Made by a program: the position numbers and the translations under genes. This document shows positions 1-64,000 of a DNA stretch of 64,000 nucleotides, piece after piece. The notes under the pieces were generated by a model. That model saw only the letters and a list, made by a program, of their open reading frames with translations. It was not told the origin of the DNA and ran no database searches. Numbering within the stretch: position 1 is the stretch's first letter; each line of letters opens with the position of its first letter. Source of the DNA: Rhizocola hellebori (GTDB lineage: Bacteria > Actinomycetota > Actinomycetes > Mycobacteriales > Micromonosporaceae); contig NZ_BONY01000016.1 of the NCBI RefSeq assembly GCF_016862955.1, positions 62,001 through 126,000 on the forward strand, read 5' to 3'.

Positions 1-1
1 G

Positions 2-1231
2 GCAGCATTGGCGCCCTTCGGCACGATCAGCCTGGTGGCGCTCGTCGCGGTCACAGTCGGGGCGGTGGCCCTGGCGCTGGTGTTCGCCCGGCTCGTGGCG
101 CGCGACCCGAACACCGGCGGCCCCTACGTCTACACCCGCGACGCCTTCGGCGAGTTCGCCGGTTTCCTGGCCGCCTGGTCCTACTGGATCTCGGGCTGGG
201 CCGGAAACGCCGCTATCGCCGTGGCGTGGGTGGGCTACGTCGATGTCTTCATCCCTGTGCTGGATCACGTCTGGAGCGCCGTCCTGACCACCATCGTGGG
301 GCTGTGGCTGCCCGCGCTGGTCAACCTCAGCGGCCTGCGCAACGTCGGCGGCTTCCAGGTGGTCGGCACCGTGCTGAAGTTCGTGCCGTTGCTGTTCATC
401 GGTGTCGTCGGCCTGTTCTTCATCGACGGGGCCAACTTCGGGCCGTTCAACGCGACCGGCGGCAGCGTGTGGGCGGCCTTCTCCGCCGCCGGAGCCGTAC
501 TCCTTTTCAGCTACATCGGTGTGGAGTCGGCCTCGATCGCGGCGGGCGCGGTGCGCGACCCGGCCCGCAACGTCGGCCGGGCCACCGTCACCGGAACGCT
601 GGCCGCGGCGGTGGTCTATTTCCTTGGCACCATTGCGGTTTTCGGCACCGTGGGCACGACCGCGCTCAAGGATTCCACGGCGCCTTTCGCCGACGCGATG
701 AACGCGATGTTCGGCGGCTCGCTGGGCGGCAAGCTGATGGCTGCGGCAGCCGTGATCTCGGGCTTCACCGCGCTTGTCGGCTGGACCCTGGTCACCGCGG
801 AGATGTCGCTCGCCGCGGCCCGCGACAGGGTGTTTCCCGCCTGGTTCGGCTTGCAGCGCCGCGATGTGCCGTGGCTCGGGGTGATCGTCGCCGCGCTGCT
901 GGCCTCGCTGCTGACGATCGCCAACTTCACCGAGGGGCTGACCGCCACGTTCACCGCGATCGCCCTGCTGACCGGGTTCACGGTGACCATCCCGTACCTG
1001 TTCTCGGCCGCGGCTCAGCTTTACTGGCTGCTGCGTGAGGGACGCCGGCCGGGGCGGCCGTTCGACTTCGTGGTGGCCCTGCTCGCACTGGCGTTCTCCT
1101 ACTGGATGATCATCGGTGGCGGCGAGACGACGGTCTTCGAAGGTTTGCTTATGCTGCTGGCCGGCGTACCGGTTTATGTGTGGATGAAAGCCCGCAGGTC
1201 CGGCGCGGAGAATGTCGGAGGCAGGGCATAA
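2..1231 (+). CDS. APC-family amino acid permease, 5'-truncated by window edge
   Basis: Inner-membrane amino acid transporter of the APC superfamily, probably proton-coupled or an exchanger of a basic amino acid or polyamine; the substrate cannot be read from the sequence. The reading frame is already open at base 2 and has no convincing start, so the first transmembrane helix and its Gly-rich substrate loop lie outside the window. About 400 residues are visible, with ten or so hydrophobic helices, a conserved GGPYVYTRDAFG loop (TM3 region) and a FSYIGVESAS segment typical of the family (TM6 region). The stop is 9 bases before polA. The family is clear; the substrate is unknown. Confidence 0.88.
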   Translation, partial: AALAPFGTISLVALVAVTVGAVALALVFARLVARDPNTGGPYVYTRDAFGEFAGFLAAWSYWISGWAGNAAIAVAWVGYVDVFIPVLDHVWSAVLTTIVGLWLPALVNLSGLRNVGGFQVVGTVLKFVPLLFIGVVGLFFIDGANFGPFNATGGSVWAAFSAAGAVLLFSYIGVESASIAAGAVRDPARNVGRATVTGTLAAAVVYFLGTIAVFGTVGTTALKDSTAPFADAMNAMFGGSLGGKLMAAAAVISGFTALVGWTLVTAEMSLAAARDRVFPAWFGLQRRDVPWLGVIVAALLASLLTIANFTEGLTATFTAIALLTGFTVTIPYLFSAAAQLYWLLREGRRPGRPFDFVVALLALAFSYWMIIGGGETTVFEGLLMLLAGVPVYVWMKARRSGAENVGGRA

Positions 1232-1240
1232 GCTTCCCGA

Positions 1241-3928
1241 GTGACCGAGACTCTGCTCCTGCTCGACGGCCACTCTCTGGCTTACCGGGCGTTCTTCGCC
1301 CTCCCGGTAGAAAACTTCTCGACTTCCACCGGCCAGCCGACCAACGCCGTCTACGGTTTCACCTCGATGCTGATCAACGTGTTGCGCGATGAGCGGCCCA
1401 GCAACATTGCGGTCGCCTTCGACGTCTCGCGCAGATCGTTCCGCACGGAGCAGTACGCGGAGTACAAAGCGGGTCGCAACGAGACGCCGACCGACTTCAA
1501 GGGGCAGGTGAGCCTGGTCCAGGAGGTGCTCGACGCGTTGCGGGTGCGCCACGTGCAGGTCGAAGGCTTCGAGGCCGACGACATCATCGCCACCATGACC
1601 CGCCAGGCCACCGAGGCGGGCCTTAAGGTGATCATCTGTAGCGGTGACCGCGACGCCATGCAGCTGGTGACCGACGACGTGACTCTGCTCTACCCCGTGC
1701 GCGGGGTCTCCGAGATGTTCCGCATGACGCCCGCCGCGGTGACCGAGAAATACGGCGTGCCGCCCGCGCGCTACCGCGATCTGGCGGCTCTGGTGGGCGA
1801 GTCGAGCGACAATTTGCCGGGCGTGCCGGGGGTGGGGCCGAAGACCGCGGCCAAGTGGATCGCTCAATACGAGGGGCTCGACGGCGTCATCGCCAATGCC
1901 GACAAGATAAAAGGCAAGGTCGGCGACAGCCTGCGCGAGCACCTGGCCGGGGTCATGCGCAACCATCAGCTCAACCGGCTGGTCGATGACATGGCGGTGC
2001 CCCTGCCGATCGACGAAACCCGTTGGCCCGGTTGGGATCGCGAGGCGGTGCACCGGGTCTTCGACACGCTTCAGTTCCGGGTGCTGCGCGATCGGCTCTA
2101 CGACTATCTGGAGGGTCAGCGCCCCGAGGCCGATGCCGGCTTCGACGTCGATGGCCAGATCTTCACCGAGCCGGGCGCCGTGGCCGCGTGGCTGGAAGCC
2201 AATTCCGCCACCATGGTGGGCGTCGCCATCGCGGGCCGGTTCGGGCGTGGCACCGGCGAGATCACCGGCATGGCCCTGGCAAGCGGCGAGCAGGCGGCCT
2301 GCTGGTTCGATCCGTCGGCATTGGACAGTGCCGACGAGCTCGCGGTGGCCACCTGGCTCGCCGATCCCCAGCGCCCCAAGGTGATCCATGATGCCAAGCC
2401 CGCCATGTGGGCTTTCGCCGAGCGCGGGTGGCAGCTGGAAGGGCTGGCGAGCGACACGGCTCTGGCGGCCTATCTGGCCCGGCCCGACCAGCGCAGCTAC
2501 GACCTGGCCGATTTGGCGCTGCGCTACCTGCACCGCGAGCTGCGCACCGAGCCGAGCGCGGCCGCCGAAAACGGCCAGCTCGCCCTCGACTTCGGTGACA
2601 GCAAACCCGACACCGCCGTCGAAGAGGGGTTGATGCTGCGGGCCAGGGCGACACTCGACCTGGTCGACGCGCTGGCGGCCGAGCTGGACAAGGCGGGGGA
2701 GCACGGCGGAAACCGGTTGCTCGCCGAGCTTGAGCTGCCGCTGGCCCGGGTGCTGGCCGACATGGAACGCACCGGCATCGCCGCCGATACCGACTACCTC
2801 TCCGAGCTGGAGTCGTTCTTCGCCGGCGAGGTGAAGGCGGCGGCCCAGGCGGCGTATTCGATCGTCGGGCGCGAGTTCAACCTGGGCTCACCCAAGCAGC
2901 TGCAGGAGATCCTCTTCGAGGAGCGCAAGCTGCCCAAGACGAAGCGGATCAAAACCGGTTACACCACCGACGCCGATTCGCTGCAGAGCCTGTTCGTGCA
3001 GACCGGCGATCCCGTGCTGGAGCACCTGTTGCGCCACCGCGATGTGGCCAAGCTCAAGTCCACTGTGGACGGTCTGCTCAAGTCGGTCAGCGACGACGGG
3101 CGCATTCACACCACCTTCTACCAGACGGTCGCCGCGACCGGCCGGCTCTCGAGCACCGACCCCAACCTGCAGAACGTGCCGATCCGCACCGAGGAGGGCC
3201 GCCGCATCCGGCGTGCCTTCGTCGTCGGGCCCGGCTGCGAGTCGCTGATGACGGCCGACTACAGCCAGATCGAGATGCGCATCATGGCGCACCTCTCGGA
3301 AGACGCCGGCCTGATCGAGGCGTTCGCTTCCGGTGAAGACCTGCATTCCACCATTGCTGCCAAGGTTTTCGACACCGAGAAGGTGAGCGCCGACCAGCGC
3401 CGCAAGATCAAGGCGATGTCCTACGGTCTGGCCTACGGCCTTTCCTCCTATGGGCTTTCGCAGCAGCTGACCATCTCCACCGCCGAAGCCAGCAGCCTGA
3501 TGGAAGACTATTTCGCCCGCTTCGGCGGGGTGCGCGACTACCTGCGCGCGGTGGTCGACCAGGCCCGCCGCGACGAGTTCACCCAGACCGTGCTGGGCCG
3601 GCGGCGTTACCTGCCCGACCTCAACAGCGACAACCGCCAGCGCCGCGAGATGGCCGAGCGGATGGCGCTCAACGCCCCCATCCAAGGCTCGGCGGCCGAC
3701 ATCATCAAGGTGGCGATGCTGCGCGTCGACAAGGCGATCCGGGAGGCGAAGCTCAAGTCGCGCATGCTGTTGCAGGTGCACGATGAGCTCGTGTTCGAGG
3801 TGGCGTCGGGCGAGCGCGAGCAGCTCGAGCAGCTGGTGCGCGACCAGATGGGCCACGCCCACGAGCTGACCGTCGCGCTGGAGGTCTCCATCGGCACCGG
3901 TCGCGATTGGAACGCCGCAGAGCATTAA
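1241..3928 (+). CDS. polA: DNA polymerase I
   Basis: Fills gaps and removes RNA primers in replication and excision repair. The 895 residues match the normal bacterial length. An N-terminal 5'-3' exonuclease/FEN domain (about 1-290, with the acidic EADDIIA and SGDRDAMQL segments) is followed by a degenerate 3'-5' exonuclease region (about 310-480) and a family A polymerase domain. The polymerase motifs are all present: A (DYSQIEMRIMAHLS), B (RRKIKAMSYGLAYGLSSYG) and C (QVHDELVFE). The usual catalytic D-x-E of the proofreading domain is not seen, as in other actinobacterial PolA proteins, so proofreading is probably absent. The GTG start gives the standard N-terminus LLLLDGHSLAYRAFFAL. Confidence 0.98.
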   Translation: MTETLLLLDGHSLAYRAFFALPVENFSTSTGQPTNAVYGFTSMLINVLRDERPSNIAVAFDVSRRSFRTEQYAEYKAGRNETPTDFKGQVSLVQEVLDALRVRHVQVEGFEADDIIATMTRQATEAGLKVIICSGDRDAMQLVTDDVTLLYPVRGVSEMFRMTPAAVTEKYGVPPARYRDLAALVGESSDNLPGVPGVGPKTAAKWIAQYEGLDGVIANADKIKGKVGDSLREHLAGVMRNHQLNRLVDDMAVPLPIDETRWPGWDREAVHRVFDTLQFRVLRDRLYDYLEGQRPEADAGFDVDGQIFTEPGAVAAWLEANSATMVGVAIAGRFGRGTGEITGMALASGEQAACWFDPSALDSADELAVATWLADPQRPKVIHDAKPAMWAFAERGWQLEGLASDTALAAYLARPDQRSYDLADLALRYLHRELRTEPSAAAENGQLALDFGDSKPDTAVEEGLMLRARATLDLVDALAAELDKAGEHGGNRLLAELELPLARVLADMERTGIAADTDYLSELESFFAGEVKAAAQAAYSIVGREFNLGSPKQLQEILFEERKLPKTKRIKTGYTTDADSLQSLFVQTGDPVLEHLLRHRDVAKLKSTVDGLLKSVSDDGRIHTTFYQTVAATGRLSSTDPNLQNVPIRTEEGRRIRRAFVVGPGCESLMTADYSQIEMRIMAHLSEDAGLIEAFASGEDLHSTIAAKVFDTEKVSADQRRKIKAMSYGLAYGLSSYGLSQQLTISTAEASSLMEDYFARFGGVRDYLRAVVDQARRDEFTQTVLGRRRYLPDLNSDNRQRREMAERMALNAPIQGSAADIIKVAMLRVDKAIREAKLKSRMLLQVHDELVFEVASGEREQLEQLVRDQMGHAHELTVALEVSIGTGRDWNAAEH

Positions 3929-3957
3929 CTACCAAGACATTTCGCCGGTCCGTCGGG

Positions 3958-4023
3958 GGCGCTGTCCGAGCGCTCCCGCCGCACCGGTCGGGCCTCGGCG
4001 GCCCTTCCCTGCCAGGTCCGTGC
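3958..4023. repeat. Short direct-repeat modules, left side of the SLATT-NTase gene
   Basis: This non-coding stretch just 3' of polA holds short modules that recur on the other side of the gene at 4050-5168, in the same orientation. A 14-mer CCGCCGCACCGGTC at 3976-3989 is exact at 5390-5403. GGTCGGGCCT at 3986-3995 recurs at 5488-5497. CTGCCAGGTCCGTGC at 4009-4023 matches 14 of 15 bases of a tandem pair at 5421-5450. GGCGCTGTCCGAG at 3958-3970 resembles 5524-5536. The module order differs between the sides, so this is not a simple terminal repeat. Confidence 0.7.
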
Positions 4024-4049
4024 CGCGTGGGCTTCGGGCGCCCGTCGAC

Positions 4050-5168
4050 TCAGGCCCTGTGTATCGTGAGGTTGGGCCATGTCTGAGCCCAATTCTTCTT
4101 CTCAATGCGCGCGTTATAGGTCGACGCGTCAAAGCCGGGCGTTGGCCGAACAACCAAATTGAAAAGATCTTCAAGGCCGTAGGGTGCAAGTACTTCGAGA
4201 CTGCCGTCGACGCTCCTCACTGCGACTGCTGTTGCGGTATCCGTGAAACGGCGCAAAGCATCTTCCAGAGATGGCGGCGGCGTGGGCAGCCACGGATCCC
4301 TCATTTCGGCCTGGTTCTTTAAGGACCAGTCGATATTGGGTGCATTAGTTCGAAGCAGCCTTAAAACGCTGTCGTGAGAATCTACTTTGCTATCTCTGTC
4401 GAAGTACACTACATCGATGTCATCCAAGGGCGTCGAGACTCGATATCCGTGCAGATGATCCCATACCGCATTGCGAATAAATCCACCGGTGATCCACAGG
4501 TTGTTTCCAGCGGTCTCTACAACATGCAGTAGCTCCAACCTATCGTGGCTCAGCCTGAGAATTTCAATGAGACGGCCCCTATTGTCAGTGGTTGTATTGG
4601 GCCCCCCGTTGTCCATAAGAGTCTGATTGATAGCGGCACTGCTCCTTCTCTTGGCGGCATAGTCCTTTTTGCTGCGAAGAAACTCCTTGTCTGTACTTGG
4701 CGGGAGTGACGAGGTCATGCCCTTGTATCGTTCGCGTATTTTCTCGAGGTCAGCTGTCGTCAGGCAGACCAGCCCTGCATCAGCCAGTTCTACTGTGTCC
4801 TCTGCGTCCCTGATAAATGCGGTCAGGCTGTGAATAGCGCGATGGTGTTCGGCCGCTCGTTCAGGAAGCCTGTAGATCAGGTTGGCGATGGTAGCAATTA
4901 GCACCACGAGCACCAATGTGTTGTAAGATAATTCGACGGCTTGTTCCGAAACGTTCCACAGTCCCTTTAGCTGATTGTGGATTTTGTCAAAGCCGAGGAA
5001 AGCGAAGAATGCCGTTGCGGCTGCCGCGATCATTGTTGCTAATGTGATCAATCGTTGACGCCGCTCACACTTAAAAGCTTTGTTGCTGTGAATCTGGCGC
5101 AGTATTTCAGAATGCCTTCTAAGCTTGTCTATGCGCACGATGATCACGCGCTCAGTGTGGCCAGCCAT
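4050..5168 (-). CDS. SLATT-like two-TM domain fused to NTP_transf_6-type nucleotidyltransferase domain
   Basis: A 372-residue membrane protein of two parts. Residues 1-175 look like a SLATT domain: a basic N-terminal helix, two membrane helices at about 40-60 and 82-99, then a helix with ERAAEHHRAIHSL and DAED typical of SLATT proteins, which are proposed pore-forming effectors in nucleotide-signalling conflict systems. Residues 200-372 match the NTP_transf_6 (formerly DUF925) pattern: TGG at 227-229 and DID at 250-252 form the hG[GS]...DhD signature, followed by KNQAEM (284-289) and a C-terminal AP.GLEDLF segment. The active-site acids look intact. Base composition is low for the window (28 of 60 G+C at 4321-4380). 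Leu269 and Leu283 are TTA codons. No ribosome site is visible before the ATG, so a leaderless transcript or a downstream GTG start is possible. No partner gene adjoins. The domain assignment is by eye; the function is inferred. Confidence 0.75.
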   Translation of the reverse strand: MAGHTERVIIVRIDKLRRHSEILRQIHSNKAFKCERRQRLITLATMIAAAATAFFAFLGFDKIHNQLKGLWNVSEQAVELSYNTLVLVVLIATIANLIYRLPERAAEHHRAIHSLTAFIRDAEDTVELADAGLVCLTTADLEKIRERYKGMTSSLPPSTDKEFLRSKKDYAAKRRSSAAINQTLMDNGGPNTTTDNRGRLIEILRLSHDRLELLHVVETAGNNLWITGGFIRNAVWDHLHGYRVSTPLDDIDVVYFDRDSKVDSHDSVLRLLRTNAPNIDWSLKNQAEMRDPWLPTPPPSLEDALRRFTDTATAVAVRSVDGSLEVLAPYGLEDLFNLVVRPTPGFDASTYNARIEKKNWAQTWPNLTIHRA

Positions 5169-5389
5169 AGCAGTAAAGAGTAGCGCCCTCAGAACTCATC
5201 TGCGCGCGCCGTAGCTCACTGTGGAGGAGTGGACTCTCGGCCGAATCACAACCAGCGGCACCCCCTGTGCGGCGCAAGATGCTTGATGGAATATGGGCAG
5301 AGGTGCGCCAGCTGAGGTGCCCGCTGGAAGGCGACGCGTTACAACCGGAAGGTGGCCCTCGATTTCCACAGGGGAAGAGCCGAATGTTT

Positions 5390-5536
5390 CCGCCGCACCG
5401 GTCAGACTGCGTTGGCATTCCTGTCAGGTCCGTGCCTGTCAGGTCCGTGCTTCCCGCTGCAGCCATCTCGGGGGTCGCCTTGCCACTGGTCGGGCCTTGA
5501 CGGCACTTCCGGCCTTTCCCTGCGGCGCTGTCGGAG
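5390..5536. repeat. Short direct-repeat modules, right side of the SLATT-NTase gene
   Basis: The 445 bases between the SLATT-NTase gene and the ArsR-type gene show no coding signal. They contain a perfect 15-bp tandem repeat CTGTCAGGTCCGTGC at 5421-5435 and 5436-5450, plus the 14-mer at 5390-5403, GGTCGGGCCT at 5488-5497, a CTTTCCCTGC element near 5513-5522 and GGCGCTGTCGGAG at 5524-5536. All have counterparts at 3958-4023. The arrangement suggests either an ancestral repeat cluster split by insertion of the gene or rearrangement around it. Confidence 0.7.
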
Positions 5537-5613
5537 GCTGTGGGCAGCACTGTCCATTCAGGACTGATACCCTCGGGGCGGGATGAGATCGATGACCCTG
5601 GGGGGAGGGCGCG

Positions 5614-6603
5614 GTGCTGCGGATCCATTTTTCGCTGGCCGACCTCGCCCGGCTGCGCTTGGCGTCGCAGCCGGATCCGCTGTGGGAGCTGGTTTTGAGC
5701 ATGCACGTTCTGCATGAGCCCTCTGAAAGCCCGTGGCTGGGGCCGTGGCGGCAGCAGATGATCCGGCGGCTGCGCGCTGGTGGGGCGTTCCGCCAAGACA
5801 TGGTGCTGCCGTTGGCCCTCAACCCTCACACCGGATACTTTCCCGACTTTCTCACGCCGCTGGAAAGTGCCGAAGGCTTCGATGCCGGTCTGGATGCCGT
5901 GCTTTCCACCCCGAAAGCCCGGCTGGCCATGGAGGTTGAGCAGCTGGCCGGCCGCGCCTCCCGGGCGGCCGGATTGCTCGATGGGATAAGGGAAGGCGTG
6001 CCGTGCGAGCTGCGCCGGCTCGAAAGCGCGTTGCGCCGCTACCACGAGCTGGCGCTGGCCCCGATCTGGGGAAGAATCATGATTTCCTTTGGGGCCGAAA
6101 GGGCTGAACGAGCGCGGGTCCTGGCCGACGCCGGGCCCGAGGCGATGCTGGCCAGCTTGCAACCCATGTGCCGCTATCGCGACGGGGTGTTGGAGCTTCC
6201 ACACTTCCGGACCACACGCGATGTGTATCTGGACGGGCGAGGGCTCGTGCTGATCCCGTCCTACTTCAAACAGCAGCACACGTTGATGGCCCTGGCCGAC
6301 TCCGGCCTCCCACAGGTTCTGGTCTGCCCGCTCGACAACAGAATCCGGATCGAGGCGGAGAGCCGCCGGGAGCCGCTGGTCGCCTTGCTCGGCCGGGTCC
6401 GCACCGAGGTGCTGGAGCTGGCCTCATCTCCCATGTCCGTTTCGCAGATCGCCGGTCGGCTGGGCATCACCGCATCGGCGGCGAGCAAGCATCTGCGGGT
6501 GCTCAGCGATGCCGGTCTGGTCATCCGCCGCCGCGACCGCAATCGGGTCCATCACACGCTGTCGACGCTGGGCCAGTCACTGCTGACCGGGCGGCTGGGC
6601 TGA
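5614..6603 (+). CDS. ArsR-type winged-helix regulator with N-terminal DUF5937-like region
   Basis: A DNA-binding transcription regulator of 329 residues. The last 75 residues form a winged helix of ArsR type (MSVSQIAGRLGITASAASKH, then LRVLSDAGLVIRRRDRNRVHHTL). The preceding 250 residues resemble the N-terminal region of large actinobacterial ArsR-like proteins (DUF5937), whose ligand is unknown. No Cys cluster for metal sensing is visible, so metal sensing is unlikely. The GTG start follows a strong GGGGGAGGG ribosome site. It stands alone, with no obvious co-transcribed target; the GH3 gene starts 186 bases downstream in the same direction but has no proven link. Confidence 0.85.
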   Translation: MLRIHFSLADLARLRLASQPDPLWELVLSMHVLHEPSESPWLGPWRQQMIRRLRAGGAFRQDMVLPLALNPHTGYFPDFLTPLESAEGFDAGLDAVLSTPKARLAMEVEQLAGRASRAAGLLDGIREGVPCELRRLESALRRYHELALAPIWGRIMISFGAERAERARVLADAGPEAMLASLQPMCRYRDGVLELPHFRTTRDVYLDGRGLVLIPSYFKQQHTLMALADSGLPQVLVCPLDNRIRIEAESRREPLVALLGRVRTEVLELASSPMSVSQIAGRLGITASAASKHLRVLSDAGLVIRRRDRNRVHHTLSTLGQSLLTGRLG

Positions 6604-6789
6604 AGGCAGTCGCCTGTCACCAGCCCAGCCGTGCGGGGTTAACACCAGGACGCTTCGCGACAACGTGCTTTCCGTACCCGAAAAAGATGCTGGCAGAGCA
6701 GCGACGTTTACAAATACGTGGCTACTTCGATATGTTTTCGGGCACAACAAAATGGCCGCTCCCCATTTTTACGTCCCTAAGGAATCGCC

Positions 6790-9447
<2,658 letters not shown>

Positions 9448-9456
9448 GCACCGATA

Positions 9457-9500
9457 GCACGATCGTGCGGTTGGCCTTGCGCCGACAGCACGATCGTGCT
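9457..9500. promoter_or_regulatory. Paired palindromic operator, probable TetR binding sites
   Basis: Two copies of the palindrome GCACGATCGTGC lie at 9457-9468 and 9488-9499; the second extends to the perfect 14-mer AGCACGATCGTGCT (9487-9500). Their spacing is 31 bases, three helical turns, on one DNA face. They sit 13 bases before the GTG of the TetR gene, the usual place for an autoregulatory operator. A third, imperfect copy is inside the start of the next gene (10139-10152). Confidence 0.75.
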
Positions 9501-9512
9501 TATTCTGGTCGC

Positions 9513-10097
9513 GTGAGCAAAGGTGCGTCGACCCGGCAGGCCGTGCTCGACCAGGCCGTCGAGGTGGCCAGCCGGGTAGGGCTGGCCGGGCTGACCATCG
9601 GCTCGCTCGCCAATCAGGTGGAGCTGTCCAAGAGCGGGCTCTTCGCGCACTTCAAGTCCAAGGAGCAGCTGCAGATTCAGGTGCTGCAGCACGCTCGGGA
9701 GAGTTTCACCGACCAGGTGGTGCGTCCGGCGGTGGCCGCCCAACGTGGCGAGCCCAGGCTGCGCACGCTTTTCGAGCGCTGGCTGGTCATGGCGCGTGAG
9801 TCGGCGCCCGGCTGCCTGTTCGTCTCCGCCGCCACCGAGTTCGACGACCAGCCCGGTTCTGTGCGTGACCAGCTCGTGCGCGACCACAAGGATCTGATGG
9901 AGTCGATCGCGCAGATGTTCCGCGCCGCGGTCAGCGAAGGCCAGCTCAGCGAGCAGGCCGATCCCGAGCAGTTCGCCCACGACCTTTATGCCGTCATGCT
10001 GGGTTATTTCCATGCCCTGCGCCTCATTCAGGACCCGGCCGCGGAACGGCGGACCCGGCGTGCCTTCGAAAACCTGCTGAGCCAAGCGAAAAGCTGA
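9513..10097 (+). CDS. TetR-family transcriptional regulator
   Basis: A repressor of 194 residues. Its N-terminal helix-turn-helix (about 13-58) reads TIGSLANQVELSKSGLFAHF, a standard TetR signature, followed by a helical ligand-binding region (MARESAPGCLFVSAATEFDDQPG) of the type found in TetR proteins paired with alpha/beta hydrolases. The start is the GTG directly downstream of two palindromes that it probably binds itself. An open frame continues upstream into the GH3 3' end but carries no TetR homology. The alpha/beta hydrolase gene begins 26 bases after the stop and is the likely co-regulated partner. Confidence 0.9.
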   Translation: MSKGASTRQAVLDQAVEVASRVGLAGLTIGSLANQVELSKSGLFAHFKSKEQLQIQVLQHARESFTDQVVRPAVAAQRGEPRLRTLFERWLVMARESAPGCLFVSAATEFDDQPGSVRDQLVRDHKDLMESIAQMFRAAVSEGQLSEQADPEQFAHDLYAVMLGYFHALRLIQDPAAERRTRRAFENLLSQAKS

Positions 10098-10123
10098 CCC
10101 TTTGATCCTCAGGAGTGACCGTC

Positions 10124-11002
10124 ATGGCCTTCGAAAAAAGCACGATCGTTCGTTCTATGAACCTTCTTTTCTGGGTACTGGAAAGAGCCGCCCCAAAACC
10201 AGGAGCAGTTCTCGCAGAACGTCTCTGGTGCACGATCCCGGGCAGCGCCAAGCTGGCCGCCGCCGATCCGGGGGAGCGCTTCACGGTGCGCGTCAACGGT
10301 GTCCACGTCGTGGCCGAGGCGTGGGGCGACGGCCCCGCGGTCTATCTCATGCACGGCTGGGGCGGCAGCCGCCGTCAGCTCGACCCGTTCGTGGCCCCGC
10401 TGGTGGCGGCCGGGCATCGCGTCATCTCCCTTGACGCGCCAAGCCATGGCGAGTCCGGGCCGGGCACGTTCGGCCCGCGGCGCGGCCTGCTCACCGAGTT
10501 CAGCGAGGCGCTCGCGGCCACGGTGGCGGTGGCCGGCCCGGCGCACGGCCTGATCGCCCATTCGCTGGGCGGCACCGCAGCGGCCATCGCGATGCTCGAC
10601 GGCCTGCCGGTCGGGCAGGCGGTGCTCATTTCCGCGATGGGCGATCCGGCGCCCTACACCGTGGAGTTCGCGCGCTGGCTGGGTTTCGGTGAGCGGATCC
10701 GGTCGGGTTTCCTGCGCCGGCTGGAGAAACGGGTGGGCCGAGCGTTCGGCGACTTCGACGTCTTGAGCCGGGCGCGTGAGACCGAGGTGACACCGTTGCC
10801 GCCGCTGCTGGTCGTGCACGACCGCAAGGATCGCGAGGTGCACTATCGCGATGGCCAGGAGCTGGCGATGGCCTGGCCCAGCGCCGAGCTGCTGTCCACT
10901 GTCGGGTTAGGACACCGCCGCATCCTCAGCGACCCCGAGGTGATCACGCGAGCGGTAAATCACGTCGCCGCTATGGCAAGTTCGTCCGGGACTCCGAGAT
11001 GA
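10124..11002 (+). CDS. Alpha/beta hydrolase
   Basis: A predicted cytoplasmic esterase-type hydrolase of 292 residues. The oxyanion-hole segment is LMHGWGGS, the nucleophile Ser lies in AHSLGG and the catalytic His in GLGHRRIL. ATG at 10124 is preferred over the GTG at 10115 because AGGAG ends 8 bases before it. A TetR-operator-like sequence overlaps codons 6-10, so repression may act as a roadblock. The last 20 codons (EVITRAVNHVAAMASS...) are homologous at the DNA level to the 58-bp repeat array that continues past the stop codon, so the C-terminus is probably part of the repeat expansion or its source. The substrate is unknown. Confidence 0.88.
   Translation: MAFEKSTIVRSMNLLFWVLERAAPKPGAVLAERLWCTIPGSAKLAAADPGERFTVRVNGVHVVAEAWGDGPAVYLMHGWGGSRRQLDPFVAPLVAAGHRVISLDAPSHGESGPGTFGPRRGLLTEFSEALAATVAVAGPAHGLIAHSLGGTAAAIAMLDGLPVGQAVLISAMGDPAPYTVEFARWLGFGERIRSGFLRRLEKRVGRAFGDFDVLSRARETEVTPLPPLLVVHDRKDREVHYRDGQELAMAWPSAELLSTVGLGHRRILSDPEVITRAVNHVAAMASSSGTPR
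10139..10152. promoter_or_regulatory. Third, intragenic copy of the TetR operator-like palindrome
   Basis: AGCACGATCGTTCG matches 12 of 14 positions of the perfect palindrome at 9487-9500. It lies inside codons 6-10 of the hydrolase gene, about 640 bases from the upstream pair, which would allow looping or a roadblock. This is a sequence match only; binding is inferred. Confidence 0.5.
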
Positions 11003-11290
11003 CCACGCAGGCGGTGAACCGCGTGGCCGTGGTGGGCGAGTTTGCCCCGGGCCTCGGGTGACCACTTTGCGGTGGAACCGCGCGGCGGTGGTGGGTGAGT
11101 TTTCCTGGGCCTCGGGTGACCACTCTGCGGTGGAACCGCGCGGCGGTGGTGGGCGAGTTTTCCTGGGCCTCGGGTGACCACTCTGCGGTGGAACCGTGTG
11201 CCGTAGTGGCGAGTTTCCCGGGGCCTCGAGGTGACCCAGGCTGCGGTGAACCGCGTGGCCGTGGTGGGCGAGTTTGTGCCGATTTTGACC
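10941..11290. repeat. Tandem array of six units of about 58 bp, starting inside a gene
   Basis: Units begin at TGA(T/C)CA near 10941, 11000, 11059, 11117, 11175 and 11232, so the period shrinks from 59 to 57. A unit reads roughly TGACCACTCTGCGGTGGAAC, then CGCGCGGCGGTGGTGGGCGA, then GTTTTCCTGGGCCTCGGG. Copies 3 and 4 are near identical. Copy 1 is the diverged 3' coding end of the hydrolase gene, which suggests the array arose by slippage or duplication of that end. It fills the gap between the hydrolase and the antiporter genes. Confidence 0.85.
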
Positions 11291-11300
11291 GTTAAGGTCA
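11286..11300. promoter_or_regulatory. Inverted repeat before the antiporter gene
   Basis: TGACC-GTTAA-GGTCA forms a 15-base dyad 13 bases upstream of the antiporter GTG, just after the tandem array. It could be a small operator or part of the promoter. There is no further support. Confidence 0.4.
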
Positions 11301-11313
11301 ATACGCTCAGTGC

Positions 11314-13077
11314 GTGACCGGCGACCAGATTCTGATCGGGGTTGGGCTGACCCTGGTGCTCGCGGTCGGCTCGCAGATCCTGGCGAGCCGGCTGCGCATA
11401 CCCGCGCTCATCGTGCTGCTCCCGGCGGGATTCCTGGCCGGGGCGCTGACCGACACCATCCACCCGGATCTGTTGCTGGGCGCGGCATTCCAGCCGCTGG
11501 TGTCGCTTGCGGTGGCGGTCATCCTCTACGACGCCGGTCTCACGCTGGAGCTGCGCCGGCTCAAGGGCCACCTTCGCCATGTGGTGATCCGCCTGATCGC
11601 CTACGGGATCCCCATCACGCTCGTGTTGGCCGCGGCCGGCGCGGCTGTCCTGTTGGGGATGTCCAAACCGGCCGCGCTGATGCTCGGGACCATCCTTGTG
11701 GTGTCCGGGCCTACCGTGGTCGGCCCGCTGCTCAATTTCGTCCGGCCCGCCGAACACCTGCAGCGGATCCTCATCTGGGAGGGCACGCTGATCGACCCGG
11801 TGGGCGTCATCCTCGGCACGGTTGTGCTCGGCGGCATCGTGGCCACCCACGACGGGGCGAGCTTCCACGGCCTGGGCCAGTTTCTGCTCAGCCTGGCCGT
11901 GGGCGTGATCGGCGGCGCGATCGGCACCGTCGTGCTCTGGTTTCTGCTGCGCAAGCTTGAGCTCAACGAGGTGCTCGGCACCTCGGCCCAGCTGGCGACC
12001 GTCATCGGCGTGGCAGCGGCCTGCAATGTGGTGCGCGACGACACCGGGCTGACCGCGGCGATCGTCATCGGGCTGGCCGTGGCCAACCTGCCCCGCTTCG
12101 ACATCCCGGCACGGCGGCCGTTCTTGGAGACCACGGTGCAGCTGATCCTCGGCGTGCTGTTCATATCGATCTCGGCGACCATCACCCCGGAGTCGTTGCG
12201 CCATCTGGTTTTGCCCACTCTTGGCTTGGTGGCCCTGCTGGTGCTCGTCGCCCGGCCGCTGATCGCCTTCTTGGCATCGATCGGTACCGACCTCAGTCGG
12301 GGTGAGCGGCTCTTCGTCGGCTGGATGGCGCCGCGCGGGATCGTCGCCGCCGTCACCGCTTCCACGTTCTCGGCCACGCTGGCCGCCGCCGGGATCGGTG
12401 GCGCGGAAAAGATCCTGCCGGCCACCTTCCTCGTCATCGTGGCAACCGTGACCATCTACGGCCTGACCGCCGCCCCGATGGCGAAGCGGCTGGGCGTCAC
12501 CCGCCCGGCCCGTACCCGCCCACTGCTCATCGGCGGCGACCCCTGGGTGCTCGATCTGGGCCGCCTGCTTCAGGCCCGCGGACTGGAAGTGTTGATGTGG
12601 GCCGGATCGGACCAGCAGCGCGAGCAGATCGAGGCGGCCGGCCTGGAGCTGGCCCCCGGCGAGGTGGTCGCGGCGGCCACCGGCGAAGGGGTGCAGATCG
12701 AGGGCGTGACCGCGGTGCTGCTGCTGACCAACGAGGACGACTTCAACTCGCTGGCCGCGGTCATGATGCACGACGGCGTGGACGGCCCGGTCTACCGCCT
12801 GGCGCCGCCGCATCCCCGCCACGGGGTGGTGGCGCCCTACCTCGGAGGCGAAATCCTTTTCGGGCCAGAGCTTTCCGGCGCTGCCATCGCGCAGCGCTAC
12901 TCCGCCGGCAGCCGGATCTTCACCCGCCAGGCCAGCGGCCCCGCGCCGGCGCTGGTCGGACACGACGTCCTCTTCGTCATCCGCGCCGACGGCCAGCTGA
13001 TCCCCGTGACTCGTACTGCGGAGCCCGACGCCAGGCCCGGCGACGATCTCATCCTGCTCGGGCCGGCTGGCGCTTAG
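11314..13077 (+). CDS. Cation/proton antiporter (CPA1/NhaP type) with C-terminal RCK-like region
   Basis: An inner-membrane antiporter exchanging Na+ or K+ for protons. Residues 1-395 hold about twelve hydrophobic helices, with the core segments LPAGFLAGALTD, VSGPTVVGPLLNFVRP and WMAPRGIVAAVTASTFS typical of CPA1 proteins. The last 190 residues resemble TrkA-N plus TrkA-C (RCK) cytoplasmic domains, but the N part reads LIGGDPWVLDLGRLL and lacks a clean GxGxxG, so nucleotide gating may differ. The GTG start follows the tandem array. Its 3' end overlaps by 4 bases the convergent small membrane gene. Confidence 0.9.
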   Translation: MTGDQILIGVGLTLVLAVGSQILASRLRIPALIVLLPAGFLAGALTDTIHPDLLLGAAFQPLVSLAVAVILYDAGLTLELRRLKGHLRHVVIRLIAYGIPITLVLAAAGAAVLLGMSKPAALMLGTILVVSGPTVVGPLLNFVRPAEHLQRILIWEGTLIDPVGVILGTVVLGGIVATHDGASFHGLGQFLLSLAVGVIGGAIGTVVLWFLLRKLELNEVLGTSAQLATVIGVAAACNVVRDDTGLTAAIVIGLAVANLPRFDIPARRPFLETTVQLILGVLFISISATITPESLRHLVLPTLGLVALLVLVARPLIAFLASIGTDLSRGERLFVGWMAPRGIVAAVTASTFSATLAAAGIGGAEKILPATFLVIVATVTIYGLTAAPMAKRLGVTRPARTRPLLIGGDPWVLDLGRLLQARGLEVLMWAGSDQQREQIEAAGLELAPGEVVAAATGEGVQIEGVTAVLLLTNEDDFNSLAAVMMHDGVDGPVYRLAPPHPRHGVVAPYLGGEILFGPELSGAAIAQRYSAGSRIFTRQASGPAPALVGHDVLFVIRADGQLIPVTRTAEPDARPGDDLILLGPAGA

Positions 13078-13364
13078 GCGACCACGGTGGTGCGGCGGCC
13101 GCGGCGGAAGGCGCCCGAACCCCAGTGGGCGATGTCCAGCAGGGCACAGAGGCCGACCCAGAACCACTCCCAGCCGTCCAGCGGCCCACCGGTCACCCAC
13201 AGCAGCACGTACATCAGGGTGGCGAAGGGCAGGAAGAGGAACCCGAGTATTGGCCACAGCCAGCTGCTGAAGGCCGCGTCCATGAGGTTGGGCCGCAGGA
13301 TCCAGAAGATGATGAGCGCGAGCCGGGGAAACAGGCCCGCAAACAAAATGAACAAGCAGCCCAT
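13074..13364 (-). CDS. Small hydrophobic membrane protein
   Basis: A 96-residue protein with three or so membrane helices (MGCLFILFAGLFPRLALIIFW, WPILGFLFLPFATLMYVLLW, WEWFWVGLCALLDIAHWG) and a basic C-terminus. No function is recognised; proteins of this kind are common in actinomycetes. The ATG at 13364 is chosen over an upstream in-frame GTG (13373) because GAGAGG sits 8 bases before it. It is convergent with the antiporter gene and overlaps it by 4 bases. Confidence 0.7.
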   Translation of the reverse strand: MGCLFILFAGLFPRLALIIFWILRPNLMDAAFSSWLWPILGFLFLPFATLMYVLLWVTGGPLDGWEWFWVGLCALLDIAHWGSGAFRRGRRTTVVA

Positions 13365-13432
13365 TATGGTCACCTCTCAACAAATAGGTCACCTCAGGCT
13401 AGACAGGGATCACCGGTCGCGCTGGCGTTTGG

Positions 13433-13455
13433 TCGTATATATGATGTGTATACGA
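13433..13455. promoter_or_regulatory. Inverted repeat in the vapBC promoter
   Basis: TCGTATA (13433-13439) and TATACGA (13449-13455) form perfect 7-base arms around a 9-base AT-rich spacer, 15 bases before vapB. Toxin-antitoxin operons are usually repressed by the antitoxin-toxin complex at such palindromes, so this is probably the autoregulatory operator and -10 region. Confidence 0.65.
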
Positions 13456-13470
13456 TCCAAGGGGGGCCGC

Positions 13471-13680
13471 ATGAAGACAGTCATTGATCTGGATCCGGAA
13501 CTGACCGATGCCGCCGCGAAAGTGCTAGGCACACACACCAAGAAAGATACCGTGCACGCTGCGCTGAGGGCCGCGATCGCGGAGGCGGAGCGCAAGGAAG
13601 AGCGGCGACGCAGGCTGATCAACAGCGCGGGTGGGCCTGACCTGGGTGACGAGAAGGTGATGTCGGGCGCCTGGAAGTGA
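13471..13680 (+). CDS. vapB: VapB-type antitoxin
   Basis: A 69-residue antitoxin that should bind and neutralise the adjacent VapC ribonuclease and repress the operon. Its N-terminus MKTVIDLDPELTDAAAKVLG is the ribbon-helix-helix form seen in actinobacterial VapB proteins. The acidic and basic helical middle and the C-terminal tail (GGPDLGDEKVMSGAWK) would wrap the toxin. It begins with ATG after a GGGGGG ribosome site and overlaps vapC by 4 bases, so the two are translationally coupled. Confidence 0.85.
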   Translation: MKTVIDLDPELTDAAAKVLGTHTKKDTVHAALRAAIAEAERKEERRRRLINSAGGPDLGDEKVMSGAWK

Positions 13681-14099
13681 GCACCCTGTACCTGCTGGAC
13701 AAGAGCGCGCTGGCACGGGTGGCACAGCACCTTTCCGTACAGGCCGCGCTGGCCGATCTCGACGACACCGGCGTCCTCGCGACAAGCCCGATTGTGGAGC
13801 TCGAAATCGGTTACTCCGCAAGAAATCTCGCCGAGTTCGACTCGGTGGACGCCGACCGTCGCGCGCTGTTCCAGGAGCTGCCCCTCACCCGGGTGATCAC
13901 CGATCGGGCCCGCCAGGTGCAGCGCGAGCTGGTGCGCAACGGCAAGCATCGGGGGCCGGGTGTGCCGGATCTGCTGATCGCCGCCACGGCTGAAGTCCAT
14001 GGCGCGGTGGTGGTCCACTATGACCGCGACTACGACGTGATCGCCGAGCTCACAGGTCAGCCCACGAGGTGGATCGTGCCCGCGGGTTCGGTGCCTTAG
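13677..14099 (+). CDS. vapC: VapC-type PIN-domain ribonuclease toxin
   Basis: A PIN-domain endoribonuclease of 140 residues that probably cleaves tRNA or rRNA when freed from VapB. The acidic metal-binding residues are all visible: Asp8 in LLDKSAL, Glu41/Glu43 in VELEIGYSA, Asp98 in PDLLIAA and the Asp116/118/120 cluster in HYDRDYD. The toxin therefore looks active. It starts with the GTG that overlaps the vapB stop. The 3' end overlaps the convergent methyltransferase gene by 4 bases. Confidence 0.9.
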   Translation: MSTLYLLDKSALARVAQHLSVQAALADLDDTGVLATSPIVELEIGYSARNLAEFDSVDADRRALFQELPLTRVITDRARQVQRELVRNGKHRGPGVPDLLIAATAEVHGAVVVHYDRDYDVIAELTGQPTRWIVPAGSVP

Positions 14100-14902
14100 C
14101 TCTTCACGCTGCAGAAGATGGCGGTACCCGGGAAGAGGCGGCCGCGAAGGGGGGACCACTGGCCCCAGGTTTGGTCGTGTCCAGGCGGCCACTCGGGTTC
14201 GACCAGATCGACGAGGGTGAACCCGGCGGCGATCAGTTCGCGCAGCCGGTCGCCGAGGGTGCGGTGGTGCTCGACGTAGGTGGCCGCTCCGGTCTCGTCG
14301 TACTCGACGTAGGGACGCCGATCGAAGTACGAGTGCACGGCCACCAGGCCGTGCTCGGTCGGATCATCGAGGAAGATCCAGCGCATCGGATGGGTGACCG
14401 AGAAGACCCAGCGCCCGCCCGGCTTGAGCACGCGGTGCACCTCGCGCATGACGCGCGCCGAGTCCTCGATGAAGGGAACGGCGCCGAAAGCGGTGCAGAC
14501 GATGTCGAACTGTTCGGTGCCGAACGGAAGGTTCGCGGCATCGGCTTGGACGAGCGTAAGCGGTACCCCGGAAGAGAGATTTTGATCTTTGGCGTGGCGC
14601 AACATGCCACCAGACAGATCCAAGGAGATCACTTTAGCGCCCTGTGTCATGAGCCATCTGCCTGCGGCGGCAGCCCCGCAGCCCAGTTCCAGAATGCGCT
14701 TACCGCGAACATCGCCGAGCAGGTTGGCATCGGCCTCGCGCAGGCGCTCGGGGCACCAGACGAAGTCGACCTCACCCAGAAAGTCACCGTGTTCTGCCTG
14801 GTAGTTGTCGGCGTCAAGGTCCCACCAGGAGCGGGAGGCGCGCAGATTCTCGTGCGAACCGACCTCTCTGCGGGTTGCGCCAGGCTCCCCAGTGATCTCC
14901 AC
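14096..14902 (-). CDS. Class I SAM-dependent methyltransferase
   Basis: A small-molecule methyltransferase of about 268 residues. It carries the Rossmann SAM motif ILELGCGAAAAGRWL, the acidic loop VISLDLSGGML, and the HRVLKPGGRWVFSVTHPMRW segment of Methyltransf_11 proteins. The N-terminal RASRSWWDLDADNYQAEHGDF is typical of an actinomycete group of unknown substrate. GTG at 14902 is taken as the start because conservation begins there; an in-frame start at 14974 would add 24 unlikely residues. No strong ribosome site separates these choices. It is divergent from rpsA. Confidence 0.85.
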   Translation of the reverse strand: MEITGEPGATRREVGSHENLRASRSWWDLDADNYQAEHGDFLGEVDFVWCPERLREADANLLGDVRGKRILELGCGAAAAGRWLMTQGAKVISLDLSGGMLRHAKDQNLSSGVPLTLVQADAANLPFGTEQFDIVCTAFGAVPFIEDSARVMREVHRVLKPGGRWVFSVTHPMRWIFLDDPTEHGLVAVHSYFDRRPYVEYDETGAATYVEHHRTLGDRLRELIAAGFTLVDLVEPEWPPGHDQTWGQWSPLRGRLFPGTAIFCSVKS

Positions 14903-15096
14903 CCGCCGAGGATATGGGCGGTTGGAGAGGTGCGTCACCACAGGGGTGGGGTTGCGCCATGTGGTAATAGGCACGGTAAGCTGTTCGAGGCGTTCGTATG
15001 TTTAGCGGTTCTCGGCAGGGAGCAGATCCGTCAGTAGGCAAACGGACGCGCGCCCAGGAGTCAATGCGACACCATTCAACCGGAGCAACAGTCCAC

Positions 15097-16581
15097 ATGA
15101 CGAGCAGCATCGAGGCCACCTCGAGCGCCACCAAGGTTACCGTCGACGATCTCGGCTCAGAGGAAGCATTCCTCGCCGCCATCGACGAAACCATCAAGTA
15201 CTTCAATGACGGCGACATTGTCGAAGGCACCGTCGTCAAGGTCGATCGGGACGAGGTCCTGCTCGACATCGGCTACAAGACCGAGGGGGTTATCCCTTCT
15301 CGTGAGTTGTCGATCAAGCATGACGTGGACCCAGCTGAGGTTGTCACAGTCGGTGATCACATCGAGGCCCTGGTTCTCCAGAAGGAGGACAAAGAAGGGC
15401 GCCTGATCCTCTCCAAGAAGCGCGCGCAGTACGAGCGCGCTTGGGGCACCATCGAGAAGATCAAGGAAGACGACGGCGTCGTCCGCGGTTCGGTCATCGA
15501 GGTCGTCAAGGGTGGTCTCATCCTCGACATCGGTTTGCGGGGCTTCCTGCCGGCCTCCCTGGTGGAGATGCGCCGCGTGCGCGATCTTCAGCCCTACGTG
15601 GGCCGCGAGCTTGAGGCGAAGATCATCGAGCTGGACAAGAACCGCAACAACGTGGTTCTGTCCCGCCGGGCCTACCTTGAGCAGACGCAGTCCGAGGTGC
15701 GCACCGAGTTCCTGCACAAGCTGCAGAAGGGCCAGGTTCGCAAGGGCGTCGTGTCCTCCATCGTCAACTTCGGTGCGTTCGTGGACCTCGGCGGTGTCGA
15801 CGGTCTGGTGCACGTCTCGGAGCTGTCCTGGAAGCACATCGATCACCCGTCCGAGGTTGTCGAGGTCGGCACCGAGGTCGAGGTCGAGGTGCTCGACGTC
15901 GATCTCGACCGCGAGCGCGTCTCGCTGTCGCTGAAGGCGACCCAGGAAGACCCGTGGCGTCAGTTCGCCCGCACCCACGCGATCACCCAGATCGTGCCGG
16001 GCAAGGTCACCAAGCTGGTTCCGTTCGGCGCGTTCGTTCGCGTGGAGGACGGCATCGAGGGCCTGGTGCACATCTCCGAGCTGGCCGAGCGCCACGTGGA
16101 GATCCCGGAGCAGGTCGTGCAGGTCGGCTCGGACGTGATGGTCAAGGTCATCGACATCGACCTGGAGCGCCGTCGCATCTCGCTGTCGCTCAAGCAGGCC
16201 AACGAGGGCTTCGTCGAGGGTGAAGAGCACTTCGACCCGACCCTCTACGGCATGGCTGCGACTTACGACAACGAGGGCAACTACATCTACCCCGAGGGCT
16301 TCGACCCGGAGACCGGCGAGTGGCTCGAGGGTTACGACAAGCAGCGCGAGCTGTGGGAGTCGCAGTACGCGGCTGCCCGCGAGCGCTGGGAGGCGCACAC
16401 CAAGCAGGTGCAGACCTCGCGCGCGGCCGACGCTGTCGCCGCGGCGGAGGCTCCGGCCACCGGCAACGTGTCCACCTCGACCCCGGCCCCGGCCAAGGCG
16501 GCGGAGGAGCCCAGCGGCACCCTCGCCACCGATGAGGCTCTCGCGGCTCTGCGTGAGAAGCTCGCCGGCGGCGGTAACTAG
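15097..16581 (+). CDS. rpsA: 30S ribosomal protein S1
   Basis: Binds mRNA on the small ribosomal subunit and helps initiate translation. The 494 residues hold four S1 OB-fold repeats (about 35-105, 120-190, 205-275 and 290-360), such as GDIVEGTVVKVDRDEVLLDIGYKTEG and GQVRKGVVSSIVNFGAFVDLGGVDGLVH, followed by an acidic and Ala/Pro-rich tail. The ATG at 15097 gives the usual MTSSIEATSSATKVTVDDLGS; open frame upstream has no S1 homology. The gene ends at a strong hairpin terminator. Confidence 0.97.
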   Translation: MTSSIEATSSATKVTVDDLGSEEAFLAAIDETIKYFNDGDIVEGTVVKVDRDEVLLDIGYKTEGVIPSRELSIKHDVDPAEVVTVGDHIEALVLQKEDKEGRLILSKKRAQYERAWGTIEKIKEDDGVVRGSVIEVVKGGLILDIGLRGFLPASLVEMRRVRDLQPYVGRELEAKIIELDKNRNNVVLSRRAYLEQTQSEVRTEFLHKLQKGQVRKGVVSSIVNFGAFVDLGGVDGLVHVSELSWKHIDHPSEVVEVGTEVEVEVLDVDLDRERVSLSLKATQEDPWRQFARTHAITQIVPGKVTKLVPFGAFVRVEDGIEGLVHISELAERHVEIPEQVVQVGSDVMVKVIDIDLERRRISLSLKQANEGFVEGEEHFDPTLYGMAATYDNEGNYIYPEGFDPETGEWLEGYDKQRELWESQYAAARERWEAHTKQVQTSRAADAVAAAEAPATGNVSTSTPAPAKAAEEPSGTLATDEALAALREKLAGGGN

Positions 16582-16591
16582 CAGCACAGAC

Positions 16592-16624
16592 AAAAGGGCC
16601 GCGGCGCGATGCCGCGGCCCTTTT
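16592..16624. terminator. Rho-independent, bidirectional terminator of rpsA
   Basis: AAAAGGGCCGCGGC (16592-16605) pairs perfectly with GCCGCGGCCCTTTT (16611-16624) around a 5-base loop, giving a 14-bp stem with A and T tracts on both sides. It lies between rpsA and the convergent small membrane gene and can stop transcription from both. Confidence 0.92.
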
Positions 16625-16631
16625 GCGTTGC

Positions 16632-16910
16632 TCAGAACATGCCCAGCACGATGGCCGCTCCCTCGGCGGCCTGATATCCACTTAGGACAAGCAGGACAAA
16701 GGCTGTCGCAGCGGCCAAGGCGAGAGCGATCTGCGACCCAGCTATACGCCGCGCGGTTCGTTTGAGGTGGCGCGCTTTTGAACGGCGCGGGCGCGTGTTG
16801 TCGATGGTCCGTGAGCGGTAAGGAACCGTGCCCGGGGTGCCTGCCCCATGGCGGGGGCCGCGACGCCGGTGGGAGATGACGAGGTTGAGCTGTTCCACGC
16901 CGCGAACCAT
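16632..16910 (-). CDS. Possible small single-pass membrane protein
   Basis: A 92-residue frame with a basic N-terminal half (RRRGPRHG, RPRRSKARHLKRTARR) and one hydrophobic segment (IALALAAATAFVLLVLSGYQ) near the C-terminus. The stop is 8 bases from the bidirectional rpsA terminator, which supports a real transcript on this strand. No homology is recognised and no ribosome site precedes the ATG, so the start is uncertain; GTG four codons in is an alternative. Confidence 0.45.
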   Translation of the reverse strand: MVRGVEQLNLVISHRRRGPRHGAGTPGTVPYRSRTIDNTRPRRSKARHLKRTARRIAGSQIALALAAATAFVLLVLSGYQAAEGAAIVLGMF

Positions 16911-17008
16911 ATGGGCTGTTTTAGGCCTTTCGTGCTAGGCGCGCCGACTCCTGCCCCTGCTAAGTTGAAGGCCGTTCGAGTGATCAGATCCCGCCCGGTG
17001 GTGATTTC

Positions 17009-17269
17009 ATGCTAGACCGAGTAGTTGCCGCTCTCGCTGAGGTGCTAGTGGCGATCGAAATGGGTTCCGACGACGAGATCGATCCAGACTTCGCCGACGC
17101 AATTCAATTCGAAGTGGTCAATAGGTTCGATGCCCTCTCCGACGAGGAACGGCTGCGCCTCACCGAGATCTTCGAGGGGCTCGCCAAGGCTGAGCCCTCA
17201 GATGAGCGTCGTGCGGTGCTTTCCGAGCTGCCGCAGGCCTACGGACTGCTGGACGAGGAACATGGCTGA
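17009..17269 (+). CDS. Small acidic hypothetical protein upstream of coaE
   Basis: An 86-residue acidic helical protein (VVAALAEVLVAIEMGSDDEIDPDFADAIQ, then FDALSDEERLRLTEIFEGLAKAEP). No domain is recognised. It starts at ATG after a GGTGGTGA sequence, and its stop overlaps the coaE start by 8 bases (17262-17269), which indicates co-translation with coaE. Codon composition matches neighbouring genes, so it is probably real. Confidence 0.65.
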   Translation: MLDRVVAALAEVLVAIEMGSDDEIDPDFADAIQFEVVNRFDALSDEERLRLTEIFEGLAKAEPSDERRAVLSELPQAYGLLDEEHG

Positions 17270-17864
17270 GCCCTATAGCTGGGTCGGGCTGACCGGAGGC
17301 ATCGGCTCGGGCAAAAGCTCGGTCGCCAAACGCCTTGCCGAGCTCGGCGCGGTCATTCTCGACTCCGACCTGATGGCCCGAGAGGTGGTCGCCGCGGGCA
17401 CCCCCGGCTTCGATGAGGTCGTGGCCGCCTTCGGCCCTTCCATCGTCGGGGCCAACGGTGAGCTCGATCGCGCGGAGCTGGGGCGGCGCGTCTTCGGCGA
17501 CCAAGCCGCCCGCCGCCGGCTGGAAGGCATCATCCATCCGCGGGTGCGCGAAGAGCTCGTGGCACGGGCGGCGGCAGTGCCACCGGGAACCTTGGTGGTC
17601 AACGATGTGCCGCTGCTCGTCGAGGCGGGGCTCAAAGACCAGTACCAGGCGGTGATCGTGGTCTTCGCCAGCGTGGAGTTGCGGGTCGCCCGCCTGGTGA
17701 CCGCGCGCGGGATGAGCGAAGCCGAGGCGCGGTCGAGGATCGCGGCCCAGGCCACCGATGAAGAGCGCCATGCCGTCGCCGACTTCGAAATCGTCAACGA
17801 GGGCACGCTGGAAGAGCTCTATGCACAGGTCGACGCGATCTGGGAACAGCTGAAGGTCAGCTGA
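17262..17864 (+). CDS. coaE: Dephospho-CoA kinase
   Basis: Catalyses the last step of coenzyme A synthesis, phosphorylating the ribose 3'-OH of dephospho-CoA. The P-loop GLTGGIGSGKSSVAKRL is at the N-terminus, followed by the conserved DSDLMAREVV and the LVVNDVPLLVEAGL segment. The 200 residues fit a single-domain bacterial CoaE; the C-terminal GrpB-like extension found in mycobacterial enzymes is absent. ATG at 17262 follows GAGGAA. The 3' end overlaps the convergent lipoprotein gene by 8 bases. Confidence 0.96.
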   Translation: MAEPYSWVGLTGGIGSGKSSVAKRLAELGAVILDSDLMAREVVAAGTPGFDEVVAAFGPSIVGANGELDRAELGRRVFGDQAARRRLEGIIHPRVREELVARAAAVPPGTLVVNDVPLLVEAGLKDQYQAVIVVFASVELRVARLVTARGMSEAEARSRIAAQATDEERHAVADFEIVNEGTLEELYAQVDAIWEQLKVS

Positions 17865-19317
17865 CCGACGACGGCAGGCTGGGCAGCTTGACCCCGAGCT
17901 CCAGGTCGAGCTGGGCGAAGCCGCCCGTCGCGATGCGGATTTCCAGTCGCCGCAACACTCCTGAGTTGTCCACCCAGTACCGCAGGCGTGCCTGCCCCGG
18001 TGCGGTGAGCTGCTGCTCGACCACGCCCGGCAGCTCGAAAACCCCGACCGGAACGCCGTTGAGGACGTCGACGCGCAGCCGCCGCGCCCCGGCTTTGATC
18101 CGTTTCGCGTCGTCGAGCTGGTTGGCGCCCATGGAAAGTGCTTCGTAGACAAGCATGTCGAGCTCGGTCAGCTCGGGCGTGCCGCTCAGCTCGCTCCACG
18201 CCACCTTCTCCCAGCCGCCCTTGGGGGCTGGCAGAGTGGGGGTGTCCGGCGCTCTCGAGCCGTGCTTGCGGATGGCGACCGCGGTTCGGCTGGCATGGAG
18301 CAGGACGTCGTAGGTGGGATCGTCCACGTCCTGTACGGAAAGATAGATCAGGCCCCGTTGCCAATCGAGCCAGCCGCGGGCCTTACGCAAGGCGCCCTTC
18401 GCCACCGGAAGGGTGACCGCGACAGATGCCGTGTTGGCCCGGTAGTTGCGCTGGCGCAGCGCGGAAAGCAGCGTCGCCTCCGGGTCGCTCACCTCGCGGG
18501 GCGAGATGTCCCGGCCGCCGAGCGCATCGATGACGGTGAAGTCCGGCTTGTCCTCGCGCACAAAGTCGATCGTCGTGGGCATGCCTTCGGCGAGAACGGC
18601 TTCCACCCGGCGCATGCGGCCGTTGGCGTCCAGCCAGTAGCCGACCGCCCCGCCATGGGCGTCGAGGTCGGCGGGATCCAGCGGCTTGGCCGGGCTGGCG
18701 CTCGGATCGGGGCTCGGATCCGGGCTCGGGCTGGGGCTGGGGGTGCCGGCCAGCTCCGACTCGGGCATCAGCGCCGGTCCCAGCAACACATCGACGTCGG
18801 TGCCCTGCGCGCTGTCCTTCCTGATCCACTGATTCTTCAAGGGGCTCAACAGATCTGTCCGGTCCGGCTGATCCCGGGCCACCAGGAACAGGAAGGCCAG
18901 CAGATTGTCCAAAGGCGCCTTCTGGTCGCCGGAAAGCGCGATCGGCTTCACCCGCCACCCATCGGCCGGCGGCTGCAGTGGCGGCGGTCCGCTGATCGGC
19001 GCTTTCGGGTCACCCGGACGCAGCGCCACCACGCCGGGCTTGGCTTGCACCAGAACGCTGGACCCGGCCGCGTAGGCGGACAGGTAGATCACCGCGCGCT
19101 GCCAGTCGACCCAGCCGCTGACCGAGGTCTGCTTGCCGGGTGCGCCGATGGTGCCGGTGATGCCGGTCCTGCCGTCGCTGTAGTTGTGCATCCGCATCGA
19201 AGCGAGGCGATTGAGCTCGGCCTTGGTCAACGGCCTTGTGCCGTCGGATTTGGTGGCCGTGCACGCCGCGATGGAAGTCACCAGGGCAGCCGCGAGAACC
19301 AGTCTGACTATCCGCAC
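17857..19317 (-). CDS. Lipoprotein with duplicated domain
   Basis: An exported lipoprotein of about 486 residues. The GTG at 19317 gives a short signal sequence VRIVRLVLAAALVTSIAAC with a lipobox Cys near 19; the upstream frame extension has no coding character. Two related halves are visible, each with an LxWQR..IYLS core: GWVDWQRAVIYLSAY and GWLDWQRGLIYLSVQ, followed by VLVQAKPGVVALRPG and VLLHASRTAVAIRKHG. A Pro/Ser/Asp-rich linker (PSPSPSPDPSPDPS) separates them. Each half also ends in a YWLDANGRMRRVE or YWVDNSGVLRRLE segment, reminiscent of the LolA/LppX-like fold, but this is only a guess. Confidence 0.8.
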   Translation of the reverse strand: MRIVRLVLAAALVTSIAACTATKSDGTRPLTKAELNRLASMRMHNYSDGRTGITGTIGAPGKQTSVSGWVDWQRAVIYLSAYAAGSSVLVQAKPGVVALRPGDPKAPISGPPPLQPPADGWRVKPIALSGDQKAPLDNLLAFLFLVARDQPDRTDLLSPLKNQWIRKDSAQGTDVDVLLGPALMPESELAGTPSPSPSPDPSPDPSASPAKPLDPADLDAHGGAVGYWLDANGRMRRVEAVLAEGMPTTIDFVREDKPDFTVIDALGGRDISPREVSDPEATLLSALRQRNYRANTASVAVTLPVAKGALRKARGWLDWQRGLIYLSVQDVDDPTYDVLLHASRTAVAIRKHGSRAPDTPTLPAPKGGWEKVAWSELSGTPELTELDMLVYEALSMGANQLDDAKRIKAGARRLRVDVLNGVPVGVFELPGVVEQQLTAPGQARLRYWVDNSGVLRRLEIRIATGGFAQLDLELGVKLPSLPSSVS

Positions 19318-19396
19318 GCAGTTCCAACGCCTGCCCCCACGGTAGGTGACGTTCGCTCGCCCGGCCGTGGTCCTCCGGCCGGGCGAGCGTGACCGC

Positions 19397-21481
19397 TCAG
19401 CACAACAGGCGGGCGTCGGCCCAGTCGGCGTGGTCGTAGTCGACACCGTTGCCGGAATCGCCGGTGACCAGGTGCAGCGTGGTGCGTCCGGTGACATTGA
19501 GGTCGATCGTCACCGGGGTGCTGGCCGCGCCCAGAACCGGGCTCGTGTAAAGCGTGACGCCATCGGCGATCACCGAGAGGACCACGCTTGCCTGCGCCGA
19601 GCTGACCTCGGCGTCGACTCCGCCGATCGCGGTGAAGCGCTCGCAGGCGCCGCCCAGGCTGATCGTCACGTCCGAGGTGGCGTGGGTGCCGATCGCCCGC
19701 ACATAGCTGACGCCGCCGATCGTCGCGACCACCCCGTCGCCGGAGGCCTGTTCGCCATTGGATTGATCCCGCTCCGCCGGTCCCCAGCCGTTGCTGGCAT
19801 TGACCCATCCTGTGTGGGTACCGGTGCCGGCCGCCGTGCACACCAGCGTTGCCGCGCCCCAGTCCCCGTGATCATGGGTGATCCCGTCACGCGAATCGCT
19901 CACCCGTAGCTCCAATGTGGAGTATCCGCCGGTGGCCACGGCGAGTTTGGTCGGGCCGTCCGCGGCCCGCTTCACCCCGCTGTAGGCCAGCAGCTTGCCG
20001 TCGCCGTAGACCGCGAAACGTACCGAGGCGGCCGCATTGGTCGTCTCGTCGTCGACCCCGACCTGGGCGGTGAAGAGGGGACAGGCCCGGCCCAGATACA
20101 GGTGCACCGAGCTTTCCGAGTGGACGCCGATCCCCTTGGCGAAGGTGGTGCCGTTGATGGCCAGCGCCCGGCCGTCACCGGCGGCCTGCTCGCCGTTGGA
20201 CAGGTTGCGCTCGGCCGGTCCCCAGCCGTTGCTCGAAGCGGCCCAAGCCATATCGCTGACCTGATAGGTGCCCGCGGCCGGGGCGGCAGCCAGGCTTCCG
20301 GCCCGGGTCACCCGCAGCATCACCGCGCCGTGTGCGGGCACGCTGGCCGAGATCGCCCCGGTGCTGGTGGAGTTGGTGAAGGTCCACAGATTACGGAGCG
20401 AGTAGGAACTCGACCCGGCCAGACCCAGCTCGCCGGCGCTGGTGTTCACGGTGGCGGCCGCCGCGCTCCGGTTGAACAGCACCGTGGCCACGCTCCCGTC
20501 GGACATCGGCTTGGCCCACACCTCGGTGTCACCGAAGTCGCGCACCTTGCGCCCCTGGGTGCCGCTGAAGTTCTGGTTGACCGCGACCACCTCCGCGTTG
20601 CGGATGATGTTCAGCGTCGTGGCCGTCATCGAGCGCAGATCGTTGCCCAGCAGCAGCGGCGAATTCAGCAGCGCCCACAGGCTGAAATGGGCGGTGTACT
20701 CGGTGGCGGTCATGCCACCGTTGCCGACCTCAAGCATGTCCGGATCGTTGAAGCCGTTGCCGCGCGCGAACGTTTCCAGCCCGTTCTGCTGATCCAGCAA
20801 AGAGGTCATGCTGCCCCACGAATCGGAGATGTCCCCGGTGGTGCGCCACAGGCTCCCGCCCGCAAGCGGGCCGAAGATCCACGGCTCGGCGAGCCCCCAG
20901 TTGCAGATGCTGTAAACGATCGGCCGTCCCGCCGCTTTGAGCGCGTCGCCCATCGCCTTGTACCGCGCGAAGTCGTTGCGGCCCAAGTTGTTGCAGTTGT
21001 CGTACTTGAGGTAATCGACCTGCCAGCCGGCGAACGTCTGCGCATCGATCACCTCGTGGTCGAGGCTGCCCGGCAGCCCCTGACAGGTGGCCGTTCCGGC
21101 CGACTCGTAGATGCCGAGCTTCAGGCCGCGAGCGTGTACGTAGTCGGCCAGCGCCCTGATGCCCGAGGGAAAGCGCGTGGCGTGTGGCTGCAGCCGGCCC
21201 TGCGCGTCGCGCGTGGAGGCCATCCAGCAGTCGTCGATGTTCACATAGAAATAGCCCAGATCGTCGAGATTGTTGGCCACGATCGCGTCGGCCGTCTGCT
21301 TGATCAGGTTCTCATCGATGTTGCACCCGAAGCGGTTCCAGCTGTTCCACCCCATCGGCGGCGCGGCGATCGGCACCACCGGTGTGGCGGCGGTGGCCGG
21401 GCTCGGCAGCGCCGCGGAGGCGACCAGCGATGCGGCGGCTACCGTGAGCGCGGCAACCAGCGCGGCAAGAGGCTTAGGCAC
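19397..21481 (-). CDS. Secreted GH27 alpha-galactosidase with two NPCBM-like domains
   Basis: An exported enzyme removing alpha-linked galactose from galactomannans or oligosaccharides. The signal peptide is about residues 1-32 (start GTG at 21481 after TTGGAG). The GH27 barrel holds PPMGWNSWNRFGCNI, the nucleophile Asp161 in YLKYDNC and the likely acid/base Asp217 in WRTTGDISDSW, then NGFNDPDMLEVGN. A beta-sandwich domain follows to about 445. Two NPCBM-like domains end the 694 residues; both contain SNGWGPAER, SNGEQA and a DHGDW or DHADW motif. A 10-base-arm palindrome overlaps the promoter. It is single-copy here, with no transporter next to it. Confidence 0.94.
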   Translation of the reverse strand: MPKPLAALVAALTVAAASLVASAALPSPATAATPVVPIAAPPMGWNSWNRFGCNIDENLIKQTADAIVANNLDDLGYFYVNIDDCWMASTRDAQGRLQPHATRFPSGIRALADYVHARGLKLGIYESAGTATCQGLPGSLDHEVIDAQTFAGWQVDYLKYDNCNNLGRNDFARYKAMGDALKAAGRPIVYSICNWGLAEPWIFGPLAGGSLWRTTGDISDSWGSMTSLLDQQNGLETFARGNGFNDPDMLEVGNGGMTATEYTAHFSLWALLNSPLLLGNDLRSMTATTLNIIRNAEVVAVNQNFSGTQGRKVRDFGDTEVWAKPMSDGSVATVLFNRSAAAATVNTSAGELGLAGSSSYSLRNLWTFTNSTSTGAISASVPAHGAVMLRVTRAGSLAAAPAAGTYQVSDMAWAASSNGWGPAERNLSNGEQAAGDGRALAINGTTFAKGIGVHSESSVHLYLGRACPLFTAQVGVDDETTNAAASVRFAVYGDGKLLAYSGVKRAADGPTKLAVATGGYSTLELRVSDSRDGITHDHGDWGAATLVCTAAGTGTHTGWVNASNGWGPAERDQSNGEQASGDGVVATIGGVSYVRAIGTHATSDVTISLGGACERFTAIGGVDAEVSSAQASVVLSVIADGVTLYTSPVLGAASTPVTIDLNVTGRTTLHLVTGDSGNGVDYDHADWADARLLC

Positions 21482-21490
21482 GATCAGCTC

Positions 21491-21523
21491 CAATCGGTAA
21501 GGAATATTTAAATTTACCGATTG
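21491..21523. promoter_or_regulatory. Long palindrome before the alpha-galactosidase gene
   Basis: CAATCGGTAA (21491-21500) and TTACCGATTG (21514-21523) form perfect 10-base arms around an AT-rich 13-base spacer, 10 bases upstream of the GTG. The AT-rich spacer (GGAATATTTAAAT) could include the -10 box. This looks like an operator for a dimeric repressor of LacI, GntR or ROK type; no regulator gene is adjacent. Confidence 0.7.
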
Positions 21524-21800
21524 AAAACCTTTTCGAACACCGTTCCTCACAATCCAACGTTCGCGAGCGTCGCGGGCGGGGGTTGATCGTCGCGAATTCC
21601 GGGAGATAGTGCGATCAACTCCAGGCGTAGCAACGATTTCCGTGAAAAACGCGACGACCTTGAAACGCGGCGGGGCGGTGTGTTTGCGGCGCGCCTTTGC
21701 TCTGCACCCATTGGCGCACATTGATCATGGGGTAGCGCCTATGGCGGCCTGCGCTTCCGGCGCACCTCGTTTCGCGCGGGCGACAGCGGCGCGACTGCAG

Positions 21801-22228
21801 GAATGTGCGGTGGCGCGGCGTCAGGGAGTGTGGGTGGCGCGGCTTCAGCGAGTGTGCGGCGGCGCGGCTTCAGGGAATGTGCGGTGGCGCGGTGTCAGGC
21901 AGAGTGGGTGGCGCGGCTTGAGCGAGTGTGCGGCGGCGCGGCTTTCAGGGAATGTGCGGTGGCGCGGTGTCAGGCAGTGTGGGTGGCGCAGCTTCAGGGA
22001 ATGTGCGGTGGCGCGGTGTCAGCGAGTGTGGGTGGCGCAGCTTCAGGGGATGTGCGGTGGCGCGGTGTCAGGGAGTGTGGGTGGCGCGGTTTCAGGGAGT
22101 GTGCGGTGGCGTGGCTTTAGGAATGTGCGGGAGGGCGCGGTTTGAGGGGTGTGTGGGAGGGCGCGGCTTCGGGAATTTGCGCGAAGGCCTGGCTTCTGAG
22201 GTTTGGGGCGATCGCCAGGTGTCAGGGC
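21801..22228. repeat. Minisatellite of about 17 units of 24-25 bp
   Basis: Two variant units alternate over most of the array: AATGTGCGGTGGCGCGGTGT-CAGG and AGTGTGGGTGGCGCGGCTTC-AGG, so the higher-order period is about 49 bases. Units degrade toward the right (22110-22228). The 24-base period keeps a frame open (VARCQAVWVAQLQ-type repeats) but no start signal or protein character supports coding. The array occupies the non-coding gap between the alpha-galactosidase promoter and uvrB. The 270 bases to its left (21524-21800) show no feature. Confidence 0.9.
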
Positions 22229-22547
22229 GTTTGGGTGTTTAAGACCGCCCGCGACAGGCTCCAGCGCGATGGTATGGGTTCGCACTCGGTGCGCTCACCG
22301 ATCCTGCGGTGGGGCGGATCGGGGCAGCTACCGGTGCGCCAGTCGCGGGCCGGCCGGTGTGGAGGTCCGGCCGCGACCGGTTTACCATCGCGGGGCGGCC
22401 GCCGCGAGCGGCCTACTCCACGACGGTAGCGTGGTGACCATATTCACACAATCACTACATCGGAGTTGGTCACTTACTTAGCGTGATCTGAGCTGCTGAA
22501 AGAGGCGCAATCGGGCAGTTGTCACACCTGCGAGTTAGGTTCTTTCT
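22229..22547. other. Non-coding leader region of uvrB with GC-rich hairpins
   Basis: No gene is seen. A 7-bp stem CCGATCC/GGATCGG (22298-22304 with 22316-22322) is followed by an 11-bp stem with one bulge (22342-22353 with 22367-22377) and further GC palindromes to 22416. After 22430 the sequence turns AT-richer, consistent with a uvrB promoter. No actinobacterial LexA box (TCGAAC-N4-GTTCGA) was found. The hairpins might stop read-through or form a structured RNA. Confidence 0.45.
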
Positions 22548-24674
22548 ATGGTGTTGGACATTCCCCGTCTCGACGGCCGCTTCAAGGTGGTCAGTGATTT
22601 CGTCCCGGCCGGCGATCAGCCCGCGGCCATCGAAGATCTTACGCGGCGGGTGCGCCGGGGAGACCGGCATACGGTGCTGCTTGGGGCGACCGGCACGGGT
22701 AAGTCGGCCACCACGGCCTGGCTGATCGAGCAGCTGCAGCGCCCGGCTCTGGTGATGGCGCCCAACAAGACCCTTTGCGCCCAGCTGGCCAAGGAGTTCC
22801 GCGAGTTGTTGCCCAACAACGCGGTGGAATATTTCGTCAGCTACTACGACTATTACCAGCCCGAGGCATACATCCCGCAGACCGACACCTACATCGAGAA
22901 GGACTCTTCGATCAACGAGGAGGTGGAGCGGCTGCGCCACTCGGCGACGATGTCCCTGTTGACGCGGCGCGACGTGGTCGTGGTGGCCACCGTGAGCGCG
23001 ATCTACGGTCTGGGCACGCCCGAGGAATATCTTTCGCGCACGGCGCGGGTGAAGGTCGGCGAGGAGATCGAGCGCGACAAGCTGTTGCGCCGCCTGGTCG
23101 ACATCCAATACGCGCGCAACGATCTGGCGTTCAGCCGGGGCACGTTCCGGGTTCGGGGCGACACGCTGGAGATCATCCCGGCCTATGAGGAGCTGGCGAT
23201 CCGCATCGAGTTCTTCGGCGATGAGATCGACAAGCTGTCCTACCTGCACCCGCTGACCGGTGACGTGGTGCGCGAGGTCGACCAGCTGCTGATCTTCCCG
23301 GCCACCCACTACACCGCTGGCCCCGAGCGCATGCAGCGCGCGCTGCGCGACATCGAGGCCGAGCTCGAGGCGCGCCTCGCCGAGCTGGAGCAGCAGAACA
23401 AACTGCTTGAGGCGCAACGGCTTCGCATGCGCACCAGCTACGACGTGGAGATGATGCGGCAGGTCGGGTTCTGCTCGGGCATCGAGAACTATTCGCGTCA
23501 CATCGATGGGCGCGAGGCGGGCAGCCCACCGCATTGTCTGATCGACTACTTCCCCGACGACTTCATCACCGTCATCGACGAGTCGCACGTGACGATCCCG
23601 CAGATCGGCGGCATGTACGAGGGCGACGCTTCGCGCAAACGCATTCTGGTCGACCACGGCTTCCGCCTGCCGAGCGCGCAAGACAACCGGCCGCTGCGTT
23701 TCGACGAGTTCCTCGAGCGCGTGGGGCAGATGGTGTTCCTGTCGGCGACGCCGGGGCCGTGGGAGATGGGGCAGGCTCAGGGCGAGTTCGTCGAGCAGGT
23801 GATCCGCCCGACCGGCCTGGTCGACCCGCAGGTCGTGCTCAAGCCCACCAAGGGCCAGATCGACGACCTCATGCACGAGATCCGGCTGCGCACCGACAAG
23901 AACGAGCGGGTTCTGGTGACCACCCTGACCAAGAAGATGGCCGAGGACCTGACCGACTATCTGTTGGAGCACGGCATCCGGGTCCGCTACCTGCATTCGG
24001 AGGTGGACACGCTGCGGCGGGTCGAGTTGCTCAAGGAGCTGCGCATCGGCGACTACGACGTGCTCGTCGGCATCAACCTGCTCCGGGAAGGTCTCGACCT
24101 GCCGGAGGTCTCGCTGGTCTCCATTTTGGACGCCGACAAGGAGGGCTTCCTGCGTTCGGGGCGCTCGCTGATCCAGACCATCGGCCGCGCCGCCCGTAAC
24201 GTCTCCGGCGAGGTCCACATGTATGCCGACAAGATGACGCCGTCGATGGCCGAGGCGATCGACGAGACCAACCGGCGGCGGGAAAAACAGGTGGCCCACA
24301 ACCTGGCCAACGGCGTTGACCCGCAACCGCTTCGCAAAAAGATTCACGACATCCTCGACGACATCTACCGCGAGGCCGAGGACACCGAGGGCGCGCTGGC
24401 CGGGCACGGCCCGGGCGGGTCGATCATCGGTGGGTCCGGCCGGCAGATGAGCCGGGGCAAGGCACCCACGCCGGGCACCCGTTCGCGCGACCGGGGCCGC
24501 ATCGAAGCCAGCAGCGAAGGCATGGCCCGCAAGGAACTCGTCGGGCTGGTCGGCGAGCTGAACGATCAGATGCTAGCCGCGGCCGCCGAGCTGCAGTTCG
24601 AGCTGGCGGCTCGCATCCGTGACGAAATCAAGGAGCTCAAGCGCGAGCTACGCCAGATGAGCGAAGCGTCCTAA
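22548..24674 (+). CDS. uvrB: Excinuclease ABC subunit B
   Basis: Damage-verifying helicase subunit of nucleotide excision repair, loaded by UvrA and recruiting UvrC. At 708 residues it is full length. Visible motifs: Walker [14 protein letters not shown], the beta-hairpin region [23 protein letters not shown], motif II IDESHV, motif [11 protein letters not shown], and a C-terminal UVR domain ([24 protein letters not shown]) that meets UvrC. ATG at 22548 gives [18 protein letters not shown]. The gene is followed by a 21-bp tandem array beginning 26 bases after the stop. Confidence 0.97.
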
Positions 24675-24700
24675 GCCCAGCCAGCGAGCCCAAGGCCAAG

Positions 24701-24850
24701 TGCGGTGGGCCAAGGCCAAGTGCGGTGAGGCAGAGGTCAAGCGCGGCGAGGCAGAGGTCAAGCGCGGTGAGGCAGAGGTCAAGCGCGGCGAGCGCGAGGC
24801 CGGGCGGGGTGAGGCAGCGGCCAAGCCAGGGTGCGGTGAGGCGAAGCTGC
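24701..24850. repeat. Tandem array of about seven 21-bp units
   Basis: Units start at 24701, 24721, 24742, 24763, 24784, 24805 and 24826, with consensus CGCGGTGAGGCAGAGGTCAAG. The middle three are near identical and the ends decay. It lies between the uvrB stop and the 3' end of the convergent hemerythrin gene. A 7-codon period (KRGEAEV) keeps a frame open, but there is no credible start. Confidence 0.88.
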
Positions 24851-24900
24851 CCGGCGTCGGGGGAGACAACGCCGAGCAGCTTGGTCTTGAGGGTCGACAG

Positions 24901-25587
24901 TTACTTGCCGGGAAGGTCTTCCGGATAGGTCGTGCGCCCGGAAACCACGTCACGGATTTTGTCGACGATGCCGAGGGCCGGGTCGGTGATTTTGTTCCAC
25001 GGGGGCGACATCGGCGAGTCGGGATGGGGTCGGGTCGGGGCTGCCTCCTGGGCCACCTCTATCCGGTTGCCCAAGCGGATAAGCTCTGCCTCGCTGGCCA
25101 GGTCCCGCAGCAGGGGGAAGATATCGGCCGCGCAGGCTTCGCGATGGTGGTGCAGGTCGGTGTCGATGGCCGAGGCCAGCTCGGTGAAGGCGGTGCTGTC
25201 CCGGGGCAGGGTTTCAAGCAGGGCAAGCTGTTTGAGGATCTGGGTGTCCCGCTCGATTTCGCGTTCGCTGAGCTGCTGGCCGTCTGGCAGTAAGGCCTTG
25301 ACCGTCGGATAGAGGTACTGCTCCTCGGAAGACAGGTGCCGTGACACCGCGGCGGTGACCACGTCCGCCAGCTCCTGCGTCGGCTCGGACGAGCGGGCCA
25401 GCTCGGCGGCCAGCTCGGTCAGCTGCTGGTGCTCGTCAGCGAGGACGGCGATGATGCTGCGGCCGCCGGGGCGATAGTTCAATTCGTCGTTCTCGCCGGG
25501 GAGCGGCGGCAGCGGGGGCAGGCTGGGGATCATAGGCTCCAGGTACCCGTGACCGTCGCGGCCGAAACAGCCCAAGTCGAAGCTCAT
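24901..25587 (-). CDS. Hemerythrin HHE-domain protein (second of pair)
   Basis: A 228-residue protein with a hemerythrin-like four-helix bundle at about 44-175, which could bind a di-iron centre for oxygen, NO or redox sensing. Likely ligands are in LADEHQQL, VSRHLSSEEQYLYP, LHHHREACAADIFP. The first 40 residues are Pro-rich (PSLPPLPPLPGEN) and the tail SPPWNKITDPALGIVDKIRDVV is a short conserved-looking extension. The start ATG overlaps the stop of the upstream hemerythrin gene by one base (TGATG), so the two are coupled. Iron binding is inferred. Confidence 0.82.
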   Translation of the reverse strand: MSFDLGCFGRDGHGYLEPMIPSLPPLPPLPGENDELNYRPGGRSIIAVLADEHQQLTELAAELARSSEPTQELADVVTAAVSRHLSSEEQYLYPTVKALLPDGQQLSEREIERDTQILKQLALLETLPRDSTAFTELASAIDTDLHHHREACAADIFPLLRDLASEAELIRLGNRIEVAQEAAPTRPHPDSPMSPPWNKITDPALGIVDKIRDVVSGRTTYPEDLPGK

Positions 25588-26054
25588 CAGCCGCCCTTAG
25601 GGCGGTAGCCCTTGCCCTGCAAGCGATCCATGGCTCCGGCCAGGTGCCCGCCGAGCTTGACGAGATCCTCCTGAGTGGTCATTTCCATCAGCCGCGGGTA
25701 GATCTCGGTCGCGGCGCACTTGGCATGGTGGGTCACATGCGACCTGAGCTGGTTGGCAAGCTCGCGGAAACGCACGGTGTGCGACGGTGTGGCGCGCAGT
25801 TCGCTTATCTGGCTGAGGATTTGGTGGTGTCGGCTGAGTTCCTGCTCAGCAAGCTGTTCGCCGTCGGGCAGCAGTTTGCGAACGGTCGGGTAGAGGTAGC
25901 GCTGTTCGGCGAAAAGGTGGCGGCTCACGATCGAGGCCACGGTCTCGGCCAGATCATCGAGCGGTCCTGAGCTTTCGGCCAGCTCGGTGGTGAGCTTGGC
26001 CAGCTGCAGATGCTCGTCGGACAACACGGCGACGACACTCGGCTGGGTAGTCAT
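25587..26054 (-). CDS. Hemerythrin HHE-domain protein (first of pair)
   Basis: A 155-residue single-domain hemerythrin-like protein with the same His/Glu pattern as its neighbour: LSDEHLQL, VSRHLFAEQRYLYP, HVTHHAKCAATEIYP. The two are clear paralogues and probably arose by tandem duplication. The ATG at 26054 is fixed by GGAGGA 7 bases upstream; the open frame further upstream is not coding. It lies 56 bases after the MFS gene stop on the same strand, so all three may share a transcript. Confidence 0.85.
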   Translation of the reverse strand: MTTQPSVVAVLSDEHLQLAKLTTELAESSGPLDDLAETVASIVSRHLFAEQRYLYPTVRKLLPDGEQLAEQELSRHHQILSQISELRATPSHTVRFRELANQLRSHVTHHAKCAATEIYPRLMEMTTQEDLVKLGGHLAGAMDRLQGKGYRPKGG

Positions 26055-26110
26055 TGCGGGTCCTCCATTCCGGACCAGCTTTACCCAATCGAGATAATTG
26101 GTAACCCTCG

Positions 26111-27301
26111 TTAGGCGAGCGTCTCGGTGTCGGCCGCGATGACCACCCGCGGCTGGGTAAGGAGGAAAAACGCGGCAGCGCCGAGCAGGGCGAGGCTGGC
26201 GCAGATGGGCCACAGCAGCCCGGGGGCGTGCTGGTAGACGTACCCGCCCAGGGGTGGGGCTATGACCATGCCTCCGATCGACGCCGACGAGTAGAGGCTC
26301 TGGTAGCGCCCCTGCATGCCGTCGGGGGCGCGGTCGGCGGCATAGGCGGCCGAGGTCGGCTTGTAGAGCATCTCGCCGAGGGTGATGAGCCCTATACACA
26401 GCGCCGCGCCTGCGTAGGTGGGCGAGAACACCAGGGCGACAAAGCCCAAGCCGATGAAGAGGTACCCGATCGGGATGATTTTGAGCGCCGGGCGGTTGGC
26501 GAGCTTCACCGCCAACGGCGTCTCGGCGATGACGATCAGGACGCTGCTCAGGGAGATCAGAGCGCTATAACCAATCAGACGGGTACCGGTGTCGGTGAGC
26601 ATGAGCGGGAGGGCTGTGAAGATTTGGCGATAGGCGGCGTCGACCAGAAGCACAGCCAGCAGCAGCATCCAGATGGTCCGGTCCGCCGCGACCGCGCGCC
26701 AAAGGCTGCTGCCGCCCGGGTTCAGGGTGGACGGGGCCGCCGGGCGGGGGACGAAACGCCAGATGACGAAGGCCATCGCCAGACCGGCCACGGATTCCAT
26801 AAGGAACACGATCCGGAAGTCATAGCTCGCGGCCAGGGCGCCCAGCGGCGGGCCGAGCACGACTCCCGCGTTCATCGCGGCGCGGGACAGGGCCACGCCG
26901 GTGCGCCGCTGCGCGGGCGGGATCGACCCGGCCACGAGTGCCATGCCGAGTGGAAAGCCCATCGCGCCAACGAATCCGCTTGTCGCGGTGACGAAACCGA
27001 GCGCGCCCACCGGGACCAGCGGCACCAGGACGGCCCCGATCGCGGAGCCGATGTTGGACACGATGATGGTGCGCCTGATGCCGAACCGGTCGCCCACCCA
27101 GCCGCCGCTGAGGCTGCCGGCGATGATGCCCACGCCGTTGGCGCCCACGATGAATCCGGCCATCGCCGGCTCGAGCCCTCTTTCCTGGACCAGGTAGACG
27201 GCCATGTACAGCCAAGCCAGTGAGCCGGTTGATTTGATCAACCGGCCCAGCGTGAAGAAACGCATCCACACCGGCAGCTCGCGAAGACTCTTCCAAATCA
27301 T
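26111..27301 (-). CDS. MFS transporter, probable drug or metabolite exporter
   Basis: A 396-residue integral membrane protein with twelve predicted helices. The loop 2-3 motif GGWVGDRFGIRRTIIVSN is the MFS signature A, and FIVGANGVGIIAGSLSGG precedes it. It resembles 12-TM exporters of the DHA1 type; the substrate is not readable. The gene is divergent from the HxlR-redoxin gene across a 52-base gap that contains a palindrome, so it is the probable target of that regulator. Confidence 0.87.
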   Translation of the reverse strand: MIWKSLRELPVWMRFFTLGRLIKSTGSLAWLYMAVYLVQERGLEPAMAGFIVGANGVGIIAGSLSGGWVGDRFGIRRTIIVSNIGSAIGAVLVPLVPVGALGFVTATSGFVGAMGFPLGMALVAGSIPPAQRRTGVALSRAAMNAGVVLGPPLGALAASYDFRIVFLMESVAGLAMAFVIWRFVPRPAAPSTLNPGGSSLWRAVAADRTIWMLLLAVLLVDAAYRQIFTALPLMLTDTGTRLIGYSALISLSSVLIVIAETPLAVKLANRPALKIIPIGYLFIGLGFVALVFSPTYAGAALCIGLITLGEMLYKPTSAAYAADRAPDGMQGRYQSLYSSASIGGMVIAPPLGGYVYQHAPGLLWPICASLALLGAAAFFLLTQPRVVIAADTETLA

Positions 27302-27322
27302 GTAGCTGCCCCCCGACGGTGG

Positions 27323-27343
27323 TAAGTTTCTAAAGGGAACTTA
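27323..27343. promoter_or_regulatory. Palindrome in the MFS/HxlR divergent promoter
   Basis: TAAGTTTC (27323-27330) and GGAACTTA (27336-27343) pair at 7 of 8 positions around TAAAG. It is the only AT-rich dyad in the 52-base gap between the divergent starts and is placed where an HxlR dimer could repress both genes. Confidence 0.6.
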
Positions 27344-27353
27344 TGGGAGGGCC

Positions 27354-28205
27354 ATGCCACACGCAAGCTGGATTCCCGAAGCGCACTGCGCGGTCGCGCA
27401 GGCTCTCGCCGTGCTCAGAGACTCCTGGGATCTGCTGATCATCAGAGAGCTGGCCCGGGGACATCTGCGCTTCGACCAGCTGGCCGGCGAGCTGAACATC
27501 TCGCGCAAGGTGCTGACCGAGCGGTTGCGCCGGCTCGAAGAGCACGGCCTGCTGCACCGTCGCGCCTATCAGCAGGCACCGGTCCGCTATGAGTACAGGC
27601 TGAGCCCGGCCGGGTCGGCCCTGGTTCCCGTGCTGGTGGGGCTGCAGGATTGGGGTGACCGCTGGGTGCTCGGCGACGGCGAGGCCACCGGGCTGGCCAC
27701 CCCCGATGCCGAGGCGCGCCTGCACGACCTGGTCGGGCAAACCGTTCCCGAAATCGAGCTGCCCGCGACGACCGGAGGGTTGCTGGACGTTGTTGATCCG
27801 GGCCGCTCGACCATCCTCTTTGGATATCCGATGACGGTCACGACCGCGGCGCCGGAAGGATGGTCGCGGATTCCGGGCGCGGCCGGGTGCACCTTGGAAA
27901 ATCGGCTCTTTCGCGACCGGTACCCAGAAATCAAGGAAAGGAACTTGGCCCTTAGAGGGGTGAGCACCCAGCGGCCAGATGAGCAGCGGGCTTTCGCCTA
28001 CGCCGAGGGGGTCGAGTTTCCGCTCCTGTCCGACATCGAGCTGCTGCTGACCGCGGCTCTGCGGCTGCCCACCTTCCGTGCCGCGGAGATGCCTCGTCTG
28101 CGCCGCTTCATCCTCATCGTCGGCGCGGATCGGACTGTGCGGTCAGCACTTTTCCCCATCACCGACATTCCCGCCGCCATCGACTGGGCCCTCGCTCAAG
28201 CCTAG
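27354..28205 (+). CDS. HxlR-type regulator fused to a redoxin-like domain
   Basis: A 283-residue fusion. Residues 1-105 are an HxlR winged helix (CAVAQALAVLRDSWDLLIIR, FDQLAGELNISRKVLTERLRRLEEHGLL). Residues 125-283 resemble an AhpC/TSA or Bcp-like thioredoxin fold (VGQTVPEIELPATTGG, TILFGYPM, GAAGCTLENRLFRDRYPEI, FPLLSD, RFILIVGADRTV). The usual peroxidatic Cys of PxxxTxxC is replaced, while the later GCT Cys remains, so it may be a thiol or oxidant sensor rather than an enzyme. HxlR proteins often carry a single redox Cys. The ATG follows GGGAGG. It is divergent from the MFS exporter. Confidence 0.82.
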   Translation: MPHASWIPEAHCAVAQALAVLRDSWDLLIIRELARGHLRFDQLAGELNISRKVLTERLRRLEEHGLLHRRAYQQAPVRYEYRLSPAGSALVPVLVGLQDWGDRWVLGDGEATGLATPDAEARLHDLVGQTVPEIELPATTGGLLDVVDPGRSTILFGYPMTVTTAAPEGWSRIPGAAGCTLENRLFRDRYPEIKERNLALRGVSTQRPDEQRAFAYAEGVEFPLLSDIELLLTAALRLPTFRAAEMPRLRRFILIVGADRTVRSALFPITDIPAAIDWALAQA

Positions 28206-28253
28206 GAGCGTCCTGTCCGGCTCGACGGCCACATGACCCTATGCATGATGCTC

Positions 28254-28712
28254 CTAGCCGCCGAAGTAGAGCGGGAACCAGCCGCTACCGTCCGGATAGA
28301 ACAGTTGGGTGAGCCCGTTGAACCAACCGAAGCGCCCGTAGGTGCCGTTGCTCGGGGCGTTGTGCTGGACGCCGTAAGATGCCGGCCCGTAATCGGTTGC
28401 CAGGATCCTGCTGCCGCCGAAGTATCCGACCACGCCGTCGGTTGCCGTAGCTGTCTGGATGTAGGCGTTGCTGCCCTCGGGAAGCCAACCACTGACGTAG
28501 CTGAGGTTGCCGTTGATGAGGCTTCGCATCGCGGCGCGGCCGTAGAGCCCGTAGGGCGTCGATGACTCCTGCAGGTAAGCCTCAAGCGGACCGTAGGGTG
28601 TGGCCAAGGGCCTGCTGGGCACGCCGGAGTCCGCTTGGGCCGCGGCTGGCACATACGACGCGGCGCACGCCGCCAACAACACAATCATCACCCGAGCTAA
28701 CATGTCACGCAT
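28254..28712 (-). CDS. Small secreted protein of unknown function
   Basis: A 152-residue exported protein with a Sec signal peptide (about 1-28, ending PAAAQADS). The mature part is rich in Gly, Tyr and aromatic residues (TPYGPLEAYLQESSTPYGLYG, YGRFGWFNGLTQLFYPDGSGWFPLYFGG). No family is recognised. The ATG is supported by GGGAGG five bases upstream. Codon 5 is the rare TTA, which in many actinomycetes ties translation to late growth. A small dyad ACTGA-TCG-TCAGT sits just upstream of the ribosome site. Confidence 0.75.
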   Translation of the reverse strand: MRDMLARVMIVLLAACAASYVPAAAQADSGVPSRPLATPYGPLEAYLQESSTPYGLYGRAAMRSLINGNLSYVSGWLPEGSNAYIQTATATDGVVGYFGGSRILATDYGPASYGVQHNAPSNGTYGRFGWFNGLTQLFYPDGSGWFPLYFGG

Positions 28713-28784
28713 GTCGACCTCCCTGGACTGATCGTCAGTGGTCGATATAGTAGCTCGCCTATCTCTGGCTTTCCAGCCCGGTTC

Positions 28785-29444
28785 TTAGAGCCCGTTGGAG
28801 TGCGAGGTGATCCAAGCGCCGATGCGCCGCAACAGCTCGGGCGGGGCCGCATTTTCGGCGTGGCCGAAGCCCTTCTCGACCCACAGCTCCTTGGGCTCCT
28901 TGGCCGCGTCGTAGAGCTGATGGGCGTGCTCCAGCGGGAAGTAGGCGTCGGCGTCGCCGTGCACGACCAAGAGCGGCGCGGGCGAGATCAGTGGTGCGAC
29001 CGCGTGCGGCGGCTCCGGCAAGGGATCCCAGCCGCCTTTTGCTATCCGGGTACCGAGCGCGACCCGCCCGACGAGCCTCCCCAACCGCTTCTCGACCACC
29101 CAGTGCACCCGCCGCATCGGGGTCGTGCCGCGGTAGTACCAGCGGCCCGGCCCGCTGACCGAAACCACCGCGGCCACGCCGCGCCGCAAGGCCGCGTGCC
29201 GGACGGCCACCGAGGCGCCCATGGAGAAGCCGACTGTGACCACCCTCGCGTAGCCCAGCTTGCGCGCCCAGGCCACGGCCGCTTCAAGATCCAGGATTTC
29301 GCGATCACCGACTGTCGAACGCCCCGCTGAGGAGCCATGCCCGCGGAAGTCGAAACTGACCACTCCGCCGAAGTCGGTGAGGATCGACGCGGCCCGCCTT
29401 ACCGCCGGGCGCCGCCATGAGCCGGTGAAGCCGTGTGCCACCAC
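28785..29444 (-). CDS. Alpha/beta hydrolase
   Basis: A predicted esterase or lipase-like hydrolase of about 219 residues. Oxyanion loop VAHGFTGSW, nucleophile elbow GFSMGAS, and the late acid and base in VVHGDADAYFP and KGFGHAENA are all present. The earliest usual start codon is GTG at 29444, but the frame stays open for about 20 more codons (RWVLISAHHDQSAGDLAI), which look like the missing first strand; the true start may be non-canonical. It closely follows the monooxygenase-like gene on the same strand. Confidence 0.83.
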   Translation of the reverse strand: MVAHGFTGSWRRPAVRRAASILTDFGGVVSFDFRGHGSSAGRSTVGDREILDLEAAVAWARKLGYARVVTVGFSMGASVAVRHAALRRGVAAVVSVSGPGRWYYRGTTPMRRVHWVVEKRLGRLVGRVALGTRIAKGGWDPLPEPPHAVAPLISPAPLLVVHGDADAYFPLEHAHQLYDAAKEPKELWVEKGFGHAENAAPPELLRRIGAWITSHSNGL

Positions 29445-29504
29445 GATCGCCAGGTCGCCAGCCGATTGATCGTGGTGGGCCGAGATCAGTACCCATCGGA
29501 GGTC

Positions 29505-29798
29505 TTAAGCAAGGACATCGATGAAGTGCTCTACCACCGGGGGCGCGGCGAAATATGGACCGATCAGCCCGCGCCACACGTTGAAGCGCTCGGTGTTGCG
29601 GAAGTTCTCGATGTGGGCATCAATCGAGTCCCATTCCACAAGAAGGACGAAGCTTGACGGAGACTCGACGCCTCTGGTCATCCGCACGCTTCGGCAGCCC
29701 GGGGTGGTGGCCAACGCCTCGTGACCTTTGCCATAGGCCACGGCGAAGGCCTCCTCCTGCCCGGGTAACACATCTATGAGAGCTACCTCCAGAACCAT
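29505..29798 (-). CDS. Antibiotic biosynthesis monooxygenase (ABM) domain protein
   Basis: A dimeric alpha/beta-barrel protein of about 97 residues: MVLEVALIDVLPGQEEAFAVAY at the N-terminus, then GCRSVRMTRGVESPSSFVLLVEWDSIDAH and FRNTERFNVWRGLIGPYFAAPPVVEHF. Such proteins range from quinone monooxygenases to heme-degrading enzymes, and this one has no diagnostic residue. Starts at 29810 and 29852 are also in frame; 29798 is preferred because conservation begins there, though no clear ribosome site supports any of them. The alpha/beta hydrolase gene lies directly downstream. Confidence 0.78.
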   Translation of the reverse strand: MVLEVALIDVLPGQEEAFAVAYGKGHEALATTPGCRSVRMTRGVESPSSFVLLVEWDSIDAHIENFRNTERFNVWRGLIGPYFAAPPVVEHFIDVLA

Positions 29799-29863
29799 GC
29801 CGGGGATCATTTCACGACCCGGCACGCCGCCACTGGGGAGGATGGTGAACAATACTGGTGTAA

Positions 29864-29999
29864 CGGGAGGGGAGTATTCCCTCGCGGCGGTGTCGTCAGC
29901 ACGGTTTCACTCCAGCTAGCTGGGGTGTTCCCGGCACCGTCGGTCGTCGGGGAGGCTGCGCGAGAGCGCAGGCAGCGGCGGGAGAGACCTCCGGGGCCA
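29864..29999 (+). promoter_or_regulatory. yybP-ykoY (Mn2+) riboswitch
   Basis: The leader of the terC gene has hallmarks of the yybP-ykoY class: GGGGAGTA at 29869-29876, TCGTCAGCACGG near 29892, GGCACCGTCGG near 29933, and a closing GAGAGACCTCCGGGG near 29983. The flanking GGGAGG and CCTCC segments can pair to close the three-way junction. This class binds Mn2+ and commonly switches on TerC-type metal exporters in actinobacteria. The boundaries are estimated by eye. Confidence 0.82.
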
Positions 30000-30025
30000 T
30001 TTGATGCTGCCTACCGGAGGTTACC

Positions 30026-31039
30026 GTGCACGTGTCCACGCTGGTGTGGGGAGTCACTCTCGGCGGTCTGATCGCCGTCCTGCTCATCGATCTGCTGATC
30101 ATCGGTCGCAGACCCCACGAACCCTCGTTCCGCGAAGCGACCAGCTGGGTCGTCTTTTATGTGCTGCTCGCGGCAGCCTTCGGCACCTGGATCTGGATGA
30201 GCTACGGCCACCAGTACGGGCAGGAGTTCTTCGCGGGCTGGCTGACCGAGTACAGCCTGTCCATCGACAACCTTTTCGTGTTCGTGATCATCATGAGCCG
30301 GTTCAAGGTGCCGCGGATCTATCAGCAGAAGGTGCTGCTGATCGGCATCGTGCTGGCGCTGGTGATGCGCGGCATCTTCATCGCCGCGGGCGCCGCCCTG
30401 GTGACCCGCTTCGTCTGGGTTTTCTACCTGTTCGGCCTGTTCCTGATCTACACGGCGTGGACGTTCACGCGGCAGGGCGAAGCCGACGACTCGGACTTCA
30501 AGGAGAACCTGCTCATCCGCTGGTCACGCCGGGTGCTGCCGATCAGCAAGGACTACGACGGGGCGAGGCTGACCACCCACACCTCGGCCGGCAAATGGAT
30601 CTTCACGCCGATGCTGATCGTGATGATCGCCATAGGCACCACCGACCTGATCTTCGCGCTCGACTCGATCCCGGCCATCTTCGGGCTCACCACCGAGCCG
30701 TACCTGGTCTTCACCGCCAACGTGTTCGCGCTGATGGGTCTGCGGCAGCTCTACTTCCTGCTGGGCGGGCTGCTCGATCGGCTGGTCTACCTCAACCTCG
30801 GTCTGGCGGCGGTGCTCGGCTTCATCGGGGTGAAGCTCATCCTCACCGCTCTCGCCGAGAACAACGTGCCGTTCATCAACGGCGGCGAGCCGATTCCGGG
30901 CGTGCCACACATCAGCATCCAGGTCTCGCTCGCCGTGATCATCGGCATTCTGGGCATAGCGACCATCGCCAGCCTGATCAAGTCTTCGCGCGATGCGAAG
31001 AAGGCCAAGGCGTCAGTCGACGCGGTGGATGCCGACTAG
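30026..31039 (+). CDS. TerC-family integral membrane protein, probable manganese exporter
   Basis: A 337-residue membrane protein with about nine helices. Conserved charged residues within the membrane mark TerC proteins: EYSLSIDNLFVF near 69-80, MRGIFI and TTDLIFALDSIPAIFGLT near 205-222. Members export Mn2+ or load metal into secreted enzymes. GTG at 30026 follows CGGAGG. The yybP-ykoY riboswitch directly upstream strongly supports a manganese role. The stop lies 17 bases inside the convergent NlpC/P60 gene end, giving a 27-base overlap (31013-31039). Confidence 0.92.
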   Translation: MHVSTLVWGVTLGGLIAVLLIDLLIIGRRPHEPSFREATSWVVFYVLLAAAFGTWIWMSYGHQYGQEFFAGWLTEYSLSIDNLFVFVIIMSRFKVPRIYQQKVLLIGIVLALVMRGIFIAAGAALVTRFVWVFYLFGLFLIYTAWTFTRQGEADDSDFKENLLIRWSRRVLPISKDYDGARLTTHTSAGKWIFTPMLIVMIAIGTTDLIFALDSIPAIFGLTTEPYLVFTANVFALMGLRQLYFLLGGLLDRLVYLNLGLAAVLGFIGVKLILTALAENNVPFINGGEPIPGVPHISIQVSLAVIIGILGIATIASLIKSSRDAKKAKASVDAVDAD

Positions 31040-31669
31040 GGTTTCCCGCCGCTCCTGCGGCATCGGCTCCTCGACCACGAATCCCTTGTCGCCACAGGCG
31101 TGCAGGATCTGATCGGGGCCGGTGACGAAACCGACGTGGGTGACCTTCTGCGGCTTCGCCGAGAAGAAGTAGAGGTCGCCCACGCGTTCTTCTCCGGCCG
31201 CCACGGGCGTGGTGGCTCGGGCCTGGTCGTCGGCGTCGCGCGGCATGGTGCGACCCACCCTGCGAAACGCCAGATGCACCAGTCCTGAGCAGTCGATGCC
31301 GTGCGAGGTCAAGCCGCCCCAGACATATCGGGTCCCGATCCAGCCGCGCGCCACCTCCAGCACATCGTCGAACCGGAGCTGCTCCACCGGCAGCCAGCCC
31401 GGATAGCCGCGCGGATCGAGCTTGGCGGCGGGCTGCGCGGTCGCCACCACCCGGGCCCAGCCGTCGCTGATCTCCTCGATCAGCACCGGCTCGCCCTGCA
31501 ACAGCTGCGTGAGCACACCGTCGTAGTAACGCCCGACATCGTCCAAACCGGACGCCCACGCCTGCGGATCGCTTTGTGCCGCAAGGGCTGCCGCGTCGAT
31601 GCTGGGCCGCGGTGCGTCGGGCCGGCGCCAGAGCGTGGCAACGGGGGCGCTGACGGTCGCCGTGATCAT
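31013..31669 (-). CDS. NlpC/P60 peptidase, YkfC-like murein peptide hydrolase
   Basis: A 218-residue cysteine peptidase that probably cleaves gamma-D-Glu-diamino acid bonds in murein peptides. The N-terminal half looks SH3-like (EPVLIEEISDGWARV, GYPGWLPVEQL). The NlpC/P60 domain has Cys127 in IDCSGLVHLAF, His178 in THVGFV and His190 in ILHACG. No signal peptide is present, which favours cytoplasmic recycling. The ATG overlaps the epimerase stop (ATGA), so the two are coupled. This pair copies the Bacillus YkfB/YkfC logic. Confidence 0.88.
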   Translation of the reverse strand: MITATVSAPVATLWRRPDAPRPSIDAAALAAQSDPQAWASGLDDVGRYYDGVLTQLLQGEPVLIEEISDGWARVVATAQPAAKLDPRGYPGWLPVEQLRFDDVLEVARGWIGTRYVWGGLTSHGIDCSGLVHLAFRRVGRTMPRDADDQARATTPVAAGEERVGDLYFFSAKPQKVTHVGFVTGPDQILHACGDKGFVVEEPMPQERRETLVGIHRVD

Positions 31670-32811
31670 AGGTCGATCCCCAATCCAGGAGTGTCGGGCA
31701 GCACCACCGTGCCATTGATGTATCTGAGTCCACCTTGGAGCGGCGACTCGCTGAGCCACCAGGCCGCGTCGAGATCGCTCACCACACTGGTCGGGTAGGC
31801 CGCGACCAGGCTGGCCGCCGCACCGAGCCCGACCGGCCCTTCCATCATGGACCCGACACACGTACCCAGCCCGTGTGATTCGGCCAGGACCAAAAGAGTC
31901 CTTGCCACGCCCAACCCGCCGCACTTGGCGAGCTTCACGTTGACGAGGTCGGCTGCGCGCCGGCGGATCACCTCGACCAGGTCACGAAGCCCGAAAACGG
32001 ACTCGTCCGCCATAATCGGAATGTCGACGCGCTGCGACACGTGCGCGAGCCCGTCGAGGTCTTTGGCGGCCACCGGCTGCTCAACGAACTCGACCGGCAG
32101 ACCCTCCTCGGAAATGCCGTTGATGATGCGGATAGCCTCGCGCGGAGTCCAGCCCTGATTGGCGTCCAGGCGCACCTTGGCTGCGCCGCCCACCGCGTCG
32201 CAGACCGCCCGGATCCGGGCCAGGTCACCCTCGGCGTCGGTGCCCACCTTCACCTTGAGGACCCGAAACCCTTCCGCCACACGCTCTTTCGCCGCCGCCC
32301 CCAGCGCCTCCGCCGCCCCGGCCGCCAACGTCACATCCGTCGCCACCACCACGCCACGCCCCGGCCCCGCGCCAGCGCCGTCGCCATCAGCCGCGCTGTT
32401 TGCCGCCGCGCTGGAGGTGGCGGCGGTGATGGCGGGGGCGCCGAGGAGGCGGGGGAGGGGGATGCCCAGGCGGCGGGCGGCCAGGTCGTGCAGGGCCACG
32501 TCCACGGCCGCCTTGGCGGCTTCGTTGCCCACCACGGCTTTCGCGACTATCGCGCAGTTGGCGTTGAGGTCGTCCGGGTCTCGGCCGATCAGCCGCGGGC
32601 CGATCATCTCCTCCACGGCGGCCTGGGAGCCGGCCATGTTGGCGCCGGTGACCGCCCAGACCTGGGGCGCTTCCCCGAAGCCGGACCGGCCGTCGCTATC
32701 GATCACCTCGACCAGCAGGGAGTCGACCGAGGTGGCCCGGCGCAGCGAGGTCACGAAGGGGGTGTGCAGGGGAGCGGAGAACCGGTGAGTCCGGATGGCA
32801 GCGATGGGCAC
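31666..32811 (-). CDS. Dipeptide epimerase of the enolase superfamily (L-Ala-D/L-Glu type)
   Basis: Epimerises the D-Glu of L-Ala-D-Glu from cell-wall peptides so that it can be degraded. The catalytic barrel shows Lys186-x-Lys188 (LKVKVG), Asp216 (DANQGW), Glu244 (EFVEQP), Asp269 (ADES) and Lys296 (KLAKCGG), the full set for 1,1-proton transfer. Residues 131-157 form an Ala/Gly/Asp insertion (ATSSAAANSAADGDGAGAG) absent from usual members. GTG start, 4 bases after the serine hydrolase stop. Substrate specificity is inferred from its YkfC-like neighbour. Confidence 0.9.
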   Translation of the reverse strand: MPIAAIRTHRFSAPLHTPFVTSLRRATSVDSLLVEVIDSDGRSGFGEAPQVWAVTGANMAGSQAAVEEMIGPRLIGRDPDDLNANCAIVAKAVVGNEAAKAAVDVALHDLAARRLGIPLPRLLGAPAITAATSSAAANSAADGDGAGAGPGRGVVVATDVTLAAGAAEALGAAAKERVAEGFRVLKVKVGTDAEGDLARIRAVCDAVGGAAKVRLDANQGWTPREAIRIINGISEEGLPVEFVEQPVAAKDLDGLAHVSQRVDIPIMADESVFGLRDLVEVIRRRAADLVNVKLAKCGGLGVARTLLVLAESHGLGTCVGSMMEGPVGLGAAASLVAAYPTSVVSDLDAAWWLSESPLQGGLRYINGTVVLPDTPGLGIDL

Positions 32812-32815
32812 CGCG

Positions 32816-33610
32816 CTAGATTAACTCCTTGCGCAGCCGCCAACTGGCCTGTGCCAGCTGCCCGAGCATCGCGCAGGCCTGTGGATCGGGCAGGTCGCCG
32901 GTGGTGCACACGGAGAGGACGTAAGGGGCGGCGTCGGGCGGATAGATGACCGCGATGCTGTGCCGCACGCCGGTGACCCAGCCGTTCTTGCTCGCCATGC
33001 GGGTGCCCGGGGGCAACCCCTGCGCGAAGTCGTCGAGGTATTCCTGTGCGCACAGGATGCCGAGCATTTCGGCTGTCCGCTCGGGATCGGCGAGGTCTCC
33101 CATCGCCAGACGGCTCATCAGCGCGGCCAGGTCGGCCGCGGTGACCTCATTGGTGACGCCGAGCTCGCGTGCCGCATAGTCCTCTATGCCGCGATCGGTG
33201 TGGGAATGCACGGCTCCGGCGTCGCGCCAGACCCGGTTCACCCGGTCGTAGTCGAGCTGGCCCAGCAACAGGTTCGTCGCCAGGTTCGACGACCGCACGA
33301 TCATCCGGCGGGCGAGCCAGCGCAACGGCACGTTCGTGCCCAGCCGTTGCCACACCTCGGGATCGCCGTCCTCCTCGCTGTCGTTGGGGAACGCCTCCGC
33401 GCCCGCGGCCGCCGAGCGATGGTTGTTGTGCACCAGCACCTGCTGGTCAAGATCGGCGAACGCGCGATAGGCGGCCACCATCACGCCGACCTTCATCGTG
33501 CTTGCGGCGTAATGGGGCACATCTTCCGCGCGGGTGTAGTGAGCCGGGCCGCCGAGCGGGCCGAACCAGACAGAAGCGGTGCCGGGGAACGAATCCAGCT
33601 CTTCAATCAC
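32816..33610 (-). CDS. Class A beta-lactamase-like serine hydrolase
   Basis: A penicillin-recognising serine hydrolase of 264 residues. Ser37-x-x-Lys40 (ASTMK), Ser107-Ser108-Asn109 in place of SDN, and Lys208-Asn209-Gly210 in place of KTG are visible. No signal peptide is evident from the GTG at 33610, so the protein may be cytoplasmic and act on muropeptides rather than antibiotics. The start overlaps the YhhN stop by 8 bases. Its neighbours for murein recycling support a cell-wall role, but a beta-lactamase function cannot be excluded. Confidence 0.83.
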   Translation of the reverse strand: MIEELDSFPGTASVWFGPLGGPAHYTRAEDVPHYAASTMKVGVMVAAYRAFADLDQQVLVHNNHRSAAAGAEAFPNDSEEDGDPEVWQRLGTNVPLRWLARRMIVRSSNLATNLLLGQLDYDRVNRVWRDAGAVHSHTDRGIEDYAARELGVTNEVTAADLAALMSRLAMGDLADPERTAEMLGILCAQEYLDDFAQGLPPGTRMASKNGWVTGVRHSIAVIYPPDAAPYVLSVCTTGDLPDPQACAMLGQLAQASWRLRKELI

Positions 33611-34211
33611 GGCGCTGACGGTACCGCACCCAGCCGGTCGCGAGGAGCACCTGCGCCAGCACATAGGTGAGCATGACCCAGATAGCCGGCCCCGGCAGCT
33701 GCGCCGCATCCGCGATCTCGACCGCGAGCAGGAGGTCCGAGAGCATGAAGAGCGCGCCGCCCAGACCGACCCGCCATCCGAAGCTCGCGGACAGGATGGC
33801 CGTGCTCGCCAGCGCCAGCCCGTAGAAACTCATCGGGATGGCAAGCGCGCCAAGCCCGCTCCACAGCCAGGCCAGCCCGCCCACCAGGACGGCGCCATAA
33901 CCCAGTACCGCCAACGGTTTCGGCCGGGCGCCGTGGCGCCAGAACGTCGTGATGTAGCAGAGGTGCGCGCCGAGGAAGAGCGCCATGCCCAGCATGAACC
34001 AAAGCTCGCCGTCGGGCAGCAGCGCGATGTCGCCGGCCGCGCAGAACAGCAGCGCCGCGATGATCCCCTTCTCGGCCGGAGCCTTGCGCCACACCCAGAA
34101 CGCGAGCAGTGGCAACAGCAACGGCTTGGTCACCCACACGAGCCACGTGGTGTCGGTCGCACCCGCTACCAGGTTCAGCACGCAGAGCACGGCATAGAGG
34201 GGAAGGATCAT
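33603..34211 (-). CDS. YhhN-family membrane protein (lysoplasmalogenase-like)
   Basis: A 202-residue integral membrane protein with about eight helices and the conserved acidic pairs AAGDIALL and MLSDLLLAVE of the YhhN/TMEM86 family, whose characterised members hydrolyse the vinyl ether of lysoplasmalogens. The ATG follows GGGGAAGG (in the complementary sense the upstream leader is short). It is the first gene of the run leading to serine hydrolase, epimerase and NlpC/P60, all overlapping or nearly so. Confidence 0.85.
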   Translation of the reverse strand: MILPLYAVLCVLNLVAGATDTTWLVWVTKPLLLPLLAFWVWRKAPAEKGIIAALLFCAAGDIALLPDGELWFMLGMALFLGAHLCYITTFWRHGARPKPLAVLGYGAVLVGGLAWLWSGLGALAIPMSFYGLALASTAILSASFGWRVGLGGALFMLSDLLLAVEIADAAQLPGPAIWVMLTYVLAQVLLATGWVRYRQRRD

Positions 34212-34293
34212 CGGCGCAGCCTACACACCCGCAGGTCAGCCGCATAGCCCGCACGTGGACACCGGATCAGCCCGCTGCCGTGGGCAAGGTGCG

Positions 34294-34335
34294 CCGTCCC
34301 CGATCACGCGCGAACCGAAGCGTGATCGGGGACGG
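34294..34335 (-). terminator. Hairpin terminator after the secreted metalloprotease gene
   Basis: CCGTCCCCGATCACG (34294-34308) pairs perfectly with CGTGATCGGGGACGG (34321-34335), a 15-bp stem with a 12-base loop. It lies 9 bases beyond the protease stop. There is no strong U tract, as is common in high-GC actinomycetes. Confidence 0.75.
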
Positions 34336-34343
34336 GCGGCGGA

Positions 34344-35111
34344 TCAGTAGATGCTGTCGAGCATCAGCCAGTCGCCGGGGCCCGGGTACTGCGAACGGTT
34401 CGCGGTGTGCCCGGCCCGCAGGCAGCTGGTCTCGAACAGGTTGTGGTCAAGACCGAGCGCGTGCCCCAGCTCGTGGCAGGTGGTTTCGCGATGCCATTTG
34501 GCGTCGTTGGTGGGAATGTAGCCGGTGCCTTGATGGTCGTTGAGGTCGACCACGGCCGCGGTGATGGATAGCCCGCTGAAGGTGTAGTAGGTGCCGCCCA
34601 CCCAGCCCGTGGCGCCGAAGTCGCCGTCGTAGACGTCGACGCAATGAGCGCTGCTCGGGCATGAATAGCTGAAACGGTATCCGGAGTCGATGGCGGTGGA
34701 CTCGTTCCACTTGACCACTGATTCGTAGACAGGCCAAAGGGAACCGGTGTGGTCGAGGAAGTAGACCGCGGGGTGGCTGCCGATCCAGTGATATCTGTTG
34801 ATGCCGCACAACCGGGCGAGGGCGTATGCGCCCTGGATGCTGCAATCGACTTCGGCGGGGGAGACCTTCGCGCTCGCCGGGTCGATCAGACCGGCGACGC
34901 CGGCCGCTTTGAGTTTGCGGTAAAGGCCGGCTGTGCCGACGCCTTGCGCCGGGGTCCAGATGGACACGGTGGTGGTGCCGTCCGGGTTGTTGACGACGGC
35001 GCGTACTTCTTCGTAGGACATGGACGGCGGGGGTGCGGCCGCCGCAGGCCCGGCGGTGGCGACCAGAGCGAGAACGGTGGCAACGGCCACAGTCAAATAG
35101 GGGTGCCTCAT
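34344..35111 (-). CDS. Secreted snapalysin/matrixin-like zinc metalloprotease
   Basis: An exported small metalloprotease of 255 residues. Signal peptide about 1-26 (TAGPAAAAPPPS); a propeptide-like segment follows. The zinc site CHELGHALGLDHN matches HExxHxxGxxH, and the tail CLRAGHTANRSQYPGPGDW lies where the family turn occurs. No LysR regulator, usual beside snapalysin, is seen. No ribosome site precedes the ATG; instead a 7-bp hairpin lies directly at the start, which may regulate translation. Confidence 0.87.
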   Translation of the reverse strand: MRHPYLTVAVATVLALVATAGPAAAAPPPSMSYEEVRAVVNNPDGTTTVSIWTPAQGVGTAGLYRKLKAAGVAGLIDPASAKVSPAEVDCSIQGAYALARLCGINRYHWIGSHPAVYFLDHTGSLWPVYESVVKWNESTAIDSGYRFSYSCPSSAHCVDVYDGDFGATGWVGGTYYTFSGLSITAAVVDLNDHQGTGYIPTNDAKWHRETTCHELGHALGLDHNLFETSCLRAGHTANRSQYPGPGDWLMLDSIY

Positions 35112-35112
35112 T

Positions 35113-35129
35113 CCGCTGATGCTCAGCGG
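35113..35129 (-). promoter_or_regulatory. Hairpin at the protease start codon
   Basis: CCGCTGA-TGC-TCAGCGG (35113-35129) is a perfect 7-bp inverted repeat that ends one base before the protease ATG, where a ribosome site would be expected. It could be an operator half-pair or a translation-blocking hairpin. Confidence 0.45.
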
Positions 35130-35166
35130 CGAATCTATTTGTTTTCTATACCGCAGCTATGCCGTG

Positions 35167-35184
35167 CCCGGCGCATGCGCCGGG
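35167..35184. terminator. 18-bp perfect palindrome after typA
   Basis: CCCGGCGCATGCGCCGGG is perfectly self-complementary and lies 86 bases beyond the typA stop, on the path from typA to the protease promoter. It could act as a terminator or protein site. A further GC-rich stem is possible near 35204-35235. Confidence 0.45.
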
Positions 35185-35270
35185 GTGGGGGAGCACGGAC
35201 CTTCGTCGCCGCCCGGGAGGATGCGGCGGGCGACCACGACGGACCGGCGTATATAAGGGTTTTGAAGCTT

Positions 35271-37139
35271 TTACTGGCTGGCGTGCTTGCGGCGGGCGGT
35301 ATCCCGGGCGCGCTGGGTCTGGTCGAGCACCACCTTGCGAATGCGCACCGCCGCCGGGGTGACCTCGACGCACTCGTCCTCGCGGCAGAACTCGAGGGCC
35401 TGTTCCAGGGAGAGCTTGCGCGGCGGGATCAGCTTCTCGGTCTCCTCGGAGGTGGAGGCTCGCATGTTGGTGAGCTTCTTCTCCTTGGTGATGTTGACGT
35501 CCATGTCGTCCCAGCGGGAGTTCTCGCCGACGAGCATGCCTTCGTAGACCTCGGAACCGGGCTCGATGAACAGGGAGCCGCGCTCCTGGATGTTCATCAT
35601 GGCGAACGGGGTGGCGACCCCGGCGCGGTCTGCCACAAGGGAACCAGACGCGCGGGTGCGCAGCTCGCCGAACCACGGCTCGTAGCTTTCGAAGACGTGG
35701 TGCAGGATGCCGGTGCCGCGGGTGTCGGTCATGAACTCGGTGCGGAAGCCGATCAGGCCACGGGCGGGAACGAGCCATTCCAGGCGGATCCAGCCGGTGC
35801 CGTGGTTGACCATCTGCTCCATGCGGCCCTTGCGGGTGGCGAGCAGCTGGGTGATGGCGCCCAGGTATTCCTCGGGCGCGTCGATGGTGAGGCGCTCGAC
35901 CGGCTCGCAGAGCTTGCCGTCGATCTCGCGGGTGACCACCTGGGGCTTGCCGACGGTCAGCTCGTATTGTTCGCGGCGCATCTGCTCGACGAGGATGGCC
36001 AGCGCCAGCTCGCCGCGGCCCTGCACCTCCCACGCGTCGGGGCGCTCGGTGGGCAGCACGCGCAGGGAGACGTTGCCGACCAGCTCCTTGTCGAGCCGGT
36101 CCTTCACCATGCGAGCGGTGACCTTGCTGCCCTTGGCCCGGCCCACCAGAGGGGAGGTGTTGGTGCCGATGGTCATCGAGATGGCCGGCTCGTCAACCCT
36201 GATGAGCGGCAACGGAATCGGGGTCTCCGCGTCGGCCAGGGTCTCGCCGATCATGATCTCGGGGATGCCCGCCACCGCGATGATGTCACCGGGCCCGGCC
36301 TTCTCGGCGGGCTTGCGCTCAAGCGCTTCGGTCATCAGCAGCTCGGAGATGCGCACCTTCTGCTGCGAACCATCTGTGCGGCACCAGGTCACGGTCTGGC
36401 CCTTGCGAATCTCGCCCTCGCGCACCCGGCACAGCGCGAGGCGGCCCAGGAACGGTGACGCGTCAAGGTTGGTGACGTGTGCCTGCAGCGGCGCACCCTC
36501 CGTATAGGACGGTGCGGGGATGGTGTCGAGCAGGGTCTGGAACAGCGGCCGCAGGTTGGGCGAGTCGGTGGGGACCGAGCCGTCGACGGGCTGGGTCAGC
36601 GACGCGATGCCGTCGCGGGCGCAGGCGTAGATGATCGGGAAGTCGATCTGCTGCTCGTCGGCGTCGAGGTCGAGGAAGAGCTCATAGGTGTCGTCGACGA
36701 CCTCTTTGATGCGGGCGTCGGGCCGGTCCACCTTATTGATCACCAGGATGATCGGCAGCCGGGCCGAAAGCGCCTTGCGCAGCACGAAACGGGTCTGCGG
36801 CAGCGGGCCTTCCGAGGCGTCGACCAGCAGGATCACGCCGTCGACCATGGTGAGGCCGCGCTCGACCTCGCCACCGAAGTCGGCGTGGCCGGGGGTGTCG
36901 ATGATGTTGATCACGGTCTTGTCGCCGTTGGTGCTGAGGTAGTTGACCGCAGTGTTCTTGGCGAGGATAGTGATGCCCTTTTCCCGCTCAAGATCCATGG
37001 AGTCCATGACCCGATCGGCCGCGGCTGCCCGCGCGTGGAACGCGCCGGCCTGCGTCAGCATGGCGTCGACAAGGGTGGTCTTGCCGTGGTCGACGTGGGC
37101 GACGATAGCGACGTTGCGCAGATCGGGGCGGGTTGGCAT
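35271..37139 (-). CDS. typA: Ribosome-associated GTPase TypA/BipA
   Basis: A translational GTPase involved in ribosome assembly and stress adaptation. At 622 residues it is standard length. The G domain shows [15 protein letters not shown] (P-loop), [15 protein letters not shown] (G3) and VINKVDRP (G4); the EF-G-like domains and the TypA-specific C-terminal domain ([11 protein letters not shown]) follow. ATG at 37139 is preceded by GGGAAGG. It stands alone between the protease and the divergent GH73 gene. Confidence 0.97.
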
Positions 37140-37226
37140 GCGCTACATCCTTCCCTAGATGGGTAAACAGCTGTTGTCGGGGTGCTCAATGGTGTCTTGC
37201 GACACAGACGTCCGTTATATTCGATT

Positions 37227-38288
37227 ATGCCGGTCTTATCCGCCTCGCTCGCCTTCATTCTCATCTTGCTCTATGGCGCGGCCCCAGCTCTGGCTTTCCC
37301 CGCATCTGGCAGCGTCGACTCGCAGACAGTTCTCAACGTCCGATCGGGAGCGGGCACGGACAAGCCGATCCTCACCACGCTCCCCGACGATGCGGCCATC
37401 ACCGTGGAATGTCAGGTGTGGGGTCAAGGCATCGTGGGTACCCAGCGCAGCTCGCCCTATTGGGACCGGATAGGCAACGGGCGTTACGTCGCGGACGCCT
37501 TCATCGCGTGGGCGCCGTCGCGGCCGTCGGTGCCGTGGTGCGCCGAAAGCGGAGCGGCGAACGCCACGGTTGATGCCTCGGCACTGAATGTGCGCTCGGG
37601 TCCGGGTTTCGGGCACGGTGTGCTCAGCCAGCTGCCTTCGGGCGCGGCGGTCGAGGTGACCTGTCAGGCGTGGGGCAGCGACGTGGAGGGAAACTCCGTG
37701 TGGGCGCGGGTTGGCGACGGCCGTTTCGTGTCCGACCGCTACGTCGCCTGGGCGCCGCGCAAGCCGTGGCTGCCCTGGTGCGGCCAGGAAGCGGTGGTGG
37801 TGGCGCCCGCCGACACCGCGGCGTTCATCGCCTCGGCGGTCGGGCCGGCCCAGGAGAGCCAGCGGGCCACGAAGGTCCCCGCCTCGGTGACGATCGCCCA
37901 GGCGATCCTCGAATCCGGTTGGGGCCGAAGCACTTTGACCCGCGACGACCACAACTACTTCGGCATGAAGTGCTTCGGCGACCCGGGCCCGGTGGCGCTG
38001 GGCTGTCGCGACTACGCCACCCACGAGTGCTCGGGCCAGGACTGCTTTCCTACCAACGCGCTGTTCCGGGCCTACCGCGACGACGCCGATTCCTACGTCG
38101 ACCACGGCAAGCAGCTGGCCACGCTTTCGCGCTATGCCGAGGCGATGCGCCACACCGCCGAACCGGACCGGTTCGCCCGCGAGATCCATCTGGCCGGCTA
38201 CGCGACCGGCTCCACCTACGCAGATAAGCTCATCGATCTTATGAAGCAGCACAACCTCTACCGGTATGACCTGGCTCAAATGGGTTGA
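37227..38288 (+). CDS. Secreted GH73 glucosaminidase with two SH3-like domains
   Basis: A cell-wall hydrolase of 353 residues. Signal peptide about 1-23 (LILLYGAAPALAFP); two bacterial SH3-like repeats at about 32-103 and 108-188, each containing LNVRSG and a Cys pair; then a GH73 domain (SVTIAQAILESGWGRSTLTRDDHNYFGMKC) with Glu in AILESGWG as the likely catalytic acid. Codon 4 is the rare TTA. The ATG lacks a ribosome site, and a TATATT box 5 bases upstream (37216-37221) suggests a leaderless mRNA. Divergent from typA. Confidence 0.9.
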   Translation: MPVLSASLAFILILLYGAAPALAFPASGSVDSQTVLNVRSGAGTDKPILTTLPDDAAITVECQVWGQGIVGTQRSSPYWDRIGNGRYVADAFIAWAPSRPSVPWCAESGAANATVDASALNVRSGPGFGHGVLSQLPSGAAVEVTCQAWGSDVEGNSVWARVGDGRFVSDRYVAWAPRKPWLPWCGQEAVVVAPADTAAFIASAVGPAQESQRATKVPASVTIAQAILESGWGRSTLTRDDHNYFGMKCFGDPGPVALGCRDYATHECSGQDCFPTNALFRAYRDDADSYVDHGKQLATLSRYAEAMRHTAEPDRFAREIHLAGYATGSTYADKLIDLMKQHNLYRYDLAQMG

Positions 38289-38361
38289 GGAGGCGGGGCC
38301 GGAGGGTTACCGTCATGGCCAGACGCGTCTAGTCGATCAACGGGGTAAGGAGGTGGTGGAA

Positions 38362-38403
38362 ATGCCATACCTGGTAAGGCCATCAACCTCGATATATCCG
38401 TAA
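38362..38403 (+). CDS. Possible 13-codon leader peptide before rsgA
   Basis: A tiny frame encoding MPYLVRPSTSIYP, starting at ATG with a near-perfect ribosome site TAAGGAGGTGG six to eight bases upstream, the strongest such site in the area. It ends 15 bases before the rsgA TTG start, which has a weak site of its own. The arrangement suggests translational coupling or a leader peptide. Expression is unproven. Confidence 0.45.
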   Translation: MPYLVRPSTSIYP

Positions 38404-38418
38404 GAGAACAGGACGCAC

Positions 38419-39483
38419 TTGACCATCACCCTGGCTTCCCTAGGCTGGGAAGACTCCTTCGCCGCGGGCTACCCGCGGTTGTCCCTACCCGACCACGAAC
38501 CGGGCCGCGTGATCCGCGCGGACCGGGGCATCAGCACCGTTCTCACCGCCAGCGGTGACGTACGGGCTGGGATGGGCGGCAACCTGCTCGCCGCTGCCGC
38601 GTCCGATCCGCTCGCGTTACCCTGCGCGGGGGACTGGGTGGCGTTACGCCATTGGCCCGACCAGCGGGTCACGCTCGAAGCGGTGCTGCCCAGGCGCAGC
38701 GCGATCATCCGCCGCACCGCGGACAAGGACGCGAGCGGTCAGATCCTGGCCGCCAACGTCGACGTCGCCGCGGTGGTGGCGTCCCTGGACCCCACGCCCG
38801 AGCTGCAGACCATCGAACGTCTGCTGGCCTTGGCCTGGGACTCGGGCGCCCGGCCCTACCTGATCCTCACCAAGGCCGACCTCGTCGCCGACCCGAGCAC
38901 CGTGGCCGAACAGCTGGCCGACATCGCGCCCGGGGTGCCCGCCCTGGCGGTGAGCGCGGAGCGCGGCGACGGGCTGGAAACCCTTCGCCCCTTTGTCGCG
39001 TTTGGACGGACGCTGGGCCTGATCGGGGCCTCCGGCGCGGGCAAGTCAACCCTCGTCAACGCGCTGGCCGGGAACAAAGTCATGGCGACCCAGTCGATCC
39101 GGCGGGTCGACGGCAAGGGCCGGCACACCACCACCCATCGCGCGCTGGTACCGGTGATAGGCGGCGGCGCCGTGCTGGACACCCCGGGGCTGCGCGCGGT
39201 CGGGCTCCTCGACGGCGCCGCGGGTCTCGACCGCGCCTTCGCCGACGTGACCGAGCTGGCCACGCTATGCCGTTTCCACGACTGTCACCACGAAGGCGAG
39301 CCCGGCTGCGCCATCGCCGCCGCGCTGGCCACCGGCGAGCTGGCCCACCGGCGCTGGGCAAGCTGGCTGAAGCTGCTGCGCGAGCTTGAGTTCGAACAGC
39401 GACGGCAGCGAAACCGGATGGCCCGCTCTAATTCGCGAATTGCGGATTGGCGGACAGCCAGGCACCGACACGGTCGGAGTTGA
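38419..39483 (+). CDS. rsgA: Small ribosomal subunit biogenesis GTPase
   Basis: A circularly permuted GTPase that acts late in 30S maturation. The OB-fold N domain is followed by permuted G motifs: G4 LTKADLVAD, G1 GASGAGKSTLVNALAG, G3 DTPGLR, and the zinc knuckle CRFHDCHHEGEPGC. The 354 residues are normal. The start is TTG at 38419, giving the N-terminus LTITLASLGWEDSF. Two TTA leucine codons fall in the N-terminal third. The last 56 bases overlap the convergent LCP gene. Confidence 0.94.
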   Translation: MTITLASLGWEDSFAAGYPRLSLPDHEPGRVIRADRGISTVLTASGDVRAGMGGNLLAAAASDPLALPCAGDWVALRHWPDQRVTLEAVLPRRSAIIRRTADKDASGQILAANVDVAAVVASLDPTPELQTIERLLALAWDSGARPYLILTKADLVADPSTVAEQLADIAPGVPALAVSAERGDGLETLRPFVAFGRTLGLIGASGAGKSTLVNALAGNKVMATQSIRRVDGKGRHTTTHRALVPVIGGGAVLDTPGLRAVGLLDGAAGLDRAFADVTELATLCRFHDCHHEGEPGCAIAAALATGELAHRRWASWLKLLRELEFEQRRQRNRMARSNSRIADWRTARHRHGRS

Positions 39484-40471
39484 CCGCGGCGTAGAGCTCG
39501 CCGGCCTGCTGCGGATCGGTGTAGACCACGCTTTGACTTCCCTCCATGCCCGTCCCCTTGGACGGGCTGGTGAGGAAGGTCAGGTCGGCGCTTCGCAGGT
39601 GGCGCAGCTCGAGCGCGAGATCGAAGACAGAAAGCTCATGGTCGGCGGTCAGCGAGTCGGCCGTCGCCCGGACGAACGCGTTGAGCTTGGCCGCATCGGT
39701 GAGCAGATCGCGGGAGGCGGCCTTTTCCATCACGGCCTTCATCACCTGCTGCTGGTTTTCGATCCGATGGAAGTCGCCGTCCTTGAACTGGTACCGCTGG
39801 CGCGAATAGTCCAGCGCCTCTTCCCCGTTGAGGTGCTGGGCTCCCGCCTGGAAGGTGCGGTAGGGCTTGTGGATCGACTTGAAGGTCTGCTCGACCACGA
39901 TCTCGATGCCACCGATCGCGTCGATGACCTCCTTGAAGCCGGCGAAGTCGATCAGGATCACGTGGTCGATGCGGACCTTCGTGAACTCCTCCACGGTGCG
40001 CACGGTCAGCGGGGTGCCGCCCAGGGCGTACCCGGCGTTGATCTTTGCTTTGCCGTGTCCCGGAATCGTGGTCCAGGTGTCGCGCGGGATCGAGATCAGC
40101 TGCGCCCGCTGCCGGTCGGCCGGAAGGTGCACCACGATGATGGTGTCGCTGCGGGCGCCGGTGTCACCGCTGTCCTGTTCCACCCGGTTGGCGCGGGAGT
40201 CGCTGCCCAAAAGGAGGATGTTCATCGCCTGCGGCGTGATCTTGGAGGGGCGTGCCGCGTCGGGGATGCCGGTGAAGGCGTCCACCCGGTCGATCTTGTC
40301 TTCGATCGAGCCGGCGTAGAGCCAGAGCCCGCCTGCGATCCCCCCACAGAGCAGCAACATGATCCCGGTAAGAATGCTCACCACATACAGAAGGTGGCGA
40401 AAGCGCGGTTGCTTCTTGCCATCGGGCGCGACCAGCTTAATCGGCAATGCTGAGGGTTCGGGGTCGGACAT
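39428..40471 (-). CDS. LytR-CpsA-Psr (LCP) family protein
   Basis: A membrane-anchored phosphotransferase that probably attaches polymers such as teichoic acid or arabinogalactan-like glycans to peptidoglycan. A cytoplasmic tail (1-26), one membrane helix (about 27-52) and an extracellular LCP domain (about 85-240) are visible, with NILLLGSDSR, RSDTIIVVHL, ISIPRDTWTTIPG and the late EALDYSRQRY motif whose Arg/Lys bind pyrophosphate. The 347 residues lack the long C-terminal LytR_C domain of mycobacterial LCPs. The 3' end overlaps rsgA; the 5' end is divergent from uvrA. Confidence 0.93.
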   Translation of the reverse strand: MSDPEPSALPIKLVAPDGKKQPRFRHLLYVVSILTGIMLLLCGGIAGGLWLYAGSIEDKIDRVDAFTGIPDAARPSKITPQAMNILLLGSDSRANRVEQDSGDTGARSDTIIVVHLPADRQRAQLISIPRDTWTTIPGHGKAKINAGYALGGTPLTVRTVEEFTKVRIDHVILIDFAGFKEVIDAIGGIEIVVEQTFKSIHKPYRTFQAGAQHLNGEEALDYSRQRYQFKDGDFHRIENQQQVMKAVMEKAASRDLLTDAAKLNAFVRATADSLTADHELSVFDLALELRHLRSADLTFLTSPSKGTGMEGSQSVVYTDPQQAGELYAAVNSDRVGAWLSANPQFAN

Positions 40472-40587
40472 GAGGCGGATTCAATCACGTTTGGATCTCT
40501 GGCACGAAAAGCTGTCGCCGACCGGACAGCGAGCCCTCGAAAGGCAGGCCAAAGCGTCTTGTCATACCCCACGGCTAGGCTTGCGCC

Positions 40588-43482
40588 GTGACCGACCGTC
40601 TGATCATTCGTGGTGCGCGTGAACATAACCTGCGCGATGTCAGCCTGGATCTTCCGCGCGACGCGCTCATCGTCTTTACCGGTCTGAGCGGGTCGGGCAA
40701 GTCGAGCCTGGCGTTCGACACGATCTTCGCGGAGGGGCAGCGGCGTTACGTGGAGTCGCTGTCCTCCTATGCGCGCCAATTCCTTGGCCAGATGGACAAA
40801 CCCGACGTCGACTTCATCGAGGGCCTTTCCCCGGCGGTGTCGATCGACCAGAAGTCCACCTCGCGCAACCCGCGCTCGACGGTCGGCACGATCACCGAGG
40901 TTTACGACTATCTGCGCCTGCTTTTCGCCCGGGTCGGAGAGCCGCACTGCCCGACCTGCGGTCACCTGATCAGCAAGCAGACGCCGCAGCAGATCGTCGA
41001 CCGCGTGCTCGCGATGGAGGAGGGCACCCGGTTCCAGGTGCTGGCCCCGGTGATCCGCGGCCGAAAGGGTGAATATCTCGACCTTTTCTCCGAGCTGCAG
41101 TCCAAGGGTTTCGCGCGGGCCCGGGTCGACGGGGTGGTGCACCCGCTGACCGAGGTGCCCAAGCTCAACAAGCAGCAGAAGCACACCATCGAGGTGGTGG
41201 TCGACCGGCTCGCCGTCAAGAAGAGCGCCAAGCAGCGCCTGACCGACTCGGTGGAAACCGCGCTCGGGCTGGCCGGCGGCATCGTCCTGCTCGACTTCGT
41301 GGACCTGCCCGAAGACGACGAGCACCGCGAGCGCAAGTTCTCGGAGAACCTTGCCTGTCCCAATGACCATCCGCTGGGCATCGAAGACCTGGAGCCCCGG
41401 GTCTTCTCTTTCAACTCGCCCTATGGCGCGTGCCCGGAGTGCACCGGTCTGGGGACGAAGAAGGAGGTCGATCCCGAGCTGCTGATCCCCGACTCGGAGA
41501 AGACCCTCGCGGAAGGGGCGATCGCGCCCTGGGCCAACGGCCACACCATGGAGTATTTCGGCCGCCTGCTCGAGGCCCTCGGCGAGGAGCAGGGCTACGA
41601 CATGGACACCCCGTGGCGCAAGATCCCGGCTCGGGCGCAGAAGGTGATCCTGCACGGCGCGGAGAACCAGGTGCATGTGCGCTACCGCAACAAGTACGGC
41701 CGGGAGCGGTCCTACTATTCCGGTTTCGAGGGAGTGGTGCCCTGGCTGGAGCGCCGCCACGCCGACACCGACAGCGAGTGGTCGCGCGAGAAGTATGAGG
41801 GCTACATGCGCGAGGTGCCCTGCGCGGCCTGTGGCGGTTCCCGGCTCAAGCCCGAGGTGCTCGCGGTGACCCTGGGCGGCAAAAGCATCTCGGAGCTGTG
41901 CTCGCTCTCGGTGGGCGAAGCCGCCGTGGTGCTGGGCGAGCTGGAGCTCAGCGACCGGCAGCGGCTCATCGCCGAGCGGGTGCTCAAGGAAATCAACGCC
42001 CGCTTGAAGTTCCTGCTCGACGTCGGCCTCGACTACCTCTCCCTTAACCGGCCATCCGGGTCGCTGTCCGGCGGTGAGGCGCAGCGGATCCGGCTCGCCA
42101 CCCAGATCGGCTCGGGCCTGGTGGGCGTGCTTTACGTGCTCGACGAGCCGTCGATCGGGTTGCACCAGCGCGACAACCACCGGCTCATCGAGACGTTGGT
42201 GCGCTTGAAGAATCTGGGCAACACCCTGATCGTGGTGGAGCACGACGAGGACACCATCCGCACCGCCGACTGGGTGGTCGACATCGGCCCGGGCGCGGGG
42301 GAGCACGGCGGCAAGATCGTGCACAGCGGCTCCTACGCGAAGCTGCTGACCAACAAGGAGTCGGTGACCGGCGCCTACCTGGCCGGGCGCAAGCACATCC
42401 CGGTCCCGCAGCAGCGGCGGCCCCGCATCTCCGGCCACGAGCTGGCCGTGGTGGGGGCGCGGGAACACAACCTGCGCAACCTGACGGTGAGCTTCCCGCT
42501 CGGGCAGTTCATCGCGGTCACCGGGGTTTCCGGCTCCGGCAAGTCGACTCTGGTCAACGACATCCTCTATACCGTGCTGGCCAACCAGATCAACGGCGCC
42601 CGCATGGTCCCCGGCCGGCACACCCGGGTCACCGGGCTGCAACACGTCGACAAGGTGGTGGGGGTCGACCAGTCCCCGATCGGGCGCACCCCGCGCTCCA
42701 ATCCGGCCACCTACACCGGGGTGTTCGACAACATCCGCAAGCTGTTCGCCGAGACCACCGAGGCGAAGGTGCGCGGCTACGGGCCGGGCCGGTTCTCCTT
42801 CAACGTCAAGGGCGGCCGCTGCGAGAACTGCGCGGGCGACGGAACGATCAAGATTGAGATGAACTTTCTGCCCGATGTGTACGTGCCATGTGAGGTATGC
42901 AAGGGCGCCCGGTACAACCGGGAGACCTTGGAGGTTCACTACAAGGGCCGAACCATCGCGGAGGTGCTGGAGATGCCGATCGAGGAGGCCTCCGGCTTCT
43001 TCGAGGCGATCCCCGCCATCCACCGCCACCTCAAAACCCTGGTCGACGTCGGCCTTGGCTATGTCCGGCTCGGGCAGAGCGCGCCGACGCTGTCCGGTGG
43101 TGAGGCCCAGCGGGTGAAGCTCGCTTCGGAGCTGCAGAAGCGCTCAACCGGGCGCACGGTCTACGTGCTTGACGAGCCCACGACCGGTCTGCACTTCGAG
43201 GACATCCGCAAGCTGCTGCTGGTGCTGCAGGGGCTGGTTGACAAGGGCAACACGGTGATCGTCATCGAGCACAACCTTGATGTGATCAAGTCGGCCGACT
43301 ACCTGATCGACATGGGTCCGGAGGGCGGGCACAAGGGCGGCATGGTGATCGCCACGGGCACCCCGGAGGAGCTGGCTGAGATCGATGACAGCCACACCGG
43401 GCAGTACTTGCGGGCAATGGTGCAGAGATCTTCGGCAACGGTCACGGCTGCAAAAAAGACGAGAGCTAAGGCTAAAGTGTGA
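40588..43482 (+). CDS. uvrA: Excinuclease ABC subunit A
   Basis: DNA-damage recognition ATPase of excision repair. The 964 residues carry two ABC modules, each with Walker A ([30 protein letters not shown]), signature LSGGEAQRI or LSGGEAQRV and Walker B ([26 protein letters not shown]), plus zinc Cys clusters ([14 protein letters not shown]...CEVCKG). GTG at 40588 gives the standard [16 protein letters not shown]. Full length, all key residues intact. A LexA box is not evident upstream. Confidence 0.98.
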
Positions 43483-43518
43483 CCGTTCAACCAACGTCCG
43501 AACATGGAAGGTTCCAGG

Positions 43519-43974
43519 ATGAACGACCCACATTCGTCCCGCCGTGCCCTGATCGCCGGGGCCGGCGCTGTCAGCCTCACGGGGGTGCTCGCCGCTTGTG
43601 GCGGGGATGATCAGCCGCCACCCAGCTCGTCCGGCACAACGCCGGGCGCCGCCCCGACGACCGGCGGCGCCAAGCCCCCGACCTCCCCGGCCCCGTTGAC
43701 CACCAAGAGCAAGATCCCCGTTGGGAGCGCGGTATCCTTCGGCGCCGACGGGGTGATCGTGGCCCAGCCCACCGCCGGCAAGTTCATCGGCTTCAGCGCC
43801 ATCTGCACCCACCAGGAGTGTGTGCTGACCAACATCAAGGGCGACACGATCAAGTGTGGGTGCCACCAGAGCGAGTTCTCCGCCAAGGACGGCCGGGTGC
43901 TCAACGGTCCGGCCAACCGGTCGCTGCCGAAGGTTGATCTGAAGATCGAGGGCGAGAACATCAGCCTCGCCTGA
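43519..43974 (+). CDS. Rieske [2Fe-2S] lipoprotein exported by Tat
   Basis: A 151-residue exported iron-sulphur protein. Twin Arg (SRRALIAGAGAVSL, 8-9) indicates Tat export, and LAAC (24-27) is a lipobox, so it should be a membrane-anchored lipoprotein. A Pro/Thr linker precedes the Rieske domain, where Cys96 and His98 (CTHQEC) and Cys113/His116 (CGCHQ) bind the cluster. ATG at 43519 is preferred over 43504 because an AAGG precedes it. Its electron partner is not in the window. Confidence 0.9.
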   Translation: MNDPHSSRRALIAGAGAVSLTGVLAACGGDDQPPPSSSGTTPGAAPTTGGAKPPTSPAPLTTKSKIPVGSAVSFGADGVIVAQPTAGKFIGFSAICTHQECVLTNIKGDTIKCGCHQSEFSAKDGRVLNGPANRSLPKVDLKIEGENISLA

Positions 43975-44004
43975 GCGTCGTAGTCGCGTACTACGCTTGC
44001 CGAC

Positions 44005-45891
44005 GTGGCTGATCCGCTCACCTATCGTCCTGCTTCAGGCTCGATTCCTGACGCGCCGGGCGTCTACCGGTTCCGTGACGCCTCCGGGCGGATCATCTAC
44101 GTCGGCAAGGCGAAAAGCCTTCGCAGCCGGCTGAATTCCTACTTCGCCGACCCGTGGACCCTGCACGCGCGCACGCAGCAGATGGTGACCACGGCCGCCG
44201 GTGTCGACTGGACCGTGGTGAGCACCGAGGTCGAGGCGCTCCAGCTCGAATACTCCTGGATCAAGGAGTTCGACCCTCGGTTCAATGTGCGCTATCGCGA
44301 CGACAAGTCCTATCCCTACCTCGCGGTCACCCTCGACGAGGATTACCCGCGCCTGCAGGTGATGCGGGGCGCCAAACGCAAAGGTGTGCGCTATTTCGGG
44401 CCCTACTCCCATGCCTGGGCCATCCGCGAGACACTCGATCTGCTGCTGCGCATCTTTCCCGCCCGCACCTGTTCGGCCGGCGTCTTCAAACGGGCCGGCC
44501 AAATCGGAAGGCCGTGCCTGCTCGGCGACATCGGCAAGTGCTCGGCCCCGTGCGTGGGCCGGGTCAGCGTGGAGGAACACCGCACGATCGTCAACGAGTT
44601 CTGCGACTTCATGGCGGGCAAGACCGACGCGATGGAGCGGCGGCTGGAAAAGCAGATGTATGCCGCCGCCAAGGAACAGGAATACGAGCTGGCGGCCCGG
44701 TTACGCGACGATCTGGTGGCGTTGCGCCGGGCGCTGGAGAAGCAGTCCATTGTGCTCGGTGACGGCACCGACGCCGACGTGGTGGCGTTTGCCGACGATC
44801 CGCTGGAGGCCGCGGTACAGGTTTTTCATGTGCGCGGCGGGCGGGTGCGTGGCCAGCGCGGCTGGATCGTGGAGAAGACTGAGGAGCTGACCATCGGCGA
44901 CCTGGTGCACCACTTCTGCAGCCAGATCTATGGAGACGAAGCCGTGGCGTCGGATGTGCCACGCGAGCTTCTCGTGCCTGAGCTGCCCGATGACGTGGAG
45001 GCGCTGACCGAGTGGCTGTGCGACAGGCGCGGGTCGAAGGTGGCGATCCGGGTGCCGCAGCGCGGCGACAAGAAGACGCTCATGGAGACGGTGGGCCGCA
45101 ACGCCGGACAGTCCTTGGCACAGCACAAATTGCGCCGCGCGGGCGATCTCACCGCGCGGGGCCGGGCGCTGGAGGAGATTGAGGACGCGCTCGGTCTGGC
45201 ATCGGCCCCGCTGCGCATCGAATGCTTTGACATCTCTCAGATCCAGGGCACCGACGTGGTGGCGAGCATGGTGGTTTTCGAAGACGGTGTCGCCCGGAAG
45301 AGCGACTATCGAAGATTTGTCATCAAGGGCGCGACGGACGACGTGTCCGCGATCGGCGAGGTGATCCGGCGTAGGTTCCACAGGTTGCTCACCGACGAGG
45401 AGAAGACCGAGGAAGACGGGAGGCCGCGCAAATTCGCCTATCCGCCGCAGCTTGTCGTCGTCGACGGCGGTGGCCCGCAGGTCAACGCCGCGGCAGAGGT
45501 GCTGACCACGATGGGGGTCACCGACGTGGCGGTCTGTGGGCTGGCCAAGCGCCTGGAAGAGGTGTGGCTGCCCGACGACCCGATGCCCGTGATCATGTCG
45601 CGCACCTCGGAGGGGCTTTATCTGCTTCAGCGGGTACGCGACGAGGCCCACCGTTTCGCCATCACCTTCCACCGCCAGCGCCGCTCGGCCAGGATGACCG
45701 CCTCCGATTTGGACAGTGTGCCGGGCATCGGGTCCACCCGCCGCAAGGCCCTGCTGCGCCAGTTCGGCTCGGTCAAACGCCTTGCCGCGGCCAGTCTGGA
45801 GGAGATCGCCGAAGTGCCCGGCATCGGCAAACGGACGGCCCAGATGGTTCTGGACGCACTCACGAACCAGCCCGTAAAACCAGCTGATTAA
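44005..45891 (+). CDS. uvrC: Excinuclease ABC subunit C
   Basis: Dual-incision nuclease of excision repair. 628 residues in the usual order: GIY-YIG domain ([21 protein letters not shown]), Cys-rich region with C-x6-C (CSAPC), UVR motif for UvrB ([21 protein letters not shown]), RNase H-like domain with [10 protein letters not shown] and [10 protein letters not shown], and C-terminal tandem HhH ([26 protein letters not shown]). GTG start. Followed by rapZ after 10 bases, so it heads the rapZ-yvcK-whiA transcript. Confidence 0.97.
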
Positions 45892-45901
45892 GATATCGCA
45901 G

Positions 45902-46822
45902 GTGGGGGCGGACCTCTTTGCGGCAGCTACTCCCGTCGAGGAAGACGTGGAGGAAGAAGCACTAGGCACAGATCTTGTGATCGTCACCGGGGTTTCCGGT
46001 GGCGGTCGCAGCACCGTGGCCAGGGCATTGGAAAACGTCGGCTATTACGTCGTCGACAACCTGCCTCAGGCGCTGATGGTGCAGATGGCCGAGCTGGCGG
46101 CGAAAGCCGGCGGCCCGGCGAAGCAGACGGCAATGGTGCTCGACGTACGAAGCCGTGCGTTTTCCACCGATCTCTCCGGAGCCATCCGGGAGCTGCGCGA
46201 GCGCGGTTTCGAGCCGCGTGTCGTGTTTGTCGACGCTGACGACGAGGTGTTGATCAGGCGGTTCGAAAATGTGCGCCGGTCCCACCCGCTGCAGGGCACG
46301 GGACGTCTTTCCGACGGCATCACCGCGGAAAGGGCGCTGCTGGCCGAGGCGCGCGAGGAGGCCGATGTGCTCATCGACACCTCGCACCTCAACGTCAACC
46401 AGCTCAGGACCAGGGTGGAGGAGCTCTTCGCGAGCCCCGAAGCGCTCAAGTTGCGGGTGACCGTGCTCTCTTTCGGGTTCAAATACGGGCTTCCGCCGGA
46501 TGCCGATTTCGTCCTCGACGCACGGTTCCTGCCCAATCCGTTCTGGGTTCCCGAGCTACGCGATCTGACCGGGCGTGACGAACCTGTCAGTGGCTATGTG
46601 CTTGGCCAGCGTGGAGCGAGTAGTTTCGTCGAAACGTACGCGCGGCTGGTGGTCACCACCGCGCCTGGTTTCGAACGTGAAGGCAAGCGATATCTGACCG
46701 TCGCCGTCGGTTGCACCGGTGGCAAGCACCGCAGCGTGGCCATCGCCGAGGAGTTGGCGCGCAGGCTACGTGAGCAGCGGGTGGTGGCACACGCACAGCA
46801 TCGGGATCTGGGACGGGAGTAG
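45902..46822 (+). CDS. rapZ: RNase adapter/nucleotide-binding protein RapZ
   Basis: A P-loop protein of 306 residues (YvcJ/RapZ family). Walker A GVSGGGRSTVARALE, the DNLPQALM segment and the C-terminal GCTGGKHRSV phosphosugar-binding motif are present. In Gram-negatives it controls GlmS through small RNAs; in actinobacteria its target is less clear. A 24-residue acidic N-terminal extension (VEEDVEEEALG) precedes the domain. Tight linkage to yvcK and whiA is the normal Gram-positive arrangement. Confidence 0.95.
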   Translation: MGADLFAAATPVEEDVEEEALGTDLVIVTGVSGGGRSTVARALENVGYYVVDNLPQALMVQMAELAAKAGGPAKQTAMVLDVRSRAFSTDLSGAIRELRERGFEPRVVFVDADDEVLIRRFENVRRSHPLQGTGRLSDGITAERALLAEAREEADVLIDTSHLNVNQLRTRVEELFASPEALKLRVTVLSFGFKYGLPPDADFVLDARFLPNPFWVPELRDLTGRDEPVSGYVLGQRGASSFVETYARLVVTTAPGFEREGKRYLTVAVGCTGGKHRSVAIAEELARRLREQRVVAHAQHRDLGRE

Positions 46823-46825
46823 CTC

Positions 46826-47752
46826 TTGCGGGTAGTGGCATTCGGCGGTGGGCACGGTCTGGGCGCCTGTTTGCGGGCGTTGCGGTCCAGTGGTCTCCCC
46901 ATGGAGATCACGGCGGTGGTCACCGTTGCGGATGACGGCGGCTCCAGCGGCCGGCTGCGCCACGACCGCGGCGTCCTGCCCCCTGGCGACCTGCGTCAGG
47001 CGCTTGCCGCGCTGGCCGGGCCCGACCAGCTCAGCGTGGGCAACGCGGCCCTGTTCCAATACCGGTTCCCGGGCGATGACGCGCTGGCCGGGCATCCGGT
47101 CGGCAACCTGGTGCTCTGCGGGCTGATGGAGCTCGTGGGCGACCCGGTGCTGGCGCTGGATCACGCGGCGGGGATGGTGGGCGCCGTGGGGCGCGTGCTG
47201 CCGATGGCGTGCGAGCCGCTGGGCATCGAGGCCGACCTCGAAGAGGACGGGAAGGTGACCACGATCCGGGGACAGCACGAGGTCGCGGTCGCCAACGGCC
47301 GGGTGCTGGAGGTCAGGATCGCTCCAGCGGCGCCGGCGGCCTGTCCCGAGGCGCTCAAGGCGATCGCGGAGGCGGACTGGCTCGTGTTCGGGCCCGGCAG
47401 CTGGTACACCAGCGTCATTCCGCATCTGCTCGTCCCGGAACTCGGGACGGCGATCGTGGCCAGCCCGGCCCGCCGTTTGGTCACCTTGAACCTGGCTGCT
47501 GACAACGAAACCGCAGGTCTGTCCCTTCCGGATCACCTGGGGGCCCTGGCCCGATATCTCCCGGATCTGCGGGTAGATATTGTTCTTGTCGACAGCCACG
47601 TCGTGCCAGATCCCGATCCGGTTGCCAGGGCGGCAGCGTCTCTAGGAGCCAGGATCGCGTTGGCTTCGGTGGCCGTCCAAGATGGAACAGCAAGACACGA
47701 TCCGGTCCGAATGGGCCATGCGCTGGTGCCACTATTGGGCACCGCTCGTTAA
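46826..47752 (+). CDS. yvcK: YvcK/CofD-like gluconeogenesis factor
   Basis: A UDP-sugar-binding regulator of cell-wall and carbon metabolism. The 308 residues show GGHGLGACLRAL at the N-terminus, DDGGSSGRLR and PGDLRQAL nucleotide-loop motifs, GNLVLCGLME, and FGPGSWYTSVIPHLLV. TTG at 46826 is the best start because it places GGHG near the beginning and GGGAG precedes it. The gene starts 3 bases after rapZ ends, so the two are translationally coupled. Confidence 0.94.
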   Translation: MRVVAFGGGHGLGACLRALRSSGLPMEITAVVTVADDGGSSGRLRHDRGVLPPGDLRQALAALAGPDQLSVGNAALFQYRFPGDDALAGHPVGNLVLCGLMELVGDPVLALDHAAGMVGAVGRVLPMACEPLGIEADLEEDGKVTTIRGQHEVAVANGRVLEVRIAPAAPAACPEALKAIAEADWLVFGPGSWYTSVIPHLLVPELGTAIVASPARRLVTLNLAADNETAGLSLPDHLGALARYLPDLRVDIVLVDSHVVPDPDPVARAAASLGARIALASVAVQDGTARHDPVRMGHALVPLLGTAR

Positions 47753-47796
47753 GCACAGACGAACTTCCGTAGACCCGGCCCCGAGGTGACGACACG

Positions 47797-49863
<2,067 letters not shown>

Positions 49864-49864
<1 letters not shown>

Positions 49865-51030
49865 TGCGGGTGTTCTCGACTGAGGACGTCGCGGGTCGGC
49901 GCGTGCTTCTGCGCGCCGACCTCAACGTCCCGTTCCTGAAGGATCAACCGGGCGTCATCGCCGATGACGGCCGGATCCGCGCGGTGCTGCCGACCATCCA
50001 GGCGCTGCGCGACGCCGGGGCGTCCGTGGTGGTCATCTCGCACCTGGGCCGGCCCAAAGGCGCGCCCGACCCGAAATACTCCCTCAAGCCAGTCGCCGAC
50101 CGGCTCACGGAGCTGCTCGGGGCACCGGTGGCCTTCACCGGTGACATGACCGCGCCGGAGCTGGCCGCGGGTGAGGTCGCGCTGTTGGAGAACCTGCGCT
50201 TCCACCCGGGCGAGACCAGCAAGGACGAAGCGGAGCGGGGAGCTTTCGCCGACCAGCTCGCCGCGCTCGCCGACGTCTACGTCGATGACGCGTTCGGGGC
50301 CGTGCACCGTAAGCACGCCAGCGTATACGACGTCGTCTCCCGGCTCCCGCACTTCGCGGGTTTCCTGGTGTCGCAAGAGGTTGACGTACTCAAGAAGCTG
50401 ACCGAAGATCCGGCCACCCCCTATGTCGTGGTGCTGGGCGGCTCCAAGGTTTCGGACAAGCTCGCGGTCATCGAGGCGCTGCTGTCCAAAGCGGACAGAC
50501 TGCTCATCGGTGGCGGGATGTGCTTTACCTTCCTCAAGGCGCAGGGCCACTCGGTGGGCGGTTCGCTGCTGCAGGAAGAGATGGTGCAGACCTGCGCCGA
50601 TCTGTTGGAGCGGGCCGGTGACAAGCTCGTGCTGCCCACCGACATCGTGGTGGCGGACAGGTTCGCCGCCGACGCGCAGACGCAAACCGTTGACGCGCAA
50701 GCGATTCCGGAGGGGTGGCTGGGCCTGGACATCGGGCCGCGCTCGGTGCAGGAGTTCGCCGACGCGCTCGCCGGGGCGAAGACCGTGTTCTGGAACGGCC
50801 CGATGGGCGTGTTCGAGCTCGCGCCGTTCGCCGCGGGCACCCGCGGCGTGGCCGAGGCGATCACCAAGGTAGACGGCTTCACCGTCGTCGGCGGCGGCGA
50901 CTCCGCGGCGGCCGTGCGCGCGCTTGGCCTGCAAGACGAAGCTTTCGGCCATATCTCCACGGGTGGCGGAGCGTCCCTCGAGTATCTAGAGGGTAAGGTC
51001 CTGCCGGGTCTGTCCGCACTGGAGGCATAA
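49864..51030 (+). CDS. pgk: Phosphoglycerate kinase
   Basis: Transfers phosphate from 1,3-bisphosphoglycerate to ADP. 388 residues: RADLNVPF and HLGRPKG in the N domain, the hinge and ATP-binding [19 protein letters not shown], and the C-terminal [15 protein letters not shown] with [17 protein letters not shown] at 49864 overlaps the gap stop. tpiA begins 5 bases after the stop. Confidence 0.97.
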
Positions 51031-51035
51031 CAGTT

Positions 51036-51815
51036 ATGACCACAGCAGAACGCCGGCCGCTCATGGCCGGCAACTGGAAGATGAACCTCAACCACCTCGA
51101 AGCCATCTCGCTTACGCAGAAGCTCGCCTTCAGCCTCAGCGAGAAGGAGCTCACCGACGTGGACGTGGTCATCCTTCCGCCTTACATCGACATCCGCAGC
51201 GTGCAAACCCTGGTCGACGGCGACAAGCTGCTGCTGACCTATGGGGCGCAGGATCTTTCGCCGCACCAGTCCGGCGCCTACACCGGCGACGTCTCCGGCC
51301 CGATGCTGGCCAAGCTCGGCTGCTCCTATGTGGTGGTCGGGCACTCCGAGCGCCGCCAGTACCACTCGGAGTCCGACGAGCTGGTCAACTCGAAGGTCAA
51401 GGCGGCGCTGGCCAACGACATCACCCCGATCCTGTGCATCGGCGAGGGGCTCGAGGTGCGCGAGGCAGGAAACCATGTCGAGCACACGCTCAGCCAGCTC
51501 GACGGCGGCTTGGCCGGCTTGACCGGTACCCAGGTGGAAAAGGTTGTTGTCGCCTATGAGCCGGTGTGGGCCATCGGGACCGGCAAGACCGCGACCCCGG
51601 CCGACGCCCAGGAGGTCATCGGGGCGATCCGGGCCCGGCTGGCCGAGACGCAGGGCGAGACCGTCGCCCAGGCGGTAAGGATCCTCTATGGCGGTTCGGT
51701 CAAGGCCAGCAACGTTGGTGAAATCATGAACGAGGCCGACATCGACGGCGCCTTGGTCGGCGGGGCGAGCCTCGACTCCGAAGAGTTCGCAAAAATCTGC
51801 CGCCTCGGTAAATAG
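51036..51815 (+). CDS. tpiA: Triosephosphate isomerase
   Basis: Interconverts dihydroxyacetone phosphate and glyceraldehyde-3-phosphate. 259 residues with the barrel motifs [15 protein letters not shown], catalytic Glu in [12 protein letters not shown] (loop 6) and [11 protein letters not shown]. Terminates the gap-pgk-tpiA operon; a hairpin follows the stop. Confidence 0.97.
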
Positions 51816-51824
51816 CGAAGGTAA

Positions 51825-51861
51825 GTGGCCTACCCCGCTTCTCCAAGAGCGGGTAGGCCAC
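51825..51861 (+). terminator. Hairpin terminator after tpiA
   Basis: GTGGCCTACCC (51825-51835) pairs with GGGTAGGCCAC (51851-51861), 11 bp, and GCT/AGC extends the stem with one bulged C. It separates the glycolytic operon from the substrate-binding protein gene. No U tract is visible. Confidence 0.8.
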
Positions 51862-51876
51862 CTAGAGTGTGTTCCC

Positions 51877-53610
51877 ATGCGTCACCCCTCGCGTCTTGCC
51901 TCGTTAGGTGTAGCTGCCGTCCTCGCCATGACCGCAGCTGCCTGCAACTCTGCCGCTGATGAGCCCCCGGGCATGCAGCAGGGAGGCACCTTGCGGGTCG
52001 CGGTGAACGCGCTGCCCTCCCGCCTTGACCCGCAGCGCATCAGCGCCGCGCTGGATGCCAATGTGAGCCGGTTGATCTCGCGCACGCTGACGACGTTCAA
52101 GTCGGAGCCGGGCAAGGCCAGCGGCGAGCTTGCCTCCGATCTGGCCACCGACCTCGGCCGTCCCAGTGAGAACAACACGGTCTGGGAGTTCCGGCTGCGT
52201 GACGGCGTCAAGTGGGCAGACGGTTCGGCGATCACCTGCCAGCACGTGAAGTTCGGCGCCGAGCGCAACTACTACTCGCTCTCCGACGGCCTGCCCTACG
52301 CGCGCACCTATCTCAAGGACAACGCCAAGCCCTACGGCGGGCCTTACATCGGCACGAACGAAGGCTTGGACTCGGTGCAGTGCATCGACACCAAGACCAT
52401 CCAGTACCGGTTGAAGCAGCCGGTCGGCGACTTCAACTACGCGGTCAGCCTGCCCGTCTTCGCCCCGGTCAAGCCGGGTGCTGAGCGGCCCGACGCGGAG
52501 TTCAACCTCGCGCCGCTGGCCAGCGGGCCGTACAAGGTCAAGCCGGGCAGCCGCACCGAGACCGAGATGACGCTGGTCCGCAACGAGTTCTGGGCCCGCG
52601 ACACAGACAAGATCCGCAAGGCCTACCCGGACCAGATCGTCCTCAAGGTCGAGAAGAACGTCCCGGCGCTGACCAACGCGCTGATCGAAAACCAGGGCGA
52701 GGCGCGTGACACCATCGCGCTCAACCAGGACGTCGCGCCCAACTTCGTCCAGCAGGTCATGACGGACACGACCCTGCAGGAGCGCACCGCGGTCGGCCCG
52801 TCCAACGCCGTGCGGTACATGAGCATCAATACGAAGAAGATCACGAATGAGAAGTGCCGTCAGGCGTTGAGCTTCGCCTTCAACAAACGCAAGTTCCGCC
52901 AGGCGATGGGCGGCTCGCTGCTGGGCGAGCTGGCCACCACGATGATCCCGCCGACGCTGCGTGCCTACCAGCCGTTCGACCACTACGGGACCAAGACCAA
53001 TGGTGGCGACGGCGACATCAAGCGAGCCGAAGAGCTGATCAAGCAGGCCAAGGACGCCGGCCAGCCCTGCCCGGACAAGATCACGATCGCCTTCTCGGAC
53101 AGCCCGACCACCAACAACCGTTACGTCAAGACGGTGGCCGACGCCTACGTGCTGATCGGCATCCAGGTCATCTTCAGGCCGATCCCGCCGGGTGAGTACT
53201 TCAACAAGCTGAAGACGTTCGAGATCCAGTCGGAGATCGACATGTCGTACGCGGGCTGGATCCCCGACTGGGCGAACGGCTCCGCGGTGATCCCGCCGCT
53301 GTTCAAGAGCTCCGAGGTGGCCACCGGGCCGCTGACCCGGGGTGGTTCCAACTACGCCTATCTGACCGATCCCGAGATCGACAAGGGGATCGACGACGCG
53401 ATGCAGGAAAGCATCATCGAGCGGCAGTGGAAGCTTTGGGGCGAGCTGGACAGCAAGATCTCCCAGAAGGCCGCCAGCATCCCGATCCTCTACAGCAACG
53501 CGATCCGCCTGCACGGTTCCAACGTGTCCGGGGCGTTCATCCACGCCGGGTTTGGAATGCCCGATCTGGCTGCTCTAGGCCTTTTGAACCCGGGTGGGTC
53601 ACCGTCCTAA
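51877..53610 (+). CDS. Family 5 solute-binding lipoprotein of an ABC transporter
   Basis: An exported peptide or oligosaccharide-binding lipoprotein of 577 residues. The signal ends in a lipobox (MTAAACNSA). The SBP_bac_5 fold shows GGTLRVAVNALPSRLDPQRI, TVWEFRLRDGVKWADGSAITCQHVKFG and a long C-terminal lobe (PNNRYVKTVADAYVLIGIQV-type segments). No permease or ATPase gene is nearby, so it is an orphan here. It lies between tpiA and secG, which are neighbours in many actinobacteria. Confidence 0.9.
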   Translation: MRHPSRLASLGVAAVLAMTAAACNSAADEPPGMQQGGTLRVAVNALPSRLDPQRISAALDANVSRLISRTLTTFKSEPGKASGELASDLATDLGRPSENNTVWEFRLRDGVKWADGSAITCQHVKFGAERNYYSLSDGLPYARTYLKDNAKPYGGPYIGTNEGLDSVQCIDTKTIQYRLKQPVGDFNYAVSLPVFAPVKPGAERPDAEFNLAPLASGPYKVKPGSRTETEMTLVRNEFWARDTDKIRKAYPDQIVLKVEKNVPALTNALIENQGEARDTIALNQDVAPNFVQQVMTDTTLQERTAVGPSNAVRYMSINTKKITNEKCRQALSFAFNKRKFRQAMGGSLLGELATTMIPPTLRAYQPFDHYGTKTNGGDGDIKRAEELIKQAKDAGQPCPDKITIAFSDSPTTNNRYVKTVADAYVLIGIQVIFRPIPPGEYFNKLKTFEIQSEIDMSYAGWIPDWANGSAVIPPLFKSSEVATGPLTRGGSNYAYLTDPEIDKGIDDAMQESIIERQWKLWGELDSKISQKAASIPILYSNAIRLHGSNVSGAFIHAGFGMPDLAALGLLNPGGSPS

Positions 53611-53665
53611 AATCGACCAGGTATCCTTGTCCAGCCTGCCCCAACTTCAGTCGAGGAATTTGATC

Positions 53666-53965
53666 ATGCCGAACTGGTTTGCGTACGTGTTGATCGTCCT
53701 TCTGGTCATCACGAGCGCTCTGCTGACACTGCTGGTCCTGCTCCACCGGGGCAAGGGTGGCGGCATGTCGAGCATGTTCGGCGGTGGCGTGTCCACGAGC
53801 CTGGCCGGCTCGTCGGTGGCCGAGAAGAACCTCGATCGCTACACCGTGCTGGTGGGCATCGTGTGGTTCGCCTGCATCGTCGGCCTGGGCCTGTGGCTCA
53901 AGCTGGAGCTTGCCGAGGGCGCAGAGCCGGAAGCGCTCCGCGCCGCGATCAGCGCAACGTTCTAG
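53666..53965 (+). CDS. secG: Protein translocase subunit SecG
   Basis: A small subunit of the Sec translocon, 99 residues. Two membrane helices (YVLIVLLVITSALLTLLVLLH and YTVLVGIVWFACIVGLGLWL) flank a Gly-rich cytoplasmic loop GKGGGMSSMFGGGVSTSL typical of SecG. ATG at 53666 is supported by GAGG upstream; the frame upstream of it is not coding. Its 3' end overlaps the convergent pgl gene by 17 bases. Confidence 0.93.
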   Translation: MPNWFAYVLIVLLVITSALLTLLVLLHRGKGGGMSSMFGGGVSTSLAGSSVAEKNLDRYTVLVGIVWFACIVGLGLWLKLELAEGAEPEALRAAISATF

Positions 53966-54716
53966 ATTTCAGCGGAACCTCGGAGGCGGCGGCCCGATCC
54001 AGGAGCCAGACCGTCCGTTCCACTCCTCGCACGCCGGCGGCGGGCACCTGCACCGCCCCGGCGCCGGCCAGCGCCATTCCCGCCGCTTTGGCCTTGTCTG
54101 CTCCCGACGCGAGCAGCCACACCTCTTCGGCCGTGTTGATGGTGGGCAGCGTCATCGTGATGCGGATCGGTGGCGGTTTCGGGCTGCCCCGCACCGCGCT
54201 GACCGGGCGCGTCTCGTAGGCGACCGGATGTTCCGGAAACACCGAGGCCACATGCCCGTCCTCGCCGATGCCGAGCAGCAGCACGTCGAAGTGGGGCAGC
54301 TGGGCGGAGCCCGGCGCGGCCGCACGCGCGAGCGCGTCGGCGTACCGGGAGGCGGCCAGCTCCGGATCTGAGCCGCCCGCCGTATCGCTTGCGGGCATGG
54401 GGTGCACCCGCGCCGGATCGAGCGCCACCGTGTCCAGCAGCGCCGCGCGCGCCTGGGTCTCGTTGCGCTCGGGGTCCCCGGACGGCAGGAAACGCTCATC
54501 ACCCCACCAGATGTCGACCTTTGACCAGTCGACGGCATCTCGCGCCGGGTTGCCGCCGATCGCCCGGTAGATGGCAGCAGCTATCCGGCCGCCGGTCAGC
54601 ACCAGCGCCGCCTCGCCGCGGGCGGCCTGGGCGTCAATCAGCTTCACAATGAGCCGAGCCGCAGCCGCCTCCGTGAGCAGCTGCGCATCCGCATGCACCA
54701 CCACGTCGACGGTCAT
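53949..54716 (-). CDS. pgl: 6-phosphogluconolactonase
   Basis: Hydrolyses 6-phosphogluconolactone in the oxidative pentose phosphate pathway. 255 residues with LTGGRIAAAIYRAI, WGDERFLPSGDPERNETQ and FDVLLLGIGEDGHVASVFP motifs of the DevB-type Pgl family. The start overlaps opcA by 4 bases, and it is last in tkt-tal-pgi-zwf-opcA-pgl. Confidence 0.95.
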   Translation of the reverse strand: MTVDVVVHADAQLLTEAAAARLIVKLIDAQAARGEAALVLTGGRIAAAIYRAIGGNPARDAVDWSKVDIWWGDERFLPSGDPERNETQARAALLDTVALDPARVHPMPASDTAGGSDPELAASRYADALARAAAPGSAQLPHFDVLLLGIGEDGHVASVFPEHPVAYETRPVSAVRGSPKPPPIRITMTLPTINTAEEVWLLASGADKAKAAGMALAGAGAVQVPAAGVRGVERTVWLLDRAAASEVPLKSRTLR

Positions 54717-55705
54717 CGGCGGACTCCCACCAGGGCAGGGTCCTGCCAGACGTGGGTGCGCACGGCAGGGCGGTCGTTGAGATCAGCGATGCCGGTGGCC
54801 GCCTGCAACGCCCAGCCGTAGGGCTGGTCGGGGTCGAGGCGGCGCAGCTCCTCGGCCAGATCGTCGCCGAGGCGGCGTTTGATCAGTGGCAGGATCCGGT
54901 CGCCCACCCCGGTGCGGGAGACCAGGGCTGTGCCGTCCCCCAGGGTGCGCACGCCGATGTGACTGCCATCGGCGAGCTCCAGCTCCACCGCGGTCAGTGC
55001 CGGTGCCTCGGCGAGCCTGGTGCCGATGCCGAGCCGGCTGGTGAGCCAGCCGCGCAGCAGCGCCGTTCCCGGGTCCTGGACGGAACCGGTCACCATCGCG
55101 TCGCGAACCTCTGTGCTGCCCGTGTCCAGCGCGCTGGCGAGCAGTGCGCGCCAGCCGGTCAGCCTCGTCCAGGCGAGGTCGGTGTCGCCGGGCGCGTAGT
55201 CGACAGCGCGCTGCATGAGCGAAGCAGCCGGGTCTGCGCACTGGGAGATGTCGGTGACCCGCCGCTCGGCCACCACGCCAAGCGGGTCGAAGGCCAGCCG
55301 CTCCGGCGGTGGGCCGTGCCACCAGGTCACCACCGGCACGTCGGGCGCCAGCAGCGGCATGACGATCGACTCGGCGTGCAGGGCAAGCCGGCCGTGCATG
55401 CGCATGATGACCGCCTCGCACGGGCCGAGCCGCCCGCCGACGATGATTTCGGCGTCGAGCCTGTCCTTCGCGTTGGCTGTCTCCGGATCCGGTCCGGAAA
55501 CGGGGCCGCGGCTGATTACCAGCAGCCGGCACGGGTGCGCCGAAGCGGCGATGGTGGCCGCCTCCTCGACCTCACGGATACGTGCGTCATCGACGATCGC
55601 CACCACGGTCAGCGCCAGCCCGCTGGCCCCACCGCCGGTGTTCCGCCTTTCCGCGGCAAGCTTTTTGACGACCTCTGAACCCTTGGTGTCCCACAGCGCA
55701 AGCAT
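54713..55705 (-). CDS. opcA: Glucose-6-phosphate dehydrogenase assembly protein OpcA
   Basis: An actinobacterial and cyanobacterial accessory protein needed for assembly or redox control of Zwf. 330 residues with VVAIVDDARIREVEEAATIAASAHPCRLLVISRG and DVPVVTWWHGPPPERLAFDPLGVVAERRVTD typical of the family. It begins 7 bases after zwf and overlaps pgl, matching the usual operon. Confidence 0.94.
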   Translation of the reverse strand: MLALWDTKGSEVVKKLAAERRNTGGGASGLALTVVAIVDDARIREVEEAATIAASAHPCRLLVISRGPVSGPDPETANAKDRLDAEIIVGGRLGPCEAVIMRMHGRLALHAESIVMPLLAPDVPVVTWWHGPPPERLAFDPLGVVAERRVTDISQCADPAASLMQRAVDYAPGDTDLAWTRLTGWRALLASALDTGSTEVRDAMVTGSVQDPGTALLRGWLTSRLGIGTRLAEAPALTAVELELADGSHIGVRTLGDGTALVSRTGVGDRILPLIKRRLGDDLAEELRRLDPDQPYGWALQAATGIADLNDRPAVRTHVWQDPALVGVRR

Positions 55706-55711
55706 CTCGTC

Positions 55712-57229
55712 TCAGGCCCTTCGCCAGGTGTGGCCGTGCCGCGCCAGCATGACGTCGGCCTCGCGAGGCCCCCATTCGCCTGCGCGATAAGCAGATGGAG
55801 TGGTGCCGGCCCACGCCGCCTCCAGCGGATCGACCACGCGCCAGCCCTCCTCGACCTCGGCCGCGTCGGGGAACAGCGTCCGGTCGCCGATGAGCACATC
55901 GAGAATGAGGCGCTCGTAGGCTTCCGGGCTCGCCTCGGTGAACGTCTCGCCGTAGGCGAAGTCCATGGTGATGTCGCGCAACTCCATCGCCGTGCCCGGC
56001 ACCTTGGAGCCGAACTTGAGCATCAGGCCCTCATCGGGCTGGACCCGCACGATGAGCTGGTTGTGTCCCAGTAGCTCGGCGTCGTCGGAGCGGAACGGCA
56101 GGTGCGGCGCCTTCTTGAACAGCACCGCCAGCTCGGTCACCCGCCGCGGCATCCGCTTACCCGCCCGGATGTAGAACGGCACCCCGGCCCAGCGCCTGTT
56201 CTGCACACCCAGCTTCACCGCGACATAGGTCTCGGTGGTGGACTCCTGGGACACGTCCGGCTCTTCCTTGTAGCCCGGCACGCGCTCGCCCGCCACCCAG
56301 CCCGAGGTGTACTGGCCCCGCACGGTGTCGGCCGCGATGTCCTCGGGGCACACCACAGCGCGCAAAACCTTGAGCTTCTCGGCGCGGATCTCGGTGGACT
56401 CGAAGGTGGTCGGCTCCTCCATCGCGATCAGCGCCAGGAGCTGAAGGAGGTGGTTCTGCAGCACATCGCGGGCGGCGCCGGTGCTCTCGTAGAAGCCCGC
56501 CCGGCTGCCGATGCCCACATCCTCGGCCATGGTGATCTGCACCGAGTCGACGTACTTGGTGTTCCACAACGGTTCCCACAGCGCATTGGCGAACCGGAGC
56601 GCCAGGATGTTCTGGACGGTCTCCTTGCCCAGGTAGTGGTCGATGCGGAAGACATCTTCGCCGGTGAACACGTCGTCGACGAGGTCGTTGAGGGCTTTGG
56701 CGGAGCCCAGATCTGTGCCGAAGGGCTTCTCCACCACCACCCGCCGCCAGCCACCCGACTTCTCGTTGTCGGCCATGCCTGTGCGCTCAAGTTGCTTGAG
56801 CACCACGGGAAACGCCGTCGGCGGGATGGACAGGTAGAAGGCGGCGTTGCCGGGGATGCCGTGGGTGTCGCGAAGCTCGTCGAGGGTCTGGGCCAGCTGG
56901 TCGAAGGCGTTGTCGTCGTCGAACGAGCCGCCGACAAAGCGGATGTTGCCCGACAGCCGGCCCCACACCTCTTCGCGCCACGGGGTGCGCGCGTGTTCCT
57001 GGGCGGCTTTGCGGGCCAGCTCCTCGAAATCGCCGTCGCCCCAGTCGCGCCGCGCGAAGCCGAGCACCACGAAACCGGGCGGCAGCAACCCACGGTTGGC
57101 CAGGTCGTACACGGCGGGAAGCAGCTTCTTGCGGGCCAGGTCTCCGGTCACGCCAAAGATGACCAGCGCGCAGGGATCTGGTACCCGGGGAAGGCGGCGA
57201 TCCTGCGGATCCCGGAGCGGATTCGTCAT
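55712..57229 (-). CDS. zwf: Glucose-6-phosphate 1-dehydrogenase
   Basis: Entry enzyme of the oxidative pentose phosphate pathway, supplying NADPH. 505 residues: [22 protein letters not shown] nucleotide fold, [14 protein letters not shown] with the catalytic His and the [12 protein letters not shown] segment. ATG overlaps the pgi stop (ATGA). Confidence 0.97.
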
Positions 57230-58806
57230 GACGACTTCAGAGCTCCGAGCAGCTGTTTAATTCCCGCGTTGCGGTCGGTCAGGTGCAGGTGGAGCAGGGG
57301 CCGTTGCCGGCTGGCCAGGGCCAGGCGATCGCCGGCGGCCTGGGCGGCCTGCAGCTGGCCGAAGGTGTAGGGCTTGCCCGGCACCGCAAGGTCTTCGGCA
57401 GGCGTTCCGGTGATCTGCAGGAACGCGCCCACCTGGGGGCCGCCCTTGTGGAACTGGCCGGTCGAGTGCAGGAACCGCGGAGCCCAGCCGAAGGTGGTGG
57501 GCAGGCCGGACTCGGTCGCGACAAGCTCGCGCAGGGTGGCGATCTCCGCATCGGCGAAGCGGTCGAGGTAGGCCATGATGGCCACGTAACCCTGATCGGT
57601 GAAGAGAAGCCGGATCGCCGCCTCAAGGCTGCCGCCCACGCCGTAACCGATGACCGCGCCGTCGACAAAGTCCGGCTCCGCCGAGGGCAGTCCACTTTCG
57701 AGGATGCGCGCGGTGTTCTCCTTGGACTCGGTCACGTTCGGCTGGTCGAACGGGTTGATGGACAACGCTTTTCCGGCGAAGGCGGTGGCCGCCTCCCAGC
57801 ACAGGAACTGCGCGCCCAGCGGGCCGTTGACGGAGATGTCGGGCTGCACCCCGCTGCCCGGAATCGTTTTGGCGTAAAGGGATCCGCCCATCGTCACGAT
57901 CGCGGTGTGGTCGGTCTTCGCGATCGGGCTGGTCGGCGTCTCGATGACCACCGGCAGCAGGCCCTTGCTCTCCTTGCCGGTCGACTCGGCGATGAGCTGC
58001 TCGGCCCAGTCGCCGAGGCCGGTCAGGCCGGAGCCGTCATCGGCGAGGGCCGCATAGTGTGCCCGGGACAGGGCCGCGCCCAACGCGAGCGCCGGGTTCT
58101 CTTCGGCCTGCCCGATCGACGGGGCGAACTCGGCCGCCTGGTCGATGAGTTCGGCGATGTCCACACCGGCCAGGGCGCTGGGCACCAGACCGAAGGCGGT
58201 CAGCGCCGAGTAGCGGCCGCCCACGTCGGGGTCGGCGAGGATGACGAAGGCCCCCATCTCTTGCGCCACAGCGGAAAGAGGCGAGCCGGGATCGGTCACC
58301 ACGACGAAGTGCCGGCCGGCTTCGGCTGGGGTCAGACCCGCGTCGAGGAACGCCTGCCAATAGGCGCGGCGGTGGCTGTCGGTCTCGATGGTGGAACCCG
58401 ACTTGCTGGCGACCACCACCACCGTCCTTTCCAGACGGTCGCCCAGCGCCGCCCGGACCTGCCCGGGATCGGTGGTGTCGAGCACGGTCAACGCCTTGCC
58501 CAGGGTACGGGTGATCACCTCGGGCGCCAGCGAGGAGCCGCCCATCCCGGCGAGCACCACGTGGTCCAGATCGGCCAGCTCGTCACGCAGCTCGGCCAGC
58601 TGAGGAATGAGTGCCCGGCTGCGTTCGAAGGTGTCCACCCAGCCGAGGCGGACAGCGGCCTCGGGCTGGGCGTCGGGACCCCACAGCGTAGGGTCCTTGG
58701 CCGCCAGCTTCGCCGGGGCGTCTTGCGCCACAAGCGATTCGTAGACTTCCTGCGCGGGCTCGGCGACCTGAACGGTCAACCCGGCCGCCGACCAGACCTC
58801 AGACAT
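57226..58806 (-). CDS. pgi: Glucose-6-phosphate isomerase
   Basis: Interconverts glucose-6-phosphate and fructose-6-phosphate. 526 residues with two SIS subdomains: [42 protein letters not shown], and the late [18 protein letters not shown] signature. It has the compact form found in transaldolase-linked actinobacterial operons. The start overlaps the tal stop by 8 bases. Confidence 0.93.
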
Positions 58807-59917
58807 GGCTCTCCAATGCGGACTGCACCTGGGTCAAAAGCTCCTGCCAGCTGGTGGAGAACTTCTCCACGCCCTCGCGCTCCAAGACCTCGACGACGTC
58901 GTCATAGTCCACCCCAACCGCCTTGAGTGCCGCCATCGTCTCATGCGCGGCCGCCACGTTGGGCGTGATCGTGTCGGGCGAGATGCTGGCCTTCTCCGCC
59001 ACCGCCCACAGCGTCTTCTCCGGCATCGTGTTGACGACACCGGGCGCGATCAGCTCGTCGACGTACAGGGTGGGGGAGTAGTCGGGGTTCTTCGTTCCCG
59101 TCGATGCCCACAGCGGGCGCTGCGGCTGTGCGCCCAACCCCCGCAGACTGACCCAACGCGGACTCTGCAGGACCTTCTGGTGCGCTTCATAGGCAAGGCG
59201 GGCGTTGGCGACAGCTGCCTTGCCCCGCAACGCAAGCGCCTCCGGGGTGGCGATCTTCTCGAGACGCTTGTCGATTTCGGTGTCCACTCGCGACACGAAG
59301 AACGACGCCACCGATTGGAGCTTGGACAGGTCGTGACCGTTCTGCTGCGCCTGCTCCAGCCCGGAAAGCCACGCGTCCATCACCTCGCGGTAGCGGTCGA
59401 GCGAGAAGATGAGTGTCACGTTGACGCTGATGCCCTGGGCCAGGGTGGCCGTGATGGCGGGCAGGCCGGCCCTGGTAGCCGGGATCTTGATGAACAGGTT
59501 GGGCCTGTCCACCAGCCACCACAGCTGTTTGGCCTCGGCCGTGGTGGCGGAGGTGTTGTCCGCCTTGCGCGGGTCGCACTCGATGGAGACCCGTCCGTCC
59601 ATTCCGGACGACGAGTCGAAGGCGGGCCGCATGACGTCGCAGGCCTTCCGCACGTCAAACGCGGTGATCAGGCGCATCGCCTCCTCGACCCCGATCTTGC
59701 AGGTCGCCAGGTCGTTGAGCTGCTCGGTGTACTCGTCGCTGTTGGCGATGGCGAGCTGGAAGATGGTCGGGTTGCTGGTCACGCCCACGACATGGTTCTC
59801 GCGGCGAACTTTGTCCAAATTGGTCTGTGAACCGCCCTCGGTCAGGCGCTCACGGGAGATGTCATCGAGCCAGATCGCCACGCCCGCGGCGGAAAGCTCG
59901 GCAAGTTTGTCAGTCAT
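58799..59917 (-). CDS. tal: Transaldolase
   Basis: Non-oxidative pentose phosphate enzyme. 372 residues: [17 protein letters not shown] at the N-terminus, [17 protein letters not shown], the Schiff-base Lys in [15 protein letters not shown], and [35 protein letters not shown] at 59917 is chosen (start [12 protein letters not shown]) over the longer frame. It overlaps pgi and lies 4 bases after tkt. Confidence 0.96.
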
Positions 59918-59921
59918 GGTC

Positions 59922-62018
59922 TCAGTTCCCTGTCGCTTCACCCTGAATTTGAGCCGTACGGGAAAGCGTCGCCCTAGCCGCGGCGACCACATTGTCCGGC
60001 GTGAAGCCGAACTTCTCGAACAACACCTTGTCCGGCGCGCTCGCGCCGTAGTGCTCGATGCTGACGCATTCGCCGTAGGGGCCGACCAGGTCGCGCCACG
60101 GCATCGCGATGCCCGCCTCCACGCTCACGCGTGCCTTGACCTCCGGCGGCAGCACCTTGTGCCGATAGCTCTCCTCCTGGGCGTCAAACCACTCGCGGCA
60201 CGGCATCGACACCACCCGCACCCGATGGCCCTCGCCTTCCAGGCGCTCCCGCGCCTGCAGCGCCAGGGAGACCTCGGAACCGGTGGCGATGATGATGACC
60301 TGCGGCCGGCCTTCGCTCGCCTCGGCGAGAACGTAACCGCCCTTGGCGAAGTCGGTGATCGACTTCGGGTCGAGCGTGGGCACGTTCTGCCGGGTCAAGC
60401 AGAGCGCGGTCGGCCTGTCCGTGTGGGTCAGCGCCATACGCCAAGCATGCGCCGTCTCGTTGGCGTCCGCCGGGCGCACGACGTCCAGGCCGGGGATGGC
60501 CCGCAGCGCGCAAAGGTGCTCGATCGGCTGGTGGGTGGGGCCGTCCCCGCCCAGCCCGATCGAGTCGTGCGTCCACACGTAGATGACCGGGAGCTTCATC
60601 AGCGCGGCGAGGCGCACCGCCGGGCGCATGTAGTCGCTGAAGACAAGGAAGGTGCCGCCGTAGGGGCGGGTGCCGCCGTGCAGGACGATGCCGTTGAGGA
60701 TGGCGCCCATGCCGTGCTCGCGGATGCCGAAGTGAAGCACCCGGCCGTATTCGTTGCCGGAGAACTCCTTCGTCGAGAACTCGACCGGCACGAACGAAGT
60801 CTCACCCTTCATCGTGGTGTTGTTCGACTCGGCAAGGTCGGCCGAGCCGCCCCACAGCTCAGGCAACACCGGCGCGAGAGCGTTGAGCACCTCACCGGAA
60901 GCCGCCCGGGTGGCGATGCCCTTGGGATCTGACGGCCAGGTGGGAAGCACGTCTTGCCAACCCTTTTTGAGGGTACGGGTGGACAGCCGCGCGAAGAGCT
61001 CAGCGCCCTCCGGGTTCGCCTCGGCCCAGCGCTGGAACTGCTCGTCCCATCGCTGGTGCTCCTCGCGGCCGCGTTTGACCGCCCCGCGCACGTGCTCAAG
61101 CACCTCGGGGGCGACCTCGAAGCTGGCTTCAGGGTCGAAGCCGAGAACCTCCTTGGTGGCCGCCAGCTCCTCCTTGCCCAGCGCCGAGCCGTGGATCTTG
61201 CCGGTGTTCTGCTTGTTCGGCGCGGGCCAGCCGATGATGGTGCGCAGGCCGATGAAGCTCGGCCGGTCGGTGGCCTCGCGCGCCCGCTGGATCGCGGCCC
61301 ACAGCTCGTCGACGTCCTCGACGTACTGGCCGGTCTTGGTCCAGTCGACCTTCTCGGTGTGCCAGCCGTAGGCGGCGTACCTGGCGACGACATCCTCGGA
61401 CTTGGCGATCTTGGTGTCGTCCTCGATCGAGATCTCGTTGTCGTCGTAGATGACGATGAGGTTGCCCAGCTTCTGGTGACCCGCGATCGAGGAGACCTCG
61501 TGGGAGATGCCCTCCTCGATGTCGCCGTCTGAGACGAACGCGAAGATGTGATGGTCGAAGATGCTGGCGCCGGGCGCCGCGTCCGGGTCCATCAGACCGC
61601 GCTCGCGGCGGGCCGCCATGGCCATCCCGACCGCGTTGCCCAGCCCCTGCCCGAGCGGGCCTGTCGTGGTTTCGACACCGCGCGTGTGACCGTGCTCCGG
61701 GTGGCCCGGCGTCAGCGAGCCCCATTGCCGCAACGCCTTCAGGTCCTCGAGCTGCAGACCGTAACCGGAGTAAAAGAGCTGAATGTATAAGGTGAGGCTC
61801 GAGTGCCCGCACGACAGCACGAAGCGGTCGCGCCCCGGCCAGTCCGGGTCGGCCGGGTCGTGCCGCATGGCCCGCTGGAACAGCAGGTAGGCGGCGGGGG
61901 CCAGGCTCATCGCGGTGCCTGGATGGCCGTTGCCGGCCTTCTCCACAGCATCCATCGCGAGCACGCGAACGGTGTCTACAGCACGGCGGTCGAGATCGGA
62001 CCAAGTGAGTTGCTCCAC
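59922..62018 (-). CDS. tkt: Transketolase
   Basis: Thiamine-diphosphate enzyme of the pentose phosphate pathway. 698 residues: [19 protein letters not shown], the ThDP motif [31 protein letters not shown], and the pyrimidine domain with [25 protein letters not shown] at 62018 begins the [22 protein letters not shown]-terminus. First gene of the minus-strand operon; ctaB lies divergent after 89 bases. Confidence 0.97.
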
Positions 62019-62107
62019 GCTAGTTGACCCTACCCACTGCGCGCACCACCCATGTGTGAACCCGCCCCTAAACGCTCACGGTGTTTGCGCTGCCGTAGCC
62101 TGTGCAG

Positions 62108-63037
62108 GTGAGCACGGCTACGGCCCTAGACACGGCCACAGAAACCCCCGAACTTCTTATTTCCGAGCAACGCTTTCCGCGCGTGCGCGCCTACGTCTCG
62201 CTGACCAAGCCGCGCATCGTCGAGCTGTTGCTCGTGACGACCGTGCCCGCGATGATGCTCGCCGAAGGCGGCCTGCCGTCGCCGTGGCTGATGGCCGTCG
62301 TGTTGGTCGGGGGGTCGCTGGCGGCCGGTGGCTCCAGCGCCATCAACTGCTACCTCGATCGCGACATCGACCCGCTGATGGGACGCACGTCACGCCGGCC
62401 CTTGGTGACCCACACCATCGCGCCGCGAAACGCGCTCATCTTCGGCCTGATCCTCGCCGTTGTCGCCACCGCCCTGATGACCGCGTTCACCAACCCGCTC
62501 GCGGCGGGTCTGACCGTCGCGGCGATCGTTTATTACGACCTCATCTACACCGCGTGGCTCAAGCGCACGACGAAGCACAACACCTTCTGGGGCGGTGTTT
62601 GCGGGGCCATGCCGGTCCTGATCGGCTGGGCCGCCGTCGCCGGCACGCTCGCTCCGCTCGCCTGGCTCCTCTTCGGCGTCGTGTTCTTCTGGCAGATGCC
62701 GCATTTCTACGCACTGGCCATCAAATTCAAGGACGACTACGCGCGGGCCGGGATCCCGATGCTGCCGGTGGTGGCGACCCCCATGCACGTGGCCCGGGAT
62801 GCCGTCATCTACTCCTGGCTCACCGTCGCGGTCTCCCTGGCCGCCTGGCCGCTGGGAATGTCGACGATCTATGGCATCCCGGCGCTGATCTGCGGTGGCA
62901 TGTTCATCCTCGAGGCGCACGGACTCTACTCGCGCACCAAGCTCGGCGAGCCCGTCAAGCCCATGCGCCTTTTCCACTGGTCCACGGCTTATCTCACTAT
63001 CGTGTTCGTTGCAGCCGCTGTGGACGTGTTTATCTGA
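62108..63037 (+). CDS. ctaB: Protoheme IX farnesyltransferase (heme O synthase)
   Basis: Makes heme O for the cytochrome oxidase by farnesylating heme b. A UbiA-type membrane protein of 309 residues with nine or so helices, the first prenyl motif [15 protein letters not shown] and the second [25 protein letters not shown] at 62108 is taken; an in-frame GTG at 62102 is also possible. Divergent from tkt. Confidence 0.95.
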
Positions 63038-63041
63038 TAGA

Positions 63042-63121
63042 GGCACGACACGCCCTGTTTGTCCTTTCGCTAGATTTCGGCTAGAAATCGTGCCACTTAA
63101 ATACCCATTTATTCGGACAAA
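63042..63121. other. Interleaved inverted repeats after ctaB
   Basis: GGCACGA (63042-63048) pairs with TCGTGCC (63088-63094), and TTTGTCC (63058-63064) with GGACAAA (63115-63121). The two interleave, so they cannot both be simple hairpins. The stretch is AT-rich for the window and probably holds the ctaB terminator and the next promoter. Confidence 0.35.
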
Positions 63122-63204
63122 CAACCCGCTCTCCGGGTAACCGGGGTCACAATTCATTTCGCGGTGGCGGGCCGATAGTCCTTGGTGTGACTAGGGTGCT
63201 TCCT

Positions 63205-63525
63205 ATGGCAGATGGTTCTGATACGACGGCGACGATTGAACATCCCAACGCCGGTCTCGTCACTGGTCTGAAGGAGTTCGTCGGCGCGCACGGGGGTGCG
63301 AAGGCCGTCATCGAATACGTGGGCCGGCGTGGAGCACGAATCGTGCTGGTGGGAAAAGACGGTGAGTGGGGCGACCAGTTCGCCGAAAGCACCACCGTGG
63401 CGCGGCAGGCCTGCGAAAAAGCTGGAGTCACCGTTGAGAACGAGTGGGAGCGTGAGCTGGTGGAGCTGATGCGCCCAACCAACGATCTTTGGCGTTCCAT
63501 GTCCAAGCGGACGTTGTCTCGGTGA
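63205..63525 (+). CDS. Hypothetical protein
   Basis: A 106-residue soluble protein with no domain that I can identify. Its middle (GLKEFVGAHGGAKAVIEYVGRRGARIVLVGKDGEWGDQFAE) looks like a compact alpha/beta fold, followed by WERELVELMRPTNDLW. ATG at 63205 is preferred over GTG at 63187 because upstream residues are not conserved-looking. Composition and codon use are like its neighbours. Confidence 0.7.
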   Translation: MADGSDTTATIEHPNAGLVTGLKEFVGAHGGAKAVIEYVGRRGARIVLVGKDGEWGDQFAESTTVARQACEKAGVTVENEWERELVELMRPTNDLWRSMSKRTLSR

Positions 63526-63565
63526 TATCGGCGTTTGCGAAGCAACACGCTGATATCGTGATCTT

Positions 63566-64000
63566 GTGACAACCCCTTCCCCATCCACGACCCGGGCTAA
63601 CGCCCGGGTCGCTCTCGTTACCTGCGCTGAATATCCAGCCTTGGAGCCCGACGACCAGCTGGTCATCCCCGCCTTGGCGGCGCTGGGCATCGAAGCCGTC
63701 GCCGCCGTCTGGGACGACCCGGCGGTCGACTGGCCGTCCTTCGACGCGACCGTGCTCCGCTCGCCGTGGGACTATGCGACGCGGCGCGACGAGTTCGTGC
63801 GATGGGCCCGGCGGGTGCCGCGTCTGGCCAACAGTGTCGACGTCGTGGAGTGGAACACCGACAAGCGCTATCTCGGCGAGCTGGCGGCCTCCGGAGTCCC
63901 AGTCACCCCAACCACTTTCATCGCCCCCAGCGAGATGTGGCTGCCGCCCACCGCCGACGGCGAATACGTCATCAAACCCTCGATCAGCGCGGGCAGCAAG
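63566..64000 (+). CDS. ATP-grasp (RimK-like) protein, 3'-truncated by window edge
   Basis: An open frame of 145 codons without a stop before the window ends. It starts GTG and encodes ARVALVTCAEYPALEPDDQLV, LRSPWDYATRRDEFVRWARR, VEWNTDKRYLGELAASGVPVTPTTFI and YVIKPSISAGSK, the N and pre-ATP-binding domains of RimK-like ATP-grasp ligases (prokaryotic glutathione-synthetase-like). These join a carboxylate to an amine. The GTG at 63566 sits in front of a strong 10-bp hairpin (63588-63611) at codons 8-16, so the real start could be a little later. Confidence 0.85.
   Translation, partial: MTTPSPSTTRANARVALVTCAEYPALEPDDQLVIPALAALGIEAVAAVWDDPAVDWPSFDATVLRSPWDYATRRDEFVRWARRVPRLANSVDVVEWNTDKRYLGELAASGVPVTPTTFIAPSEMWLPPTADGEYVIKPSISAGSK

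Follow-up and report, generated by a model that had tools for sequence, protein, structure and literature searches.

Between a predicted alpha/beta-hydrolase gene and a Na+/H+ exchanger (antiporter) gene lies a tandem array with units of about 58 bases, and its first unit is part of the hydrolase coding sequence. Did the array grow out of the gene, did it come from elsewhere, and does it matter to the genes on either side? The window is the whole 64-kb stretch of DNA analysed here (contig 16, 62001-126000), taken from a genome assembly of 10.77 Mb in 207 contigs that is 98.92% complete.

The array and the genes around it

The features needed for the argument are the following.

6790-9447: GH3 enzyme with CBM6 modules, upstream neighbour of the hydrolase region
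ending at 10097: TetR-type regulator, upstream of the hydrolase
10124..11002, plus strand: alpha/beta-hydrolase gene (ORF; Abhydrolase_6 match; homologue at 66% identity in a family relative)
10931..10988, plus strand: unit 1, native C-terminal coding sequence, DPEVITRAVNHVAAMASSS (profile score 21.2)
10989..11047, plus strand: unit 2, holds the live stop; shifted frame reads DSEMTTQAVNRVAVVGE (31/40 to unit 1; coding score 8.37)
11048..11105, plus strand: unit 3, read as non-coding (95% to unit 4)
11106..11163, plus strand: unit 4, read as non-coding (95% to unit 3)
11164..11220, plus strand: unit 5, read as non-coding, with small deletions (86% to unit 4)
11221..11279, plus strand: unit 6, matched frame reads LEVTQAAVNRVAVVGEF (84% to unit 2; coding score 6.66)
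11285..11301, plus strand: perfect inverted repeat TTGACC-GTTAA-GGTCAA between array and antiporter, candidate operator
11314..13077, plus strand: Na+/H+ exchanger gene (Na_H_Exchanger E 1.3e-31; start agrees with homologues)

The hydrolase is read from ATG 10124 (GTG 10115 is the start of the mechanical ORF), and its Abhydrolase_6 domain (E 4e-14) spans 10118-10999. For the exchanger, the predicted starts of three of the four homologues coincide with residue 1 at 11314, and the previous stop in its frame is TAA 11293. The gap from the hydrolase stop to the exchanger is 311 bases, 34 of which separate the end of unit 6 from the antiporter start.

The six units occupy 10931-11279. Their anchor, GTGA[CT]C or ATGACC, stands at 10940, 10999, 11058, 11116, 11174 and 11231, confirming the six units and the spacings of 59, 59, 58, 58 and 57 bases given in the sequence-only reading. 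The same reading had the second unit straddling the hydrolase stop, and the TGA at 11000-11002 is indeed located within unit 2. In TRF the array has a period of 58 bases, 4.6 copies and 87% matches and spans 11011-11275, and a repeat finder delimited five copies at 10987-11276 with spacings of 59, 58, 58 and 57. What would be a seventh anchor, the GTGACC at 11314, forms the antiporter start, and its flanking bases are unlike the units. No further units were found beyond the array, the adjoining sequence scoring 12 upstream (10873-10930) and 13 downstream (11280-11338). The array is also crossed by two mechanical ORFs, one of 66 amino acids on the plus strand (11095-11295) and one of 810 amino acids on the minus strand (10960-13392), and the home-made gene prediction chose neither.

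A bacterial minisatellite consists of units roughly ten to a hundred bases long, arranged head to tail and found at one locus only. The copies described here stand head to tail and their unit falls within the range of tens to a hundred bases. An in-frame coding repeat has a unit that is a multiple of three and keeps its frame, and the series 59, 59, 58, 58, 57 does not.

Unit 1 and the descent of the copies

The homologue search of 354 family genomes yielded 82 matches in 76 genomes, of which the best 30 were taken, the window included. Six more loci were added, and with the window and one duplicate left out 34 homologues remained. Their typical end is the block D-P-x-[VI]-[VI]-x-x-V-V-x-[FYH]-[VIL], after which comes a tail variable in length and sequence. 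Against the profile of these 34 loci unit 1 scores 21.2 bits, a value reached by none of the 102,022 control 13-mers (six frames of the window, neighbouring controls overlapping). On the same profile unit 2 in its homologous shifted frame scores -0.01 bits (139/102022 controls as high), unit 6 scores -3.6 bits (506/102022) and units 3-5 reach -7.11 at best across the three forward frames. Because unit 1 fits so far above all the others, the gene end is the older part and the copies are decayed versions of it. Comparison of the hydrolase C-terminus with homologues, which had been proposed for finding the ancestral end, thus points to unit 1 as the genuine and ancestral C-terminus, in agreement with the earlier claims that unit 1 is the hydrolase's own coding sequence and that the array grows from the 3' end of the gene. 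The direction of descent, from gene end to array, is established. Unit 1 is nevertheless not just the original sequence left as it was, since it has atypical codons (score -2.33, GC3 0.65) while those of unit 2 are typical (8.37, GC3 1.0): either it has drifted too, or the copies preserve an older typical state or took up outside sequence. Quite different tandem repeats are present in the C-terminal tails of two homologous hydrolases, L041 (2396-2574) and L033 (2410-2491), both numbered on the hydrolase strand, and the tail therefore tolerates repeats.

Identity of unit 1 to all the other units, implied in the sequence-only reading, held in part. With unit 2 it shares 31/40 bases in an ungapped match (local score 35), adjacent and in register; a score of 35 was reached by one of 4375 control windows elsewhere in the 64 kb on both strands (8001, minus strand). 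Under looser scoring the same pair gives 25 vs a maximum of 19 among 3733 plus-strand windows. Similarity to unit 6 is weaker (22), and direct comparison with units 3, 4 and 5 gives background scores, 13 in each case where the background averages 14.8. Unit 1 is thus tied to units 3-5 only via units 2 and 6. Global alignment identities of unit 1 are 0.70 with unit 2, 0.67 with unit 6, 0.66 with unit 5, 0.63 with unit 4 and 0.60 with unit 3, and the closest pairs are units 3-4 (0.95), 4-5 (0.86) and 2-6 (0.84). The near identity of copies 3 and 4 noticed earlier amounts to 3 differences in 58 bases, and being 95% identical they appear to be a recent or recently homogenised pair. A separate left-flank test of the TRF consensus against the bases before 11011, which are a mixture of units 1 and 2, gave no signal (p 0.45).

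These results are best explained, with a probability of roughly 0.8, by a local minisatellite which arose by tandem duplication of the hydrolase 3' end, was enlarged by slippage or unequal recombination and has little function. About 59-60 bases from the 3' end of the coding sequence would first have been copied head to tail; the array would then have grown to six units by slippage or unequal recombination, and the old downstream flank would have been pushed away from the hydrolase gene. The present spacing of 57-59 bases shifts the reading frame from copy to copy, and for that reason the live gene ends in unit 2 and does not extend through the units that follow. The middle units would be young or homogenised and the outer ones would preserve older sequence, the whole being most likely a mere spacer, perhaps a variable one, ahead of the antiporter. 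We infer the duplication mechanism, the age order and the near-neutrality: the array is probably near-neutral, and it is plausible that it shifted the hydrolase stop codon. Counting against this explanation are the lack of direct similarity between unit 1 and units 3-5, the atypical codons of unit 1 beside the typical ones of unit 2, and two short weaker matches elsewhere in the genome (E 0.0032).

Coding-like remnants, the antiporter and possible regulation

Units 2 and 6 retain a coding-like residue. Read in the frame that matches the hydrolase, unit 2 has a coding score of 8.37 and unit 6 one of 6.66, values equalled or exceeded by 10 and 55, respectively, of 18,807 intergenic frames (1.264 Mb of genome, 6269 partly overlapping windows). 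These two units being copies of one another, their coding and profile signals are not independent.

Such codons would also be expected if the first duplication had been in frame (20 residues) and the hydrolase had once been read through the units to TGA 11315-11317, one-base indels later truncating it to unit 2; the former hydrolase end would then have overlapped the antiporter start by four bases. The unit 6 frame does stay open until that TGA, giving a four-base overlap with the exchanger GTG, and adding the longest junction (30 bases, from unit 1 to unit 2) to the longest body (39 bases, in units 2, 3, 4 and 6) was taken to give a 60-base unit, neither point being decisive. A 60-base unit is nevertheless absent among the present units, the best coding scores of units 3, 4 and 5 are only -0.21, 1.94 and -2.68, and the antiporter is missing beside the hydrolase in all nine distinct stretches examined (out of 34 loci), where one stretch reaches no more than 24 bases past the gene. 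We consider this course of events unlikely, though it survives better than the other alternatives.

The surroundings of the gene bear on function as well. A TetR relative lies upstream of the hydrolase in 9/9 distinct stretches examined (9 of 34 loci), and no hydrolase was found near the exchanger relatives in four stretches (0/4). Because the TetR relative is present in 9/9 stretches and the exchanger in 0/9, the array sits at the edge of a conserved TetR-hydrolase pair, before a non-conserved neighbour, which fits a tolerated spacer. The inverted repeat at 11285-11301 ends 12 bases before the antiporter start and may be an operator; TTGACC-N5-GGTCAA has this one perfect match in the window and five more at 2 mismatches.

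An array that finishes 34 bases ahead of the antiporter could conceivably tune its expression through the number of units, as suggested for the array between rnc and fpg1 of Mycobacterium tuberculosis, which is in a like position and whose length was reported to correlate with mRNA level (PMC2734929). The placing of promoters by the array, envisaged in the sequence-only reading, found no backing: scans of the array, weak for an actinobacterium, gave no match to a sigma-70-type promoter or terminator, and RNA folding was not unusual (z -0.32 for the whole array, 0.62 for one unit). The hydrolase-antiporter pair is, moreover, not conserved in the nine stretches examined, and we regard the regulatory role as rather improbable, slightly more so than the former in-frame repeat. 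Very improbable is the combined possibility that a C-terminal 20-residue hydrolase repeat has been caught decaying to a non-coding minisatellite, with unit number and one-base indels switching the tail and the translational coupling to the antiporter.

Distribution of the array and comparison with known repeats

In its own genome the array gave one match at E <= 1e-4 (a genus search in which the window's own genome was the only one), and it thus occupies one locus in the 207-contig assembly; related units at many genome loci, as in MIRU-like repeats, were not found. A 27-base pattern taken from units 3-4, to which units 2, 5 and 6 do not conform, hit the genome twice, both times inside the array. 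At E 0.001, 16/354 family genomes match, the window's own included, the hits elsewhere being short and partial (best outside the own genome: E 8.4e-7 over 56 bases). Five inspected hits (L058, L059, L063, L064 and L068) have no array of similar period in their 3-kb stretches, and phage and plasmid records gave no match (blastn 'distant', E 1e-5). An array of period near 58 was likewise not found at 35 other hydrolase loci (TRF score 50; the count includes L051 as well as its duplicate L024, and some loci have little sequence 3' of the gene). A dispersed repeat inserted at the hydrolase end, whose unit size would lie within the 40-100 base MIRU range (PMC2734929), is accordingly rejected as extremely improbable, the array being at a single locus with no other convincing genome copies, unit 1 native to the hydrolase family, and the family hits only partial in 15 other genomes of 354, with no array of like period in the five inspected.

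At three hydrolase loci there are arrays of period 16-36 close to the gene 3' end, and from 200 bases before to 300 after the hydrolase stop arrays occur at 3/34 loci. A hotspot at this position was considered; 213 of 16,724 bases there vs 864 of 134,840 elsewhere is an enrichment of about twofold, with too few arrays to claim it.

Within the source genome, the window and 60 further stretches, in all 1.264 Mb or about 12% of the total, were surveyed with TRF at score 80, period of at least 10 and at least 2.5 copies, against 933 genes of a home-made prediction (82% coding). The survey gave 22 arrays, of which 11 lie within predicted genes, 10 are intergenic and 1 crosses a gene 3' end. Three of the intergenic ones are in the window, the 58-base array included, and other periods include 57, 54, 49 and 48. 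With 22 arrays, 10 of them intergenic, in 1.264 Mb, the 58-base array belongs to a class that is common in its genome. Elsewhere in the window a large intergenic array of about 24/49 bases, of GGCGCGGCTTCAGGGAATGTGCGGT type, lies between two divergent predicted genes (21788-22196), and a 21-base array (24693-24826) begins 18 bases past the stop of the predicted gene 22548-24674. A period-33 array of the same genome (G000 C2:19976-20120) straddles the 3' end of a predicted gene.

Repeats that run over a stop codon or a gene end have been published before (PMC3689786; PMC9879509). In Yersinia pestis, 10/88 VNTR loci overlap stop codons and, as in the hydrolase array, the ORF stop codon is inside the repeat region (PMC3689786). 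Strain variation is demonstrated for those loci, whereas the hydrolase array is known from one genome, and 84.1% of their motifs are of 7-21 bases, in contrast to units of 57-59 (PMC3689786). Borg tandem repeat regions also have their first unit, at least partly, in a gene end and the rest between genes, but they are perfect, A-enriched and located on archaeal extrachromosomal elements, unlike the degenerate, GC-rich array of this bacterial genome (PMC9879509). The M. tuberculosis array ETR-F/VNTR3239 is, like the hydrolase array, lineage-specific, actinobacterial and fills the gap between two genes, in that case rnc and fpg1, a gap described as short in other species (PMC2734929). It differs in beginning 40 bases after the upstream stop and in being compound, with 55- and 79-base units, and of the two it is the only one for which variation and a correlation with expression have been measured (PMC2734929). 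No paper joining 'tandem repeats', 'Micromonosporaceae' and 'intergenic' was found in the open-access collection searched.

The array belongs to a known kind and no new mechanism is indicated. What it offers is a clear, small case of an intergenic minisatellite arising from a gene end, with the direction set by homologues, and if strains differ it would be a candidate typing marker.
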